DNA of 64,000 nucleotides, from contig JAJXZT010000004.1 in the NCBI GenBank assembly GCA_021779935.1, positions 1-64,000 on the forward strand, in the 5' to 3' direction. Both the position numbers and the translations under genes were made by a program. The notes under the pieces were generated by a model that worked only from the letters and a program-made list of their open reading frames with translations, had not been told where the DNA came from and did no database searches. The stretch's first letter is position 1. Every line of letters starts with the position of its first letter. The DNA is from Acidobacteriota bacterium (lineage in GTDB: Bacteria; Acidobacteriota; Terriglobia; Terriglobales; Acidobacteriaceae). Positions 1 to 64,000 of this stretch are shown piece after piece.

Positions 1-34
1 CGAGTCGAAGCCAGGAATAGATGGAGGTAAAGCA

Positions 35-370
35 GTGCTGACTGTCTTCGGTATCGTGGTGGGCTTATTTATGGGCACTGCTCTTATGGCCGCCGACGCC
101 CCGATTGTAGGGGTGTCCGTGATGGTGTTTGTTTGTGGGGTGGCTTTTTATCTCGGTGTTACGCAGTCCACGCTTCCTGTGCGGTACATGGTGGTTCTTA
201 CAACGAGTGGTGGTGAATTGCGTCCTTTTTCGAGCGCTGATCCAGCGCCCGCCCAGGAGCTGCTCAACGCCATTGAGCGCGCCATGGTCGCCTGCCGATC
301 GGGCCTCCCGACACCCGCCCGCCCGGTGCCGATTCCTGCCCCTTCCGTGCCTCATTCCGAGGTCAACTGA
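35..370 (+). CDS. Small membrane protein, DUF6232-like C-terminus (possibly 5'-partial)
   Basis: The 111-codon ORF begins at GTG with GGAGG seven bases upstream. The frame stays open to the left edge of the window, so the true start may lie outside. Two hydrophobic helices (about residues 4-20 and 25-43) are followed by a soluble tail. The tail has a YMVVLTTSGGE stretch and then a helical segment ending in an acidic/Ala-rich stretch. This tail pattern resembles DUF6232 small membrane proteins of unknown function, which usually have a short soluble N-terminus that is missing here. It lies on the opposite strand to the phage-type genes that follow. The family call is a recollection of the pattern and no function is proposed. 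Confidence 0.45.
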   Translation: MLTVFGIVVGLFMGTALMAADAPIVGVSVMVFVCGVAFYLGVTQSTLPVRYMVVLTTSGGELRPFSSADPAPAQELLNAIERAMVACRSGLPTPARPVPIPAPSVPHSEVN

Positions 371-888
371 GCCGCTTCATGGCTCGAAAGAAACTGTTGC
401 GACCGACCATGGCCTAAAGCCACCAGAGCCACCGAAACCGCCCCTCCCCGGGCGGGTCGCGGAAAAGAAACAACCCTCCCGCAAACGCTGACGTCTACGA
501 ATCCCTGTTTCTCAAACATTCAGCTCTTACAAAGCACCCTTGCTCAGAGTTTCCTTAGAGAGTGCAGATGAACCAACGGATCGCGCCGACCTCTACCCGC
601 TCTCAAAGGAAACAGGCGGCGCTCAGCAGAACGCAATATTACATGGCCAGAGTTCAACAGACGGGTTCAGTCACGGGGGTTCAACAAACCCTTTTGCGGC
701 ACTGGTTCTAAGTTGTTGACCATGCGGCAGCACACCACAGGGAATGATCGGTTCCAAAAAGATATGTTTCTGGAAGCTCATGCGATTGAAAAGTCTCGGG
801 AATCGCTCGGAGATACGGCGGTTTCTCTCGTTACGCAACCTGGCGGCCGTAGTTTCGGCCGTCTCGGTGGGTTTGGGGCTGGGATCGA
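371..888. other. Gene-free stretch
   Basis: I see no convincing coding region here on either strand. Overlapping ORFs lack a ribosome-binding site or are antisense to the next gene. No strong terminator or repeat was seen. It separates the plus-strand membrane protein from the convergent phage-type cluster. Confidence 0.5.
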
Positions 889-1212
889 CTACTGGTTTTC
901 CGTCTGCTCCGACTCTTCGCTGTCCCTTTGCTTTTCCTCCCGCTCGCTCGGCAGCAGCATCATCGGGTATGCCAGTTCCTCCGCTTCGTTCAGGTGCATA
1001 CCGTTGTTCCGGCAGTCCTGCAGGGCGTTCCACGCGCTCTGAGTTCTCTCGTCCAGCACCTTGTCCAGCGTTCCCGCCTTGCGCAGCCTGGCGGTTTCCT
1101 TTGGACGGAACTGGAGCTGGTGGGTTTCCGCCTTTGCGCGGAGATTCTGAAACGCAGGATACGTCCTCAGCTTTTCCAGCGGATACCGCGGGTTGGTGCT
1201 CAATTTATTCAT
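889..1212 (-). CDS. Small hydrophilic phage-type protein of unknown function
   Basis: The start is set at the ATG at 1212 (MNKLSTNPRY), because GGAGG lies about 12 bases upstream; a longer frame starts 12 codons earlier without a better site. The product is about 107 residues, highly charged, with no signal peptide or membrane helix and an acidic, Glu/Ser-rich C-terminus. It is the last gene of a minus-strand run of four or five phage-type ORFs. I do not recognise the family. A small virion or accessory protein is possible but is inferred from position only. Confidence 0.5.
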   Translation of the reverse strand: MNKLSTNPRYPLEKLRTYPAFQNLRAKAETHQLQFRPKETARLRKAGTLDKVLDERTQSAWNALQDCRNNGMHLNEAEELAYPMMLLPSEREEKQRDSEESEQTENQ

Positions 1213-1326
1213 GGTCGGTTTCCGCCTCCATTGTAGTGCTTCTGTCACGACCGGCCGACGCTGTGGCTACCGCCGCCCCACTGCGCGGTCCTCCACCACC
1301 ATGTTGTTGACAGTTTGCGGCTTTGA

Positions 1327-3060
1327 TCAATAGACCTCGTAGCCTTGCGCGATGGCCTCTTTTTGGGCCTGTGCTACGTTCATCCCTAATTTCTTGGCCT
1401 TCAGCGTAAGATCACTCAAGGAGATCATTTTGCCCTTCCCCGGCAACTTGGATGACGAGGCGCTTTCACCCCCTTTGGGGTTGGATTGCGCAGCAACAAT
1501 GCGCCCGTTACGAACAATCACACGAGTACCGTCCGGCAGTGTGCCTGTTCGGCCATCCTTGGCGCCTTTTGGAGCAGGCCCGTAATCCCGTGGTGGCTTA
1601 GCCGAGTTGCTTGGAGGATTGCGTTGCAACGATACGCCCGCCTTCGTCAGCCCCAGCATCTTATCCGCTTCGTCGTTCACCTTTTGGATCTCTGGCCCGT
1701 AGACTTTGTCCAGCTGGGCATCGACCGCGGCATGGGCCTTTGCCTTGGCGTCCGGGTCGTCGCTCAGCACGACATTGGGATCTTTGTCCGCCGCCGCATA
1801 TTGTCGTGCGCGATCAGCCTCTTCCGCGTTGCGAATGCTCGCAATCTCTCGCATGCGGAACTCGGAAACCTGTATTGCCCGCAACACGTCCGTGGCCGAC
1901 GTGTCTTTGGGCGCACGCATGGAGTTGTGCAGCTTCGCAATCTCTTTCAGCGCTCCGTCATACAGCGATGCCCTCGCCTTGTCTCCGGACGCAATCGCCT
2001 GCTGTTTGGCAAGAGCGATCTGATCAACCGTTTTTGGAACCGCAGCCGCGTCCCGCGCTGCCTTTCTGTCGGCGGCCTGTTGCTGCTCCGTCTGCGCCTT
2101 GGTGTTGGCCTCCTGCTGCGTAATCTGATTCTTTTCGTCTTCGTTGGCGACTTGTCCCGCCTCATGGTATGACTGGCCCGCAATCCGCTGTGCTGCGAGC
2201 CGGTCCTTCGTCGCAGTAAGACGGTCCTGAAACGCCTTCCGGCTATCCGCAAGGTTCTGTGTCTCTGCGGCAAGTTGTCCTTGGCGCTGCTGCTCGGCCG
2301 TCTGGTACGCCTTGTTTGGATCACCATAACCGGCGTACTGCCGGCTTGGGTTGTCGCGGCTGTACGTCGATCTCGGGTCAATCGCCCCCGCAGCCGCGCC
2401 CATCAAACCACTCTCGAGGAAACCACGACCCGCTCCAGCTACTCCGCGCAGGATTCGCTGCCCGACGCTCGGACGGTAGTTCGAAAGGAGATTTCCCTGG
2501 GCGTCCCGCGCCGGAGTCGGCGTTCTGTCCTTCTGAATCTGAGACTCGATCTGCGCGCTCGCCGCGTCCTCTGCCGGAATCGCATTTGCCCCCTTGCTGT
2601 ATGCGTTTGCGGCATTCAGCATTCCGCCATAAGACGCATTGCGTACGGCATCTGCTGTCAGTGGTGCGCTTGGCTCTGGAGTCGTGGTGCCAGTCGGCGA
2701 CACTGCCGCTGGTGTGCTTGGTCGCGGCGCCATGAATGGAAGCGTCGGTCGCTGGGGCGGCGTTGCCAGTGTCGGAGTGCCCGGTGTGGGCTGATTTACT
2801 GGAACCGGTTGCATTGGCCGAGGTCCAGCAGACGAAGCCGGTGCGGTCGCTGCAGGACTCGGCTGTGGGGCTGGCTGGTTCGGTGGATTCACTCCGGGAA
2901 TCGCGCGCGCTGGCATCGTTGACGTCGCGCGCTTGAGCCGCGCCTGATTGATGAATGCCTCGTCGGGATCAACCCCTTGCGCTGTCAAAGGGGAGATCGC
3001 CGGCGCGAACAACTGCCCGAGCTTGGCATCATGATCGAAGTACACATTGTCAGCTGCCAT
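1327..3060 (-). CDS. Pro-rich and coiled-coil phage-type protein
   Basis: This 577-residue protein has an ATG start at 3060 and a purine-rich AAAGG upstream. Residues about 50-145 are Pro/Ala/Thr-rich low complexity. A Gly/Ala-rich helix with weak amphipathicity lies near 205-230. A long Gln/Ala/Lys-rich segment (about 255-345) has strong coiled-coil character. The C-terminus carries a short beta-type PDGTRVIVRNGRIVA motif of the kind seen in many phage structural proteins. It sits between other small phage-type genes on the same strand. A virion-internal or tail-associated protein is the most likely role, but no specific family is recognised. The composition differs clearly from the housekeeping genes later in the window. 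Confidence 0.55.
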   Translation of the reverse strand: MAADNVYFDHDAKLGQLFAPAISPLTAQGVDPDEAFINQARLKRATSTMPARAIPGVNPPNQPAPQPSPAATAPASSAGPRPMQPVPVNQPTPGTPTLATPPQRPTLPFMAPRPSTPAAVSPTGTTTPEPSAPLTADAVRNASYGGMLNAANAYSKGANAIPAEDAASAQIESQIQKDRTPTPARDAQGNLLSNYRPSVGQRILRGVAGAGRGFLESGLMGAAAGAIDPRSTYSRDNPSRQYAGYGDPNKAYQTAEQQRQGQLAAETQNLADSRKAFQDRLTATKDRLAAQRIAGQSYHEAGQVANEDEKNQITQQEANTKAQTEQQQAADRKAARDAAAVPKTVDQIALAKQQAIASGDKARASLYDGALKEIAKLHNSMRAPKDTSATDVLRAIQVSEFRMREIASIRNAEEADRARQYAAADKDPNVVLSDDPDAKAKAHAAVDAQLDKVYGPEIQKVNDEADKMLGLTKAGVSLQRNPPSNSAKPPRDYGPAPKGAKDGRTGTLPDGTRVIVRNGRIVAAQSNPKGGESASSSKLPGKGKMISLSDLTLKAKKLGMNVAQAQKEAIAQGYEVY

Positions 3061-3101
3061 GAAAGTAACCTTTCCAAACGTAAAATGGGTACATCGCGTG
3101 T

Positions 3102-3428
3102 CTATATCGGCCTTGTACTTCGTCCAGGTGTTGCCTCATCCCCTGTGACCTTCAAATCAAGGAGCTTCGTCAACGTCTCGCCAGCTTCATACAGAATCTT
3201 CCCCGCACGAAAGATACGGTCTACCATGTTTGCGAAATCGCGAGACTGCGCATCCGGAGGAGTGAATGTCGCGTATTCCCACCAGTCAATTTTCATGGCC
3301 GCATCAAACAGCGCGTCACGTAAGGCCGGGCGCTGCTCGATGATCAAGCGTAGTTCTTCATCCGAATCAAGCAACTTCTCTAACGTGGGTGTCGTCAGAA
3401 TCATCGGTATTGACCGTTGCTTTTCCAT
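3102..3428 (-). CDS. Small hypothetical protein in phage-type cluster
   Basis: The 108-codon ORF starts at ATG 3428 and is preceded by a strong AAAGGAG site four bases upstream. The predicted protein is mostly helical and soluble and contains a WWEYATF segment in the middle. No known catalytic motif is visible. It lies 41 bases upstream of the 577-codon gene and 55 bases downstream of the previous gene, so co-transcription is likely. The function is unknown. Confidence 0.5.
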   Translation of the reverse strand: MEKQRSIPMILTTPTLEKLLDSDEELRLIIEQRPALRDALFDAAMKIDWWEYATFTPPDAQSRDFANMVDRIFRAGKILYEAGETLTKLLDLKVTGDEATPGRSTRPI

Positions 3429-3483
3429 TTACTCCTTTGCCCTGCATAAGAGTTGCCGCATCCCATCGCCTCGTGTCGGCGGC

Positions 3484-3750
3484 TCAATCTGTATTTTCAT
3501 CGCCATCGATCACGATCTCCACTTCCGGGGTGGAGACCGGTAGCCCTGTTTCGTAGTCGTAAACATCTGTCGGAGACGGATGCTCTTGCCGTTTTGCCCA
3601 ATCGGAACGGTAAACCACCGGTCTAACTTTCTCACTGCGGGCTAGGACCATTGCTCGTGCTGCCGCCCGCGACTCTGTGCTGCACAACGGAAATTCCGCG
3701 GGCTTTCGATTTGTTGCGGGTACCCGGACTGGTTTTTCGCATCGTTTCAT
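3484..3750 (-). CDS. Small basic hypothetical protein in phage-type cluster
   Basis: The 88-codon ORF starts with ATG at 3750, overlapping the TGA of the upstream gene by four bases (ATGA), a translational-coupling arrangement. The N-terminal half is basic (Lys/Arg-rich) and the C-terminus is strongly acidic (ending DGDENTD). No family is recognised. The coupling to the Cys/HTH protein upstream is the main support that it is a real gene. Confidence 0.5.
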   Translation of the reverse strand: MKRCEKPVRVPATNRKPAEFPLCSTESRAAARAMVLARSEKVRPVVYRSDWAKRQEHPSPTDVYDYETGLPVSTPEVEIVIDGDENTD

Positions 3751-4268
3751 CGTTTTTGACTCCCTCGACTGACGGTATGTGTTGCGGCCAGGCGGTCATA
3801 AATCGGATTCGCAACCTGTGGCGGTTCTTCCGGCCGGTCAGACACCGTCGCGGTGAACCAATCCGGCAAGGTGCCGTCTCGTGCATAGACTTCGAGCTCC
3901 TGTTGAGTCATCCGATCGAACATCTCATTCAAGTTCACATGCTCGCTGCGCTCAACCCACTGGCCCGCGCCATTGATCTTCGAGTACGCTTGTATCGCAG
4001 CGACAATTGCCGACGCCGTCACCTCCACTTCCCCAGCTTGTTCAATAATCCGTTCCAGTGCCGCCCGGACGTTCCGCTGTCTCTTCGAAAAGAGCCCCAA
4101 TGCATGAGCATGCCGATATACGCTGCTCCTATCCGAAAGCTTGTACGCCTTGGCGATCGCCGCAGGGCTGCGCCACGAAATGAAATCGGCTTCGATCTCT
4201 GCACGTCTTGCGTGGGCGCAGATTGAGCACGTCCGTTTGTGACGTCCTAGATTGACCGGTCTCGTCAT
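3747..4268 (-). CDS. HTH protein with CxxC N-terminus, small-terminase-like
   Basis: This 173-residue protein begins with a CSIC motif near residue 15. A helix-turn-helix-like segment follows (SPAAIAKAYKLSDRSSVYRHAHALGL, given here as residues about 34-59). A helical C-terminal region comes next, with DRMTQQELEVYARDG near residues 118-132. The HTH followed by a helical oligomerisation region resembles proteins placed at the start of phage packaging modules (terminase small subunit or similar DNA-binding proteins). No large terminase is present beside it, so the module is incomplete in this window. It is the first gene of the minus-strand phage-type run. The assignment is an inference from architecture. 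Confidence 0.5.
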   Translation of the reverse strand: MTRPVNLGRHKRTCSICAHARRAEIEADFISWRSPAAIAKAYKLSDRSSVYRHAHALGLFSKRQRNVRAALERIIEQAGEVEVTASAIVAAIQAYSKINGAGQWVERSEHVNLNEMFDRMTQQELEVYARDGTLPDWFTATVSDRPEEPPQVANPIYDRLAATHTVSRGSQKR

Positions 4269-4605
4269 GTGTGCCGTTCACAACTCCCGTCCGTCGTGTA
4301 CTCGCATCGTGCTACGCCAACTCCTCCAACACGTCGGCACCCCCACCATCATTCGCCGTTCTTTCGGTTGCGCGGGGGTTGCGGATTCTGCCGTAAATTG
4401 CTGGACTTTGCAGAGGTAAATTGTTGAAGTGCTTTGTTTTCAGAACCCTTACCGGGACTCTGGATCAGCATATCGGGGTTCGAATCCCTGGGGGGCAGCC
4501 AAAGTTTTCAAGCACTCGCCATTCCTCACTCTTCTCTCGTTGCTGTAGGAGAAGTCTTTTCCTTGTGACATTGACATAGATAAATTTAAGCCCGGTGTGT
4601 TGTAA
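4269..4605. other. Gene-free junction between phage-type cluster and truncated subtilase
   Basis: I see no gene here. The stretch contains a tRNA 3'-end-like fragment (about 4453-4501) and, at 4603-4605, an in-frame stop immediately upstream of the subtilase remnant. It looks like the boundary of an inserted element. Confidence 0.45.
4453..4501 (+). repeat. tRNA 3'-end-like fragment, candidate attachment site
   Basis: Bases 4474-4490 form a good T-arm: a five-pair stem (one G-T pair) around the loop TTCGAAT. They are followed by GGGGGCA, a discriminator G and CCA (4499-4501). Upstream, ACTCTGGAT resembles an anticodon-loop region (CTG, Gln-like), but the anticodon stem does not pair and no D-arm or 5' acceptor strand is present. 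A 3' tRNA remnant beside phage-type genes is the usual form of an att site left by integration into a tRNA gene. Which tRNA it derives from is uncertain. Confidence 0.5.
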
Positions 4606-5199
4606 CCGCCTGCAATCGGCTGTTACTCATCGTGCCTTCATTACGATTTTCACGGCACGCACGTGTCGAACACAATTGCCAGCAATGCGAGGACGATTGC
4701 TGGTGTAACGTCGAATGTGACGCTCATCGGAATCAAGGTGATGGCATACAATCCGGCAACCGGAAGTGCGAGCGGCTCCATTGGCGCAGTGTTATCTGGC
4801 ATTCTGTGGGCGGCGGATCACGGCGCCGATGTCGCGAACATGAGTCTCGGCGGCGGATTTGCGAAGGCCGGCAACAGCGCATCTGACCTCGACCACAACG
4901 GAAACATCCTGAGCACGTATTGCGCCGCTCCGAACGTGGTTTGCGTCTCGGCGACCGGCCCGACATCGCAGGGTAGTGTAAACGGTCCGTTCTACAACGG
5001 TTCGCAAGGCACGTCGATGTCGGCGCCGCACGTCTCGGGTTTGGCTGCGTTGCTGGTGAACCAGGTTGGCCATGGCCATCCATCGCAGATAAAGGCTCGC
5101 CTGCGGCAGGGCGCGGATGATCTCGGACAAGTTGGCGTCGATCCCTTCTACGGGAAAGGACGCATCAATGTCCCGGAGACACTGGGTCTTCCGTACTAA
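4606..5199 (+). pseudogene. 5'-truncated subtilisin-like (S8) serine protease
   Basis: The reading frame opens after a TAA at 4603-4605. It encodes the catalytic-His segment DFHGTH (4645-4662) and the catalytic-Ser segment GTSMSAPHVSG, with Ser at 5014-5016. The oxyanion-region residues in between look normal (MSLGGGFA). The signal peptide, propeptide and the Asp of the catalytic triad, normally well upstream of His, are absent. An internal GTG at 4663 would begin after the catalytic His and could not give an active enzyme. The product would be an exported protease if intact. The truncation lies about 100 bases from the tRNA-like fragment, so an insertion or deletion event probably removed the 5' end. 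Confidence 0.8.
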
Positions 5200-5224
5200 T
5201 TGCGGCAGGAATACGGATGTAATT

Positions 5225-5261
5225 AAGAAGCGATGTTTCGAAACTTAAAACATCGCTTCTT
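5225..5261. terminator. Strong hairpin terminator after subtilase remnant
   Basis: A perfect 14-bp inverted repeat (5225-5238 with 5248-5261) surrounds a 9-base loop. A T-containing tract follows on the plus strand, and an A-rich start gives Ts on the minus strand, so it could act in both directions. Confidence 0.75.
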
Positions 5262-5464
5262 TGAATTTCTTGTGGGGTTTTCTGAGGGCCTTGCGTGTGT
5301 ATCCATGCATAAGGTGCACGCCAACGGCAGTGTCGCCATCGTGAATACGAAATAATTCCGATATAGCACCAGCGCGCTCCCGTTCTGGAGCGAGTGGTGA
5401 CGCACTTCCTTGTGGCGAGGTCAGGGCGGCGTTACACTGCCGCTAAAAACACGGGAGATGTCTT

Positions 5465-6025
5465 ATGTGCCTGCACAAGATTGTCCCGTTTCTCTTGCTG
5501 TTAACGCTCACTCCGGCGCACGAAGCGCAGGATACATCCGCCAAAACGCCAAGCGATCCCGCGGTTTACATGGTCGTATTCCGGACACCGGCGCATGTGC
5601 GTCATTCCAGCCCGCAGGTCTTCCACGGTTTCACGCACGACTTGTGGAGCTTCCTGAGAGAAAAGAACGTGCTGCTCAAAGTCGATCCGGAGCGCGGCAC
5701 GATTGAAACTGAATCGGAGATGTCAGTGGGAAGCATGCTGAACATCGCGAAGCAGGCTGGCGCCACGTCGCTGCTCTTTGTGACCGTGGACCGGCCACTC
5801 AGCAAGTGGATCAAAGTCACCGTGCAGTCATACGATCTCGACGGAAAGCTGATGTGGTCGGAACAGGCTTCGGATGCGGGTTCGATGACCGGGAAGGGCG
5901 GCTACAAGAAGGCGCTCGAACGGTTGCAGACGAGCCTTGCGCGGCGACTCGGAGGTCCGGGGCTACCCGTGCGCACGGAAGCAACAATCGTGCCCGCGCC
6001 CTCCGAGGGGGTAGTAAAGCCATGA
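5465..6025 (+). CDS. Exported protein of unknown function
   Basis: The 186-residue protein starts at ATG 5465 and has an N-terminal hydrophobic segment (about residues 6-17) ending near a signal-peptidase-like AHEA. The mature part is a compact alpha/beta region. It includes TSLLFVTVDRPLSKWIKVTVQSYDLDGKLMW-type strands (about residues 100-130), reminiscent of small periplasmic domains that bind nucleotides or assemble in envelopes, but I cannot name the family. It overlaps the next gene by four bases (ATGA at 6022), so the two are translationally coupled and probably work together in the envelope. Confidence 0.6.
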   Translation: MCLHKIVPFLLLLTLTPAHEAQDTSAKTPSDPAVYMVVFRTPAHVRHSSPQVFHGFTHDLWSFLREKNVLLKVDPERGTIETESEMSVGSMLNIAKQAGATSLLFVTVDRPLSKWIKVTVQSYDLDGKLMWSEQASDAGSMTGKGGYKKALERLQTSLARRLGGPGLPVRTEATIVPAPSEGVVKP

Positions 6026-6579
6026 GACGCCTCCTGATACCTTGGCTGCTGTTTGCGCTTGCCGGACAAGCGATAGCTCAGGCGCCGCCAACACTCGTGT
6101 CCCTCCCCAGGGACACGGAGATCAAGCTGAAGATGGCGCAAACACTTACATCGAAACATGCCTATGTAGGAGAGCGAGTGGAACTGGTGGTGGCAGAAGA
6201 CGTGACAGTTGGCGACGCGCTGCTTGTACCAAAGGGCACTCGCGTGTTGGGGACCGTCCACTTCGGAAAAACGAAGGAAGGCGACAAGAATAATCCGCAC
6301 CGAGTGGTAATACAGGTCGACTACGTACGCCTGGGTGATCGCCGCATTCCGCTGAGCGGCATGCATTCCGACAAGGGAACAGTAAAGAAAGGGACGGTGG
6401 TGGCCAGTGCGATACTGCTGGGACTTTCCGGCGTGCTTATCGCGATGAATTCCCGCACCGCCGAGATCAAGGAGGGCGCGGAGATTACGGCTTTCGTGGC
6501 AGAAGATGTGGAACTGCCGGCGCTTGGGCCCGTCAACAAATCCGCCAAAGAACCGGCGCCGAACCCCGGCGCGCGGTGA
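6022..6579 (+). CDS. Exported protein of unknown function, coupled to upstream gene
   Basis: The start is ATG 6022, inside the stop of the previous gene. The longer upstream frame is rejected because it has no signal peptide. The 185-residue product has a classical signal peptide (MRRLLIPWLLFALAGQAIAQ). The body carries a beta-rich region with LVPKGTRVLGTVHFGK (about residues 72-88), similar in pattern to the beta-barrel-like repeats of TrbI/VirB10-type and related periplasmic proteins. One hydrophobic stretch lies at about 129-143. The function is unknown; acidobacterial genomes commonly carry such proteins. Confidence 0.6.
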   Translation: MRRLLIPWLLFALAGQAIAQAPPTLVSLPRDTEIKLKMAQTLTSKHAYVGERVELVVAEDVTVGDALLVPKGTRVLGTVHFGKTKEGDKNNPHRVVIQVDYVRLGDRRIPLSGMHSDKGTVKKGTVVASAILLGLSGVLIAMNSRTAEIKEGAEITAFVAEDVELPALGPVNKSAKEPAPNPGAR

Positions 6580-6616
6580 AAAATCCGCGTCAGCGATCGT
6601 TTCAAGTCCAAAAATA

Positions 6617-6641
6617 GAGGGCAGCCACGTGAGCTGCCCTC
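6617..6641. terminator. Bidirectional terminator hairpin
   Basis: A 9-bp perfect stem (6617-6625 with 6633-6641) has a 7-base loop. On the minus strand the hairpin is followed by TATTTTT, so it best serves the VPS10/BNR gene ending at 6663. It also lies just after the plus-strand gene ending at 6579. Confidence 0.7.
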
Positions 6642-6662
6642 GAAAGACTTTCTGCAAAAACG

Positions 6663-9600
6663 CTAGCGTTGATCCGAAACAGGCATGAGCCCGACGGCAC
6701 TCACGTTCTGTTCACGCGCCATCTTGTTGAATGCGGCGACGTCGGTCTTGACGATCCCTTGCCACTCCGCAAGCAACTCGTCGGCCTGCTTGCTCAATTC
6801 TCCGAAGAGTTCGTAATCCTGCGCGGTAGGCGCGGCATCGGCGCTCGACACCACTCCTCCCAGGGCTACCAATATGTTATTCAAGCGGATGGGATAGTTC
6901 AGCACATCCTCGTCCGCTTTTGCCTTGGTCTGGATCATCTTCTCTTCGAGTGCGGTCATCTTTTTGTCGAGTGCCGCTGACGCATCGGAGATTGCCTTTG
7001 CGTTCGCGAACTTTTCCTGCGACAACCGCTTATTAAGCACGTCCATCTGTGAACGCAGATCGCGAATCTGCCGGACAGCTTCGTGCACCTGCGTCACTTT
7101 GCCGAGAATCTGCTGCATGAGGTCGAACTGCTTCTTCAGATCCTCCTGCGTGACATGCAAGCGCGGATCGGGGACGATCTCGAAGGGCTGCGTCTGGCTC
7201 TTGCCATCGACTGTAAACCGCACCGAGTATTTTCCGGGCAATGCAATTGGGCCGTTCGTGTCGCCACCCCAGAGAGGAGAGTGGGGAACGCGCGGTGCTC
7301 CTTCGTAGCGCAGATCCCACACGAACCTGTTTACACCCGCCTTCGCCGGTATTTCCGTCCGTCCGCCGCCTCTGCGGAATCCTCCTTCCGGCGCCTCCAG
7401 CGCAGGATTCGGCTCTGGATATGTACGGATGACCTTGCCGCTCGCATCGAGAATCTCAATCTTGATCTTCGGCGCGGAGGCTTTCTTGTTCGCGTCACTG
7501 CCGTTCTTCGCCTGATCTTCCGAATCGTCCTTCTTTGCGTCAGGCTTCTTCAGATCATTTTTGAGGTAGTAGTAAATCACGGCGCCGGGCGGAGGATTCT
7601 GACCGGTATTGCCGCCGCCGAAGAAGAATCCACGGAAGGTAGTGTGATTCGCGGCTTCCGGCTTGAAGAGGTGGACATCTTCGCTGCGGATCGATTCATT
7701 CCATTGCCGCAACGGCGAGAGGTCGTCGAGAATCCAGAATGCGCGGCCATGCGTGGCGACGGCGAGGTCGTTGTTCTTGACGATCAAATCGTTGACCGGG
7801 ACCCTCGGCAGGTTCAGTTGTAGAGACTGCCAATGGTCGCCGTCATCGAAGCTGAAGTAGATGCCTTTCTCCGTGCCGGCATAGAGCAATCCCTTGCGTT
7901 TGGGGTCGACGCGCACGGCGTGCACATAATCGCCCTTGGGGATGCCATCGGTGATGGCCGTCCAGGTCTTGCCGAAGTTGTGGGTCTTGAAGATGTACGG
8001 GGTGAAGTCGTCCATCTTGTGGCGCTCGACGGCGATATATGCCGTGCCAGCGTCCGATGGAGAAGCCTCGATCATGCTGACCGTGCCCCACTCCGGCATG
8101 TCCTTTGGCGTTACGTTTTCCCAGTGACCGCCGCCGTCACGCGTGATGTGGACGAGACCGTCGTCTGAACCGGCCCAGATGAGTCCAGCCTGCACGGGAG
8201 ATTCGACGACGGAGAAGATCGTGTCGTAGACCTCAACTCCCGTATTGTCCTTGGTGAGTGGACCGCCGGAAGACTCTTGCTTCGATTTGTCGTTGCGGGT
8301 CAAGTCAGGCGAAATCGCCGTCCAACTCATGCCGTTATTCGTAGTCTTGAAGAGAACCTCGCCCGCGAAGTAAAGCGTGTGCGGATCGTGAGGAGAGAAA
8401 ACAATTGGCTCGGTCCATTGGAAGCGATGCTTCAAGGGGGCCGCCGGCCATCCGATAACATTGCGCGGCCAGGGGTTAACCAACTGTTCTTCGCCGGTGC
8501 GATGATCGTAGCGACTGATGTCTCCACCGTACGAGCCGGCGTAAACGATGTTGGGATCGAGCGGGTCTGGGGTCACATAGCCACTTTCGCCGCCACCTAC
8601 AGGGTACCAGTCGGTGCGATTAATGCCGCCCCTTGCCGCGCTGGCGATGGCGACGGTCGAGTTGTCCTGCTGGGCACCGTAGAGCCAGTAGGGGAAGCGA
8701 TTGTCAGCGGCGACGTGATAGAACTGCGCCGTCGGCTGGTTATCCTCGGTGGTCCACGTCATGCCGCCATCGGTGGAAACGGTTGCGCCGCCATCGTTGC
8801 CATTGATGAGCCTCTTGGGATTCTTCGGGTCGATCCATAAACCGTGGTTGTCGCCGTGTGGGGTTGGTATGCGGGCGAAGGTCTTTCCACCGTCAATTGA
8901 GCGGTACGAGCCGGTGTTGAGGATGTAGACAACATCGGGGTTGGATGGATCAGCAAAGACGTGCGTGTAGTACCACGCCCGCTGACGGTAGCTGTTGTCG
9001 TCGGTCATGAGATGCCAGGTTTCGCCACCGTCATCCGTGCGGAAGAGGCCTCCCTTTTTTGCTTCAATCAGTGCATAAACACGGTTGGGATTGGACGTAG
9101 GTGCAACGCCCACGCGTCCCCAGATACCTTCCGGGAGTCCATGGCCGCTGAGTTTCTGCCACGTATCGCCACCATCCTCCGAGCGGTACAAACCGCTGCC
9201 GGGGCCGCCGGACTCCATCGTCCAGGGCTTGCGAACGACCTGCCACATGCCGGCATAGAGAATGCTCGGATTGGAAGGATCAAGCTGGACATCCACCGCG
9301 CCGGTTTTCTCGTCCACATAGAGCACCCGTTGCCAGGTCTTTCCACCGTCCTTTGAGCGGAAAATGCCGCGCTCCGTGTTCTCGCCGAATGGATGACCGA
9401 GCGCGGCGACATAGACGATGTTGGCGTCTTTGGGATCGACGGCGATACGTCCGATCGACAGCGTGTCGCGCAGACCAATGAACTTCCAGGTCTTGCCCGC
9501 GTCGGTCGACTTGTAGACGCCGTTGCCCATGACCACGTTGCCGCGAATGCAGGCTTCACCGGTTCCCACGTAAATCACGTTCGGGTCGGAGGGCGCTACC

Positions 9601-9995
9601 GCCACTGCTCCAACCGAAGGAGAGGCTTCGGGGAACTTGTCCCACAGCGGTTGCCAGCTCAGTCCGCCATTGGTCGTCTTCCACATGCCGCCGGAAGCCG
9701 CGCCAAAATAATAGACGTCGCTGTCACTGGGATCACCCGCCACGGCAACCACGCGACCGCCGCGGAAGGGGCCGACGAGGCGATATTTCATGCCCTCGAA
9801 CACGGACTTCGCGGGCTCGGGTTTCGTTGGCTGCACTTTGCCCGCGTCAGCGGGGAAGGACTGTTGGGCGGTCGATCCAGCTTGTGCAAGAAGCTGATAA
9901 CCAGTCTTGGCCGGCCTGTTTAACGACCGATTTTGTGCAAGTGCGATTGTGCTGAACAGAACGAGCAGAACTACAAGGATGCGTCTTGGGCTCAC
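6663..9995 (-). CDS. Exported VPS10/BNR-repeat beta-propeller protein
   Basis: The 1110-residue protein starts at GTG 9995 with a signal peptide (MSPRRILVVLLVLFSTIALAQ). From about residue 65 to 770 it is built of many Asp-box/BNR repeats such as STDAGKTW, SKDGGKTW, SEDGGDTW and TDDGGETW, consistent with one or two large beta-propellers of the sortilin/VPS10 type. The C-terminal about 300 residues are non-repetitive: a Lys/Asp-rich linker, a beta-sandwich-like part, and then helical coiled-coil segments. This family is very common in Acidobacteriota and is often annotated as glycosyl hydrolase, but no catalytic sialidase residues can be assigned. It is probably an envelope or secreted binding protein. 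Confidence 0.85.
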   Translation of the reverse strand: MSPRRILVVLLVLFSTIALAQNRSLNRPAKTGYQLLAQAGSTAQQSFPADAGKVQPTKPEPAKSVFEGMKYRLVGPFRGGRVVAVAGDPSDSDVYYFGAASGGMWKTTNGGLSWQPLWDKFPEASPSVGAVAVAPSDPNVIYVGTGEACIRGNVVMGNGVYKSTDAGKTWKFIGLRDTLSIGRIAVDPKDANIVYVAALGHPFGENTERGIFRSKDGGKTWQRVLYVDEKTGAVDVQLDPSNPSILYAGMWQVVRKPWTMESGGPGSGLYRSEDGGDTWQKLSGHGLPEGIWGRVGVAPTSNPNRVYALIEAKKGGLFRTDDGGETWHLMTDDNSYRQRAWYYTHVFADPSNPDVVYILNTGSYRSIDGGKTFARIPTPHGDNHGLWIDPKNPKRLINGNDGGATVSTDGGMTWTTEDNQPTAQFYHVAADNRFPYWLYGAQQDNSTVAIASAARGGINRTDWYPVGGGESGYVTPDPLDPNIVYAGSYGGDISRYDHRTGEEQLVNPWPRNVIGWPAAPLKHRFQWTEPIVFSPHDPHTLYFAGEVLFKTTNNGMSWTAISPDLTRNDKSKQESSGGPLTKDNTGVEVYDTIFSVVESPVQAGLIWAGSDDGLVHITRDGGGHWENVTPKDMPEWGTVSMIEASPSDAGTAYIAVERHKMDDFTPYIFKTHNFGKTWTAITDGIPKGDYVHAVRVDPKRKGLLYAGTEKGIYFSFDDGDHWQSLQLNLPRVPVNDLIVKNNDLAVATHGRAFWILDDLSPLRQWNESIRSEDVHLFKPEAANHTTFRGFFFGGGNTGQNPPPGAVIYYYLKNDLKKPDAKKDDSEDQAKNGSDANKKASAPKIKIEILDASGKVIRTYPEPNPALEAPEGGFRRGGGRTEIPAKAGVNRFVWDLRYEGAPRVPHSPLWGGDTNGPIALPGKYSVRFTVDGKSQTQPFEIVPDPRLHVTQEDLKKQFDLMQQILGKVTQVHEAVRQIRDLRSQMDVLNKRLSQEKFANAKAISDASAALDKKMTALEEKMIQTKAKADEDVLNYPIRLNNILVALGGVVSSADAAPTAQDYELFGELSKQADELLAEWQGIVKTDVAAFNKMAREQNVSAVGLMPVSDQR

Positions 9996-10234
9996 GCGGG
10001 GGCACCTCCGGAAAAATTCGTGCGCCCAATCCTACTATTCAGTGAGAGATTTGCGAAGTCCGTAGTGAGGCTGATGTAGCGAGATATCTCGGAAGGAATG
10101 TTGCGAAGAAGTAGACGACAGGGTTCGTGCGGATGATTGGTGCGGGTTAAGACGTGTCTTGCGGGCGGATTGCGTCACACGCCGCCGCTTGCAACCTTGC
10201 CCGAGCCACTTCTGCGGCCGCCGTAAGCAGTCAG

Positions 10235-10504
10235 TTAGACGAGTTTAGCTTCGCGGCGCTGCAACAGCTTTGGATCAAAACCGTGCTTCATTGCCCGATC
10301 AAACCACTGCTGGGCTCTTTCCGGTTCGGCGGCAGCGAGGAATGCACGGCCAACAATGAACTCTGCGACTGGGCTTTCCGATAATGCTTCTGTTGCAATT
10401 GCCTGGCAACAATCATCGTCTGTGACGGACGGCATGCAGCTAATTCTGTGAAGGGCATCGAGGATGTCCTTCTCCTCTGACGAATAATGGGGAGGGCGCG
10501 TCAT
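10235..10504 (-). CDS. Small helical protein, TPR-like tail
   Basis: The start is placed at ATG 10504 (MTRPPHYSSEEKD) because AGGAG lies about 9 bases upstream; an in-frame start 12 codons earlier has only a basic leader. The 89-residue protein is helical. Its second half (FLAAAEPERAQQWFDRAMKHGFDPKLL, residues about 55-81) resembles a single TPR repeat. There are three Cys residues, of which two are adjacent. No family is named. It stands alone between the VPS10 gene and the divergent epimerase operon. Confidence 0.5.
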   Translation of the reverse strand: MTRPPHYSSEEKDILDALHRISCMPSVTDDDCCQAIATEALSESPVAEFIVGRAFLAAAEPERAQQWFDRAMKHGFDPKLLQRREAKLV

Positions 10505-10821
10505 CTTTCGTCTCCTTCTAATGCGCAGAGTATTCCACATGGGACTTACTTGAAAGTGACGGGAGTACCGTCCCTGTTGTGCATCCCGTCACAATTCCCA
10601 AGCCGAAAACGTGTGCGCATTTGGGAAATCAATAGTTCTATATACCGCGCGCTGGACTGGCGCATCGCCCATTCGGGTGAGCAGCACTGATGCCAACCGA
10701 GTCATGACGCTCCGCCATCGGGTCGTCAACGCATTCTGCCCTGGGAAACAGCCAATTTTTCGCTTGCTGGTTTACAATTGCGGCCTTGAGGAAAGGCTGG
10801 GCGGGGAAACCCTAGCTGGTC
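10505..10821. other. Divergent intergenic region before epimerase operon
   Basis: About 317 bases separate the small TPR-like gene and the epimerase. No gene is supported. It should hold the promoters of both transcription units, but I could not assign a convincing -35/-10 pair. Confidence 0.4.
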
Positions 10822-11901
10822 TTGTTTCGCTCAGGAGGGCCTATCAACCCGCTTGCAACAGATCTGGACACAGTGCTTGAGGCCACCCGCGATCTGTGGG
10901 AAGAAGTCCGTGGAGAGCACATCTTTTTGACTGGCGGAACCGGCTTCTTTGGTTGCTGGCTGCTTGAAAGCTTCCTCTGGGCAAACGAGAGGCTCGACCT
11001 GCATGGGTCGGCAACGGTCTTGACGCGCGACCCGGAAAGTTTCCATCGCAAGGCCCGGCATCTGGCGAATAATTCCGCAGTTACTCTTCAGCGTGGTGAC
11101 GTACGGGATTTTTCGTTTCCAGACGGCGATTTCCCATTCGTGATTCATGCGGCAACGGAAGCCAGCGCCCAGCAGGAGAAAGAGGCACCGCTTGAGATGC
11201 TGAGTACGATTGTCGACGGTACCCGACGCGCACTGGATTTCGCGCGAAGCCACGGGACAAAGAAATTTCTTCTCATGAGTTCCGGAGCCGTCTACGGCAA
11301 GCAACCGGAAGAGATTACACACGTGCCGGAGAGCTTCTGCGGCGGGCCCGATCCCATCAGCAAGGCTTCAGTCTATGCGGAGGGGAAGCGAATGGCCGAA
11401 CTTCTGTGTTCACTGTATTCGGCTGGAACAGCAATGGAGTGCAAGATTGCTCGCTGTTTTGCTTTCGCTGGTCCATATCTGCCGCTTGACACACACTTTG
11501 CCGTTGGCAATTTCATTCGCGACGCGATGCAGCGCAAAGAGATCCACGTGCGAGGCGACGGAACACCATATCGTTCGTATATGTACCCCAGTGACGCCGT
11601 GACCTGGCTGTGGACGATGTTGTTTCGCGCACCCGCGCTGCGCCCGCTCAATGTCGGCTCGGAGCATGCGATCAGCATTCGAGAACTGGCGCGCATAACG
11701 GCGGATACATTGAACCCAGGATCGCATATCATTGTTGATCGTCGCCACGAACCCGGTACACCGGTGGAGCGCTACGTGCCATGTACGCGTGCCGCCCGTG
11801 AGACCCTTGGCCTGGCAGAGCAGATTAATTTACAAGAGTCGATATTACGAACCGCCTGGTGGCACGGATACGGAAAGAGTCATGAATCCTCGTCTGATTA
11901 G
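10822..11901 (+). CDS. NAD-dependent sugar epimerase/dehydratase
   Basis: This is an extended short-chain dehydrogenase of 359 residues when read from TTG 10822. The Rossmann motif TGGTGFFG is at residues 37-44 and the catalytic YxxxK pair is Y185/K189, preceded by SSGAVYG. It should act on a nucleotide-activated sugar in the cytoplasm, feeding the glycosyltransferase encoded directly downstream (20-base overlap). The start is unsure: the only clear AGGAGG (10833-10838) lies inside this frame with no ATG/GTG at the right distance, so either TTG 10822 or a non-canonical start just after the site is used. The substrate cannot be read from sequence. Confidence 0.85.
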   Translation: MFRSGGPINPLATDLDTVLEATRDLWEEVRGEHIFLTGGTGFFGCWLLESFLWANERLDLHGSATVLTRDPESFHRKARHLANNSAVTLQRGDVRDFSFPDGDFPFVIHAATEASAQQEKEAPLEMLSTIVDGTRRALDFARSHGTKKFLLMSSGAVYGKQPEEITHVPESFCGGPDPISKASVYAEGKRMAELLCSLYSAGTAMECKIARCFAFAGPYLPLDTHFAVGNFIRDAMQRKEIHVRGDGTPYRSYMYPSDAVTWLWTMLFRAPALRPLNVGSEHAISIRELARITADTLNPGSHIIVDRRHEPGTPVERYVPCTRAARETLGLAEQINLQESILRTAWWHGYGKSHESSSD

Positions 11902-12883
11902 CGTTGTCACCCCCTGTTTCAACGAAGAGGGAAATGTACGCGAAGTCTATGCGCGGACGCGCGCCGTGATGGCCACCTTGCCCGGCTATCTTTACGAGCA
12001 TATTTTCATCGACAATGCCTCCGACGACCGGACCGTCGAGATACTGAAGGGAATCGCCGCGCACGATCCAAACGTCAAGATTATTGTCAATGCCCGTAAC
12101 TTCGGTCATATTCGCTCGCCGCACCACGCAATGATGGAAGCCAGGGGCGATGCGGTTGCCATCATTCTTTCGGATTTGCAGGATCCGCCGGAACTCCTTC
12201 GCGACATGGTGCTCGAGTGGGAGAAGGGAACCCCGATTGTTGCCGGAGTGAAAGTGACAAGCGAAGAAGGCGGTCTGATGTATGCGATTCGCTCGCTCTA
12301 CTATCGCACGGTGTCGCGGTTGACGGACGTCAAGGTGCTGGAGCACTTCACGGGATTCGGTGTTTACGACCGGAAGGTGATCGACATCGTTCGCACAAGG
12401 TACAACGACCCCTATCCTTTTTTCCGGGGCATCATCGCCGAGATCGGGCTGCCGCACAAGGAGATCCCCTACAACCAGAAGCGGCGAACACGTGGCATCA
12501 CGAAAAACAATTTTTATACTCTCTACGACATCGCAATGCTGGGGATCACGAATCTCTCCAAGGTGCCATTGCGACTGGTCACCTTTATGGGCTTTGTCTC
12601 TGCTATCCTTAGCCTAACTGTTGGATTGTTCTACCTGTGTTATAAGCTCGTCATGTGGTCGAGCTTCTCCGTTGGGATTGCCCCGCTTGTGCTTGGACTC
12701 TTTTTTCTTGGTTCAGTCCAGTTGATTGCCATGGGAATCATCGGAGAGTACGTGGGATCCATCCACACGCAGATTCAGAACCGGCCGCTCGTTATTGAAA
12801 AGGAGCGCGTGAACTTCGACTTGGCACCTGTGCCGGTCCCGGTAGAATTTGCCAGTGTGGATGCCAGCGAAAGGAATTCGTGA
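11882..12883 (+). CDS. GtrB/DPM1-type family 2 glycosyltransferase
   Basis: The start is ATG 11882 (MNPRLISVVTPCFNEEGN), overlapping the epimerase end by 20 bases; a longer in-frame extension would run deep into that gene. The 333-residue protein has the GT-A nucleotide-binding N-terminus and an SDLQDPPE metal/substrate motif near residue 100. Two C-terminal membrane helices (about 233-260 and 270-295) resemble GtrB and dolichol/undecaprenyl-phosphate sugar transferases. It should transfer a sugar from a nucleotide donor to undecaprenyl phosphate at the inner membrane. A GtrA flippase gene follows with a GTGA overlap, completing the usual lipid-linked sugar pair. Confidence 0.88.
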   Translation: MNPRLISVVTPCFNEEGNVREVYARTRAVMATLPGYLYEHIFIDNASDDRTVEILKGIAAHDPNVKIIVNARNFGHIRSPHHAMMEARGDAVAIILSDLQDPPELLRDMVLEWEKGTPIVAGVKVTSEEGGLMYAIRSLYYRTVSRLTDVKVLEHFTGFGVYDRKVIDIVRTRYNDPYPFFRGIIAEIGLPHKEIPYNQKRRTRGITKNNFYTLYDIAMLGITNLSKVPLRLVTFMGFVSAILSLTVGLFYLCYKLVMWSSFSVGIAPLVLGLFFLGSVQLIAMGIIGEYVGSIHTQIQNRPLVIEKERVNFDLAPVPVPVEFASVDASERNS

Positions 12884-13344
12884 GCGAACGACTCCAGGTA
12901 TTGTGGCGAATCCCCCTCCCGATTCGTTACCTCATCGTAGGCGCATGGAACACGGCGTTTGGCTACGGTTGCTATGCGCTGTTCACGGCGCTACTGACCC
13001 GCGTCTATGACCACGGCTACATTATTGCGAGCGTGCTGGGAAACCTCGTCAGCATCTCGATAGCGTTTCTGGGCTACAAGTGGATCGTGTTCCGCACAAA
13101 AGGGAACTATCTTCACGAGTGGTTGCGATGCATGGCCGTGTATAGCACTACGATCGTGTTGTCAGCTGCGGCTTTGCCCTTCATCGTCGCCATGCTCCGC
13201 GGGATGTTCCAAATGCACGGAGAAGCCCCTTACGTGGCTGGCGCCATCGTCACGGCCGTGACGGTGATTATCAGTTTCTTCGGACACAAGCACATTTCTT
13301 TTCGCTGGAATCAACGCGCAGAGGAAAAAGAACACATCGCCTGA
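12880..13344 (+). CDS. GtrA-family lipid-linked sugar flippase
   Basis: The GTG start at 12880 overlaps the TGA of the glycosyltransferase gene. The 154-residue protein has four predicted membrane helices and the typical GtrA opening (IRYLIVGAWNTAFGYGCYAL, residues about 15-34). A second conserved pattern near residues 55-72 ends in YKWIVFRTKGN. GtrA proteins are thought to move undecaprenyl-phosphate sugars across the membrane for modification of surface polysaccharide. The C-terminus ends in a short charged tail. The gene order epimerase-GtrB-GtrA suggests one pathway making and exporting a modified sugar. Confidence 0.88.
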   Translation: MSERLQVLWRIPLPIRYLIVGAWNTAFGYGCYALFTALLTRVYDHGYIIASVLGNLVSISIAFLGYKWIVFRTKGNYLHEWLRCMAVYSTTIVLSAAALPFIVAMLRGMFQMHGEAPYVAGAIVTAVTVIISFFGHKHISFRWNQRAEEKEHIA

Positions 13345-13377
13345 ATCCACAAGCGCAGTTCAGACGACATTGCGAGG

Positions 13378-14367
13378 CTAGCGGTCTCGGGAGACGATGA
13401 AGTTCGGAGCCCAGACGAGCGCGGCTTTGTATTCGTTAGCGGGGAAGTCTTCAATGTTCCTGAGAGCTGCGTCGGCGTAGGCGGTTGCTTCCGTGTTTGC
13501 GGCCGTGAGCGAATCATATTTCAGAAGAATTTCAAGAATGTCCGAGTGGGTGACGCCGTTGAAGGCGCGGTCGTGCAGGACGCTTTCGATCTTCGATTTT
13601 TCCGCGGGCGTGCAGCGCTCCATGGCGTGGATGACCGCGAGGGTCGCCTTACCTTCGCGCAAGTCGCTGGCAACCGGTTTGCCGAGAATCTCCTCCGAAG
13701 CCGTCAGGTCAAGCACATCGTCGACAATCTGAAAAGCCATGCCGATGTTGCGTCCGTAGGAGCGCAGCAATTGCTGCTGTTCCTCGGAAACTCCCGCCAG
13801 TATGCCGCCCAGGTGCATGCAGGTCGCGAAGAGGCACGCGGTTTTGCGGAAGATCAGGTCGAGATGCTCTTCGCGTGAGATCGATTTGCCAAGCTTCTCG
13901 ATCTGAAGCAGTTCGCCTTCCACCATCTGTTGGGTGAGACTGATCAGTATGTCGAGAATGCCAAGATTGCGCTCCTGTATGGCAATCTTGAAGGCCTGCA
14001 TATAGAGCCAGTCGCCGGCGAGTACGCACTTTGAGTTTCCCCATTGCGTGTTGGCCGCCGGACGGCCACGGCGTATCTGCGCTTCGTCAATGATGTCGTC
14101 GTGAACGAGCGTGGCGGTGTGGATGATTTCGACGACCGCCCCGAGCCGGATGGCTCCCCCGCCGGAATAGCCAAGCATGCGCGAGGAGAGGAGCAAAAGC
14201 GCTGGCCGGATTCGCTTGCCGCCACCGCCGCGCAGGTACTCGCCAATCTCCGTGATGACGCCTACATTCGAGACGGTGTCACGTCCAAACTCGTGCTCGA
14301 TCTCGGCGAGGTCGTCGCGCAGCAGATCAAAAAAATCCTTCGTGTTCGCAATGGCGGGACTGTTCAA
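13378..14367 (-). CDS. Long-chain polyprenyl diphosphate synthase (IspB/octaprenyl-type)
   Basis: The 329-residue protein has both Asp-rich motifs of trans-prenyltransferases: DDIID at residues 90-94 and DDVLD at 216-220. It also has the GGKRIRP motif at 49-55. The residues before the first motif lack bulky aromatics at the usual chain-length-limiting places, which fits a long-chain product for a quinone side chain. It condenses isopentenyl diphosphate units in the cytoplasm. The predicted start is TTG 14367 with a weak upstream site, so the start is uncertain. It is the last gene of a minus-strand run with yajQ, tatD, metG and larC. Confidence 0.88.
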   Translation of the reverse strand: MNSPAIANTKDFFDLLRDDLAEIEHEFGRDTVSNVGVITEIGEYLRGGGGKRIRPALLLLSSRMLGYSGGGAIRLGAVVEIIHTATLVHDDIIDEAQIRRGRPAANTQWGNSKCVLAGDWLYMQAFKIAIQERNLGILDILISLTQQMVEGELLQIEKLGKSISREEHLDLIFRKTACLFATCMHLGGILAGVSEEQQQLLRSYGRNIGMAFQIVDDVLDLTASEEILGKPVASDLREGKATLAVIHAMERCTPAEKSKIESVLHDRAFNGVTHSDILEILLKYDSLTAANTEATAYADAALRNIEDFPANEYKAALVWAPNFIVSRDR

Positions 14368-14461
14368 ATGGGAAACCTTGAAAATGACTTTCTGTCGTGC
14401 TTCTCTACACGATGGTCACCGGTAATGTGGCGCTCGTCGCGGATCGAGTTCCCCAACAAGG

Positions 14462-14962
14462 TCAATTCGACCGATAGTTGGTAAACTGCATGTCAATTCC
14501 GAAATCCTTACCCTTCAGCAAGGCGATGATCTCTTGAAGCGAGTCGCGGTCCTTGCCGGACACGCGCACAAAATCGCCCTGAATCGATGCTTGCACTTTC
14601 TTCTTTGAATCCTTGATGGCCTTGACGATTTCGCGGGCCTTCTCCGTCGGAATGCCCTGCTGCATTGTGACTCGCTGGCGCACTGTGGACCCCGCGGCTG
14701 GCTCGATCTTGCCGTACTCCAAGGCCTTGAGGGGAACGTTGCGCTTGACCAGCTTCGTTTGCAGCACGTCCGTGACGGCTTTCAACTTATAGTCGTCTGC
14801 CGACGTCAGGATAAGGGCTTCCTTCCCCTCCAGTTCAATGTTGGAGTTGGAGCCCTTCAGATCGTAACGCTGGTGGATTTCTTTCAAGGCCTGCTGGATC
14901 GCGTTGGAAACCTCCTGCAGGTCCACCTTGCTGACAATATCGAATGAATTCTCGGATGCCAT
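14462..14962 (-). CDS. yajQ: YajQ family cyclic-di-GMP-binding protein
   Basis: The 166-residue protein is full length for the family. It begins [21 protein letters not shown] and carries the conserved [13 protein letters not shown] segment (residues 32-44) and [17 protein letters not shown] near the C-terminus. YajQ proteins have two ferredoxin-like domains, and some bind cyclic di-GMP and act as transcriptional co-effectors. ATG 14962 is the obvious start. It lies 48 bases downstream of tatD and 94 bases upstream of the polyprenyl synthase gene on the same strand. Confidence 0.93.
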
Positions 14963-15010
14963 GTGAGTTAAGTGTATGACAAACCCGCGTTTTACGCACG
15001 GTGCAAAACG

Positions 15011-15817
15011 TTAGTGTGGGGGACTTGTGAGCCCGAAAAAGCGGAAAAAGTTGTCCGCTGCAAGATTGCCGGCCTGTTCTCCTGAAAGCCCCCGCAATTC
15101 TCCAACCTGACGAGCCGTCTCCACGATGAACGCGGGCTCATTGCGCTTCCCGCGATGCGGCACGGGCGCAAGATACGGGCAATCGGTCTCAATGAAAAAC
15201 CGATCGAGCGGAACCATCGCCGCGACATCGCGAATGTTCTGCGCCTTGGGGTACGTGATGTTGCCGGCAAATGAAATCACGAAGCCAATATCGAGCGCCG
15301 CACGGGCGTGTTCGAGGGATCCAGTGAAACAGTGCAGGATTCCACCCAGTCCGGCTGGCGCCCAGCGTTCACGCAGCAGTCGCAGGCAATCATCCCAGGC
15401 ATCCTCGCTATTCTGCGAGGGACGGCAGTGGATGATGATCGGCTTGTGCGCGGCCTCAGCCAACTCCAATTGGCGAGCAAAAACCGTCTGCTGCACGTCG
15501 CGCGGCGAGTGATCGTAAAAGTAGTCGAGCCCGATTTCGCCCCACGCAATGACCTTGGGATGTTTCGCGAGCCGCTCCATCTTCGCGTAGGCGGCTTCGT
15601 CTGCCAGCCGCGCCTCGTGGGGATGAATGCCAATCGATGCGTAGATCCAGTCGTGCTTCTCTGCAAACGGAATTGCGCACTCGACCGTGTCAGGGCCGTC
15701 GCCGTTTCCAATTGCAAGCAGTGTACGGACTCCCACTTCACGGGCGCGTGTCAACATTGCGTCGCGGTCGGCAGCGAACTGCTTGCCATCGATATGTGCG
15801 TGGGAGTCGACGTACAT
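15011..15817 (-). CDS. TatD family metal-dependent DNase
   Basis: The 268-residue TIM-barrel hydrolase has HAH at residues 6-8, GEIGLDY near 93-99, an IIHCR histidine near 130 and ETDCPYLAP near 208-216, which form the two-metal site. The family acts as 3'-5' exonuclease or deoxyribonuclease in DNA repair or fragmentation. It follows metG with a 21-base gap, a neighbourhood seen in many bacteria where tatD and metG adjoin. The start is ATG 15817. The C-terminal FFGL motif is also typical. Confidence 0.93.
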   Translation of the reverse strand: MYVDSHAHIDGKQFAADRDAMLTRAREVGVRTLLAIGNGDGPDTVECAIPFAEKHDWIYASIGIHPHEARLADEAAYAKMERLAKHPKVIAWGEIGLDYFYDHSPRDVQQTVFARQLELAEAAHKPIIIHCRPSQNSEDAWDDCLRLLRERWAPAGLGGILHCFTGSLEHARAALDIGFVISFAGNITYPKAQNIRDVAAMVPLDRFFIETDCPYLAPVPHRGKRNEPAFIVETARQVGELRGLSGEQAGNLAADNFFRFFGLTSPPH

Positions 15818-15838
15818 GAGTGCTCGGTAATTTTCGAA

Positions 15839-17857
15839 CTACTTCAGGCGCGCTCCAACAGGAACTTCTTCCAGGAAGCTGGCCAGTGCGGGGACTCCTT
15901 CTTCCCCGAAAGATGCGGCGACGATCATCCCTTGCGATTCGATGCCGCGCAGTTTGCGCGGGGCGAGATTGGCGACGATCACCACCTTCCGCCCGATGAG
16001 CTTCTCCGGATCGTAAGCCTTGGCAATTCCGGCAACGATTGTGCGAACTTCCGTGCCAATATCCACGGTCAGCTTGAGCAGCTTGTCTGCTTTCTCGACC
16101 TTCTCGGCAGTCTTTACCTGGCCGACGCGCAACTCCACCTTCATGAAGTCGTCGATAGTAATTGTTCCACTGCCTGCCACAGGTGCGGGAGCAGGAATTG
16201 CCGGTTGTGCGCTTTGCGCTGCTGGTGTCGCGGGCGTGTTTTCGTTACTCGTTGCGGCCGGTGCTGCCGGAGTATTCCGCTCTTGTTCCATCTGTTGCAT
16301 CCTTTCAATTGCGCTCTTATCGGCGCGAGGGAAGACACCCTCGACTTTGCCCAGCTTTGTGCCGGCGCTCAGTTGTCCCCACTTGAGACTACGCAGCTCA
16401 AACTTCGCGATGTCTCCCAGCCCGAGCTGCGACCAGATACGGGCGGTTGAGTCGGGAAGGATAGGATAGGCGAGAGCAATCACAACACGCAGCGACTCGG
16501 CGCAGGTGTAGAGAATCTCGGAGAGCTTTGCACGATCCTCTTCGCCAGTGAGTTTCCAAGGAGCCATTTCCGCGATGTATCCATCCACGGTTGCGATCAG
16601 CGACCAGGCATCCCGCAGCGCTCCGGAGAAATCATAGTCGGCAAACTTCGCGCCGAAACCTTCGATTACGCTCTCGGCTTGTTGCTTAATCGCCGTTGCA
16701 GCCTCAGAAGATTGCTTCGGCGGAGCAGGTACGGCACCGTCGAAGTAGCGCGTGATCATCGAAAGCGTGCGACTGGCAAGATTCCCAAGTCCGTTTGCGA
16801 GGTCCGAGTTGTAGCGTTGCACCAGGGCATCGAACGAGAACGAACCGTCCTGACCGAAGACAATCTCGCGCAAAAGGAAGTAGCGCATGGCGTCCGCGCC
16901 GAGCACGTCAAGGATGGTTTCCGCGCGTACGATATTGCCACGCGATTTCGACATCTTGCTCTCTTCAAAGAGCAGCCATCCGTGCGCCACGATTTGCTTC
17001 GGTAACGGCAGGCCAGCGGCGATCAGGAATGCCGGCCAGTAGACGCAATGGAAGCGCACGATCTCCTTGCCGATCATGTGCAGGTCGGCTGGCCAGTAGC
17101 GCGCGTATTGTTGCTGGTCTTTTTTGTCGGGAGATCCATAACCGATCGCCGTGATGTAATTGCACAGCGCGTCGAGCCAAACGTAAATAACGTGTCCCGG
17201 ATCGTCCGGCACCGGGATGCCCCACTTGAACGTCGTGCGACTGATGGAGAGATCTTTCAGTCCGCTGCGTACGAAGGCGATGACCTCATTGCGCCGCGTC
17301 TCCGGGCGGATGAAGTTCGGGGTCTCCGTGTAGAGCTTGAGAAGCTGGTCTTCCAGCGCCGAGAGTTTGAAGAAGTAGTTCTCCTCCTTCACCGTCTCGG
17401 TTGGGCGGCCGCAATCCGGACAAGGTGCGCCAGGCGTATCCACATCGACGTAGAGTTCGTCGAACACGCAATATTGACCGCTATAAGTTGCCTTATAGAT
17501 GTAGCCGCGTTCCTTCAGCAGCGTAAACATGGCCTGTACGCCACGCTTGTGTTCCTCGCTGGTGGTGCGGATGAACTTGTCGTAGGTGATGCCGAGGCGA
17601 TCCCAGAGTTGCTTGTACTCGCCCGCCACTTCGTCGGTGAACTGTTGCGGCGACTTTCCCGCGGCGTTTGCCGAGCGCTCGATCTTCTGGCCGTGTTCAT
17701 CGGTACCGGTAAGAAAAAACGTGTCGACACCGAGGGCTCGCTGGCGTCGCGCAATCGCGTCGCAGGCAAGTGTCGTGTACGTGTGTCCAAGGTGAGGACG
17801 GGCGTTCACGTAGTAAATGGGCGTTGTGAGGTAAAACTTTCCTTCGGATCGATCCAT
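15839..17857 (-). CDS. metG: Methionyl-tRNA synthetase with C-terminal EMAPII-like domain
   Basis: The 672-residue class I synthetase has HLGH at residues 22-25 and KMSKS at 301-305. A single zinc-knuckle CPDC (about 143-146) in the connective domain marks the one-zinc form. After the anticodon-binding helical region, a Pro/Ala-rich linker (about 520-560) joins a tRNA-binding OB-fold domain (KVELRVGQV onward) used for dimerisation and tRNA capture. ATG 17857 starts 25 bases after larC, so the two are likely co-transcribed. Confidence 0.95.
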   Translation of the reverse strand: MDRSEGKFYLTTPIYYVNARPHLGHTYTTLACDAIARRQRALGVDTFFLTGTDEHGQKIERSANAAGKSPQQFTDEVAGEYKQLWDRLGITYDKFIRTTSEEHKRGVQAMFTLLKERGYIYKATYSGQYCVFDELYVDVDTPGAPCPDCGRPTETVKEENYFFKLSALEDQLLKLYTETPNFIRPETRRNEVIAFVRSGLKDLSISRTTFKWGIPVPDDPGHVIYVWLDALCNYITAIGYGSPDKKDQQQYARYWPADLHMIGKEIVRFHCVYWPAFLIAAGLPLPKQIVAHGWLLFEESKMSKSRGNIVRAETILDVLGADAMRYFLLREIVFGQDGSFSFDALVQRYNSDLANGLGNLASRTLSMITRYFDGAVPAPPKQSSEAATAIKQQAESVIEGFGAKFADYDFSGALRDAWSLIATVDGYIAEMAPWKLTGEEDRAKLSEILYTCAESLRVVIALAYPILPDSTARIWSQLGLGDIAKFELRSLKWGQLSAGTKLGKVEGVFPRADKSAIERMQQMEQERNTPAAPAATSNENTPATPAAQSAQPAIPAPAPVAGSGTITIDDFMKVELRVGQVKTAEKVEKADKLLKLTVDIGTEVRTIVAGIAKAYDPEKLIGRKVVIVANLAPRKLRGIESQGMIVAASFGEEGVPALASFLEEVPVGARLK

Positions 17858-17882
17858 GTTTTCCGTTCCAACGCAGGCAGCG

Positions 17883-19196
17883 CTACTTGCGCGCCTCCTG
17901 CTGATACAACCGCAGTGCTTCCTGCATGATGCTCTTCAGTGGCGTCTGAGTCCGCTCGGCAATTTTCCGGCAATCCTCGAACTCCGGAGCATAATTCGTA
18001 ATCTTCCCGTTCAGCCGCGCAACCTTTATGCGGATTTCTCCCCACTGTGTCGCGACCGATACATGCTCACGCTGCAAGGTGTGTCGCAACTCCTGCCGGA
18101 CGCGCAGGCCAATGGTAGTGGTTTCCGCAAAAATGATCCCGGCAATTGTCTGCGCATTTTCGGGCAGCGTAAGCACCGTCAGGATCACGCCCGGGCGACT
18201 CTTTTTCATCTGCACCGGGATGCCAAATGCGTCAAGCGCGCCGGCCTCCAATAAACGGTCGATGACGTAGCCAAACACCTGAGGGCTCATATCGTCGAGG
18301 TTCGCCTCGATGACGGTGACGCTGTCCTGTGGTGCAGCCAACTCCGTTTCCAGCGACTCGCCAACTGTAAGGCGCAACACGTTTGCGTTGCCTGCGATGT
18401 TTCGCGCGCCCGCGCCGTAACCGGTCGCGGAGACCCTCATCCGAGGCATGGAGCCGAACCTTGTTACCAGCGCACGAACCATTGCCGCGCCGGTCGGCGT
18501 CACCAGTTCCTTCTGGATGCCGGATGAGTACACCGGGGCATCCTTCAACAACTCAAGCGTCGCCGGCGCCGGAACCGGGAGCGTTCCGTGGGCGCACTGC
18601 ACCACTCCTCCGCCAACGTTGAGTTGCGAGCAAACCCATTCTTCGATACCCAGGTAATCCGCCGCCACGGCACCGCATAGGATGTCGACGATGGCATCGA
18701 CGGAGCCGACCTCGTGAAAATGAATTGTCTCGACATCCTTATTATGTATCTTCGCCTCAGCCTCGCCGAGCAGTTGGAAGGCCCGCAGCGCAGTTGTGCG
18801 CGCCTTCTCGCTGACCCTCGCCGCACGAAGTATGGCGCGAATTTCCTTCAATACTCGATGCGTGTGCTCGCCGTGCTCGTGGGCATGCGCGTGGTCGTGA
18901 GAATGGCTATGCTCCGTGCCGTCCTCATGCGTGTGTTCGTGCGGATGAGGGTGCCGATGCGCATGCTGTTCCAGATACTCCTCACGCGGTATGTCCTTCT
19001 CGCCATGGACGAACACGTCGACCTTGGTGGCGCTGATCCCGTTGCGGTCCACGCGTGAAGCTTGCAACTCGGCTCCCAGATTGAGTTCCCGGACTGTAGA
19101 CTGCAACAATTCCAGCGGAACGCCAGCATCAACCAGCGCGCCGAGGAACATATCTCCGCTGATCCCGGAGAAGCAATCAAGGTAGGCAATCTTCAT
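17883..19196 (-). CDS. larC: LarC: nickel insertion into pincer cofactor
   Basis: The start is ATG 19196 (MKIAYLDCFSGISGD), the family's usual start; the longer upstream frame runs into the divergent promoter region. The 437-residue protein is full length and unsplit. A His-rich insert (residues about 78-113, with HPHPHEHTH and HSHSHDHAHAHEH) is a likely nickel-binding loop. LarC is a CTP-dependent cyclometallase that inserts Ni into pyridinium-3,5-bisthiocarboxylate mononucleotide for lactate racemase and related enzymes. larA, larB and larE are not in this window, so the partners must be elsewhere or the cofactor serves another enzyme. It sits just upstream of metG. Confidence 0.92.
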   Translation of the reverse strand: MKIAYLDCFSGISGDMFLGALVDAGVPLELLQSTVRELNLGAELQASRVDRNGISATKVDVFVHGEKDIPREEYLEQHAHRHPHPHEHTHEDGTEHSHSHDHAHAHEHGEHTHRVLKEIRAILRAARVSEKARTTALRAFQLLGEAEAKIHNKDVETIHFHEVGSVDAIVDILCGAVAADYLGIEEWVCSQLNVGGGVVQCAHGTLPVPAPATLELLKDAPVYSSGIQKELVTPTGAAMVRALVTRFGSMPRMRVSATGYGAGARNIAGNANVLRLTVGESLETELAAPQDSVTVIEANLDDMSPQVFGYVIDRLLEAGALDAFGIPVQMKKSRPGVILTVLTLPENAQTIAGIIFAETTTIGLRVRQELRHTLQREHVSVATQWGEIRIKVARLNGKITNYAPEFEDCRKIAERTQTPLKSIMQEALRLYQQEARK

Positions 19197-19371
19197 AACT
19201 GCGATACGGGCCTTTCCCGCGGTGTCCGGCGTGCTACAGTGATCGAAGCGCCGGGCGCAATACTTCAATATATGGGCAGGCGGAGCGAGGGTCAAACGCC
19301 TGCCTGGCGGAACCGGGCGCGACGCAGTGGGATAATGGAAGCACAGATTCCTTGCGGAGAGTGAACGAGTC

Positions 19372-20145
19372 ATGAAGGCAGTGATCCTGGCAGGCGGCTT
19401 GGGCAGCCGTCTGGCGGAAGAGACGACGACCAAGCCCAAACCGATGGTGGAGATTGGCGGCCGTCCAATTCTCTGGCACATCATGAAGGTATATTCCGCG
19501 CACGGTATCAATGACTTCATCATCTGCCTCGGTTACAAGGGCTACCTGATCAAGGAATACTTCGCCAACTACTTCATGTATTCATCGGACATGACCATCG
19601 ATCTGGCGAGGAACGAGATCACTTACCAGCGCAACGATTGCGAGCCGTGGCGCGTGACGCTCATTGATACGGGCGTCGAAACGCAAACCGGCGGCCGACT
19701 GAAGCGCGTGTTGCCTTACGTGCAGGACGAAGATGCTTTCTGCTTCACCTACGGTGACGGAGTCGGCGATGTCGACATCGCGCGATTGATCCAATTCCAC
19801 CGGGAGCAGAAGACGCTTGTGACCGTAACGGCCGCGCAGCCGACGGGACGTTTCGGCGCGCTGACGATCGATGGCGAACGAGTCCGCGGATTCCTTGAAA
19901 AACCGCGAGGCGACGGCCAATGGGTCAGCGGCGGGTTCTTCGTGCTCTCGCCGCGCGTCGGTGAATACATCGAGGGCGACTCCTCCATCTGGGAGCACGA
20001 ACCGCTGGAGCGTCTCGCCCACGAAGGACAGGTTGCGGCCTACAAGCACGCGGGCTTTTGGCAGGCGATGGACAACATTTCCGAGCGCAACCTGCTCAAC
20101 CAGCTTTGGGATTCCGGCAAGGCCCCATGGAAGATCTGGAAGTAA
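19372..20145 (+). CDS. rfbF: Glucose-1-phosphate cytidylyltransferase
   Basis: The 257-residue nucleotidyltransferase has LAGGLGSRLAEET at residues 6-18 and TTKPKPMVEIGGRP at 19-32. The sequence GYKGYLIKEYFANY (about 54-67) is characteristic of CDP-glucose synthase rather than of UDP- or dTDP-forming relatives. It makes CDP-glucose from CTP and glucose-1-phosphate, the first step towards CDP-dideoxyhexoses. No rfbG/rfbH dehydratase is adjacent; the nearest sugar genes are the epimerase/GtrB/GtrA operon some 6 kb away on the same strand. It starts at ATG 19372, divergent from larC. Confidence 0.92.
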   Translation: MKAVILAGGLGSRLAEETTTKPKPMVEIGGRPILWHIMKVYSAHGINDFIICLGYKGYLIKEYFANYFMYSSDMTIDLARNEITYQRNDCEPWRVTLIDTGVETQTGGRLKRVLPYVQDEDAFCFTYGDGVGDVDIARLIQFHREQKTLVTVTAAQPTGRFGALTIDGERVRGFLEKPRGDGQWVSGGFFVLSPRVGEYIEGDSSIWEHEPLERLAHEGQVAAYKHAGFWQAMDNISERNLLNQLWDSGKAPWKIWK

Positions 20146-20199
20146 CGACCGCGGCGCAATCGCGGTTCGAACAATTCATCTATCAGGAAACGAGACAGA

Positions 20200-22158
20200 G
20201 TGTACCGTCAGCTTCAGCGTCATCTTATTCAGCACATCCGTAGCTTTCTCCAAGCCAAGTACCAACTTGAGCTAGACAACATCGTTGTGGAACAGCCGCC
20301 GAAGATCGAGTTCGGCGAATTCGCGTTGCCGCTCTGCTTCGAACTGGCGCGTCGGCTGCGCAAGGCTCCGCGCAAGATTGCCGAGGAGATCGTCGCGGAG
20401 TTGCCGCCGCTTGACGGTTTCCAGGCGTTCGAAGTTGCGGGCGGCGGATACATCAACGCCCGCATCAATCGTGGCCGGGCCGCCGCGCTCGTGGTTGAAG
20501 CGCAGGCTGATATGGCGTCCGCCGGACAGGCCGGCAAGATCCTCGTCGAACATACTTCGATCAATCCAAACAAGGCCGCGCACATCGGACACCTGCGCAA
20601 CTCCATCCTCGGTGACACGTTCGTTCGCCTGCTGCGCTCCGCCGGGCGCGAGGTCGATGTGCAGAATTACATCGACAACACGGGCGTGCAGGTTGCCGAC
20701 GTGGTCGCCGGTTTCGTACATCTCGAAAAGAAGTCGAAGGCCGAGATTGAGAAAATCATGGCTTCGACCTCGAAGTTCGACTACTACTGCTGGGACCTCT
20801 ACGCGAAGGTCTCGCAGTGGTATGGCGAGGACAAGGCGAACCTGCAAGTGCGGCTCGATACGCTGCACGCCATCGAGCATGGCGGCAACGAACTGGCCGA
20901 CATCGCCGATCTCATTTCGACGGCCGTGCTGCTGCGTCACCTGGAGACGATGGAACGGCTCGGCATCGAGTACGACTTTTTGCCGCGCGAGAGCGAAATC
21001 CTCCATTTGAACTTCTGGAGCACAGCCTTCGAGCAGTTGAAGGAGAAGAAGGTCCTCTACTTCGAAACCGAAGGCAAAAACAACGGCTGCTGGGTGATGA
21101 CGCGTCCGGGCAGCGAAGGCAGCGCCGAAGGTCCGGACGAAGACGCCAAGGTCATCGTTCGCTCGAACGGAACGGTCGGCTATGTCGGCAAGGACATCGC
21201 TTACCATCTCTGGAAGTTCGGCCTGCTTGGCCGCGACTTCGGTTACAAGCGCTTCTACCGCTATCCGAACGGACAAGACGTGTGGATCTCAACCAGTCCC
21301 GAAGACGACGAACTGAATCATCCGCACTTCGGCAGCGTGAGTGAAATCTACAACGTCATCGATGCGCGCCAGTCAGAGCCGCAGGAGACGGTGAAGGAAG
21401 CGCTGCGACTGCTGGGCGCGACAGAACAGGCGGAACATTACACGCACTTCTCGTACGAGATGGTGGCGCTGACGCCGCGCTGCGCGCTCGAACTCGGCTA
21501 CGAGGTGAGCGAGGAAGACCAGCAAAAATCGTACATCGAAGTCTCCGGACGTAAGGGCTTCGGCGTGAAGGCCGACGACCTGCTCGACAAGCTGATCTTG
21601 GCGGCCAAGGCCGAGGTCGACTCGCGCCATCCGGAACTGAGCGACGAAGAACGCCTGGCAATCGCGCGGCAAATCGCCATCGGCGCGCTGCGCTACTTCA
21701 TGCTGAAGTTCACGAAGCAATCGGTGATCGCCTTTGACTTCCGCGAAGCGCTGGCCTTCGAGGGCGAAACCGGGCCGTACGCGCAATACGCCGTGGTGCG
21801 CGCCACGAACATCTTCCGCAAGGCGGGCACGACGGCCGAGGAGATTCTGAAGGACTCGGCCGATCTCTCACCGTACTTAGAGGGCGAAACCGGCACGGAA
21901 ATCTGGGCGCTGTGGTTGCTGGCCGGACAGGCATCGACACTTATCGATCAATGCATCGCCACGACCGAACCGGCCTACCTGGCCAAGTACGCCTTCCAAC
22001 TGGCGCAGCAGTTCAACAACTTCTACCATCGTCACCACATCCTGACGGAAGCTGACGAGGGACGGAAGCGCTTCCTGCTGACGACAGCAGCGGTGGTGCG
22101 CAGGGAACTTATTCGTGTGCTTGCGGTCATGGGGATTACGGTTCCGCCGGTGATGTGA
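20200..22158 (+). CDS. argS: Arginyl-tRNA synthetase
   Basis: The 652-residue class I synthetase has an N-terminal Add-1 domain, a HIGH motif at residues 128-131 (within NPNKAAHIGHLRNS) and a degenerate KMSKS equivalent (SGRKGFGVK, about residues 449-457), as expected for ArgRS. The DALR-type anticodon-binding domain is C-terminal, ending IRVLAVMGITVPPVM. It uses GTG at 20200 and lies 54 bases after rfbF on the same strand. Residues in the catalytic domain look intact. Confidence 0.95.
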   Translation: MYRQLQRHLIQHIRSFLQAKYQLELDNIVVEQPPKIEFGEFALPLCFELARRLRKAPRKIAEEIVAELPPLDGFQAFEVAGGGYINARINRGRAAALVVEAQADMASAGQAGKILVEHTSINPNKAAHIGHLRNSILGDTFVRLLRSAGREVDVQNYIDNTGVQVADVVAGFVHLEKKSKAEIEKIMASTSKFDYYCWDLYAKVSQWYGEDKANLQVRLDTLHAIEHGGNELADIADLISTAVLLRHLETMERLGIEYDFLPRESEILHLNFWSTAFEQLKEKKVLYFETEGKNNGCWVMTRPGSEGSAEGPDEDAKVIVRSNGTVGYVGKDIAYHLWKFGLLGRDFGYKRFYRYPNGQDVWISTSPEDDELNHPHFGSVSEIYNVIDARQSEPQETVKEALRLLGATEQAEHYTHFSYEMVALTPRCALELGYEVSEEDQQKSYIEVSGRKGFGVKADDLLDKLILAAKAEVDSRHPELSDEERLAIARQIAIGALRYFMLKFTKQSVIAFDFREALAFEGETGPYAQYAVVRATNIFRKAGTTAEEILKDSADLSPYLEGETGTEIWALWLLAGQASTLIDQCIATTEPAYLAKYAFQLAQQFNNFYHRHHILTEADEGRKRFLLTTAAVVRRELIRVLAVMGITVPPVM

Positions 22159-22176
22159 CCCCCACCCCCTATTTTT

Positions 22177-22199
22177 AAGTATTTGCGAATCAAATACTT
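22177..22199. repeat. Hairpin 1 after argS
   Basis: A perfect 9-bp inverted repeat (22177-22185 with 22191-22199) has a 5-base loop. It lies 18 bases after the argS stop and has only a weak T-tract, so it could be a processing or terminator element. It is the first of three hairpins in tandem. Confidence 0.6.
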
Positions 22200-22215
22200 G
22201 GGTGATTTTGTTCGC

Positions 22216-22262
22216 AGATATTTGAAAATAAACGGATTAAAGTCGTTTGTTTTCAAATATCT
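22216..22262. repeat. Hairpin 2 after argS, 19-bp stem
   Basis: Bases 22216-22234 pair with 22244-22262 through 18 Watson-Crick pairs and one G-T pair, with a 9-base loop. The stem is AT-rich, unlike most of the window. No poly-T follows on either strand, so a simple terminator is not the obvious explanation. Confidence 0.65.
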
Positions 22263-22307
22263 GGAAAAGCCGCTGACCGAAGCGCGATTTGTCGATTGCA
22301 AAAGAAC

Positions 22308-22340
22308 AGGGACTTGCCGACGGGCAAGTCCCTCTACTTT
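22308..22340 (+). terminator. Hairpin 3 after argS, likely terminator
   Basis: An 11-bp perfect stem (22308-22318 with 22323-22333) has a 4-base loop and is followed by CTACTTTT on the plus strand. This is the best rho-independent terminator candidate for argS. Confidence 0.75.
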
Positions 22341-22426
22341 TAGGATAGCAAATCCGACGGGGAAAAGGACCAACTGGATTTGCTTTGTTTGCCGAGAGTT
22401 AAGCCGTGAGGGGGCTTGACAAAAAA

Positions 22427-22500
22427 AGTTTCGAGTTTCAAGTTTCGAGTTTCAAGAAAAGACAGGTTGCCACGGATGAGCACGGATTCTCACGGATGAG
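22427..22500. repeat. Short tandem repeats in accessory gap
   Basis: A 14-base unit is duplicated head to tail at 22427-22440 and 22441-22454. A 10-base unit cacggatgag (22471-22480, 22491-22500) flanks a variant (22481-22490). The second motif resembles short interspersed sequences seen between genes in several soil bacteria. The stretch 22341-22684 otherwise shows no supported gene. Confidence 0.6.
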
Positions 22501-22684
22501 GCTTTGGGGATTGTCGATGGCTGATGGCGGATTGACGATTGGGGCGGGCGCCGGGGATTTTCTGGTGCGGCTTGAAATCTGCACTCCGCAAGGTTGGAAT
22601 TCAACGGACCCGCTTCTGCCAACGGAAGGCAGAAATGGAGCACCTTCAGGCTCAATGGAGATGTGGGCCACCGACCAAATCGGA

Positions 22685-24109
22685 CTACTCTACCTCGCCC
22701 TGATCATTTTGCGCATTTGCCAATATGCCTACGAGCGAGTTGGCGAGATCCTTTCGTTCGCTTTTTTCCTCGATCTTTGTCATGGCGTATTTCCCAGCGA
22801 GGCTGAGTCCTGGTACCGCAGCGACGAGCGGCGCGAGGTAAGGTATAAGAAATGTGCCCAAAGAAAGCCAGCTAGCACCCGCTAAGCCACTGTATTTGCG
22901 CCGATATTTCTCGTCGAGCCTCTTTGCTTCACTCCGGTAATCGTTCAGGAGTCCTCCAATTCCCGAGGCTACCTCTGCCGCAACCCGATCTATATCTTCA
23001 AAATCTGCATCCCGCAGAATCGAGGTTGATTCCGCTAAACGCTTCCTGAAACGTTCATTCTCATTATTGAGGCGCATTTCTACGAGCGCGTCGATTGTTG
23101 CATTCGACAGCCATTCGAACCGTTGAGTTGCTAAAGCGTCGATCAATGTCCGCGTGGTGGCGGAGATCGTCAATCCTCTCTCAAGAGAATCACTACAGGC
23201 CGCTGCGCTCAATTTGAAATAATAAGCTTGCTGTTCTACCGATAGAAGAGGCTGCGCCCTCATCGCGATTGAGTTTTCAATCAAGTGAAACTGGGGTTCG
23301 AGTCTCTCCAATAAAGCGTTGCAGACCTTTTGCGCGTCCGAGAGGCTGTTCATAAAGGACATGTAAGAGGGAGTGCGCCATTCCCGAATCTCGCTGATGT
23401 AACGGCGCAGGGCGTCGTCAAGAGGCTCTCCAATCGGGCCGCCAGGTGCGACCAGCAGTTGCTTGACTCTCACAGCCTCCAGAAATTCTTCCGGATGTTC
23501 GGTCGCAAATTTCGCTGCATCCTCAATGCAGGTCAGCGGGAGATTGAGGAGGACGCCCAGCGTGCCTCCAACGAATTCTGTGAGCTTTTCCCGGCTTGTT
23601 TGGTCGTGTTGCTGAAGAAGTCTGTCGAAACTGGGAAATACGACCACTGGCGGGACGCCTAGGTCCGCGTCAACAAGAGGCTTAAGCCGGAGAATATAGA
23701 ACATTTCTTCCAAGATTCGAGTCGAGTGGAATTTTTCCTCTGGCCGTTCCGCTTCGATCAAGGCGAAAATGGGGTCCGGGATCAGAACCGTATCGGTGTA
23801 GAGGACCATTCTCTTGGCAGCGGCGAGTTGAGTTGTCCTGAAGTGGGCGCCCCCACCCATGACCGCTTTGATCCCACCCAATTCCGCCGCGTCGTGGTAG
23901 GGCTTCACAGTTTTGTAGACCTTGTTAAGTTCGGGCTCCGCCCACTCGAACGCTTTTTGCACGTCAGCTGCTCTCGAACCCAACGATCTTATTTTTTCCG
24001 CAAATTGACTCAAGGGAGCGAACTTTTTCGGGCTCGTTCCTGTTGCGCGTTCGAAGAACTCCTCAAGGACCGCGAACAGATCCCGCTGGTGGGCAATCAG
24101 TTCTTTCAT
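22685..24109 (-). CDS. Unrecognised 474-481 residue protein with C-terminal hydrophobic hairpin
   Basis: The frame runs from TTG 24130 or ATG 24109 (MKELIAHQRDLF); neither has a strong ribosome-binding site, so the start is uncertain. The protein is mainly helical and soluble, with many charged residues. A short beta-rich stretch (about 118-160) contains VLIPDPIF and VVVFPSFD. Near the C-terminus an approximately 35-residue hydrophobic segment (starting at LAGASWLSLGTFLIPYLAPL, about residues 425-459) could form a membrane-inserting hairpin. It is followed by a charged tail. I do not recognise a family. It is an orphan between argS and pepA, flanked by repeats, and looks like accessory cargo. 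Confidence 0.6.
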   Translation of the reverse strand: MKELIAHQRDLFAVLEEFFERATGTSPKKFAPLSQFAEKIRSLGSRAADVQKAFEWAEPELNKVYKTVKPYHDAAELGGIKAVMGGGAHFRTTQLAAAKRMVLYTDTVLIPDPIFALIEAERPEEKFHSTRILEEMFYILRLKPLVDADLGVPPVVVFPSFDRLLQQHDQTSREKLTEFVGGTLGVLLNLPLTCIEDAAKFATEHPEEFLEAVRVKQLLVAPGGPIGEPLDDALRRYISEIREWRTPSYMSFMNSLSDAQKVCNALLERLEPQFHLIENSIAMRAQPLLSVEQQAYYFKLSAAACSDSLERGLTISATTRTLIDALATQRFEWLSNATIDALVEMRLNNENERFRKRLAESTSILRDADFEDIDRVAAEVASGIGGLLNDYRSEAKRLDEKYRRKYSGLAGASWLSLGTFLIPYLAPLVAAVPGLSLAGKYAMTKIEEKSERKDLANSLVGILANAQNDQGEVE

Positions 24110-24210
24110 AGCGAATTGAAGATACAGCAAATCCCTTTCAGGCCAATAGCGGTAATTGTGAGTATATTTACGTTGTACATCGGTTCGGTTTAGCCTTTAT
24201 TGAGGAGGGA

Positions 24211-24447
24211 ATGGCAATGGAATCGGAAGAGATTCTCGGGATCGACCTCCACGACGCAATCATGGGGTTGAAGCGGGCGGTAGGAATGAAAAGGCTGGTA
24301 CTCAGGTCACCCTTCACAATTCGAGCGCTGGACCGCGTTCGGCTCGGTGCAGACGGAAGGGTGGACCCGTCAACTGTCGGCCCGGAAGTCCGCGCTGCGG
24401 CCCGCGCTTATATCGGCATGCATCCCGACGACTGGGCCACCCGCTAA
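24211..24447 (+). CDS. Small hypothetical protein, divergent from orphan gene
   Basis: The 78-codon ORF begins at ATG 24211 immediately after GAGGAGGGA, a strong ribosome-binding site. The product is soluble, with an Arg-rich helical middle and IGMHPDDWATR at the end. No motif is recognised. It shares a divergent promoter region with the unrecognised 481-codon gene. A regulatory or partner role is possible but is only inferred from position. Confidence 0.55.
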   Translation: MAMESEEILGIDLHDAIMGLKRAVGMKRLVLRSPFTIRALDRVRLGADGRVDPSTVGPEVRAAARAYIGMHPDDWATR

Positions 24448-24779
24448 AGTCATAAACGTCAAGGGCCGCGGTCTTGGAAAACGGGCTTGAGTGCGCGATT
24501 CTCACGCACGCAATGATGAGCGCACTATCGCTGATCCGCTCCCCGAAAATTGATCCAGCGTAAATGAGAGTTTTCCAGCTAAGATGCTCTGCTCGGTGCA
24601 GCGGCTTGTTTGAGGTGACAGTGGATGTTTGCCGAAGAGGGAGAGAAGGTATTGCTGAGAGGTAGTGCGTTGGGATGCTTCGTCGCTGCGCTCCTCAGCA
24701 TGACACGTGGATACTGTGATGCGCTGCGAGCGGCGAGCAAACGCAACAGCAACAGCAACGGCAAAAGCAAAATGCATAG

Positions 24780-24810
24780 ATCCTGAGTCGCAAAGAACGC
24801 GACTCAGGAT
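24780..24810. repeat. 12-bp stem hairpin ending in CTCAGGAT
   Basis: Bases 24780-24791 pair perfectly with 24799-24810 around a 7-base loop. The arm CTCAGGAT followed by GACA matches a short motif common in intergenic repeats of related genomes, and the earlier copy at 24672-24705 has a diverged form. Confidence 0.6.
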
Positions 24811-24858
24811 GACAGCATCAAAGAAAAGTGTGTTATTCCGCCCGGAGTTCACTTATCT

Positions 24859-24915
24859 CCCATGCGAGCAAAGTCGGCTCGCATGGGCCACCCACGCGGC
24901 TCGCATGGGCCACCC
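24859..24915. repeat. GCTCGCATGGGCCACCC repeat cluster
   Basis: A 19-base unit (C plus GGCTCGCATGGGCCACCC) occurs at 24875-24893 and 24897-24915. An inverted half copy (CCCATGCGAGC) lies at 24859-24869. The spacing of 22 bases between direct copies and the inverted half suggest a small mobile or structured repeat. Confidence 0.6.
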
Positions 24916-24939
24916 GAAGACTTTCGGTAAGTAGAAAAC

Positions 24940-26463
24940 CTACTTCACTCCACCTGCCGCTGCGTTGCGGACCAGTTCGATGATGGAGCGGACGGCGATT
25001 CCGCTGGGGCCTTTGGCGATCCAGGCTTTGCTGTCCTCGATCCAGGCGGCTCCGGCGATGTCGAGGTGGAGCCACGGTTTATCTTCGACGAACTCCTTGA
25101 GGAACATGGCGGCCGTGACGGCTCCGCCCCAGCGTCCGCCGGTGTTCTTGATGTCGGCGATGTCGGAGTGGATCATCTCGGTGTATTCGGCGTCGACGGG
25201 GAGGCGCCAGAATTTCTCGCCGGAGTTCTGGAGCGCGGCGGCGAAGGCCTCGTAGTAGGCGTCGTCGTTGGCGAAGACGCCGGCATTGATGTGTCCCAGG
25301 GCGACGACGCAGGCGCCGGTGAGGGTGGCGGCATCGACGAGATGGGTGGCGCCGAGTTCGCGCGCATAGCAGAGGCCGTCGGCGAGGACGAGGCGGCCTT
25401 CGGCATCGGTGTTGATGATCTCGATGGACTTGCCGTTCATGGCGATCTGCACGTCGCCGGGTTTCTGGGCCTTGCCGCTGGGCAGATTCTCCGAAGCGCA
25501 GACGATGCCGATGACGCGCACGTTGGGCTTGAGCAGGGCAATGGCGCGCATGGCTCCGATCATGGCGGCTCCGCCGGCCATGTCGTACTTCATCTTCTCC
25601 ATGCCGTCGGAGGGCTTGATGGAGATTCCGCCGGAGTCAAAGGTGATGCCCTTGCCGACGAGTCCGATGACGGGACTGGCGGGAGCGGCGGCGGGTTCGT
25701 AGCGCATGACGATCAAGCGCGGCTCCTCGTCGGAGCCCTGCGCGACGCTCCAGAAAGCGCCCATCTTTAAGTCTTTGATTTTGTCCGGGCCGTGGACTTC
25801 ACACTTCAGGCCGACTTCCTTGCACATGGCGGCGGCGCGGTCGCCCATCATGGTGGGCGTCATGCGATTGCCGGGCTCGTTGACGAGGTCGCGAGTGAAA
25901 TTCTGCGATTCGGCGATGATGCGGCCCTCTTCGACGGCGGCGGCGAGGGCGCCCTGATCCGAAGAAGCTGGGACGACGACGGACATGGCGTCCATCTTGA
26001 GGTCCTTGCGGTCACTGCGGTAGTAGTCGGGATCGAAGTCGGCGACGACGGCGCCTTCGACGATGGCGCGGACAGCATCGGGCGTCTGCGATGCGTCGGG
26101 CGGGAGCAGGGTAAAGGACTTGAGGTTCTTGCCCTTGAGGAAACGGACGGCGGCTCCGGCAGCTTTGCGCAACTCGTGGACGGAGAAGTTCTTGAGCTTT
26201 CCGCCGCCAAGGAAGAGCAGGCGCCGGGCACGAAGTCCAGCGGGCTTGTGGAGAAGGATGGTCTCGAAGGCCTTGCCGGTGATTTCGTTCATCGCGACCA
26301 GATCCTGCGCGACGGCTTGCACGGCGGGATCGGAGGTCTGCAGGAGAGGGAGGGCCTGCTTGTTGGCGGAGGTCGCGTCGTTCCCATCCAGAACCAGAAC
26401 GACCAGACATTCCGTGTCAATTTGCGTGACTGGAAGTGTGGAAAGTAGGAGTTTCATGCCCAC
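24940..26463 (-). CDS. pepA: Leucyl aminopeptidase (M17)
   Basis: The 507-residue protein has an N-terminal macro-like domain and the M17 catalytic domain. Metal and catalytic motifs are clear: GKGITFDSGGISIKP, YDMAGGAAM and NTDAEGRL (residues 351-358), followed by DAATLTGACVVALGH. It should be a cytosolic hexameric di-zinc/manganese aminopeptidase removing N-terminal residues from peptides. The start is ATG 26463, with AAAGGGTTCC upstream. smpB ends upstream within 80 bases on the same strand. Confidence 0.94.
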   Translation of the reverse strand: MGMKLLLSTLPVTQIDTECLVVLVLDGNDATSANKQALPLLQTSDPAVQAVAQDLVAMNEITGKAFETILLHKPAGLRARRLLFLGGGKLKNFSVHELRKAAGAAVRFLKGKNLKSFTLLPPDASQTPDAVRAIVEGAVVADFDPDYYRSDRKDLKMDAMSVVVPASSDQGALAAAVEEGRIIAESQNFTRDLVNEPGNRMTPTMMGDRAAAMCKEVGLKCEVHGPDKIKDLKMGAFWSVAQGSDEEPRLIVMRYEPAAAPASPVIGLVGKGITFDSGGISIKPSDGMEKMKYDMAGGAAMIGAMRAIALLKPNVRVIGIVCASENLPSGKAQKPGDVQIAMNGKSIEIINTDAEGRLVLADGLCYARELGATHLVDAATLTGACVVALGHINAGVFANDDAYYEAFAAALQNSGEKFWRLPVDAEYTEMIHSDIADIKNTGGRWGGAVTAAMFLKEFVEDKPWLHLDIAGAAWIEDSKAWIAKGPSGIAVRSIIELVRNAAAGGVK

Positions 26464-26532
26464 GGAACCCTTTCTATAAGGACGCTAATATCTTAACGGC
26501 GGAGCCGGTAACGACTTGAGTTGCGGCAGCGA

Positions 26533-27060
26533 TTAGGTTTTACGGCTGCGGGCGATGGCGTCGCGCGCTTCCTTGTCGGCGGTGCGGCGACGTTCAGTCT
26601 CCCGTTTATCCCAAAGCTGCTTGCCCTTTGCGAGCGCCATCTCAACCTTTACTTTACCGTTCTTAAAATACATTCGAGTGGCGACAAGCGTAAGTCCCTT
26701 TTGCTGAAGTTTTCCGGTCAGCTTGAGGATTTCGGCCTTCTTGGCGAGCAATTTCCGGGTGCGGAGCGGTTGGTGGTTGAACTGCGCTCCGGGGGCGTAG
26801 GGGCCTATGTGGGCGTTGAGGAGGAAGAGCTCGCTATCTTTTACCAGGCCGTATGCGTCTTTCAAATTGGCAAGGCCATCGCGGACGGACTTGACTTCGG
26901 TGCCGTGGAGGACGATTCCCGCCTCGAATTTGTCCGATAGAAAATAATTGTGAGAAGCAGAGCGATTCTGGGCAGCGTCGCGCTCGCCGGATGCGACAGG
27001 GTCGCGCCGGACGTTTTTGGGCTTATTCGGTTGCGTTTGCTGCGCAGTGTTTCGAGCCAT
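26533..27060 (-). CDS. smpB: SsrA-binding protein SmpB
   Basis: The 175-residue protein binds tmRNA and delivers it to stalled ribosomes. The core matches SmpB: HNYFLSDKFEAGIVLHGTEVKSVR (described here as residues about 37-60), an HIGPYAPG segment and the C-terminal LAKGKQLWDKRETERRR tail, which acts in the decoding centre. An N-terminal extension of about 35 Gln/Asn/Arg-rich residues precedes the core and is longer than usual. The start is ATG 27060. No ssrA gene is seen in the window. Confidence 0.94.
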   Translation of the reverse strand: MARNTAQQTQPNKPKNVRRDPVASGERDAAQNRSASHNYFLSDKFEAGIVLHGTEVKSVRDGLANLKDAYGLVKDSELFLLNAHIGPYAPGAQFNHQPLRTRKLLAKKAEILKLTGKLQQKGLTLVATRMYFKNGKVKVEMALAKGKQLWDKRETERRRTADKEARDAIARSRKT

Positions 27061-27184
27061 TTGAGTCCGGATGCGTATTGGCCATCGAAAGTGCCGCTCC
27101 GGGAGAGTTCCGGAACGTGCCGACTATGGTACTTAGAGTTCGTATCGTAACACAGGCGTAGGGCTTAGGGCCGTGGGCAGATGC

Positions 27185-27190
27185 TATAAT
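27185..27190 (+). promoter_or_regulatory. Candidate -10 box for the secretin operon
   Basis: A perfect TATAAT lies 75 bases upstream of the secretin start in the divergent smpB/secretin region. No good -35 hexamer is found at standard spacing, so the assignment is tentative. Confidence 0.4.
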
Positions 27191-27265
27191 CGGCCCTGTT
27201 TTCAACGAACCTGCTAGTGCAGGTGCGGGTTCATACAGGTACAAGAACGTGTCCAAAGGAGTGCA

Positions 27266-29593
27266 ATGAAACGCCTGATGGCTACCCCGTCCCGGGGTTC
27301 CCGCACCCGCGTCGTAGTGATTCTTCTGCTGGTCATAATGGCCGCCTTGCCGGCACTGGCGGACAAGGCAAAGTCCCTTTACCAAAAGGGGCGCGACGCC
27401 GAGGCCCGACAGAACTACGAAGTCGCCTACGATTACTACAAACAGGCGTTTGACCTGAAGCCCAAAGAGCTGGACTACCGGATTGCGTATGAGCGGACGA
27501 AGCTCTATGCCGGGGCAGCTCACGTCAATCGCGGGCAACTGCTGCGCAAGGCGGGCAAGCTTCAGGAAGCACTGGCGGAATTTGAAAAGGCGATAAAGAT
27601 CGATCCTTCCAGTTTCATCGCACAGCAGGAATTACGTCGAACGGAGGACATGATCAATAAGCCTCCGGAGGCCACAGGCGCACCGGCGGGCTCGGAGAAG
27701 CAGGAGCGGAAGGACGTCAGAGAAATGGCGGCTCCGGTGCAACTGAAGCCGATTTCGAATACGCCGATTACGTTGCGGATGGTGGAGGACACAAAGGTCA
27801 TCTACGAGACGATCGGCAAGCTGGCGGGGATCAACGTTCTGTTCGATCCGGACTACACCTCGCGGCGGATCAAGATTGAATTGAATGCAGTGACACTGAG
27901 CCAGGCGCTGGAAATTGTGGCTCTGGAATCGAAGACCTTCTGGCGTCCAGTGACGCCGAACACGATCTACGTTGCGACTGACTCGAAGACGAATCGGCAG
28001 CAGATTGAGCCGCAAGTCCTGCGCACCTTTTATTTATCGAACCTTTCCGGGCCGACAGACATGCTGGACGTGGCCAATGCGCTGCGGTCGGTGCTGGAAA
28101 TCAGCCGCGTGCAGCAGCTTCCAAGCCAGAACGCAATCGTGGTTCGAGGAACAGCCGACCAGGTTCTGCTGGCTCAGAAGCTGATTGACGATCTCGACAA
28201 GCCGAAACCGGAAGTAATAGTTGAAGTCGCGATCATGCAGGTGCAGAAAGACAAGTTGAAGCAGTTGGGAATTCAGCCGCCGTTTACGTCGACTGCTTCG
28301 CCGACGGTCACGCTGCAATCGCCGACAACGACGTCGAGTTCCACTACTTCCGGTTCGACAAGCAGTTCAAGCACCAGCAGCACGGGCAACTTGACGCTGA
28401 ATGACCTGGCGAACCTGGATGCGCGCGACTTTGCAGTGACGATTCCGTCGATGAGCGTCTCAATGCTGATGAATGACAGCACGACAAGGGTGATCCAGAA
28501 CCCATCGGTCCGCGCACTGGATGGACAGAAGGCGGTACTGAAGATCGGCGAAAGGTACCCGATCGCGACCGGATCGTTCCAGCCGGGCATCGGCGGCGTG
28601 GGCATCAACCCGCTGGTGAACACGCAATTCCAGTACACGGATATTGGCGTCAATATAGAGATCACACCGCATGTTTATCCCGACAACGAAGTGGGATTGA
28701 AGGTTGTGATGGAGGTTTCGTCCGTCACGTCGCAGGCTAACATCGGCGGCATCACACAGCCGATCATTGGCAATCGCCACATCGAGCAGGACATACGGCT
28801 CAAGGACGGCCAGGTGAACCTGGTGGGCGGCATCATGGAGCACTCCGACGTAAAGGCCATCAGCGGATTGCCATGGCTGTCGCAGATTCCGGTGCTGAAA
28901 TACCTGTTCGGGCAGGAGCACACGGAGCACACGGAAAACGAAATCGTCTTCGCGCTGATTCCGCGCATTGTCCGCGGAACGGATGTGAACGACGTGAATA
29001 CCCGCACGGTTGACATTGGGACGGCGAACAACATCGAAGTGCGCCGGGTTCAGCCGCAGGCACCCACGACGGGGCAGCCCTCGATGCCGGTGGCCACGCC
29101 GCCGCAGCAGGGTGTTCCCACGATGCCTCCGCCGGCGCAGGCCCCAACGCCAACGGCACAGACGACGCCGGCAGTTGGAGGCCCGATCCTGAGCTTTGAC
29201 CCGCCGACCATCAACCAGGCGACAGGTTCCACGTTTATGGTCAACGTCGCGCTGAACGGAGCGCAGAACGTGTTCTCCATTCCGGCGCAGATCAACTACA
29301 ACCCAAAGCTGCTGCAATTGGTGAATGTGTCGGATGGCAACCTGTTGTCGCGTGACGGGCAGGCGGTTGCGCTGGTGCATCGCGACGATCCGAGTATTGG
29401 CAGCATCCAGGTTACAGCGACGAGACCACCGGGAAGCGGCGGTGTGTCGGGCAGTGGAAATGTATTTACGCTGACGTTCCTGGCGAAGGCTCCCGGAGAG
29501 GGAACGATCACGCTGAATCCGTCGATGTTGCGCGACCCGTCGATGCAGGCGACGGCGGTGAGCGGTTCGCAGGCGGTAGTTACGATTCGATAG
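27266..29593 (+). CDS. Secretin with N-terminal TPR and C-terminal cohesin-like domain
   Basis: This 775-residue exported outer-membrane protein starts at ATG 27266 with AAAGGAG upstream and a signal peptide ending near LPALA. TPR-like repeats occupy about residues 34-130. STN/N-domain segments follow to about 310, with VIVEVAIMQV opening the secretin core. A Ser/Thr-rich insert lies at about 352-375. The secretin signature GLPWLSQIPVLKYLF is at about 532-546. After a Pro-rich linker the last about 135 residues (from FDPPTINQATGSTF) look like a cohesin-type beta-sandwich. The pore should serve type II secretion or type IV pili, and two pseudopilin genes follow. The cohesin end may anchor partners. 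Confidence 0.87.
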   Translation: MKRLMATPSRGSRTRVVVILLLVIMAALPALADKAKSLYQKGRDAEARQNYEVAYDYYKQAFDLKPKELDYRIAYERTKLYAGAAHVNRGQLLRKAGKLQEALAEFEKAIKIDPSSFIAQQELRRTEDMINKPPEATGAPAGSEKQERKDVREMAAPVQLKPISNTPITLRMVEDTKVIYETIGKLAGINVLFDPDYTSRRIKIELNAVTLSQALEIVALESKTFWRPVTPNTIYVATDSKTNRQQIEPQVLRTFYLSNLSGPTDMLDVANALRSVLEISRVQQLPSQNAIVVRGTADQVLLAQKLIDDLDKPKPEVIVEVAIMQVQKDKLKQLGIQPPFTSTASPTVTLQSPTTTSSSTTSGSTSSSSTSSTGNLTLNDLANLDARDFAVTIPSMSVSMLMNDSTTRVIQNPSVRALDGQKAVLKIGERYPIATGSFQPGIGGVGINPLVNTQFQYTDIGVNIEITPHVYPDNEVGLKVVMEVSSVTSQANIGGITQPIIGNRHIEQDIRLKDGQVNLVGGIMEHSDVKAISGLPWLSQIPVLKYLFGQEHTEHTENEIVFALIPRIVRGTDVNDVNTRTVDIGTANNIEVRRVQPQAPTTGQPSMPVATPPQQGVPTMPPPAQAPTPTAQTTPAVGGPILSFDPPTINQATGSTFMVNVALNGAQNVFSIPAQINYNPKLLQLVNVSDGNLLSRDGQAVALVHRDDPSIGSIQVTATRPPGSGGVSGSGNVFTLTFLAKAPGEGTITLNPSMLRDPSMQATAVSGSQAVVTIR

Positions 29594-29747
29594 CGAATCA
29601 ACCGGCGGACGGCATTTAGGTATGTGGTACTTGAGTGCCTGTGAGGATGCCTCACTGCCGGCGGCAGTTGGAACGCAGGCTTCCGTTCGGTCTCCGACCG
29701 CATCTCACCGATGACGAGGATTCGCGCCGGAAGAGCTTGGAGTTTTG

Positions 29748-30218
29748 ATGTTACGGCTCAAAAATCCGACGGTGAAAGAGTCCCGGGGATTCACGCTGAT
29801 CGAGCTGATCGTGGCGATCGCGGTGATGGCAATCCTTGCCGGGGCAGCCATCCCGTTGGCTCGTGTGAGTATCAAACGCGAGAAAGAGCGGCGTTTACGG
29901 CACGCGCTGTGGGAGATGCGGGACGCGATTGACCGTTACAAGGAAGCCGCGGACCGTGGCGCATTCCAGATCAAGCTGGGTTCGGAAGGGTATCCGCCCG
30001 ACCTGGACACGCTGGTGAATGGAGTGGATGTTGGCGGCAAGAAGATCCGGTTCCTGCGGCGCATCCCGAGGGACCCGATGACGAACAGCACGGATTGGGG
30101 ACTGCGCTCGATGCAGGACGATCCGGATTCGCAGTCATGGGGCGGACAGAACGTTTTCGATGTGTATACGAAGTCGCCGGACACGGCGCTGGACGGCACG
30201 AAGTACGCGGATTGGTAG
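29748..30218 (+). CDS. Type II secretion/pilin-like pseudopilin (GspG-type)
   Basis: The start is taken as ATG 29748; a TTG one codon earlier is less likely. The prepilin leader MLRLKNPTVKESRG precedes FTLIELIVAIAVMAIL, with the processing site after Gly and Glu at mature position 5. The about 156-residue length and the later LRRIPRDPMTNSTDWGLRS segment match major pseudopilins of the GspG type. It should be processed by a prepilin peptidase and assemble in the periplasm. It follows the secretin gene by about 150 bases. Confidence 0.85.
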   Translation: MLRLKNPTVKESRGFTLIELIVAIAVMAILAGAAIPLARVSIKREKERRLRHALWEMRDAIDRYKEAADRGAFQIKLGSEGYPPDLDTLVNGVDVGGKKIRFLRRIPRDPMTNSTDWGLRSMQDDPDSQSWGGQNVFDVYTKSPDTALDGTKYADW

Positions 30219-30234
30219 GGGCTCGGGTAGGCAG

Positions 30235-30660
30235 ATGATTCTTCCGGCAAATTCCTCCACTGGCGGAATAAAAAATCGGTTCCGTGGCTTCACGCTCATC
30301 GAGCTGATGATCGTGCTGGCGATCATTGCCATCATCATGGGAATCGCGATCCCGAACTACCGCATTCACGTACTCCACGCGCGGGAGTCGGTACTGCGGC
30401 AGGACCTGTTCACGCTGCGCTCGACGATTGACCAGTACACGCTCGATAAGCAGAAGGCGCCGCAGTCGCTGCAAGACCTGGTGACCGCGGGCTACCTGCG
30501 CGTCATTCCGAAAGACCCGATCACGAACTCGGCCGATACCTGGGTGACGGTACAGGAAGACACCTACATGTCGGTGGACCAGAGTTCGCCGGGAATTACC
30601 GACGTACACAGCGGCAGCGACGCGATCAGCACCGACGGCACTCCGTATAACACGTGGTGA
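30235..30660 (+). CDS. Second GspG-type pseudopilin
   Basis: The start is ATG 30235 (MILPANSSTGGIKNRFRG), chosen over an upstream in-frame extension with no prepilin leader. After the Gly cleavage site comes FTLIELMIVLAIIAIIMGIAIPNY with the conserved Glu5. The C-terminal part has LQDLVTAGYLRVIPKDPITN, a close parallel to the first pseudopilin, so the pair probably arose by duplication. It lies 16 bases after the previous stop and shares its operon. Confidence 0.85.
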   Translation: MILPANSSTGGIKNRFRGFTLIELMIVLAIIAIIMGIAIPNYRIHVLHARESVLRQDLFTLRSTIDQYTLDKQKAPQSLQDLVTAGYLRVIPKDPITNSADTWVTVQEDTYMSVDQSSPGITDVHSGSDAISTDGTPYNTW

Positions 30661-30753
30661 CGAACACCCGGTCCCGCCCCGGCGTCCCGCGACTTGCTCC
30701 CCGGCACCCCGCCGCACTACCATGCTGAGTTCACTTTCTTCGTGAGGCCAGCC

Positions 30754-32436
30754 ATGCCTGTTGATACTGAGTTTTCCGCACGCACTTATTCCCCCATCAA
30801 AGCACCGCGCGGTACAGAGATTTCCTGCAAGTCGTGGCAGCAGGAAGCCGCGATGCGAATGCTGATGAATAACCTCGATGAGGAAGTCGGCGAGCGTCCG
30901 CGCGACCTGGTGGTGTATGGAGGGACAGGCCGCGCCGCGCGTTCGTGGGAGTGCTACGACGCGATCATCCGGTCGCTGAAGTCGCTGGACAACGACGAGA
31001 CGCTGCTGGTGCAGTCCGGCAAGCCGGTCGGGATTTTCCGCACGCACGAGTACGCGCCGCGCGTGCTCATCTGCAATTCGAATCTCGTGGGGCATTGGTC
31101 CAACTGGGAAAAGTTCAACGAACTGGAACGCGCCGGATTAATGATGTACGGGCAGATGACCGCAGGCTCGTGGATTTATATCGGCTCGCAGGGAATCATC
31201 CAGGGAACGTTCGAGACGTTTGCCGCAGCCGGAGAAAAACATTTCGGCGGCGAACTGGCGGGGAAACTGATTGTTTCGGGCGGAATGGGCGGAATGGGCG
31301 GAGCCCAGCCACTGGCGGCGACGATGACGGGGGCGTGTTTCCTCGGCATCGATCCCGATCCCGAGCGCATCAAGAAGCGGCTCAAGACCGGCTACTGCGA
31401 TTTCATGGTGAACTCGCTGGACGAGGCGCTGCGCATCCTGAAGAACGCGATTCGGAAGAAGGAGAACATTTCGGTTGGGCTCGTGGCCAATTGCGCCGAC
31501 GTGATCCCCGAACTGGCGGAGCGCGGCGTGGTGCCAGATATTCTTACCGACCAGACTTCCGCGCACGATCCACTGAATGGATACATTGCGCGCGGCATGA
31601 CGCTGGAAGAAGTGGCGGCGATGCGCAAGAGCGATCCCAAGGGATACCTGGAACGCTCGATGGACTCGATTGCGCTGCATGTGGAAGGCATGTTGCGGCT
31701 ACAGAAGATGGGCGCAGTGACGTTCGACTACGGCAATAACATCCGCACGTTCGCCTTCGAACGCGGAGTGAAGAACGCGTACGATTTTCCGGGATTCGTG
31801 CCGGCATACATCAGGCCGCTGTTCTGCGAAGGGCGCGGGCCGTTCCGCTGGGCAGCGCTCTCGGGCGAGGCGTCGGACATTCACACCACAGACGACCTGA
31901 TTCTGCAGATGTTCCCGCAGAACCGCATCCTCAGCCGGTGGATCGACCTGGCTCGCAAGAGGATTCACTTCCAGGGACTGCCGTCTCGCATCTGCTGGCT
32001 TGGATACGGAGAGCGCGCGGAGTTCGGACTGGCGATGAACGACCTGGTGAAGAAGGGGAAGATCAAGGCGCCGATCGTCATCGGCCGCGATCACCTCGAC
32101 TGCGGGTCGGTGGCCTCGCCATTCCGCGAGACGGAGAGCATGAAAGACGGTTCGGATGCGGTGGCTGACTGGCCGTTGCTCAACGCGCTGCTTAACACTG
32201 CGTCGGGTGCATCGTGGGTTTCCATCCACAACGGTGGCGGCGTGGGAATCGGGTACTCGCAACATGCAGGGCAGGTGACGGTGGCCGACGGCACGGACGA
32301 GATGGCAAAGCGCATCGAACGCGTGTTGACGAACGATCCGGGAATTGGGGTCGCGCGGCACGTGGACGCCGGTTACGACGAGGCCCGCGAGTTTGCACAC
32401 AAGAAGGGCGTGAAAATTCCGATGGAGAGCAAGTAG
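30754..32436 (+). CDS. hutU: Urocanate hydratase
   Basis: The start is ATG 30754 ([12 protein letters not shown]) after GTGAGG; a frame extension upstream is not needed. The 560-residue protein matches urocanase along its length, with the NAD+-binding region around [11 protein letters not shown] (about residues 178-190) and the catalytic-Cys motif [12 protein letters not shown] (Cys450). It converts urocanate to imidazolonepropionate in the cytoplasm. It is directly followed (2-base gap) by hutI, the next step of histidine degradation. hutH is not in the window. Confidence 0.95.
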
Positions 32437-32438
32437 AA

Positions 32439-33731
32439 ATGGGCCGCGCCAGCACGAAGTCCGAGTACGAAGCGCCGGTGTTTCTCCACTCCATCGGTCA
32501 ACTGGTTACGCTCAGTGGACCGCTGCTTCCGGGCGTTCGACGCGGAGCGGCCATGCGCGAAATCGGCCTGATTGCGGACGGCGCGGTGCTGATCAGCGGA
32601 GGCAAGATCGTTTCGGCGGGAACCACGAGAGCGCTGCTTCGCGATGCGTGGATCAAGCAGCACCGCAAGAGTCTGATTGAGATCGACTGTCGAGGAAAAG
32701 TTGTGCTACCGGGCTTCGTCGATTCACACACGCATCCGGTGTTCGCCGCGCCGCGACTTGTCGATTTCGAGAAAAGAATTACCGGCGCGTCGTATGCGGA
32801 GATTGCGGAGGCGGGTGGAGGGATACGCGCCAGCATCCAGGGCGTGCGCGAAAGCAGCGAAGCGCGACTGGCGGAAAACGTGCTCAAGGCGCTGCGCGAG
32901 ATGCAGTCGATGGGAACGACAACGGTGGAAGCGAAGTCAGGATACGGGCTGGACGCTGCATCGGAGATCAAGTCGCTGAAGGCGATTCGTCGCGCGGCAA
33001 AAGACTGGGCGGGCACGGTTGTGCCGACGCTGCTTGGTGCGCACGTTCCGCCGCCGGAATATCGCTCCAATCCACAGGCGTATGTCGAAATCGTCTGCAA
33101 CGAGATGATTCCCGCCGTGGCGAAACAGAAGCTCGCGAAGTATGTGGATGTATTTTGCGAGCGCGGCGCGTTCACGATGGAACAATCGCGACGCATTCTT
33201 TCGGAAGCGGCAGCGAAGGGACTCGAAGTTCGCGCACACGTCTGCCAACTTACCCGTGCGGAACTACAACCGATTCTTCAGTTGCATCCTGTTTCGCTTG
33301 ACCATATGGATTATGTCAGCGATGAAGACATCGCCGCGCTCGCGGGGATGGATACAGTGGCGACGCTGGTGCCGGGTGCGAATTATTTCCTGGGACTGGA
33401 TGAGTATCCTCCGGCGCGGAAACTGATTGACTCGGGAGTGGCGGTGGCACTGGCTACGGATTACAACCCAGGCACTTCTCCCACGGCAAGCATGCCGTTC
33501 GTGATGTCGCTGGCGTGTACTCATATGAAGATGGCTCCGGCCGAAGCACTGACGGCCGCGACGCTGAACAGTGCGTTTGCGCTCGGACTGGGCGACCGGA
33601 AGGGGAGCATCGAGTCCGGCAAAGACGCGGACCTCGCGTTCTTCCAACTCAACGACTATCGTGAAGTGTCGTATTGGTTCGGGTCGAACCATTGTGTCGC
33701 GACAATGATGGCCGGCAAGTTTGCCGACTAG
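32439..33731 (+). CDS. hutI: Imidazolonepropionase
   Basis: The start is ATG 32439, two bases after the hutU stop; a longer upstream frame overlaps hutU and is rejected. The 430-residue amidohydrolase has the metal motif DSHTHP at residues 95-100 and family segments GGGI and EAKSGYGL. The late metal Asp lies in the ALATDYNPGT region. It opens the imidazolone ring to formiminoglutamate. The next step (hutF/hutG or formiminotransferase) is not adjacent. Confidence 0.94.
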   Translation: MGRASTKSEYEAPVFLHSIGQLVTLSGPLLPGVRRGAAMREIGLIADGAVLISGGKIVSAGTTRALLRDAWIKQHRKSLIEIDCRGKVVLPGFVDSHTHPVFAAPRLVDFEKRITGASYAEIAEAGGGIRASIQGVRESSEARLAENVLKALREMQSMGTTTVEAKSGYGLDAASEIKSLKAIRRAAKDWAGTVVPTLLGAHVPPPEYRSNPQAYVEIVCNEMIPAVAKQKLAKYVDVFCERGAFTMEQSRRILSEAAAKGLEVRAHVCQLTRAELQPILQLHPVSLDHMDYVSDEDIAALAGMDTVATLVPGANYFLGLDEYPPARKLIDSGVAVALATDYNPGTSPTASMPFVMSLACTHMKMAPAEALTAATLNSAFALGLGDRKGSIESGKDADLAFFQLNDYREVSYWFGSNHCVATMMAGKFAD

Positions 33732-33900
33732 CTGCGAGGCGGTTGGCGCTTAGGTGGTGTAACTCCGCAAAATCCATTTACATCTGCTAACGTATCGTTC
33801 AGTGCGTCGTCCATGGACGAGGAACCTAACTGTGCTTAAGTGCTCCAGCGATCTACCGGGCACTTTGTCTTGTGAATCAAAATCTCCAAATAGGGTCACG

Positions 33901-36528
33901 ATGAGAAGAATTCTGCTTGTTACGCTTGCCCTGTGCGCGTGTACGGTAGCTTCGTTCGCGCAGCGTTTGCCGGAGACGGCTGTACCCAGCCACTACCAGC
34001 TCAAGTTCACACCGAACTTCCAGAACAATACATTCGAAGGCAGCGAGGTAATCGACGTCAGACTTCCGAAAGCGATGTCTGCGATTACGCTCAACGCGCT
34101 GGAAATCAACTTCCATAGCGTGACGATTACCGCCGCCGGAAAGACGCAGAAAGCGAAAGTCTCTCTCGATCCCAAAGACGAGATGGCGACACTGACGGTT
34201 GCGCAAGCCGTTCCGGAAGGTCCGGCGAGCATCGCAATTGAATACACGGGAAAGCTCAACGACAAGCTGCGCGGCCTGTATCTCAGCCAGACGAAAGAGC
34301 GCAAATACGCGGTGACTCAGTTCGAGTCGACCGATGCGCGGCGCGCATTTCCGTCGTTCGACGAACCGGCGTTCAAGGCGACGTTCGACATTACGGCAGT
34401 GATCAGCAAGGACGACACCGCGATTTCCAACGGAACGATTGTGTCGGATACGCCCGGACCGGGCGCGGACGTGCACACCGTGAAGTTTTCGACGACGCCC
34501 AAAATGTCGACGTACCTGGTGGCGCTCGCAATCGGCGACTGGAAATGCCTGTCGGGTGAAGAAGACGGCATTCCGCTGCGCGTGTGCACCGTCCCCGGCA
34601 AGGAACAGTATGCCAAGTGGGCGCTGGAGTCGACGAAGCATATTCTCCACTTCTACGACAAGTATTACGGAATCAAGTATCCCTACGCGAAGCTCGACCA
34701 GATCGCGGTGCCGGATTTCGAGGCCGGCGCCATGGAGAACACTGCCTGTATTATTTATCGCGAAACTGATTTTCTCGCCGACGAGAAGACAGCGTCGGTT
34801 CCGGAGAAGGCAAATATCGCGGAAGTCATCGCGCACGAAATGGCGCACCAGTGGTTTGGCGACCTGGTGACAATGAAGTGGTGGGACGACATCTGGCTGA
34901 ACGAAGGGTTCGCCACCTGGATGGAAGATAAGCCCGTAGAGGCATGGCATCCCGACTGGAACATCAACCTGCAGGAAGTGCAGGGCGCCAGCGACACGAT
35001 GAACTACGACTCCGTCGTCGCCACGCGCCCCATCCGCCAGCAGGCCCTCACGCGCGGCCAGATCAACGCGCTCTTTGACGGCATCGCCTATGGCAAGACC
35101 GCCGCCGTCCTCAACATGCTCGAGGCGTACCTCGGTCCCGAGGCCTTCCGCGAGGGCGTCAACAACTACCTCAAGGCACATGCTTACGGTAACGCCACCG
35201 CGAGCGACTTTTGGGATGCGATGACCGCCGCGTCGCATAAGCCCATCAACAAACTGATGTCGACGTTTGTGGAACAGCCGGGCGTTCCGTACGTCGGTGT
35301 GCAATCGCAGTGCAACGGGGACACGACGACAGTCACGCTTTCGCAGAAACGCTACTTCCTTGACCCCGCACTGTTCGCAAAAGGCACCGATCAGCTCTGG
35401 CAGATTCCCGTGTGCCTCAAGTCGATTGGAGCAAATGGCAAGACGCTTGCGCAAAAGTGCGAAGTGCTCTCAAAGAAGACGGAGCAGTTCCAACTCCCCA
35501 AATGCGCGGCATGGGTTTATCCGAATGCTGGTGCCATGGGCTATTACCGCTACGGCTACGACCCTGCGGCGTTGGCCCGTCTCCATCGCGGACTTGAAAC
35601 CGTGCTGACTCCGGCCGAGCGCGTCTCCATGGTGGGCGACGAATGGGCGCTCGTCCGCGCCGGTGCTGAACATGTCTCCGACTACATGGCGCTCGTGGAG
35701 TCCCTTAATAATGACCGCACCCCGGCCATCGTTTCGGCAATCATCAACCAATTCGGCTCCATCGATCGCGTCCTCGTCAGTCCGTCCGACCGTCCGCGGT
35801 TCGCGGCGATTGTCCGCTGGTATCTCCAACCGATGATGAATGGGTTGGGAATGGTGCCGAAACCCGGCGAACCAGCCGGAATGAATCCGCTTCGTGCCGA
35901 AATCTTCGGCGCACTCGGCAACATCGGCGAAGACCCGGCGGTGATCGCCGAAGCGAACAAGCTGACCGACTCGTACATGAAAAACCCGGGTTCCGTCGAT
36001 CCCAGCCTCGCGCGTGCGGCCATCGCAGTGGCTGCGGCGCACGGCGGCGAGCCGCTCTACGACAACTTCCTCGCGCACATGAAGACCGCCAAGGACCCCC
36101 AGGAGTATTACACCTACTTCTACGCCCTCGCCGGTTTTCGCAATCCCACACTTCTCCTGCGCACCATGGCCTGGACGCTCACGCCTGCGGTCCGCAACCA
36201 GGACCTCTATGTTCTCGGCCGCCTCATCGCCAGTCCTTACTCCGGACAGCAGGGATGGGACTTCGTGAAGTCGCATTACACGCAGATCAAGGACAAGGTC
36301 AGCGTCGGCGGCCTCGGATTCCTGATCGGTGGCACCGGCGCGTATTGCGATGCGGGAATACGCGACGACGTGAAGAAGTTTTTCACAGAGCATCCGCAAC
36401 CTGGCGAAGAGCGTAGTTTGCGCCGCGCGCAGGAGTCCATCAACTACTGCATCGGACTGCGGCAGAGCGAATCGCAGCCGCTCGAAGAATGGCTGGTCGC
36501 CCATACGAAGCAGAAGGCCGCTCAGTAA
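33901..36528 (+). CDS. Exported M1 family aminopeptidase
   Basis: The start is ATG 33901, which gives a signal peptide (MRRILLVTLALCACTVASFA) cleaved near AQR. The 875-residue zinc enzyme has GAMEN at residues 276-280, HEMAH at 312-316 and the third zinc ligand Glu335 in LNEGFATW. The ERAP1-like C-terminal helical domain is complete. It removes N-terminal residues from peptides, probably in the periplasm. It stands as a single gene with a terminator after it. Confidence 0.93.
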   Translation: MRRILLVTLALCACTVASFAQRLPETAVPSHYQLKFTPNFQNNTFEGSEVIDVRLPKAMSAITLNALEINFHSVTITAAGKTQKAKVSLDPKDEMATLTVAQAVPEGPASIAIEYTGKLNDKLRGLYLSQTKERKYAVTQFESTDARRAFPSFDEPAFKATFDITAVISKDDTAISNGTIVSDTPGPGADVHTVKFSTTPKMSTYLVALAIGDWKCLSGEEDGIPLRVCTVPGKEQYAKWALESTKHILHFYDKYYGIKYPYAKLDQIAVPDFEAGAMENTACIIYRETDFLADEKTASVPEKANIAEVIAHEMAHQWFGDLVTMKWWDDIWLNEGFATWMEDKPVEAWHPDWNINLQEVQGASDTMNYDSVVATRPIRQQALTRGQINALFDGIAYGKTAAVLNMLEAYLGPEAFREGVNNYLKAHAYGNATASDFWDAMTAASHKPINKLMSTFVEQPGVPYVGVQSQCNGDTTTVTLSQKRYFLDPALFAKGTDQLWQIPVCLKSIGANGKTLAQKCEVLSKKTEQFQLPKCAAWVYPNAGAMGYYRYGYDPAALARLHRGLETVLTPAERVSMVGDEWALVRAGAEHVSDYMALVESLNNDRTPAIVSAIINQFGSIDRVLVSPSDRPRFAAIVRWYLQPMMNGLGMVPKPGEPAGMNPLRAEIFGALGNIGEDPAVIAEANKLTDSYMKNPGSVDPSLARAAIAVAAAHGGEPLYDNFLAHMKTAKDPQEYYTYFYALAGFRNPTLLLRTMAWTLTPAVRNQDLYVLGRLIASPYSGQQGWDFVKSHYTQIKDKVSVGGLGFLIGGTGAYCDAGIRDDVKKFFTEHPQPGEERSLRRAQESINYCIGLRQSESQPLEEWLVAHTKQKAAQ

Positions 36529-36541
36529 AACAAGCCCAGTT

Positions 36542-36592
36542 GCCCCACGTTCGCGGTTCGCTTTTGGCCGATAACGTGGGGCCTTGTTTTGT
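36542..36592 (+). terminator. Terminator after M1 aminopeptidase
   Basis: A 10-bp perfect stem (36542-36551 with 36573-36582) has a 21-base loop and is followed by CTTGTTTTG. Confidence 0.65.
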
Positions 36593-36717
36593 CTGGCCAC
36601 TCGCGACTGTCGGCGTGACCTTCCCTTGTCGCGCGTCATTCGCGACAGAGTGGCGTAGTCGATTGTGCCGGCGACCGACGAGCGGCGACTAGCAGCCAAC
36701 GACTGTTGCCCGCCCAT

Positions 36718-36745
36718 TTGCGAAACGGAGCGGGACTGTTATAAT
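36718..36745 (+). promoter_or_regulatory. Sigma-70 type promoter for tRNA-Phe
   Basis: TTGCGA (36718-36723) and TATAAT (36740-36745) are separated by 16 bases, a near-consensus vegetative promoter placed 72 bases before the tRNA. Confidence 0.6.
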
Positions 36746-36817
36746 TTCTTTCGTTCCAGTGCACTGCAATTTTGCTAGTCCCTCCGGCAGCAGTCATCCA
36801 GTGCAGCGACAGGGAAT

Positions 36818-36893
<76 letters not shown>

Positions 36894-36981
36894 TTCTCGT
36901 CTCACATCCTCCCAGTTTCTCGATAACAATTCACCCTGCATCGGCGCAGACGCGATCTCTTGGCGTTTGCGGCAAATTATT

Positions 36982-36998
36982 ACTTGCAGTTTGCAAGT
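36982..36998. promoter_or_regulatory. Palindromic candidate HxlR operator
   Basis: ACTTGC and GCAAGT (6 bp each) flank a 5-base spacer. This resembles the dyads that HxlR/MarR-type regulators bind. It lies just upstream of the HxlR coding sequence, suggesting autoregulation. Confidence 0.55.
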
Positions 36999-37020
36999 GA
37001 GATTGATATTGTGCCAAAAC

Positions 37021-37497
37021 GTGGGTGGAAATCCTAAATCAAAGCGCCGGTCGGGCTGCCCGGTGAGTATTTCCCTGGAGATCTTTGGGGATCACTGGTC
37101 GTTGCTGATCATCCGCGATTTGATGGTTCGGGGCTACAAGACATTCAAGGAATTCCAAGGATCGGGTGAGGGAATTGCCACGAATATTCTGGCTGATCGT
37201 CTGCGAAAGCTGGAGGGCGCGAAGATCATTACCGCAGAGGTGGAAGAGACAGATGGGCGAAGGGTGAACTACCGGCTGACCGAGAAGGGGATCGATCTTG
37301 CGCCGGTACTTCTGGAGTTGCTCATCTGGGGGTCGCGACACGAAGAGACAGGGATACCGTGCGGATTCATCGCCAACATGGCGAAGGATCGCGAAGGACT
37401 CCTTGGCGAAGTCCGGCGCCGCTGGCGCGAGAGAGACTCGACGCCGCTGATGCCGAACTTCGGAGAAGCGAACCCACGGAAAACCAAAAAGCGGTAA
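37021..37497 (+). CDS. HxlR-family winged-helix regulator
   Basis: The HxlR/DUF24 core is clear: GCPVSISLEIFGDHWSLLIIRDLM, then YKTFKEFQGSGEGIATNILADRLRKLE and the winged hairpin VNYRLTEKGIDLAPVL. The conserved Cys near the start is the usual redox-sensing residue. The start is unclear: in this frame GTG 37021 or TTG codons before it could be used. The nearby GTG 37011 reads MPKRGWKS in another frame and hits a stop, as if a single base were inserted at about 37035. The reader should treat 37021 as a working start. It sits just downstream of a palindromic candidate operator and upstream of a VOC-family gene. Confidence 0.8.
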   Translation: MGGNPKSKRRSGCPVSISLEIFGDHWSLLIIRDLMVRGYKTFKEFQGSGEGIATNILADRLRKLEGAKIITAEVEETDGRRVNYRLTEKGIDLAPVLLELLIWGSRHEETGIPCGFIANMAKDREGLLGEVRRRWRERDSTPLMPNFGEANPRKTKKR

Positions 37498-37552
37498 GCC
37501 AGAAAATAACAATCTACAACTGCCAAAAGTCTCAATGTGAGGAGGAGACATT

Positions 37553-37960
37553 ATGCAACTGCAACCCTATCTGAACTTTGACGGCTGCTGTGAAGAGGCG
37601 CTGGAGTTCTACCGCAAGTCGCTGGGAGCCGAGGTGAAGGGGCTGGTTCGATTCAAAGAGGCACCGGATTCTTCGATGGTTCCACCTGGCGCTGAAAACA
37701 AAATCATGCACGCGAATTTCCGCGTTGGAGATGACACGGTGTTTGCGTCCGACGGTCGATGCATGGCGAATCAGAATTTTCATGGTTTTTCGCTCTCGCT
37801 CACGGTATCGAGCGAGTCCGACGCGGAACGGCTGTTTGCAGCATTGGGTGACGGTGGACAGGTACATATGCCGTTGACAAAGACGTTCTTTTCACCGCGC
37901 TTCGGGATGGTCGCGGACCGGTTTGGCGTGCCGTGGATGGTCATCGTCGAGCAGAAATAA
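37553..37960 (+). CDS. VOC/PhnB-like glyoxalase-fold protein
   Basis: The 135-residue protein begins MQLQPYLNFDGCCEEALEFYRKSLGAEV, the typical PhnB/VOC opening, and ends DRFGVPWMVIVEQK. The VOC fold binds metal and small substrates, but the usual metal ligands cannot be assigned with confidence here, and many such proteins have no known activity. AGGAGGAGA lies upstream of ATG 37553. It follows the HxlR gene in the same direction, so the regulator may control it. Confidence 0.88.
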   Translation: MQLQPYLNFDGCCEEALEFYRKSLGAEVKGLVRFKEAPDSSMVPPGAENKIMHANFRVGDDTVFASDGRCMANQNFHGFSLSLTVSSESDAERLFAALGDGGQVHMPLTKTFFSPRFGMVADRFGVPWMVIVEQK

Positions 37961-38049
37961 ACGACTCGTCGATTACTACGTCCAAAGAAAAAATGCGGCC
38001 CAATATAACTTCGTGGCGGTATGATCACGACAATCAGGAGGGGTGAGAA

Positions 38050-39165
38050 ATGAGCAGCGTACGCGTATTGGTGGGTACACGTAAAGGCGCTTTCGTTTTG
38101 ACTTCGGACGCAAAGCGTGAACGATGGGACGTCAGCGGACCTCATTTTGCGGGATGGGAGATCTATCACGTGAAGGGATCGCCGGTTGATCCCAACCGTT
38201 TGTACGCGTCCCAGTCAAGCGGCTGGTTTGGGCAATTGATTCAGCGCTCCAATGATGGCGGCAAAACGTGGGAGCCGGTGGGTAACAAATTTGAGTACGA
38301 TGGCGTGCCCGGCACGCACCAGTGGTACGACGGCACACCGCATCCATGGGAGTTCAAGCGTGTCTGGCACCTCGAACCGTCGCTTAGCGATCCCGACAGC
38401 GTCTATGCTGGAATTGAAGATGCCGCAATGTTCCGCTCGACCGACGGCGGACAGAACTGGCAGGAACTCTCCGGGCTACGCGGACATGGCTCGGGGCCGC
38501 GTTGGCAACCGGGAGCCGGCGGGATGTGCCTGCACACGATCATTCTCGATCCAAGCGATCCGAACCGGATGTTCATCGCTATTTCCGCCGCGGGCGCATT
38601 TCGCACCGACGACGGCGGCAAGACCTGGAAGCCGATCAATCGCGGGCTTACGTCGCAATATATCCCCGACCCAAACGCTGAAGTTGGGCACTGCGTCCAC
38701 CACGTCGCGATGCACGGTTCGCGTCCCGGAGTGCTGTTTATGCAGAAACACTGGGACGTGATGCGCAGCGACGATGCGGGCGATTCGTGGCACGAAGTCA
38801 GCGGCAACCTGCCGACCGACTTTGGATTCGTCATCGACGTCCATGCGCACGAACCGGAGACCATTTACGTGGTTCCAATCAAGAGCGACTCGGAGCACTA
38901 TCCGCCGGATGGGAAGCTGCGCGTCTACCGCAGCCGCACTGGCGGAAACGAATGGGAGGAACTGAGCAAAGGTCTGCCGCAAAGTAACTGCTACGTGAAT
39001 GTATTGCGCGACGCAATGGCGGTGGACAAGCTGGATTCATGCGGTGTGTACTTTGGCACTACGGGCGGACAAGTGTACGCATCGGCCGATGCGGGAGATA
39101 GTTGGGCTCCGATTGTCAGGGATCTTCCCGCCGTGCTTTCCGTCGAGGTGCAGACGCTGCCATGA
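38050..39165 (+). CDS. BNR/Asp-box beta-propeller protein
   Basis: The 371-residue protein has no signal peptide and is made of BNR repeats such as [32 protein letters not shown] and SADAGDSW, forming a beta-propeller of the WD40/YVTN/exo-alpha-sialidase-like group. No sialidase Arg triad can be assigned, so the role is likely binding or unknown hydrolysis. It starts at ATG 38050 with AGGAGGGG upstream. It overlaps the MoaD-like gene by 4 bases and therefore belongs to the sulfur-carrier operon. This arrangement is recurrent in Acidobacteriota. Confidence 0.85.
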
Positions 39166-39458
39166 TTCGAGTCGTACTTCCGGCACACCTGCGGACGCTG
39201 GCGCGCGTCACGGGAGAAGTGAAGCTCGAGGTGGAGGGGCAGGTCACGCAGCGCTCGGTGCTCAATGCGCTGGAGACCTGCTACCCCATGCTGCGTGGGA
39301 CGATTCGAGATCACATCACGCAACAGCGTCGTCCATTCGTGCGGTTCTTCGCCTGCGAGGAGGATCTCTCGCATGAATCGCCGGATGCTCTGCTGCCTGA
39401 CCGGGTTGCGAGTGGCGTGGAGCCGCTTTTAGTTGTGGGTGCGATCGCCGGCGGTTAG
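39162..39458 (+). CDS. MoaD/ThiS-type sulfur carrier protein
   Basis: The start is ATG 39162, overlapping the previous stop; an upstream in-frame start lies inside the BNR gene. The 98-residue protein has the ubiquitin-like fold opening [16 protein letters not shown] and ends in GG (VGAIAGG), the Gly-Gly tail used for adenylation and thiocarboxylation. It carries sulfur for molybdopterin, cysteine or another product. The MoeB-like gene 30 bases downstream is the expected activating enzyme. Confidence 0.85.
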
Positions 39459-39488
39459 CGGCGCCCCGTCCGTTTTCTGAGGTGAATC

Positions 39489-40649
39489 ATGTCGAGTTCC
39501 AGCGGTCCAGCGAGTCTCACAAAAGAGGAGATACTGCGCTATTCGCGGCATCTCATCATGCCGGAGGTTGCGCTGGAAGGGCAGCAACGGCTGAAGGCCG
39601 CGCGAGTGCTGTGTATCGGAGCCGGTGGCCTGGGTTCGCCCGTGGCGCTTTATCTGGCAGCTGCCGGCGTGGGTACGCTGGGACTCGTCGACTTCGATGT
39701 GGTGGATTACACGAACCTCCAGCGGCAGATCATCCACACGACCGGAGATGTGGGACGTTTGAAGGTGGACTCGGCGGCGGAGAAAATCAAGGCGATCAAT
39801 CCGTTCGTCCATGTGCGGCGCTTTGACACCAGGCTGACAAGCGCAAACGCCCTGGAAATCTTTCGCGATTTCGACGTCATCGCCGATGGCACCGACAACT
39901 TTGCCACTCGCTACCTGGTGAACGACGCGTGCGTACTGAGTGGAAAGCCTAATGTGTACGCTTCTGTATTCCGCTTCGAGGGCCAGGCCAGCGTCTTCGC
40001 AACGGACAGTGGTCCCTGCTATCGATGTCTTTATCCCGAACCGCCACCGCCGGGAATGGTTCCATCTTGTGCGGAGGGTGGAGTGCTGGGTGTCCTGCCG
40101 GGACTGCTTGGAATCATCCAGGCAACCGAGGTGATCAAACTGATCCTGGGCTCGGGCGAAACATTGGTTGGCCGCCTGTTACTTGTCGACGCGTTGGCCA
40201 TGCATTTCCGCGAAATGAAGTTGCGAAAAAATCCGGAATGCCCTGTGTGCGGCGCGAATCCAACGGTTACAGAATTGATTGACTATGATCAATTCTGCGG
40301 AACTCGCGGGGAAGAGAGTGCGGCCACAACCGCCGTGCCGGAGATCGAACCAGAAGAACTCAAGCAGCGGCTGGACTGCGGCGAGGATATTTTTCTACTG
40401 GATGTTCGAGAGCCTCATGAATACCAAATCTGCAACTTGAGTGGGCACCTGATCCCGCTCGGCGATCTGCCGCAAAGGGTGCATGAATTGGATTCGAGCC
40501 GCGAAATTGTGGCGCACTGCAAGAGCGGTGCACGCAGTGCGAAGGCAGTCGAGTTCCTGCGCGGCATTGGGTTTCTCCACGTGAAGAATCTGGCAGGCGG
40601 CATCACTGCATGGGCCGATAGGATCGACCAAACGGTGCCGAAGTACTAG
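39489..40649 (+). CDS. moeB: MoeB/ThiF-like adenylyltransferase with rhodanese domain
   Basis: The 386-residue protein has an E1-like domain with GAGGLGSP at residues 44-51 and a zinc site CYRC and CPVC. A C-terminal rhodanese domain carries the active-site Cys344 in HCKSGARS. It should adenylate the Gly-Gly end of the adjacent MoaD-like protein and pass sulfur from its rhodanese domain. This MoeB-rhodanese (MoeZ-like) form is associated with CysO-type or molybdopterin sulfur transfer in other bacteria; which applies here is open. It converges with the TonB receptor gene. Confidence 0.9.
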   Translation: MSSSSGPASLTKEEILRYSRHLIMPEVALEGQQRLKAARVLCIGAGGLGSPVALYLAAAGVGTLGLVDFDVVDYTNLQRQIIHTTGDVGRLKVDSAAEKIKAINPFVHVRRFDTRLTSANALEIFRDFDVIADGTDNFATRYLVNDACVLSGKPNVYASVFRFEGQASVFATDSGPCYRCLYPEPPPPGMVPSCAEGGVLGVLPGLLGIIQATEVIKLILGSGETLVGRLLLVDALAMHFREMKLRKNPECPVCGANPTVTELIDYDQFCGTRGEESAATTAVPEIEPEELKQRLDCGEDIFLLDVREPHEYQICNLSGHLIPLGDLPQRVHELDSSREIVAHCKSGARSAKAVEFLRGIGFLHVKNLAGGITAWADRIDQTVPKY

Positions 40650-40684
40650 AACGGTTTCTCTTCCCAATCCACATCGCCCGTTTC

Positions 40685-43000
40685 TTAGAACCTGATCTCA
40701 AGTCCGCTGAATATCTCACGGTCCGTACCCGGCTGGTAGGAATTGCCGTCGGGATCGGGTTCGGTGAAGGCGATGTAGCGCGTGGACGTCAAATTTCTTC
40801 CTGCGACGAATAGTTTCCAACTGGTCTTGTCATGCTGCCATTGTTTGCTGATGCGTGCATTCAGCAGTCCGTAGCCATCGATGAAGGCCGCGTTGGTTGG
40901 GTCAATAAAGGCGCGCGAGAAAGCCTGGGTTCCGACGCTGACGAACAGGTTTGCCGGAAACTGTACGGTGGTGTCGAAGTACAACTGGTGATTGGGAGAG
41001 TTCGGCAGCCAATGATTGACCAGGTTGCCGGGGAATACCGCGCTGTCGTAATGCGTGTAGATAAAGTGAGAGTACGTGTAGGCTCCATAGATCGTGATGC
41101 GATCCATGGGCAACCAGCGAATTTCGGTCTCAAGGCCATTACGGCTGGTTTGACCGGCATTACCGTAGAAGGTTTCGAGCGGACGGCTGGCGATGCGGTA
41201 GCGTTCAAAGTCGTTGCGGGTTTCGAGGTGGAACACGGCGACATCATAGGTGAGGCGTTCGCGAATGTTGCCGCGGATGCCGCCTTCAAAGCCCCATGAA
41301 GTTGCCGGCACGAGGCGGTTGTTGAATCCGCCAATCGCGTCCGGGTTCGCATACAACTCTTCGGTGGCCGGTGGCAAGAAGCCTTGTCCCCAGGAAGTAT
41401 AAAAGCCGATGTCGCTGCGCGGATTGAAGGCGAGTCCGACGCGACCGGTGGCGCGGTCAAAACTGCGCTCGCCGGAGAGATCGAGCCCGTTCAACCTGAG
41501 ATGGTCTTCGAGCCGATTGCTGATGCGGTCCCAACGAACGCTACCCAACAGGGACCACTTCGCGCCGAGTCCGAGGCGATCGGTGAGGAAGACGGCGGTG
41601 CGCTTTTGCACGATGGATTGGTTGGAGAGCAGGAGTGGGCCTTCGACGGCGTTGCCGAGATTGTTGTGACGGTGATCGTCAATCCACTGGCCGTCGAGGT
41701 CAACACCGGTGCTGAGATGGTGGATCACCGGGCCGGAGCGCAGATCGACATCGTATTGCGTGGAGCCGCCGGGCGAAGTGAAATCGCGATGCTGCACGGA
41801 CGACGGAACAGATTCATCGAAGCGCGTGCGGCGGGCATAAAACGTGAACGACACGCGCTGGTTGTCCGTGGCGGACCACTGGCCCGTGAGTCCGCCCATG
41901 GCGCGCTTGGTCTTCTGATATTCGTTGAAGGTTAAAGCATCAGGGTTGGGCTGACGCGGGTCTTGTGCGACCTGCGCAATGTTCAGGCCCTCTGGATTCT
42001 GGTTGAAATAGGCGGTTCCGGAGCCGATGACATTGAGTTGCAGGCTGGCGATGGGTTTGAAGCTCGCCTTGCCATAGAGGTTGTCACCATAGAACGCGGT
42101 GTGTACACGATAGCCGTCGCCAGCGGTACGTGCGGCGGAGAGGTAGGTGTATGCGCCACCGAGCTTGCCGGAGAACTCGGTTCTCCCTTTGTAAAAGCTG
42201 TTCGATCCGCCGGAGATATTGAGGCCGCCATGCGGCTGATCCAACGGAGTTCGGGTGGCGATGTCGATGACTCCGCCGGCCGAACCGCCACCATAGAGGA
42301 ACGCCACCGGGCCGCGGACAACATGCAACTCCTGCACGCCGGCCCAATCGACGTCGAAAAGATCCGGGACGAATCCGCTGGGATCGTTAAGAGGTAGTCC
42401 GTCGAGAAGAACTTCGATTCCGCGCAATCCACGCTCGGTGAGGATTCCCTGGCCACGAATGGAGATGTGAACGCGCTCCTGGTTAGCCTGGTTATCGACC
42501 TTCACACCGGGGACCATTGCGAGCGCTTCGTCGGCGGCTACCGAACGCTGCATGGAGCCAAGTACATCGGCTCCGACCGTGCTGGTGGCGGCTGGATTCT
42601 GATCCAAGGGAATATTGAGCCGCGGGGCTACGACACGGAGTTCCTGCTTGACCAAGGGACTTGCGGTGAGCACGACGTTCAACTCGGAAGGATGTACGAC
42701 ATCGAGTGCATGCGTTGCCGGGAAGTAACCTCGCAGGTTGAATACGAGATGTGCGGCGCCGGAGTCCGGAACGGCGATGGTGAATTCGCCGGTGTCGTTG
42801 GTCTGCGCGGTTACACCGGTTTCCTTGACGGTGATGGTGACTCCGGAGAGGGCGCCGGCTTGGGCGTCGCGGACATAGCCGCGCGCAACGGTGCTTCCCG
42901 ATTGCGAGAACGCGCTGGTGACAAACGCCGCGGACGCAAGAATGAAGAGTGCAAGGCGAATCAGGTAGGCGGGAAATGCGTTCGATTGCAAACGGGACAT
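40685..43000 (-). CDS. TonB-dependent outer-membrane receptor
   Basis: The start is ATG 43000 (MSRLQSNAFPAYL) after GGAG; the upstream frame codons are not used. The 771-residue protein has a signal peptide and then a carboxypeptidase-regulatory-like beta-sandwich (about residues 40-120, VARGYVRDAQAGALSGVTITV). A plug domain with the IRGQGI motif (about 195-200) and a 22-strand-type beta-barrel follow, and the protein ends in FSGLEIRF with terminal Phe. It should import a siderophore, sugar or other ligand through TonB. No tonB/exbB genes are adjacent. The ligand is not readable; residues in the barrel show no obvious heme-ligand pair. Confidence 0.92.
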   Translation of the reverse strand: MSRLQSNAFPAYLIRLALFILASAAFVTSAFSQSGSTVARGYVRDAQAGALSGVTITVKETGVTAQTNDTGEFTIAVPDSGAAHLVFNLRGYFPATHALDVVHPSELNVVLTASPLVKQELRVVAPRLNIPLDQNPAATSTVGADVLGSMQRSVAADEALAMVPGVKVDNQANQERVHISIRGQGILTERGLRGIEVLLDGLPLNDPSGFVPDLFDVDWAGVQELHVVRGPVAFLYGGGSAGGVIDIATRTPLDQPHGGLNISGGSNSFYKGRTEFSGKLGGAYTYLSAARTAGDGYRVHTAFYGDNLYGKASFKPIASLQLNVIGSGTAYFNQNPEGLNIAQVAQDPRQPNPDALTFNEYQKTKRAMGGLTGQWSATDNQRVSFTFYARRTRFDESVPSSVQHRDFTSPGGSTQYDVDLRSGPVIHHLSTGVDLDGQWIDDHRHNNLGNAVEGPLLLSNQSIVQKRTAVFLTDRLGLGAKWSLLGSVRWDRISNRLEDHLRLNGLDLSGERSFDRATGRVGLAFNPRSDIGFYTSWGQGFLPPATEELYANPDAIGGFNNRLVPATSWGFEGGIRGNIRERLTYDVAVFHLETRNDFERYRIASRPLETFYGNAGQTSRNGLETEIRWLPMDRITIYGAYTYSHFIYTHYDSAVFPGNLVNHWLPNSPNHQLYFDTTVQFPANLFVSVGTQAFSRAFIDPTNAAFIDGYGLLNARISKQWQHDKTSWKLFVAGRNLTSTRYIAFTEPDPDGNSYQPGTDREIFSGLEIRF

Positions 43001-43189
43001 GGGTTCTCCGAGCGTCAACACACATCAGATATATGAATACCGGTAAATATTAGGTCAACGGATGGAAAAAAGGAGGCGTGCAGTCGCGATATCACGCGAT
43101 TTCGTGAGTGTTGTCACGGGATGCGCGGAAAGGTTGGCAGGGCCGGAGGAACCGGCAAGCGGGCAGATTCCTCCGGCGCGATACGCGAT

Positions 43190-44617
43190 CTACTGGGTTG
43201 CTTCGAAGTTGGCGATTCCAACGCGTACGACTGTAGCGTTCTTGATCTGGCTTGCTGCCGGTTCCTCGCCGCGAACGGGACGGGCGGCGTGTTCCTTCTG
43301 TCCGGGCAGCTTGCGTTGTTCGGCCCAGATTCCGTAGACGTGTCCGGCATGAGCGGCAATGCCGATGTAGTCGCCGATGAAGCGGCCCTCGGCATCGAAA
43401 GGCTCGGTTGTCCATGCATAGTTCTGGAATGTTTTGCCGCCGTCGGTGGAACGCGCGAGAGAGACGGTTGTGTCGCGATTCTTCGGACTGATCCGCCGGT
43501 CGTAGAAGTCGACGTAGAGTGCGCCGGTCGAGGAGTCGACGGCGGACCAAGCGAAGAACTGGTCGATACCGTTATGAATAGGATCGTTGTTGACGCGGAC
43601 AGCATCGCTCCACGTGTGACCGTGATTGGTGGATGACGAGGTGAAGACATCGACGTCGCCGTTGCGATAGTCGGACCACGTGAGGTAGAGGCGCTCGGGA
43701 TGGCCGGGGCGGTCGTCAATCGTCATGACGGGGAAGCCGTTGGCGCGATCGACGCCGACGACGGTGAAGAAAAGCGGTGCGGTTGGAATGACGGTTTGCG
43801 AGGGCTGAAAGGTCTTGCCGCCATCGTGCGACGACGTGAAGGTGATGCCGTCGCGGTCGGCCCAGGCGACGTAGAGGGTACCGTCGCGCGCAACTGCTCC
43901 GGTGAATCCCTCGACCGAACCGTTGTCATCGCGCGGCAAACCGGGATGCGTGCTGATGACCTTGGGCGCGGTCCATGACTTGCCGCCGTCGGTGGAGCGG
44001 GAGAACACGAGGAGCGACTGCGACTCGGTGAACTGCGTCCAGCCAACATAGAGGTTGCCGGCGTAGGGCCCGTTGGAGGTATCTGCCACGATGATGGGCT
44101 TGTCCTCGAAGGGAATTCCCGGCTGCGTGGAGTGCGCAAAAACGGTTACCGCCTGCGGCTCCCAGGTTTTGCCGCCATCGAGCGAACGGCGCACGAAGAT
44201 TCCGTTGCGAGTTGCGTTGTGTCCCCAATATTGGTCGGTGCCGAGCTTGTCAAAGGCGATGTAACACAAATAGGCGTGACCGTGATTATCGAACGTCACG
44301 GAGACATCGCCGGACATACGGTAGTCCTTGGGCGCGGTGTCTTTCGCGACAGTCCAATGAGCGCCGCCATCGGTGGAGTATGCAGCGGTTGCCGTGACCT
44401 GCCATGCGGCGACGAGATGCGCTGGGTCAGACGGGTCGATGGCGATGGAAGGCTCATCGTGAAATCCCGGCTGCGGCGTCAAGTCGACTACGCGGGATCC
44501 TGGAACTGGCGGCAATGCCTGGGCCAGCACTGCCGACGTCCAGAGGAGCGAGGCGGTGAGCAGGAGTGTTGAAAAGAAGAACCGGGCATGATGTCGGAAA
44601 ACAGTTACGTGGCGCAT
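43190..44617 (-). CDS. Exported sialidase-like BNR-repeat protein
   Basis: The start is ATG 44617 (MRHVTVFRHH) with GGGGAGAA upstream. The 475-residue protein has a signal peptide cleaved near AVLAQ and five or six Asp-box repeats (STDGGAHW, SLDGGKTW, STDGGKSW, SHDGGKTF, STDGGKTF). This fits a six-bladed sialidase-fold propeller. The catalytic Arg triad and the Tyr/Glu pair of true sialidases are not clearly assignable, so enzymatic activity is unproven. It is oriented with the TonB receptor gene (190-base gap), so a joint role in glycan or nutrient uptake is possible. Confidence 0.82.
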   Translation of the reverse strand: MRHVTVFRHHARFFFSTLLLTASLLWTSAVLAQALPPVPGSRVVDLTPQPGFHDEPSIAIDPSDPAHLVAAWQVTATAAYSTDGGAHWTVAKDTAPKDYRMSGDVSVTFDNHGHAYLCYIAFDKLGTDQYWGHNATRNGIFVRRSLDGGKTWEPQAVTVFAHSTQPGIPFEDKPIIVADTSNGPYAGNLYVGWTQFTESQSLLVFSRSTDGGKSWTAPKVISTHPGLPRDDNGSVEGFTGAVARDGTLYVAWADRDGITFTSSHDGGKTFQPSQTVIPTAPLFFTVVGVDRANGFPVMTIDDRPGHPERLYLTWSDYRNGDVDVFTSSSTNHGHTWSDAVRVNNDPIHNGIDQFFAWSAVDSSTGALYVDFYDRRISPKNRDTTVSLARSTDGGKTFQNYAWTTEPFDAEGRFIGDYIGIAAHAGHVYGIWAEQRKLPGQKEHAARPVRGEEPAASQIKNATVVRVGIANFEATQ

Positions 44618-44852
44618 TGTTCTCCCCGGGCGGCAACGTGGCGAGCGCATCTTGCCGCTGATCTGAAGTTTTCATTGCGCCCGAAATTGTAGCGTGCCGG
44701 ACGCAGGACATTGCGATTGATGATGGAGAAGCGGGACAACGGTGTCAACTTTCAACTTTGCCGTGGGAATTGCATGTGTGCAACTCTTGCGCGGCGGAGG
44801 CGAAATCAGCCATGTTGGTGTGTTGCGGCGGAGGTGCAGGCGCACCTAATAT

Positions 44853-47360
44853 GTGGGCATGGGTGTTGGTGAAAGATGTCCAGTCGAGGCCCTCGGCCGG
44901 CGGGGATTCTTGCGGGTGATTCTTGTTGCGGGACTACTTGCTGCGTTTGCCAGCGAAGGCTTTGCGCTTGCGACACAGAGTTGTCCAGCGGGCCTTCCAG
45001 TCAGTTCCTTCAAGTTAATCGTGGAGCCGGCAGCGGCCGGCACGGGAATCCCCATTGCATCGGTAAACCTGCTGGAGCGCGGCGAAAAGCTGCGCTACGA
45101 ACCAGTTCATGTGCCGCCGGCGCTCAAGAAGAAAGCGAAAGTTGCGGTAATCCTGGTTTCGGCGGGGGACGAGGCTTCGGGCGGTATCACCGTGCTTGCG
45201 CCGAAGCCAGTTGACAAGGGAGCCGAGTGGACAATTCCCGTACGAGCTTCGGTTGTGGGAGTGATGTTTGGGCCGCACGGCCTCGATCCAGGGCGAGTAA
45301 AGAAACTTGTGGAGCAAAATCCGGAACTCATTTCGCAACTGACGGACTACGCGGATAAAACCACCAAGGTGGAAGCGCTGGTAAAGACGCTTTCGGACTA
45401 TGAGCAGGCCCCTCCGGGCGGCACAAGTCTGCAAGGCGTCCTTCACGGTTTCTCGTCGCAATATGGCGTGATGCTACCGAAGATAGATCCTTCAACCCCT
45501 CCGGACCAGGAGGCGAATACGCTGCTCCATGCAATTGTTCCGGCATTTTCGCCCGATGGCAATTCCAAGGCCGGCCCGGGACTGGCGGCGCAATCGACTG
45601 GCCTGGCGACTTCGATCGCATCACTCTTCTTTGGGTCGCCGGTGAACCTGGCGGCGGGAGGAGTCGCCCTCGTCCAGAACCTGCACTCCTCGCTATTTCC
45701 TCCCACTCTATTTCGTCCAGCGTTTACACAGAAGGAATCCGCGGATGGATTGACGCTCTGTTCGGCCGCAAAGCAGGAAAAGACGCACGGGAGGATCACG
45801 TATCTCTGGATGCTGCGCGTGCCGAACGCGAAGGCTCCAGAGGTGTCATTGCAGGGGGAGGCGCATCTTCCGCTTGGGTGGAAGGGAACGATCAAGGCGA
45901 CATGCGGCAGTCGCGCACAATTGAAGCTCCTGGCGCGCGCACAAAACTGGAGCCTCATTTCCCCGCATGGCGAAGTGACCGTGCCGGTGGCGGTTACGGC
46001 GGGGGAGGCCGACGACAAACTTGCAGTGGATCTTCGTCACAGCAAGTTGACGGCGGGCAAGTACCACTTGGCCGCGAAATGGGATTGGAGTCCGCTGCCG
46101 GTAAAAGGGACGGTAGATGTATTGCCGATAGGCGATCTTTCAAACGTGAAGCTGACGGACGATTCGCAAGACCGGCTGGTGTTGGATACGGGTAAAGTGA
46201 GCATCGCTCTGACTGGAGCCGACTTCGAGTTTGTCCGCAAAGTTACGTTGCAAGATCCAGGGAATTCCTCGGCGAAGGCCATCGATGTACCGTTTGTTTT
46301 ACCGAGAGACCAGAAAAACGGGCAGGCTGCCGAACTGCGAGTGAGCGTGGATACTGATCATCTGGCCGCCGGAACATATCATCTCGAACTGGAACAATTG
46401 AACCACGCAAAACATGAGGTGGACGTTGAAGTACATCCACCCATGCCAGCTTTGACTCAGCTTCCATTGCGTGTGAACACAGGGCAAACCCAGCAGGTAA
46501 TTCTCCTTCGCGGCACTGGACTGGAGAGAATTGCGCGTATTGCCGGCGCAGAGGCAGGGTGGACTCTCGAGGCAGTGAAGCCCACTGTCCACAACCTGAC
46601 GGAGCGTGCAGCGACGATACGGCTGGATAAGTCGGCGAGGGTAGGGAGCTTACTTTCAGCCGATGTTTTTGTCGAAGGAATTCATAAGCCGCTACATCTT
46701 GCTCATGTGCTGAAAGTGGCCGGCCCGAGACCCAAGGTAGTCGACTTCAAGAAGTCGATGGCGAGCGCGACCGGCGTCGAACTGGCGGATGGGGAAATTC
46801 CGGCTGGAATAGAAATGAGTTTTGCGCTGCAGGTGGAGCACGTTGATGCGCGGCCGAAGGTGGAGCTGAGCTGTGCGGATGATGGCGATTTATTGCGGAG
46901 GGTGGCAATTAGGCCGGGAGAAAAGATCGACGGCATACGGCTGGAATCCGCGGGGCTTGGATTGCTGTATCTGTCGCTGGACCCGGGCAGAGTGGGCCAG
47001 TCAGGCTGCGCGCTTATGGCAACGGTCACCGATGAGGCGACGGGGACTTCCGATCCAGTATTGCTGGGACGGATTATCCGCCTGCCGGTGATCGATAAAT
47101 TTACAACCTCTGAGGACAAACTTGGGGACGCGCTTTACGCGGGCGCGCTAATGGGAAAAGACCTCCAGTTGATCGAGAAAACGGGCTGGAGAGACGGCGA
47201 CGGGCATAACGTACGGGGAATTCCGACTCCAGTACCCGGGGTTCCGAGAGAACAAACCCTCGGCATCGCCGTGCCGTGGCCGCCGCCATCGCCCAAGGCT
47301 CCGCTTTACGTATGGTTGCGTGGAGAGAAAAAAGCGCGAAAGACGAATGCGCATTTCTGA
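44853..47360 (+). CDS. Large exported protein of unknown function
   Basis: The 835-residue protein begins at GTG 44853 (ATG 44859 is an alternative) and has a signal peptide or signal anchor ending near FASEGFA. Long beta-rich segments alternate with short loops. From about residue 350 several Ig-like or adhesin-type strands recur (RITYLWMLRV..., KYHLAAKWDW..., TYHLELEQLN...). The N-terminal part has helical Ala/Gly-rich stretches. It ends in a basic RKTNAHF tail. I do not recognise a family; it appears lineage-restricted. It is divergent from the sialidase-like gene and could be a surface or structural protein. Confidence 0.65.
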   Translation: MGMGVGERCPVEALGRRGFLRVILVAGLLAAFASEGFALATQSCPAGLPVSSFKLIVEPAAAGTGIPIASVNLLERGEKLRYEPVHVPPALKKKAKVAVILVSAGDEASGGITVLAPKPVDKGAEWTIPVRASVVGVMFGPHGLDPGRVKKLVEQNPELISQLTDYADKTTKVEALVKTLSDYEQAPPGGTSLQGVLHGFSSQYGVMLPKIDPSTPPDQEANTLLHAIVPAFSPDGNSKAGPGLAAQSTGLATSIASLFFGSPVNLAAGGVALVQNLHSSLFPPTLFRPAFTQKESADGLTLCSAAKQEKTHGRITYLWMLRVPNAKAPEVSLQGEAHLPLGWKGTIKATCGSRAQLKLLARAQNWSLISPHGEVTVPVAVTAGEADDKLAVDLRHSKLTAGKYHLAAKWDWSPLPVKGTVDVLPIGDLSNVKLTDDSQDRLVLDTGKVSIALTGADFEFVRKVTLQDPGNSSAKAIDVPFVLPRDQKNGQAAELRVSVDTDHLAAGTYHLELEQLNHAKHEVDVEVHPPMPALTQLPLRVNTGQTQQVILLRGTGLERIARIAGAEAGWTLEAVKPTVHNLTERAATIRLDKSARVGSLLSADVFVEGIHKPLHLAHVLKVAGPRPKVVDFKKSMASATGVELADGEIPAGIEMSFALQVEHVDARPKVELSCADDGDLLRRVAIRPGEKIDGIRLESAGLGLLYLSLDPGRVGQSGCALMATVTDEATGTSDPVLLGRIIRLPVIDKFTTSEDKLGDALYAGALMGKDLQLIEKTGWRDGDGHNVRGIPTPVPGVPREQTLGIAVPWPPPSPKAPLYVWLRGEKKARKTNAHF

Positions 47361-47778
47361 TGTGTCCCCGGACGATTCTCCGAAACGGTTGACTGGCACC
47401 GGTTTTGGCACGAAAGGGATGTGCTGTATTGGAAACCCGTTCCATCATTTACGAGAGAGGCAACTTTACAATGACCGGCACGGTGGGAGTACCATGAAAA
47501 CACATACGAGGCAGAGGATTTTTGCAGTCGATTCCTGTTGCTCGCCGTGACCGCTACGTCATAACATTACATTCACATTAGTAGATAGTTGGCCGGGTCT
47601 CCTTATGTGCCGGGCGTGACGCGGTAAATTCGAAGGCTAAGAAAGCTGAGATGAACCGAAGGAAGTCATGATATAACGTTACGGATTGTTTTCAGTAGCG
47701 GCCCAATCCTGGCACAAATGACTCCCATAGAAGATTCACGAATGTCCTGAACGGAAAGTTCACTGGTGAGATGGAACT
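47361..47778. other. Long intergenic region before the regulator gene
   Basis: About 420 bases without a supported gene. Weak promoter-like elements are present but none convincing. The region should contain the promoter of the XRE/S24-like regulator, possibly autoregulated. Confidence 0.4.
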
Positions 47779-48468
47779 ATGCAAGTACGCAAGATCATCG
47801 AGGGTCTCCGCCAACACACAATGCGGCTCATCGAGTCCGGCGATTTAACCCAAACTGACCTCGCCCGCAAGGCGGGGGTCCGGCAGGCGCACATTTCCAA
47901 CTTCCTCCGCGGAAGGCGCGGATTAAGCGTAAGTTCCGTGGATGCCCTGCTCAAGGCCCTCGGTCTTTCGGCAGTGGAGTTGCTTGGAGGCACGCCGGCC
48001 AAAGCCAAGGCTGACTCTGGAGTGGTTAGCATTCCAGTGGCCACGCGACGGAATGCCGAGACGCCGGTTCTGCCGGTAAGCCCGGCTACGGAAGTCATCA
48101 AACTAAAGAACTCGCTGCTTGGAAATCCCCGTCCGAAAATGGTTGGCAGCCGGAAGGGCTGGGATCGCTTTGTGGCCATCAAAGTCGAAAAAGACTCCTC
48201 CATGGCGCCTAAGATTGCTCCCCACTCGGTCGTGATTATCGACCGTCATTACAATGCGCTGCGCCCGTACCGCCGCGGGGAGCAGAATGTCTATCTTGTC
48301 CGCCATGACAAGGGATGTGCGTTGTGTTACGTGGAAGTCCACGGGCGCGAAATGTACTGTCGTACGGAAGCTTCCGCCAAGCCGATTCAAATCATCAAGT
48401 CGCCCTCTGGGCGGGGATTTGAAAAGTACATTATTGGCAGGGCTTGCCATAACTTCGGCGAACTATAA
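47779..48468 (+). CDS. XRE-HTH regulator with S24-like C-terminal domain
   Basis: The 229-residue protein has an XRE helix-turn-helix (about residues 22-66, LTQTDLARKAGVRQAHISNFL). The C-terminal domain resembles the LexA/CI S24 peptidase fold: VEKDSSMAPKIAPHSVVIID places a Ser in the expected catalytic position. The Lys of the Ser-Lys dyad is not assigned. Proteins of this kind are phage-type repressors or stress regulators. The start is ATG 47779. The terminator at 48502-48527 follows. Being upstream of the kinase gene, it may regulate signalling genes, but no direct evidence exists. Confidence 0.8.
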   Translation: MQVRKIIEGLRQHTMRLIESGDLTQTDLARKAGVRQAHISNFLRGRRGLSVSSVDALLKALGLSAVELLGGTPAKAKADSGVVSIPVATRRNAETPVLPVSPATEVIKLKNSLLGNPRPKMVGSRKGWDRFVAIKVEKDSSMAPKIAPHSVVIIDRHYNALRPYRRGEQNVYLVRHDKGCALCYVEVHGREMYCRTEASAKPIQIIKSPSGRGFEKYIIGRACHNFGEL

Positions 48469-48775
48469 GGCTCATCCGCCGTCGGTTCAGGTAAATAAGT
48501 GAGGGGTGCATTCGTGCGCCCCTTTTCCATTTCGACTCTCCGCCGCGAGGGCGACTGCGAAATGCGGGAGATTGTCCGTCCTGAAATGGGAGGGCAGCGA
48601 CGATTGCTCCCCGCCTGCCCGTCATAGCAGGTGGATTTGGGGCCATCATGTGGCTGGAGTGTCCCTAATGTCGTCAGTCTCATTGCTATCCCCGGTGACT
48701 GTGTGCACATCGGACAATGCCGATGGAGTGGCAGTCTGCAAGTAGTGCCATCGTTTTAGAGCGAGGAGGATAACC
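48469..48775. other. Intergenic region between regulator and kinase
   Basis: Apart from the terminator at 48502-48527 and the kinase ribosome-binding site, I see nothing. Small overlapping ORFs here lack starts and are rejected. Confidence 0.4.
48502..48527 (+). terminator. Terminator after XRE/S24-like gene
   Basis: An 8-bp stem (48502-48509 with 48516-48523, one G-T pair) is followed by TTTTCC. It isolates the regulator from the kinase operon. Confidence 0.7.
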
Positions 48776-50920
48776 ATGGGTGGGTCCTCTACCAAAGCGT
48801 CTGAAGAACGAACCCTCGGACATTACCGGATCGTAGAGAGAATTGGGTGTGGCGGAATGGGCGAGGTTTTTCGCGCGCGGGATGAACACCTCGAACGCGA
48901 CGTTGCGATCAAGGTATTGCCGAGTGGCACTCTCTCTGACGAGAACACCCGAATGCGCTTTCGCAATGAAGCGTTGATGCTCTCAAAGCTGAACCATCCG
49001 GGTATCGCGACAATCCACGATTTTGACACGCAGGATGGCGTGGAATTCCTGGTGACCGAGTACATTCCGGGTGTCAATCTGAGCGAGAGATTGAGCAGCG
49101 GCCCGCTGCTCGAAAAAGAGATGATCGAACTGTGCATGCAATTGGCGGAGGGTCTTGCCGCTGCGCATGCCCAGGGACTCGTCCATCGCGACCTTAAGCC
49201 GTCGAATCTGCGGATTACACCTGACGGACGCCTGAAGGTCCTCGACTTCGGGCTCGCGTCCCCGATCCCTGTGGTGGGTGACGCGATCACCACCGATACC
49301 CCGATATCATCGTCGGTTGCCGGCACGCTGCAATACATGGCTCCCGAGCAACTTCGCGGCGAGGCTCCTGACCGGCGTACGGACATTTATGGCTTCGGGG
49401 CGGTTCTTTACGAGATGGCTACGGGTAAGCCGCCTTTCCAGGAAACGTTGGCAACAGCGCTTATCGACGCGATCCTGAATCGAATACCGGTTGCCCCATC
49501 GCACCTGAGAAGCGATCTCTCACCGCGCTTGGAAACGGTGATTATGCGCTGCCTACAGAAGCAGCCCGAACGCCGTTATCAATCGTGCGCAGAGTTGATC
49601 GCCGAGTTTCGTAACATTTTTGTGAACGGGATGAACTCCGAGAAATCGCTGGTGGTGCTCTACTTTGAAAATCTCAGCCACCAAAAGGAAGAAGACTATT
49701 TTCGCGACGGAATCACCGAGGACATCATTACAGAACTTTCCAAGATCAAGGATTTCCGCGTCTTCTCGCGCTCGGCAGTACTTGCCTACAGGGACAAGCC
49801 CGTAACTCCCACGTATGTCGGTAATCAGCTCAACGCGGCGTATGTTGTAGAAGGAAGCATGCGACGGGACGGCGACCGGCTGCGCATCACCGCAAACCTG
49901 GTGGAAACGAAAACCGGGCACACGTTATGGGCGGAACGATTCGACCGGCAATTCCGGGATGTATTCGCCATTCAGGACGAGATTGCACAGAAGATTGCGG
50001 AGGCCCTGCGCGTTGTTCTGACAGAGAGAGAGAAGCAGGCGATTCGAAAAGTTCCCACGGCAGATGTCCGTGCATATGACTTCTATCTGCGAGGACGTCA
50101 GTTCTTCCATCAATTCCGCCGCAAGGGGTACGATTTTGCGCGCGAGATGTTCACCAGGGCCATCGACATCGATCCCGGATATGCGAGGGCATACGCGGGA
50201 ATTGCCGATTGTTCCTCTTTTCTCTACATGTATTGGGAGTCGAGCGAAGCCAATCTTCGCCAGGCGTGCGATGCAAGCCAGAGGGCACTTACGCTCGATC
50301 CGGAACTGGCGGAAGCCCATGCGTCGGCGGGGCTGAGTGCATCACTCAAGAAACAGTACGACGAGGCACAGCGAGAGTTCGAAATTGCAGTGCAGCTCAA
50401 TCCACGGCTGTTTGAAGCATATTACTTCGCCGCGCGCAGTTTTTATTCACAGGGAGACCACGAACAAGCCGTGCAGTGGTTCGAACAGGCCAGCCGCGTG
50501 TTGCCCGAGGATTACCAGGCGCCAATGCTGATGGCAAGCGCACTGAATGGCCTGGGGCGGAGAGAAGCCGCGTTGTCCGCCTACCGGCGGGGACTGCAAG
50601 CCGCCGAGAAGCATCTTGAGTTTCATCCGGGAGACGCCCGTGCCTTGTATTTTGGGGCAAACGCACTGACACAATTGAACGAAAAGGAACGCGCGATCAG
50701 TTGGGCGGAGCGCGCGATTGCGCTTGAACCGGACGAACACCAGGTTCTCTACAACGTTGCATGTGTTTACGCGCTGCTTGGTGAGTTGGAAAAGGCAATC
50801 GACTGTCTGGAGAAGTCGATCACGGAGAGCTGGGGGCAACACGAGTGGATGATCCACGACCCGGACCTGGCTCCGTTGCGAGGCCATCCTCGCTTTGAAG
50901 CGCTAGTCAAACAGCCATAA
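48776..50920 (+). CDS. Ser/Thr protein kinase with TolB-like and TPR domains
   Basis: The 714-residue protein starts at ATG 48776 after AGCGAGGAGG. The kinase domain has the Gly-loop GCGGMGEVF (residues 24-32), Lys46 in VAIK, HRDLKPSN with catalytic Asp139, and DFG at 157-159, so it is predicted active. After about residue 290 a TolB-N-like/FlgO-type domain follows (LVVLYFENLSHQKEEDYFRDGI...), then TPR repeats to the end (about 435-705). No membrane helix is seen, so the kinase is cytosolic. This architecture is typical of acidobacterial and planctomycete signalling proteins. It is followed by an FHA-phosphatase gene 48 bases away, suggesting a kinase-phosphatase module. Confidence 0.9.
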   Translation: MGGSSTKASEERTLGHYRIVERIGCGGMGEVFRARDEHLERDVAIKVLPSGTLSDENTRMRFRNEALMLSKLNHPGIATIHDFDTQDGVEFLVTEYIPGVNLSERLSSGPLLEKEMIELCMQLAEGLAAAHAQGLVHRDLKPSNLRITPDGRLKVLDFGLASPIPVVGDAITTDTPISSSVAGTLQYMAPEQLRGEAPDRRTDIYGFGAVLYEMATGKPPFQETLATALIDAILNRIPVAPSHLRSDLSPRLETVIMRCLQKQPERRYQSCAELIAEFRNIFVNGMNSEKSLVVLYFENLSHQKEEDYFRDGITEDIITELSKIKDFRVFSRSAVLAYRDKPVTPTYVGNQLNAAYVVEGSMRRDGDRLRITANLVETKTGHTLWAERFDRQFRDVFAIQDEIAQKIAEALRVVLTEREKQAIRKVPTADVRAYDFYLRGRQFFHQFRRKGYDFAREMFTRAIDIDPGYARAYAGIADCSSFLYMYWESSEANLRQACDASQRALTLDPELAEAHASAGLSASLKKQYDEAQREFEIAVQLNPRLFEAYYFAARSFYSQGDHEQAVQWFEQASRVLPEDYQAPMLMASALNGLGRREAALSAYRRGLQAAEKHLEFHPGDARALYFGANALTQLNEKERAISWAERAIALEPDEHQVLYNVACVYALLGELEKAIDCLEKSITESWGQHEWMIHDPDLAPLRGHPRFEALVKQP

Positions 50921-50968
50921 TTGGCCTGTGGCGGAAGGCGATAGCCTGACAGATGTCGACGGCCCAAC

Positions 50969-52609
50969 ATGACATCCAGCACGCAAGAGTTCGCAAAGGA
51001 TGGCGGCAATCACGTTCTCCTCATGATGGAGGGCGAAGGCCGGCGCCGAGTCTCCGTTGATCACTTCCCATTCCGCATAGGCAGGCAGGAGAGTAACGAC
51101 CTGGTGGTGTCCGACCCCACGGTTTCGCGCATACACGCGGAAATCGTCAGGGAGGGGAATCTGCTGGTACTGGTGGATGCAGGCAGCAGGCACGGAATCA
51201 CCGTCAATTCCAGGAAAGTCGATCGCTGGGTTCTGCAGCCCAACGATCAAATCGAGTTCGGCCGGGCCAGCGGAGTGCGGGCCGTTTTTGATCCTCCGCC
51301 GAGCGCCGACGCATCGAGCCTGCTCGATCAGTTGGCGCTGTGGCGCTCCACCTCGGCAACAGACTTGGAGCAACTTCGCATCCTGCTTGAGGCTGTAAGG
51401 CGCTTTCACTCAGCGCGGGCCATTGAAGAGATTTATCCGGCCGTCCTCGAGTTCAGCCTGCAAATCACGAATGCAGAGCGTGCGTATCTCTTCACGTTGA
51501 CTGACACTGGAAGTCCTTGTCTCGCCTATGGACGAAACCGGCAGGGAGACCGCATCTACGACGATTCGACCATCTCCCATTCGGTCCTGGTGGAAGTATT
51601 GCGATCCGGCGACGAAATCCTCGTGGCTGACACTCAGCGCGAGGCAAGTCTGAACGAGCGCGAGAGCATACAGGTGCAAAGTCTGCGTAGCATCGTCTGC
51701 ATCCCGCTGCTACGACGTGCGGTGCAACCCCCGGAGGCTTCACCGGTGTTCGGCGTGCTCTACCTCGACAGCCAGTACCGCTCGGAAGCATTCGGCGATG
51801 TGGGCCGCGACGTGTTGCGAAGCATGGCCGAGGATGCGGCACGGCTGCTGGAAAATGCCCACCTGGTTCTTGCCGACGAAAAGGCACGGCGCTATGAGCA
51901 GGAACTGGCAATTGCAACCCGCATACAGGAACACTTGCTGTCGGTTCACATGCCAGCGTGTCCCTTTGCAATGGTTTCAGCGCGCACTCTGCCGTGCAAG
52001 GAGGTCGGCGGAGATTTCTTCGATGTGATTGTGAAGGACAGCGCTATCTATGTGGTGTTTGGTGATGTCTGCGGAAAGGGAGTAGCAGCCGCACTGATGG
52101 CGTCCATCCTGCAGGGAACGGCGTATGCGCAATTCCTGGTGGAACGTCCGTTGGTGGAGATAGCACAAGTTGCAAATCACCTGATCCTGGACAAGTGCAT
52201 GGAAGAAAAGTACGCAACCGCGGTCCTGATCCGTGTCGACTCCAGCGGTCATGCCGAAGTCGTCAACTGCGGACACGTTGCGCCGCTGCTGGTGAAAGAT
52301 GGTCACTGTGCCAGTCGAACGACGATCACTAACTTTCCCATCGGCATGTTTGCAGACGCGCGATTCGAGGCGGAACACTTGCAATTGGCGCAAGGAGATC
52401 AATTGATGATTGTCTCCGATGGCGTGACGGAAGCTGAAAATTGCACGGGAGATTTCTTTGGCGAATCCCGGCTGGTGGCGAGCGCGGGACTCGCAGAACC
52501 GGAATTGATATTACAGGCAGTTCTTGATTTTGCGAGCGGCACTCCACTGAGCGACGATTGTTCGATCCTGCAGATCCAATATCACGGACGCCATGAGGCC
52601 GGAAGATAG
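50969..52609 (+). CDS. FHA-GAF-SpoIIE/PP2C phosphatase
   Basis: The 546-residue protein has an FHA domain (about residues 30-105, with the phosphothreonine-binding Arg/Ser motif FRIGRQESNDLVV...VSRIHAEIV). A GAF domain (about 150-300) and a SpoIIE/PP2C phosphatase (about 330-540) follow, with metal Asp residues in VGGDFFDVI, FGDVCGKG and SDGVTE. FHA binding of phosphothreonine plus a PP2C domain makes it a natural partner of the upstream kinase. The start is ATG 50969 with no strong upstream site. Its stop is about 220 bases before the hydrogenase operon, with no terminator recognised between. Confidence 0.9.
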   Translation: MTSSTQEFAKDGGNHVLLMMEGEGRRRVSVDHFPFRIGRQESNDLVVSDPTVSRIHAEIVREGNLLVLVDAGSRHGITVNSRKVDRWVLQPNDQIEFGRASGVRAVFDPPPSADASSLLDQLALWRSTSATDLEQLRILLEAVRRFHSARAIEEIYPAVLEFSLQITNAERAYLFTLTDTGSPCLAYGRNRQGDRIYDDSTISHSVLVEVLRSGDEILVADTQREASLNERESIQVQSLRSIVCIPLLRRAVQPPEASPVFGVLYLDSQYRSEAFGDVGRDVLRSMAEDAARLLENAHLVLADEKARRYEQELAIATRIQEHLLSVHMPACPFAMVSARTLPCKEVGGDFFDVIVKDSAIYVVFGDVCGKGVAAALMASILQGTAYAQFLVERPLVEIAQVANHLILDKCMEEKYATAVLIRVDSSGHAEVVNCGHVAPLLVKDGHCASRTTITNFPIGMFADARFEAEHLQLAQGDQLMIVSDGVTEAENCTGDFFGESRLVASAGLAEPELILQAVLDFASGTPLSDDCSILQIQYHGRHEAGR

Positions 52610-52830
52610 GAGTAATGCCGCAAACAAGGTGCCCGTTGCGGTAACAGAGCTCGTCTCCCTCCACTCGGCGATTACGATCATAAACGTGCCAGTCACAAGC
52701 GGTGTGTGATTCCCATCTTGGTTCGTCACGACTGAGTGTCGCGTGGGTCACATATCGTTCGCCAAGCAGATTGCTAGGCTGAACTTGACGTGAGCAGCGT
52801 TGGTTCCTGTTCGAAAGGAGTGCCACGCAC

Positions 52831-53364
52831 ATGGTCGTAGAAAATCATATCGATACAGCCGAACAAGCATTCATCGATCAAATCATAGCGAAACATACTG
52901 GCCGCGCCGGGGCCCTTCTTGGCATTCTTGAAGCGGTCCAGGAGCACAACCGGCACAAGTACCTTCCGACGGAAACCTTGCTGTACATTGCGAGAAAAAT
53001 GGAGATTCCTTTTTCCCGCATCTACAGCGTTGCCACCTTCTACGCACTCTTCAATCTACAACCGCAAGGCGACAACACGATCTGTATCTGTCGCGGAACG
53101 GCGTGCCACACCCGCAACTCGCGCTCGCTGCTGGAGAGCCTTCGCCTCGAACTGGGTTTCGGGATTGATGAAGGAGAAGAGTCGGGAGAAAGCGACAAGC
53201 TGGCCCTGACGACGCCTGACGGCAAGTTTACGATGCGGACGGTCGCATGCTTCGGACAGTGTGCCATGGCTCCGGTGGTGGAAGTGAACCACAGGATCTG
53301 CGGGCATGTGAATGAACGGACATTGCAGCGCGAAGTGCGATCGCTGGGCCGGGAGAATGACTGA
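52831..53364 (+). CDS. hoxE: HoxE: diaphorase subunit with [2Fe-2S] of thioredoxin-like fold
   Basis: The 177-residue protein (ATG 52831, AAAGGAG upstream) matches the NuoE/HoxE family. It has the helical N-terminus and the four [2Fe-2S] Cys ligands: the CxxxxC pair in CRGTACH and the CxxxC pair in CFGQCAM. It transfers electrons between the diaphorase flavin and the rest of a soluble bidirectional [NiFe]-hydrogenase. Its stop TGATG overlaps the hoxF start, so the genes are translationally coupled. The complex is predicted to be cytosolic. Confidence 0.93.
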   Translation: MVVENHIDTAEQAFIDQIIAKHTGRAGALLGILEAVQEHNRHKYLPTETLLYIARKMEIPFSRIYSVATFYALFNLQPQGDNTICICRGTACHTRNSRSLLESLRLELGFGIDEGEESGESDKLALTTPDGKFTMRTVACFGQCAMAPVVEVNHRICGHVNERTLQREVRSLGREND

Positions 53365-56300
53365 TGCCGCGCATAGAAGATATTGGCGCATTTAACAACG
53401 TACGCGAGTTGGGTCTTGCAAAACTTGTTCCTTCCGTTCCGCGCATCGCCATCGGAATGGGGACGTGTGGTCGCGGCAATGGAGCGGAGGGAATCTACCA
53501 CGCCTTTGCCGAAATGATTGAGCGCAGCGGCGTCGACGTTTATCTCACCAGTGTCGGATGCTTTGGTGCGTGCCACCAGGAACCGCTGGTGAATGTGCGT
53601 GTCCCCGGAAATCCTCTGGTGATGCTGCGACAAGTGCAGGCGAATGACGCTGGCCGCATTCTGCACGACCTGCAGGCCGGAAATATCACGCACGACCTGG
53701 TCTATTGCAAGATCGAGGACTGGGATCACATCACCACGAACATCCGTTACGGCCATGCGTATCCCGAAATTCCGGCATGGAGCGATATTCCATTCTTCAA
53801 GGGCCAGCGCAAGATCGTGCTACGTAATTGCGGGCTGATCAACCCGGATGACATCGAAGAGTACATCGCCGTCGGCGGATACCAGGCGCTTTACAAGGCG
53901 CTGATCGACGGGCGTCCGGAAGGCATTCTGGAGCAGCTTAAGGCGTCGAAGCTACGTGGTCGAGGCGGCGCCGGATATTTGACGGGCAACAAGTGGGAGT
54001 TCCTGTCCAAGGCAAAATCCGACCAGAAGTACATCATCTGCAATGCCGACGAGGGCGATCCCGGCGCGTATATGAACCGCAACGAGATCGAAAGCGACCC
54101 GCATTCGCTGATCGAAGGCATGATCATTGGCGGTTACGTCATGGGCGCTACGGAGGGAATCATCTACGTACGCGCCGAGTATCCGCTCGCGGTGCATCGC
54201 CTGAATCGCGCGATCGCCCAGGCGAGAGAGTACGGCATTCTTGGCGAGAATATTCTCGGACGCGGATTCAAATTCAATCTTCAACTTGTCGAAGGCGCCG
54301 GAGCGTTTGTGTGTGGAGAAGAGACTGCGCTTATCGCTTCGCTGGAAGGCCAGGCTGGAAGGCCGCGTCCGCGTCCGCCGTTCCCCGCTCAACATGGACT
54401 GTGGGGCAAGCCAAGCAACATCAACAACGTCGAAACGTGGTACAACGTCGCGCCCATCGTGTTGAAGGGACCGGCATGGTTCACCGAGACGGGCAGCGCG
54501 AAAAGCTCCGGAACGAAAGTCTTCTCGCTGGTCGGAAAGGTACGCAATACCGGGTTGGTCGAGATGCCGCTCGGCACGCCGCTCAAGACGTTTATTTATG
54601 ACATTGGCGAAGGCGGCGCCGTGGGCCGCGCGATCAAGTCCGTGCAAACCGGCGGACCTTCAGGCGGATGCATTCCGCAGGAAATGTTTGACACTGCTGT
54701 GGATTACGAAAGCCTTGCTCAACTCGGATCGATCATGGGTTCGGGCGGCATGGTGGTGATGGACGAAGACAACTGCATGGTTGACGTCGCCCGTTACTTC
54801 ATCGAGTTCACGAACTCGGAGTCGTGCGGCAAGTGCGTGCCCTGCCGTGTCGGGCTCAACAAGTCGCTGCGCATCCTGAACCGCATCACCACCGGTGCCG
54901 GTACGACGCGGCACCTGGATATCCTCGACGAGTTGAGTCGATACGTTCGCGACTGCTCGCTCTGCGGATTGGGACAAACGGCACCCAATCCAGTCCTGAC
55001 AATGGTACGTCACTTCCGGCAGGAATTCGAAGACCACATCGTGTCGCGCCGCTGCCAAGCAGGTGTTTGCGCGGAACTGGCGCTTTCGCCTTGCGAAAAC
55101 AGTTGCCCGCTGCATATGAACATTCCTCGGTTCCTGCAACTCTATAAGGAAAACCGGCTGGAAGAAGCGTTCGAGTCGATCATCATGGATAATCCGCTTC
55201 CGTGTTCGACCGGTCGTGTCTGCCAGCATCCGTGCGACAAGCGTTGCCGGCGTCAGACGATGGATGACTCGGTGAACATGCGCGAAGTGCATCGTTACAT
55301 CGCGGACAACATTCTTCTCTCTGACAAGTTCGAACCGATGGCCGAGCGCATTGCGGGACGAAAACTGGAACCGACCGGGCGCAAGATAGCGATCGTCGGA
55401 GCAGGCCCGACTGGCCTTACGGCGGCGTTCTACCTGGCGCTGCTTGGTCATGATGTGACGGTGTACGACCACATGCCGGAAGCCGGAGGCATGCTGCGCT
55501 TTGCATTGCCGGAGTATCGGCTGCCAAAGGCGGTACTGCGCCGGGAAATCGAACTGATCGAGCACCTCGGCGTGAAGTTTGTCTTCAACAGCAGGATCGG
55601 ATTCGATCTTCCCCTCAACGAACTGGACGACCGCTTCGACTCGGTATTCATCGCGATCGGCACGTGGAAGGAGTCCTGGGTCTACCTGCCTGGGACGGAA
55701 CTGAAGGGCGTCTACCCGGCGCTGCCGTTCCTGGAGCAGGTCTCGAAGAAGGCCCCCGTACAACTCGGACGTCGAGTGGCCGTGATTGGTGGTGGCAATG
55801 CCGCCATTGACTCGGCGCGCACGGCGCTGCGTGCCGGATCGGAAGTCACGGTGGTGTACCGGCGCGAACGCAAGGATATGCCAGCCATCGAAGAAGAGAC
55901 CGCCTCGGCCGAAGAAGAGGGCGCAAAGATCATGTTCCTCGCTGCACCGCACAGAATCATCGGCGATGCAAAAGGGAACGTGAGGGCGATTGAAATCGAG
56001 AAGACGAAGCTTGGCGAGTACGACTCGTCAGGGCGTCGCAAGCCGGTTCCGACCGGAGAGATTCTGCGCTTCGAATGTGACTCGGTCATTCTCGCCGTGG
56101 GGGAAACCGTGGACCTGGATTTCGCGAAGGCCTCCGGTCTGCAGATCCGCGACGGTGGAAGGATCGAAGTGAATCGCTTTTCGCTGGAAACCAGCCGGCC
56201 AAAGTTTTTTGCCGGTGGTGACGTGGTGACGGGCGCATCGAACGTTTCCAACGCGATGGCCTACGGAAAGCAGGCAGCACGAGCGATCGACGAACAATTG

Positions 56301-56522
56301 ATGGATGCGAAGCGCTGGGACAACCTCTTCCGGACGGTGGAATACGAACAGCGTCCGCCGGATTGTCCGAGCGACAGCCGGAGACATAAGCCGCATGAGC
56401 TTTCCGCGCAAAGCCGTGTGGGTTCAGAGGAGGAAGTTGTTCTGGGGCTGACACCTGAGGAAGCGCTGGACGAAGCCTGCCGTTGTCTCCGTTGTGATGT
56501 CAAAGTTGTTTCCGTGCGCTAG
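53364..56522 (+). CDS. hoxF: HoxF diaphorase fused to a GltD/NfnB-like module
   Basis: A 1052-residue fusion in one uninterrupted frame. Residues 1-120 are a thioredoxin-like domain (Cys35, 66, 70 visible; the family's first Cys is replaced by Gly31). The NuoF core has LRGRGGAGYLTG (197-208) for FMN/NAD, CNADEGDPGAY from residue 226, and a [4Fe-4S] motif CGKCVPC (488-494) plus Cys near 531-534. From about 555 a GltD-type N-domain carries two Cys-rich [4Fe-4S] sets (PCENSCPLHMNIP and CSTGRVCQHPCDKRC). An FAD site GAGPTG (679-684) and an NAD(P)H site GGGNAA (from about 809) follow, with YRRERKDMPA beyond. It probably oxidises or reduces NAD(H) and a second nucleotide; coupling is inferred, not shown. 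Confidence 0.92.
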   Translation: MPRIEDIGAFNNVRELGLAKLVPSVPRIAIGMGTCGRGNGAEGIYHAFAEMIERSGVDVYLTSVGCFGACHQEPLVNVRVPGNPLVMLRQVQANDAGRILHDLQAGNITHDLVYCKIEDWDHITTNIRYGHAYPEIPAWSDIPFFKGQRKIVLRNCGLINPDDIEEYIAVGGYQALYKALIDGRPEGILEQLKASKLRGRGGAGYLTGNKWEFLSKAKSDQKYIICNADEGDPGAYMNRNEIESDPHSLIEGMIIGGYVMGATEGIIYVRAEYPLAVHRLNRAIAQAREYGILGENILGRGFKFNLQLVEGAGAFVCGEETALIASLEGQAGRPRPRPPFPAQHGLWGKPSNINNVETWYNVAPIVLKGPAWFTETGSAKSSGTKVFSLVGKVRNTGLVEMPLGTPLKTFIYDIGEGGAVGRAIKSVQTGGPSGGCIPQEMFDTAVDYESLAQLGSIMGSGGMVVMDEDNCMVDVARYFIEFTNSESCGKCVPCRVGLNKSLRILNRITTGAGTTRHLDILDELSRYVRDCSLCGLGQTAPNPVLTMVRHFRQEFEDHIVSRRCQAGVCAELALSPCENSCPLHMNIPRFLQLYKENRLEEAFESIIMDNPLPCSTGRVCQHPCDKRCRRQTMDDSVNMREVHRYIADNILLSDKFEPMAERIAGRKLEPTGRKIAIVGAGPTGLTAAFYLALLGHDVTVYDHMPEAGGMLRFALPEYRLPKAVLRREIELIEHLGVKFVFNSRIGFDLPLNELDDRFDSVFIAIGTWKESWVYLPGTELKGVYPALPFLEQVSKKAPVQLGRRVAVIGGGNAAIDSARTALRAGSEVTVVYRRERKDMPAIEEETASAEEEGAKIMFLAAPHRIIGDAKGNVRAIEIEKTKLGEYDSSGRRKPVPTGEILRFECDSVILAVGETVDLDFAKASGLQIRDGGRIEVNRFSLETSRPKFFAGGDVVTGASNVSNAMAYGKQAARAIDEQLMDAKRWDNLFRTVEYEQRPPDCPSDSRRHKPHELSAQSRVGSEEEVVLGLTPEEALDEACRCLRCDVKVVSVR

Positions 56523-56536
56523 AGAGGAGCCGAACC

Positions 56537-57250
56537 GTGGCAAAAAAGACAATCTCGATTCGTATCGACGGCGAACTGGTGAACGCCGTGGAAGGGCAGA
56601 GCATCCTCGAAGCGGCCCGGGCGAGCAACAAAACAATTCCGACGCTCTGCTTTCTGGAAGGACTCTCCTCTGTTGGCGCATGCAGACTCTGCATGGTGGA
56701 GGTGTCGGGCGTCGATCGTATGCTGCCGGCCTGTACGACGCCGGTGCAGGATGGCATGTCGGTTACGACGACTTCACCGAAACTCGCACGATATCGCCGC
56801 ATCACCATCGAACTGCTGCTGGTGGAGAGAAATCATGTTTGCGCGGTTTGCGTGTCCAACGGACACTGTGAACTGCAATCCATGGCTACTTCGCTCGGCG
56901 TGACGAACGTGCGATTCGCCTATAACTATCCCAAGCTGCCGGTGGACCTCTCGCACCCGCGCTTTGTTCTTGATCACAACCGCTGCATTCTCTGTACGCG
57001 CTGCGTTCGCGTTTGCGCGGAGTTGGAGGGTGCACATGTGTGGGATCTGACCAATCGCGGAATCCACGCCAGGATCATCAGCGACCTGAACCAGAAGTGG
57101 GGAGAGGCGAAGAGTTGCACGAACTGCGGGAAATGCGTGCAGGCATGTCCCACAGGTGCGCTGGCCGAGAAAGGCAAGGCGATCGAAGAGATGGTGAAGT
57201 CAACGGAAAACATCAGTACGATCATGCGCCGGAGAGGAGTCGAGGCATGA
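56537..57250 (+). CDS. hoxU: HoxU: ferredoxin-like diaphorase subunit
   Basis: The 237-residue protein has an N-terminal plant-ferredoxin-like [2Fe-2S] domain (Cys set around residues 38, 49, 52 and 66). A NuoG-type His/Cys motif with HVCAVCVSNGHC follows, then two C-terminal [4Fe-4S] sets (CILCTRCVRVC and CTNCGKCVQACP). It should be the electron wire between HoxF and HoxY. It uses GTG 56537, 14 bases after the hoxF stop, with GAGGAG upstream. It ends by overlapping hoxY. Confidence 0.93.
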   Translation: MAKKTISIRIDGELVNAVEGQSILEAARASNKTIPTLCFLEGLSSVGACRLCMVEVSGVDRMLPACTTPVQDGMSVTTTSPKLARYRRITIELLLVERNHVCAVCVSNGHCELQSMATSLGVTNVRFAYNYPKLPVDLSHPRFVLDHNRCILCTRCVRVCAELEGAHVWDLTNRGIHARIISDLNQKWGEAKSCTNCGKCVQACPTGALAEKGKAIEEMVKSTENISTIMRRRGVEA

Positions 57251-57774
57251 AAAAGGTGAAGCTCGCTACCGTGTGGCTCGATGGCTGCTCCGGTTGTCAC
57301 ATGTCGCTGCTTGACATGGACGCGGCGATCATCTCGGTTGTCCGCAAGGTGGACATCGTGTACGGCCCGTTAGTCGATGCGCAGGTCTTCCCGGAGGACG
57401 TAGACGTTACGCTGGTGGAAGGCGCGGTGAGTTCCCAGGAGGACATCAGCAAACTGCAGCTCATCCGTCAGCGAACAAAACTTCTGGTTGCGCTCGGGGA
57501 TTGCGCTGTTACATCCAATGTGCCGGGAATGCGGAATACGATTCCGGTGAACAAACTGCTGCAGGGTATCTACATCGAGAAGATGCAGGATGGACGCATC
57601 CCAGGAGATCATCTGCCGCAACTGCTCAAGCATTCCCGTCCGTTGCAGGATTTTGTGAAAGTTGATCTGTGTATGCCCGGTTGTCCCCCTTCTTCCCGGG
57701 CTATTTCCGGCATGCTCAACGACTTGCTGGAAGGGCGCAAGCCCGACGTGAATGCCAAGGTGAAGTTCGGGTAA
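57247..57774 (+). CDS. hoxY: HoxY: [NiFe]-hydrogenase small subunit
   Basis: The start is ATG 57247, inside the hoxU stop; the longer in-frame extension lies in hoxU and is rejected. The 175-residue small subunit has the proximal [4Fe-4S] ligands: Cys14 and Cys17 in LDGCSGCH, a later GDC near residue 82 and CMPGCPPS near 139-146. There is no extra ferredoxin-like C-terminal domain or Tat signal, so this is a soluble cytosolic enzyme. It pairs with HoxH encoded 10 bases downstream. Confidence 0.94.
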   Translation: MKKVKLATVWLDGCSGCHMSLLDMDAAIISVVRKVDIVYGPLVDAQVFPEDVDVTLVEGAVSSQEDISKLQLIRQRTKLLVALGDCAVTSNVPGMRNTIPVNKLLQGIYIEKMQDGRIPGDHLPQLLKHSRPLQDFVKVDLCMPGCPPSSRAISGMLNDLLEGRKPDVNAKVKFG

Positions 57775-57784
57775 GGAGCATCCG

Positions 57785-59203
57785 ATGAAGCGAATTACGA
57801 TCGATCCGGTAAGCCGGATCGAAGGTCATGCACGAGTTACGATCCTTGTCGACGACGCCGGAAACGTTGCGAACACGCAGTTCCAGGTGACGCAGGTTCG
57901 AGGCTTTGAGAAGTTCACCGAAGGCCGGCCCTTCTACGAAATGCCTGGGATTACGTCGCGAATCTGCGGCATTTGTCCCGTCAGCCACCAACTTGCCTCG
58001 GCCAAGGCGTGCGATGAGATCATCGCCGTCCGGTTGCCCGTCGCGGCGCGCAAGTTGCGCGAGCTGATACATTACGCCCAGTTCGTGCAGTCGCACGCCC
58101 TCAGCTTCTTTTATCTGTCTTCTCCAGACCTGCTGCTTGGGATGGATGCAGACCCGGCCACACGTAACGTGGTCGGCGTGATCGAGGCGCATCCCGAACT
58201 TGCGCGCGACGGAATCGAACTCAGGAAATTTGGATTGCAGGTGATTGAGTCACTGGCGCAGGAGCGCGTCCATGCTTCGTGGATCGTTCCTGGCGGCGTG
58301 GGCTCGCCGATGTCCGCGCAAGTGCGCGACCATATTCTGGCCGACCTGCCGGGTGTGATGGCAATCGCCGAGCGCACCCTCAGCCTGTTCAAAGGAGCGA
58401 TCGACGGATTCAAGGATGAGATCGATTACTTCGGTTCGGCTCCTACCATGCACGCTGGACTGACCGATTCAGTTGGCAATGCCCAGCTATACGATGGCAC
58501 GATTCGCTTCCTCGATTCCGACGGAAAGATGGTGCAGGACCGAATCCCCTCCGAGCGGTACGCCGATTTCATCGGGGAAGCCACGGTGCGCGACTCATAC
58601 TTGAAGGCGCCGTTCTATAAACCTCTTGGATATCCGGCTGGAATCTACCGGGTCGGTGCCTTGGCCCGCGTGAATGTAATTGATGCATTTGGAACCCCCC
58701 GCGCAGATGGCGAACTTGCCGAGTTCCGCCAGCGCTTTGGCCGGATGCCGCACAGTTCGTTCCTCTATCACTACGCGAGGTTGCTGGAGATTCTCTATGC
58801 GCTGGAGAAAATGAAGGCGCTGCTCGCCGAGCCGGATATTCTAAGCACACACGTGCGTGCGAATGCTTCCGTGAACGCGATGGAGGGAATCGGAATCATT
58901 GAAGCGCCGCGCGGTCTGCTGATTCATCACTACAAAGTGAATGAAGATGGTGCGATTCAATGGGCGAACCTGATCGTCGCCACCGGGCACAACAATCTTG
59001 CCATCAGCCGGAGCGTCCAACAGGTCAGCGAACACTTTATCAAGGGCGATCACATTGAAGAAGGAGCGGTCAACAGGGTGGCCGCGGTGATTCGCGCGTA
59101 CGACCCATGCCTTAGCTGCTCGACACACGCGGACGGCACGCCCGCAGTGCGCATCGAACTGGTCGATCCACGGGGCCGCGTGCTTGATGTTGCAGGCGGC
59201 TGA
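57785..59203 (+). CDS. hoxH: HoxH: [NiFe]-hydrogenase large subunit
   Basis: The 472-residue large subunit starts at ATG 57785 with AAGGAG upstream. The N-terminal L1 motif RICGICPVSH has Ni ligands Cys61 and Cys64. The C-terminal L2 motif DPCLSCSTH has Cys442, Cys445 and the terminal His448. A 24-residue tail after His448 is typical of unprocessed HoxH, which a maturation protease removes. HoxEFUYH order and subunit sizes match group 3d bidirectional NAD-linked hydrogenases. No HypA-F or HoxW gene is in the window. A terminator follows. Confidence 0.95.
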   Translation: MKRITIDPVSRIEGHARVTILVDDAGNVANTQFQVTQVRGFEKFTEGRPFYEMPGITSRICGICPVSHQLASAKACDEIIAVRLPVAARKLRELIHYAQFVQSHALSFFYLSSPDLLLGMDADPATRNVVGVIEAHPELARDGIELRKFGLQVIESLAQERVHASWIVPGGVGSPMSAQVRDHILADLPGVMAIAERTLSLFKGAIDGFKDEIDYFGSAPTMHAGLTDSVGNAQLYDGTIRFLDSDGKMVQDRIPSERYADFIGEATVRDSYLKAPFYKPLGYPAGIYRVGALARVNVIDAFGTPRADGELAEFRQRFGRMPHSSFLYHYARLLEILYALEKMKALLAEPDILSTHVRANASVNAMEGIGIIEAPRGLLIHHYKVNEDGAIQWANLIVATGHNNLAISRSVQQVSEHFIKGDHIEEGAVNRVAAVIRAYDPCLSCSTHADGTPAVRIELVDPRGRVLDVAGG

Positions 59204-59229
59204 AACTGAAATCGCTTCAAAACGCAAAA

Positions 59230-59257
59230 GCGCCGGCCATTGAGCCGGCGCCTTTGT
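59230..59257. terminator. Terminator between hoxH and the efflux operon
   Basis: An 8-bp GC stem (59230-59237 with 59244-59251) has a 6-base loop and is followed by CTTTGT on the plus strand. The convergent genes hoxH and the efflux outer-membrane gene end on either side, so it can serve both strands. Confidence 0.75.
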
Positions 59258-59268
59258 CTCTACGCGAA

Positions 59269-60738
59269 TTACTGCTGCACTGCCTGTTTTGCAGTAGGTT
59301 TCACCTGGAAGTTCTGCAAAGTGGATGCGTCCCAACCGCCGCCCAGCGCCTTGGCGAGATAGACTGACGCGATCATCTGCTGTCCAAGTATCTGCGATGC
59401 GAGGCGCTGGTTTGCCAATAGCGACTCCTGCGCCTGGATGACGTTGAGGTAGTTCGTCATTCCGCCAACATAACGATTGTTCGCGATTGTGAGCGTTCGC
59501 TGCGAATCTTCCACCGCCTGGTGCTGAGTCTGGGCCGCCTTCCCGAGTTCGCTGAGTCCGGAGAGACCGTCCTCGACCTGTTGGAATGCGACAAGGACCG
59601 TCTGACGATAGTTTGCCACCGCGGCGCTGTATCCGGCCTTGGCGTATGCGAGTTGTGCGCGGTTGCGTCCGCCATTGAAGACGGTTTGCAGGGCGCTCAC
59701 GCCGAGGCTCCAGAAGCTGCTTGGTGCGGATACGAGCGACGCGATATCGCGGGTCTGCGTTCCTACGCTGCCACCAATGATGACGTCCGGGTAGAAGGCT
59801 GCCTTCGCGATTCCAATCTGTGCGTTGGTTGCCTCCATCATTCTCTCCGCTTCGGCGATGTCCGGTCTTCGTTCAAGCACATCGGAAGGAACGCCGATGG
59901 GAATCACCGGGACTGCTGCCTTCAGCGGGTGCACTGCAACGGAGAACGTGGACGCAGATTGCCCAACCAACACCGCGATTGCATGTTCGTACTGATTTCG
60001 CTGCTGTTGCAGGAGGGACATCTGCGTGCGCGCCGCATCCAGCACTGTTTTCTGCTGTGCAACTTCCAGGCCGGAGGCAATCCCGCCGCGCTCGCGATTC
60101 TCGACCAGTTGCAGTCCCTTTTGCTCAATCGCGACGCTGTCGCGTACGACGCCGATCTCCGAATCGAGTTCGCGCAGAGTGAAGTAATCGGCAGCGAGTT
60201 CGGCGGTCAGAATCAGTTGCGCATTCTGAAGGTCAGCGGCACTCGCCTGGTACGATGCGTTCGCGGCTTCCAGATTGTGGTGAAGCCGCCCGAATACATC
60301 AGTTTCATAGCTGATAGCGAACGGGAGATTGAAAACATTCTGCGTGACCGCGGTAGTTGGTGGCGTTCCTCCCAGGGAGGGCCGATTCGCGGAGACGCGC
60401 TGACGCTGAAGGTTCGGATTGAAGCCGACCTGCGGAAACAGCGCGGACGAAGCAACATAGGCGGCTGCGCGAGCTTGCTCCAGGCGCGATTGCGCGGCCG
60501 ACAACGTCTGATTCGACGCCAGCACCTGCTGTTCGTAACCGTTCAGCGTGTCATCATCAAAGATTGTCCACCACGTTCCCTTCGGGAGAGAATCCTTGGG
60601 CGCAGCGGCACGCCAAGGCCGTTCACTCTTCCATTGTGCCGGCGCCTGGTAGTTCGGACGCTGATACTTTGGGCCAACGGCGCAGCCCGCCAGCAGACTA
60701 CAGCACAGAGCGCCCGCTGCCAGTGAAGCAAATTTCAT
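59269..60738 (-). CDS. NodT/TolC-family RND outer-membrane lipoprotein
   Basis: The 489-residue protein begins with a lipoprotein signal (LLAGC lipobox) and has the tandem helical repeats of TolC-like efflux channels (two halves around residues 60-260 and 270-470). It should form the outer-membrane exit duct of the tripartite RND pump encoded upstream. Its start ATG overlaps the adaptor stop by four bases. It is the last gene in the minus-strand order permease, adaptor, outer-membrane factor. Confidence 0.92.
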   Translation of the reverse strand: MKFASLAAGALCCSLLAGCAVGPKYQRPNYQAPAQWKSERPWRAAAPKDSLPKGTWWTIFDDDTLNGYEQQVLASNQTLSAAQSRLEQARAAAYVASSALFPQVGFNPNLQRQRVSANRPSLGGTPPTTAVTQNVFNLPFAISYETDVFGRLHHNLEAANASYQASAADLQNAQLILTAELAADYFTLRELDSEIGVVRDSVAIEQKGLQLVENRERGGIASGLEVAQQKTVLDAARTQMSLLQQQRNQYEHAIAVLVGQSASTFSVAVHPLKAAVPVIPIGVPSDVLERRPDIAEAERMMEATNAQIGIAKAAFYPDVIIGGSVGTQTRDIASLVSAPSSFWSLGVSALQTVFNGGRNRAQLAYAKAGYSAAVANYRQTVLVAFQQVEDGLSGLSELGKAAQTQHQAVEDSQRTLTIANNRYVGGMTNYLNVIQAQESLLANQRLASQILGQQMIASVYLAKALGGGWDASTLQNFQVKPTAKQAVQQ

Positions 60739-61919
60739 TGCTGGCTCCCGCTTGCGACGTGTACGGTCGCGCCATTTTCAAGTGAATCCGGCGGATTCAC
60801 GACTACGTTGTCCCCGGGCGAAATCCCCGTCAAAACTTCCACAGACGTACCGAAGTCACGACCAATGGTAATTGCCTGGAGCGATACCTTGCCGTCGTTT
60901 CCGACAATAGCCGCTTGAAGCCCGTGTGCCCGGAAGATCAGAGCGTTTTCCGGCAGCGTCATTTTGCCGGCATCCGTGCGTGCCGCGAAGTGCACTTCGA
61001 CGAATGCTCCCGGCAATAACGCGCGATCGTGGTTGGGAACATCGATCTCTGTCAAGAGTGTGCGTGTAGCGGGATCGATGGCGTCAGCCGTGCGCACAAC
61101 CTTGCCGGGAAACTTCTTGCCGGGGTACTCGGTCATTGCGAGATAGGCCGACATGCCGCGGTGGATCGCAGGAGCATACGCTTGCGGAACATTTACGTAG
61201 GCGCGCAGTACGCCGACTTCCGCGATGTCGAACAACTCATGGTTCGACCCGCCGTTACCAGCGTTGATCAGCGCTCCGACGTCAACATTGCGCTTGGTTA
61301 TCACTCCTGCGAAAGGTGCGTAAACGTGCTTGAACGACTCAAGCTGCTCGAGGCGCTTTACGTTTGCATCCGCCGCAGCCAGGTTCGCCTGTGCCTGCCG
61401 ATACCCGCTGACCATCTGGTCGGTTTCCTGTTGAGAGACGGAATCGGTTTTGCGCAAATCCTGCCAGCGTGTCGCGGATATCTTCGCCAGTTGAAGCTGC
61501 GCCTGCGTCTGCTCGCGCACCGCCCTGGCCTGCATCAGTTCCTGGTCCACTTCCGGCGTGTCGATATCTGCCAGCAATGCGCCCTTTGTTACGCGGCTGC
61601 CAATGTCCTTGTACCAGTGGAGAAGGTATCCATTCGTACGCGCGTAGATGGGTGACTCGGTGTAAGCCTGTAATGAAGCCGGAAGAACGATTTCCTGGTC
61701 AGGCTTCTCCATCTTCGGTTGCACAATGGCCACCATTGGAATCGCCAACTGGTCGGTTTCTTTGGCCAGCACTTTCTCGGAATGGATACGGGAAGCGATG
61801 CTTACGGCGCCACCCGCCAGCAGCAAAACAAACAGCACTATGCCGATCGTTTTCACCGTGCGTGTCGAGGCTCGCGGAGGAGTATCTTGTCCCGGATTTG
61901 TTGTTTCAGCGTGATGCAT
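60735..61919 (-). CDS. RND efflux periplasmic adaptor (HlyD/AcrA type)
   Basis: The start is ATG 61919 (MHHAETTNPGQD), chosen because upstream frame codons overlap the permease end and lack a site. The 394-residue membrane-fusion protein has one N-terminal membrane helix (about residues 24-44), a lipoyl-like domain split by a helical hairpin (about 80-220), and beta-barrel and membrane-proximal domains. It bridges the permease and the outer-membrane channel. The operon order and overlapping stops/starts support a single efflux system. Substrate is unknown. Confidence 0.92.
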   Translation of the reverse strand: MHHAETTNPGQDTPPRASTRTVKTIGIVLFVLLLAGGAVSIASRIHSEKVLAKETDQLAIPMVAIVQPKMEKPDQEIVLPASLQAYTESPIYARTNGYLLHWYKDIGSRVTKGALLADIDTPEVDQELMQARAVREQTQAQLQLAKISATRWQDLRKTDSVSQQETDQMVSGYRQAQANLAAADANVKRLEQLESFKHVYAPFAGVITKRNVDVGALINAGNGGSNHELFDIAEVGVLRAYVNVPQAYAPAIHRGMSAYLAMTEYPGKKFPGKVVRTADAIDPATRTLLTEIDVPNHDRALLPGAFVEVHFAARTDAGKMTLPENALIFRAHGLQAAIVGNDGKVSLQAITIGRDFGTSVEVLTGISPGDNVVVNPPDSLENGATVHVASGSQQ

Positions 61920-61953
61920 GTCGATCGTGACTCCTTGCCTAACTGCTAAGAGA

Positions 61954-64000
61954 CTATGAATGTACTTCTTCCTGCGTTGCGCGATGGCGGCGTCCGTGAA
62001 CCATTGTAAAAACCGCCGGAACGAAGAAGAGCGTTGCCAATGTTGCCAGCAGCAAGCCGCCGATGACCGCTCGTCCAAGCGGCGCGTTCTGCTCGCCGCC
62101 TTCTCCGAATCCGAGAGCCATCGGCACCATGCCGATGACCATCGCCAAGGCCGTCATTACTACCGGACGGATACGCGTGAAGCCCGCTTCCAGAGCGGCC
62201 TGCATCGCCGGTACTCCGGCATCGAGCCGAGATCGCGCGAACGATACAAGCAGGATCGAATTCGCGGTCGCCACGCCCATGCACATCACTGCGCCAGTCA
62301 GCGACGGAACGCTGAGAGTCGTTCGCGTCAGCAACAGGATCCAGACGATGCCGGCCAGCGCTCCGGGGAGGGCTGTGATGATGATGAACGGATCGAGCCA
62401 CGACTGGAAGTTGACGACGATGAGGAAATACACAAGTCCGATCGCCATCAGAAGACCAACGCCTAATCCAAAAAACGACGTGCGCATTGTCTGCACCTGG
62501 CCGCGCACAATAATGTGCGTTCCGCGCGGTAGGTGCCCCTCGAATTGTTTGAGAACTCGGTTCGTGTCGTCGGAGACCGCTCCCAGGTCGCGTCCCTCCA
62601 CACTCGCGTACACATCCATTACCGGTTGAACGTTGTAATGAGAAATGACGGCGGGACGTGCCTCGGGGGTGAGCTGCACAAGGTTGCCGAGCACTTGTGG
62701 CGGTGCTCCAGACGAGCCACCAACCGGGATGTTCATCAGCGCCTGCAGCGAGTTGATCCTGTATTGCGGAGTCTGCACAGCGACGTTGTAAGTGATGCCA
62801 TTCTTCGGGTTCAGCCAGAAACTTGGCGCCGTCTGGAAGCTGGAACTCAGCGATACAAGCACATTCTGTGCGACGTCGCGAGCACTTAGTCCCACCTGCT
62901 GCACGCGCGTGCGATCAATGGCAAGATGGAGCGTGGGTTCGTCCATCATCTGCTGAACGTGCACGTCTACCGCACCGGGAATGAGGCGCATACGGTTTGC
63001 GATCTGCTGCGCAATCGCATAGTTATCCGTGGCGTCCGGTCCAATGAGCTGGACATCGATGGGAGATGGCAGACCAAAGTTCAGGATCTGCGTGACAATG
63101 TCGGAGGGTTGGAAGAAAAATTCCACACCAGGAAAATCTCTCGGCAATTCTTCGCGTAACTTGCGGACATAAGTGTCGGTAGGGGCGTGGTTTTTGGGAT
63201 TCAGCGAGACGAGGATCTCCGCATCGGACGATCCAATCGTGCCACCATTGCTGTAGGACAAGTTAATGCCGCTGTATGGCAGACCGATGTTATCGAGAAC
63301 GTTCTGTATCTGATTCTTTGGAATCTCGCGGTGAAGCACCTGTTCCACTTCATCGCAAAGTTTTGCGGTCTCTTCAATTCGCAATCCTGGCCGCGCCCGC
63401 ATGTGAAGACGAAACTGCCCGGCGTCTACTTGCGGGAAGAAATCTTCGCCAAGGAAGTAGACAAGTCCCATCGAGGCGGTGCAGAAGGCAAGAAAGCAGA
63501 CTGCGAATATCTTGCGATGCTGCAACGTTTCTTTAAGCAGTTCGTGATAAGAAGTGCGGAACCGCTCAAAGCCGCGTTCAAAGCTCTTCTGGAAACGGCC
63601 GAGCGCCCCGTCACCGCTTGATCCATGTTCGTGATTGCGCATCATGTACATCACGAGCGTGGGCACCAACGTACGCGAGAGTACGTAGGAGGCGAGCATC
63701 GCAAACACAACGGCCTCGGCAAGCGGCACAAAGAGGAATCGCGCCACGCCGGTCAGGAAGAACATGGGCACGAAGACGATGCAAATACAAAGGGTGGAAA
63801 CGAATGCAGGGACCGCGATTTCATGCGAGCCGTCGAGGATGGCCTGCACCAGGTCTTTTCCCATGGCACGATGCCGGTCAATGTTCTCGATCGCCACGGT
63901 CGCATCGTCGACCAGGATTCCCACGGCCAGTGCCAACCCGCCGAGCGTCATCAGGTTGATCGTCTGCCCCAGAGCGCTCAGCGCCATGATTGAAGTAAAG
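61954..64000 (-). CDS. RND transporter permease, C-terminal part (partial)
   Basis: The reading frame remains open at the right edge, so the N-terminal part of the about 1040-residue permease is outside. The visible part has the DDATVAIENI segment of TM4 (proton-relay Asp pair), later large periplasmic loops, and the second TM bundle with GxVxxxGI-type helices. It closes with FVPAVFTM followed by a basic tail. It resembles HAE1/AcrB-like pumps. The gene heads the efflux operon on the minus strand. Confidence 0.92.
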   Translation of the reverse strand, partial: FTSIMALSALGQTINLMTLGGLALAVGILVDDATVAIENIDRHRAMGKDLVQAILDGSHEIAVPAFVSTLCICIVFVPMFFLTGVARFLFVPLAEAVVFAMLASYVLSRTLVPTLVMYMMRNHEHGSSGDGALGRFQKSFERGFERFRTSYHELLKETLQHRKIFAVCFLAFCTASMGLVYFLGEDFFPQVDAGQFRLHMRARPGLRIEETAKLCDEVEQVLHREIPKNQIQNVLDNIGLPYSGINLSYSNGGTIGSSDAEILVSLNPKNHAPTDTYVRKLREELPRDFPGVEFFFQPSDIVTQILNFGLPSPIDVQLIGPDATDNYAIAQQIANRMRLIPGAVDVHVQQMMDEPTLHLAIDRTRVQQVGLSARDVAQNVLVSLSSSFQTAPSFWLNPKNGITYNVAVQTPQYRINSLQALMNIPVGGSSGAPPQVLGNLVQLTPEARPAVISHYNVQPVMDVYASVEGRDLGAVSDDTNRVLKQFEGHLPRGTHIIVRGQVQTMRTSFFGLGVGLLMAIGLVYFLIVVNFQSWLDPFIIITALPGALAGIVWILLLTRTTLSVPSLTGAVMCMGVATANSILLVSFARSRLDAGVPAMQAALEAGFTRIRPVVMTALAMVIGMVPMALGFGEGGEQNAPLGRAVIGGLLLATLATLFFVPAVFTMVHGRRHRATQEEVHS

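Follow-up and report, generated by a model that had tools for sequence, protein, structure and literature searches.

A putative split type II secretion-like exporter in a soil Acidobacteriota genome, with a cohesin domain on its secretin

Background

The Pul/OxpG system of Geobacter, the second, 'atypical' type II secretion system (T2SS) of Geobacteraceae, has the pseudopilins PulG, OxpG and TklG and is needed to secrete the multicopper oxidase OmpB, as given in an excerpt of PMC3543383. The Geobacter pulGPQF genes are named in an excerpt of a further paper (PMC10599522). No account of a cohesin-bearing secretin was found in the open-licence literature, and the architecture may still be published beyond that scope. 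In GspD, the secretin domain is followed by a C-terminal S-domain.

The locus described here was found in a 64,000-nucleotide stretch (the window) of a soil Acidobacteriota genome, and it encodes an outer-membrane pore and two filament subunits, PP1 and PP2 (Table 1).

Table 1. Coordinates of the secretin, its domains and the two pseudopilins in the window
Feature	Position	Strand	Basis
TPR-secretin with C-terminal cohesin, 775 aa	27266..29593	+	Pfam matches; full-length model
TPR region, residues 31-131	27356..27658	+	Pfam TPR_2/TPR_1 at 84-115, 44.3 bits; helices, block pLDDT 84-96
Secretin_N ring domain, residues 255-315	28028..28210	+	Pfam PF03958, 33.4 bits
Secretin pore domain, residues 401-570	28466..28975	+	Pfam PF00263, 130.2 bits
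Pro/Thr/Gln/Ala-rich linker, residues 574-637, predicted disordered	28985..29176	+	pLDDT < 50 throughout
Cohesin domain, residues 641-775	29186..29590	+	PF00963; AF2; fold comparison
Pseudopilin PP1, 157 aa	29745..30218	+	Prepilin N-terminal methylation motif, N_methyl 35.1 bits
Pseudopilin PP2, ORF 166 aa	30160..30660	+	N_methyl 39.5 bits; GspG/ComGC matches under cut-off

Organization of the locus

A preliminary description of the window had proposed a secretin with TPR repeats at one end and a cohesin at the other, and this architecture was borne out by Pfam matches to TPR (44.3 bits), Secretin (130.2 bits, cut-off 27.5) and Cohesin (PF00963, residues 647-759, 48.1 bits in the whole protein, cut-off 24.1). 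The full-length model had a pTM of only 0.32, so it was taken as a guide to domain boundaries and disorder only: a helical TPR region at about 31-131, a disordered linker at 574-637 and the cohesin from 641. In Foldseek this model retrieved secretins and cohesins. An N0-like domain may lie ahead of Secretin_N, at about residues 168-238, as suggested by the model and by STN/N0 matches in relatives, in which the counterpart of the linker is 45 to 170 aa long.

The two pseudopilins had been described as near-duplicates, a view that did not hold, as they are 34 % identical over 144 residues and relatives have a separate counterpart for each (42-80 % identity for PP1, 37-71 % for PP2); judged from their sequences, they are distinct paralogues. 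Since the PP2 ORF start overlaps PP1, the true start of PP2 is probably the ATG at 30235. PP1 is a well conserved signature of the secretin-PP1-PP2 module: at least 565 relatives of it were present in the genome collection, and among the best 80 of these 565, used as PP1-selected loci, the secretin lay directly upstream of PP1 in 78. No relative was found in viral contigs searched with the window secretin.

The trio is directly flanked by smpB and a urocanase gene, and thus has no gene for an ATPase, platform protein or peptidase as an immediate neighbour. The same flanking genes recurred at the 80 PP1-selected loci as detected by tblastn (smpB in 69, a leucyl-aminopeptidase-like gene in 47, urocanase in 32), which indicates old synteny and not a cohesin partner; a conserved neighbour gene was therefore rejected in that role.

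Candidate inner-membrane genes lie elsewhere in the genome

The absence of ATPase, platform protein and peptidase noted in the preliminary description is real at the locus but does not extend to the genome. A search of the genome found, on contig C6, the gene order gspF-gspE-pilM-pilN-pilO-(pilP position)-pseudopilin without a secretin. The GspE-type ATPase encoded there has an MshEN domain, and the pseudopilin is the third one of the set. With one prepilin peptidase match on contig C20, the core set of the type IV filament superfamily is present genome-wide, its remaining members being the secretin and pseudopilins of the window. The ATPase is missing locally because the operon is split, and not because the machine lacks a motor. 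Synteny in relatives suggests that the window and C6 parts act together.

This synteny was read in two samples. The first comprised 17 loci that were chosen for having a cohesin match and belong to other classes of the phylum: gspE accompanied the secretin in all 17 and gspF in 16, the 17th contig beginning inside gspE; next to the secretin, PP1 and PP2 went unrecognised in 8 loci. Within the window's own class the secretin-PP1-PP2 block is mostly detached from these genes: it lay directly upstream of gspF in 2 of 15 GspF loci, and in the other 13 the platform gene was found without it within the stretch read. A GspF with 40 % or more identity to that of C6 occurred in 56 of 61 genomes of the class, plus a fragment in 2 more; of the remaining genomes, two had only 33-36 % matches and one had none. 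The GspF search covered nine genomes of the window's family, and five of them had no other GspF/PilC at E<=1e-30 than the C6 type.

The C-terminal domain is a genuine cohesin

The preliminary description had made its reading depend on the C-terminal segment folding as a cohesin, and the segment does so. Its AlphaFold (AF2) model reached a pLDDT of 94.8 and was similar to the CipA cohesin 1aoh (Z 17.6) and to 2xdh (Z 17.2), all 50 matches listed by Foldseek were cohesin-bearing entries by title, and the isolated C-terminal 150 residues scored 53.5 bits against PF00963. The domain is present in all 70 long secretins from loci picked by PP1 and not by cohesin. A cohesin match was obtained in 50/50 genomes of the window's family, and in all 13 whose locus was read it lay on the secretin. 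The 29 best-matching cohesin loci that were read (L022-L050) comprised 16 that match the window secretin and 13 that do not.

A cohesin motif, consisting of DGQ and RPP loops and an S-x-P strand, is nearly invariant within the class and is not kept outside it in a wider set of 22 cohesins. In this set mainly structural residues are conserved across phyla and the surface varies, which makes one fixed ligand unlikely. The S-x-P positions were also set against the residues through which the CipA cohesin contacts dockerin, and the outcome is not used as evidence here. A related secretin in Cupriavidus metallidurans lacks a cohesin, so not every machine of this type needs the module.

Proposed mechanism

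The window would encode the outer-membrane half of an exporter that belongs to the type IV filament superfamily and, within it, to the 'atypical type II secretion' type. A ring of TPR-secretin subunits would form the pore, and PP1, PP2 and the third pseudopilin encoded elsewhere would form a short, piston-like periplasmic filament. The inner-membrane half (GspF platform, GspE ATPase, PilM-, PilN- and PilO-like proteins, the protein at the PilP/GspC position and the third pseudopilin) would reside on C6 because in this class the secretin-PP1-PP2 block has separated from a contiguous operon. Each secretin subunit would carry its cohesin-fold binding module on a long flexible tether, so that the assembled pore would show a ring of cohesins. 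Known secretins have 12-15 subunits, and the number of cohesins would be the same here if the pore is alike. By analogy with the S-domain of GspD, the cohesins may lie near the periplasmic face of the pore; they would bind a component or substrate of their own system and not a dockerin, and in this way cargo or an accessory lipoprotein of the outer membrane may be collected at the gate.

The probable explanation of these data is a T2SS-like exporter that is intact but divided between loci; the cohesin tethered to its secretin would not depend on dockerins and would bind some component or product of that system. The narrower proposal, that the tethered cohesins form a ring at the secretin gate and serve as a dockerin-independent multivalent receptor for exported cargo or an accessory envelope lipoprotein, such a receptor being kept across Acidobacteriota and common to Betaproteobacteria, is put forward tentatively. 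One candidate partner is an Ig-like/PKD lipoprotein-like protein encoded 3' of PP2 at loci L051, L059, L063 and L069 (at L059 recognised without a scan), and another is the lipoprotein-like ORF, with no Pfam match, that follows the secretin at L061. The Ig/PKD-like lipoprotein is not universal among the clusters, and none was seen by eye beside the window or C6 locus.

Alternative explanations

The preliminary description had suggested that the cohesin could hold dockerin-like partners, and in that case it would be a receptor for dockerin-bearing enzymes or adhesins, exposed at the outer membrane in the manner of cellulosome-like systems. The true cohesin fold, close to both dockerin-binding and non-cellulosomal cohesins, suits this idea, and 143 of the 395 genomes searched from the phylum do contain a dockerin domain. 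However, the window's own genome (99 % complete), which encodes one cohesin, gave no match to Dockerin_1 (PF00404) even at E<=10, so that no dockerin-bearing partner recognised by this model is present in the same genome. A recognised dockerin was found in only 3/50 genomes of the family, all of which have a cohesin match, and no association of the two domains was seen in the 395 genomes (odds ratio 0.93, p = 0.75, any cohesin being counted and not the secretin-borne alone). The dockerin receptor is thus improbable. The preferred reading is that the cohesin binds a non-dockerin partner, most likely at the periplasmic face of the outer membrane. The cohesin could also be a structural module with no ligand role, standing in for the S-domain that binds pilotin and supporting the targeting of the secretin to the outer membrane, its assembly or its retention there; its position after the secretin domain, where GspD has the S-domain, the conservation of structural residues across phyla with a varying surface, and the fact that no pilotin gene was noticed in passing in the clusters agree with this. 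The linker of 45-170 aa, disordered in the model, nevertheless parts the cohesin from the pore, the related secretin of C. metallidurans lacks it, and the near-invariance of the loop motif within the class suits a binding site, which leaves the structural role a possible but rather unlikely explanation.

Two further readings concern the machine and not the cohesin. The secretin might serve a type IV pilus instead of the C6 platform, since a second GspE/GspF set (PilB/PilT/PilC-like) is encoded on contig C28 of the same genome. This is very doubtful, because a separate PilQ is encoded on contig C7 (339 bits against the NCBIfam PilQ cut-off of 284), next to PilM- and PilO-like ORFs recognised by eye, and because five of the nine family genomes, which have a cohesin match, contain a single GspF/PilC at E<=1e-30, of the C6 type. 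That the trio stands alone in the window might also mark it as the orphaned or decaying remains of a secretion system, but the reading frame is intact, and the constancy of the secretin upstream of PP1 and of the cohesin in the family already contradicts this reading, to which scarcely any credence is given.

Significance

The split, T2SS-like exporter with a dockerin-independent cohesin would provide a concrete example, conserved widely, of a cohesin that sits on a defined machine and probably works without dockerins, and it makes the question of what non-cellulosomal cohesins bind testable. It also indicates that T2SS-like systems in Acidobacteriota can have their genes at separate loci and may then be counted as incomplete by surveys that demand a contiguous set.

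Comparison with known systems

The window secretin shares with GspD/PulD the Secretin_N and secretin domains, has GspD as its best-scoring NCBIfam model and matches GspD structures in Foldseek; it differs in the TPRs in front and the long linker and cohesin behind. Its score is below the GspD cut-off (157 against 351 bits), and the other scores were likewise under the equivalog cut-offs of the T2SS (GspE 542.5 against 630, GspF 311.6 against 424) and the type IVa pilus (PilQ 123 against 284, PilB 551 against 675.65). Unlike those of the T2SS, the assembly proteins are PilM/N/O-like. The PilQ on contig C7 belongs to the secretin superfamily too, but has AMIN, N0 and STN domains and no TPR or cohesin match. 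The cohesin has the same fold as that of CipA over 134 residues (16 % identity) and that of Archaeoglobus fulgidus (2xdh) over 125 residues (22 % identity), but in contrast to cellulosomal and non-cellulosomal cohesins it is borne on a secretin in a genome with no recognised dockerin.

The TPR-secretin-cohesin architecture recurs in three betaproteobacterial plasmid clusters, which also contain GspF and GspE; behind the secretin come PP1, PP2 and a third gene of pseudopilin type. The secretins are annotated as 'cohesin domain-containing protein' in Eleftheria terrae and Janthinobacterium lividum and as a TPR protein in Paraburkholderia largidicola. These clusters differ in being contiguous and plasmid-borne, and in a secretin with about 25 % identity to that of the window. 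Their GspFs do not discriminate: identity is 25-27 % whether the C6 GspF or PilC is taken for comparison, and for one of the three PilC gives the higher score. Their GspEs are 46-54 % identical to the C6 GspE versus 36-37 % to the PilB-like ATPase of this genome, and their secretins score highest with the window secretin. The three pseudopilins and P/Q-type gene naming of Geobacter Pul/OxpG, as given in the excerpts of the published descriptions, fit the gene set found here, and judged from this literature the window system resembles the Geobacter 'atypical' T2SS.

The secretin, its cohesin and the pseudopilins

The window is a 64-kb piece of contig C32; the genome measures 4.49 Mb (72 contigs, 99 % completeness). 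In a full-length model of the secretin, with an overall pTM of only 0.32, a helical TPR region (residues 31-131) was predicted with confidence, residues 574-637 formed a disordered linker and a confident beta domain followed from residue 641 onward. When the last 150 residues were folded together with 38 homologues, the pLDDT was 94.8. In the Foldseek listing for this model, each of the 50 rows given had a title pointing to a cohesin-bearing entry; a non-cellulosomal Archaeoglobus fulgidus cohesin ranked first (E 6.9e-10). A structural aligner returned Z scores of 17.6 against a CipA cohesin and 17.2 against 2xdh, and a profile search of PDB sequences, with an E limit of 1, listed 28 different sequences (best E 4.9e-6), all identified as cohesin or scaffoldin by their molecule name or Foldseek title. 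The model confidence and the similarity to CipA bear out the preliminary description, in which this segment was taken for a cohesin. The two pseudopilins PP1 and PP2, both with the Pfam prepilin motif, had been called near-duplicates; sharing only 34 % identity, they are instead two old paralogues.

Coordinates of the features discussed (L020 and L021, stretches of the window's own genome; other L numbers, loci of other genomes)
Feature	Stretch	Coordinates	Length	Content
Secretin-cohesin ORF	window	27266-29593	775 aa	TPR, Secretin_N, Secretin, Cohesin, all over Pfam cut-offs
PP1	window	29745-30218		
PP2	window	30160-30660		
Flanks	window	24940-27060, 30694-32436		
ORF	window	22685-24130 (-)	481 aa	no Pfam match at E 0.001
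Third secretin, C20	L020	8599-10485	628 aa	secretin domain, sub-cut-off TPR matches
Long GspE-like ATPase, C9	L021	7107-9230	707 aa	
Lipoprotein-like protein	L051	7717-8661		
Lipoprotein-like protein	L059	11292-12179		
Lipoprotein-like protein	L063	6974-8032		
Lipoprotein-like protein	L069	10826-11728		
Genes flanking the Janthinobacterium lividum cluster	L153	1-6833, 17797-19545		FG-GAP repeats, RHS repeats
Genes 3' of the Paraburkholderia cluster	L152	14791-19391		PKD-domain protein, di-haem cytochrome c peroxidase/MauG-like protein
Cupriavidus metallidurans CH34 megaplasmid secretin	L170	11716-13920		proline-rich tail

Conservation of the secretin block

When the genome collection was scanned with PP1, and loci thus selected independently of the cohesin, at least 565 relatives came up; the best 80 were kept, so these are close relatives, with Acidobacteriota names, mostly Acidobacteriaceae or Terriglobia. 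Upstream of PP1, 78 of them have a secretin, the exceptions being one locus cut by a contig edge (L100) and one with PP1 alone (L141). Seventy of the 78 secretins exceed 700 aa, the other eight being in pieces or cut by a contig edge, and the C-terminal domain is present in all 70, a result repeated with a profile made from other loci. The Pfam Cohesin family matched each of the 39 members submitted, the window's among them, and between 45 and 170 residues separate the cohesin from the pore. In a draw of 395 genomes all 54 of the window's family and class had a cohesin match, so far as can be judged from the listing order; apart from the window's own, 13 family loci were read, and there the match sits on the secretin.

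The window's flanks recur in the 80 loci as well, with smpB in 69, urocanase in 32 and a flanking gene that we take to be leucyl-aminopeptidase-like in 47.

Motor genes elsewhere in the genome

The ATPase had been described as missing. This holds at the window locus, not in the genome, where gspE and gspF are on contig C6. Neither these nor the other C6 proteins had a match in any of the 80 PP1-selected stretches (3.8 to 20.5 kb). The C6 order is gspF, gspE, pilM-like, pilN, pilO-like, a protein in the PilP/GspC position and a pseudopilin-like protein, with no secretin in the locus. The PilM label comes from an NCBIfam match under its cut-off (37.8 of 133 bits), PilO from Pfam, where the match was weak (14 of 22 bits), and PilP/GspC from position and appearance; the pseudopilin, which had no Pfam or NCBIfam match, owes its name to its N-terminus and to a resemblance to PP1.

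The genome holds three secretins. Of its eight T2SSE matches three are long GspE-like ATPases, and its four T2SSF matches fall in two proteins. On contig C28, PilB, PilT and PilC (named from order and length) are consecutive and look like a type IV pilus motor. The PilQ on C7 passes its NCBIfam cut-off (339 against 284 bits) and adjoins PilM- and PilO-like ORFs recognised by eye. The third secretin, on C20, had no cohesin match, fell under all NCBIfam cut-offs listed and had no platform gene noticed beside it. Contig C9, with the 707-aa ATPase, had no T2SSF match.

Contiguous and split arrangements

Of the 395 genomes 231 had a cohesin match, and nineteen neighbourhoods were picked from these. 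In all 17 from other classes the secretin-cohesin gene accompanies gspE, and in 16 also gspF, the contig of L062 starting inside gspE. PP1 and PP2 were recognised in nine (L051, L056, L059, L060, L062, L063, L064, L067, L069) and unrecognised in eight (L052-L055, L057, L058, L061, L068). Seven of the nine show the order F-E-M-N-secretin-PP1-PP2 (L062 from gspE onward); PP1-PP2 precede the secretin in L060 and pilM lies behind PP2 in L067. By visual reading, L051, L059 and L069 have genes in the PilO and PilP positions.

Both neighbourhoods of the window's class (L065, L066) are split. Among 15 further GspF loci of this class, 13 lacked the secretin block in the stretch read, one of them (G074) having a cohesin match about 15 kb off on the same contig, and in two of a single family (G427, G402) gspF is immediately preceded by secretin-PP1-PP2. 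Of 61 class genomes, 56 encode a GspF sharing at least 40 % identity with the C6 protein; the other five have fragments (G398, G437), only 33-36 % matches (G397, G424) or none (G423). In five of nine genomes of the window's family the C6 type is the only GspF/PilC at E<=1e-30, and all five have a cohesin match, so no other platform is seen for their cohesin-secretin. The simplest reading is that the window and C6 loci encode one machine whose genes have since become unlinked.

Betaproteobacterial plasmids

A tblastn search of plasmids with the secretin matched 711 records, six covering at least 80 % of the query, and four regions were read. In the Eleftheria, Paraburkholderia and Janthinobacterium clusters, genes for GspF, GspE, a secretin, PP1 and PP2 are joined by a third one of pseudopilin type. 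TPR, Secretin and Cohesin were matched in all three secretins, which score highest with the window's secretin; two of them already bear the annotation 'cohesin domain-containing protein'. The GspEs of the clusters share 46-54 % identity with the C6 GspE versus 36-37 % with the PilB-like ATPase of the window's genome; the GspFs do not discriminate (25-27 % to both C6 GspF and PilC, one of three being higher with PilC). The related secretin of Cupriavidus metallidurans CH34 had no cohesin match, and the module can therefore be absent. The repeat proteins flanking the Janthinobacterium lividum cluster are possible cargo.

Proposed mechanism and cohesin partner

Components, folds, conservation and linkage among relatives are observed; how they work together is inferred. 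In the machine proposed as most likely, GspE and GspF would power a pseudopilus that PP1, PP2 and a third pseudopilin form on the PilM/N/O-like proteins; this filament would push folded proteins through the secretin, with the cohesin hanging off the pore by a presumably flexible tether. The GspD C-terminus faces the periplasm, near the inner leaflet, and the cohesin is therefore expected there.

The suggestion that the cohesin holds dockerin partners found no support: Dockerin_1 had no match in the window's genome at E<=10, and Dockerin_1 searches of the 395 genomes showed no association (cohesin 231, dockerin 143, both 82; odds ratio 0.93, p 0.75), in counts that take in non-secretin cohesins, as 13 of 29 best-matching loci had no match to the window's secretin. 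The window's family has 50 genomes with cohesin and three with dockerin.

The cohesin probably binds cargo or an accessory protein. Its class-specific conserved loops, DGQ and RPP, fit a lineage-specific ligand. A purely structural role is a possible alternative, since over the wider cohesin set it is mainly structural residues that are kept. For a binding role, a candidate partner is the lipoprotein-like protein encoded behind PP2 in four contiguous clusters. The three scanned (L051, L063, L069) had PKD or Big_1/invasin-like matches, Big_1 under its cut-off, and in several clusters this Ig/PKD-like lipoprotein lies between PP2 and the third pseudopilin.

Comparison with known systems

The window's secretin and the C6 GspE and GspF fell under the NCBIfam cut-offs for GspD, GspE, GspF, PilB and PilQ, and the system was therefore not classed as a canonical T2SS or T4aP. 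In a survey of the superfamily, many 'generic' systems are described and T2SS are reassigned in further phyla; the main text does not contain 'Acidobacteri', 'Geobacter' or 'cohesin' (PMC6668835). According to two reports, the Geobacter Pul system is required for OmpB secretion and has the pseudopilins PulG, OxpG and TklG (PMC3543383) and genes named pulGPQF (PMC10599522). Likened by description only, the gene set found here fits that published account of the Pul system.
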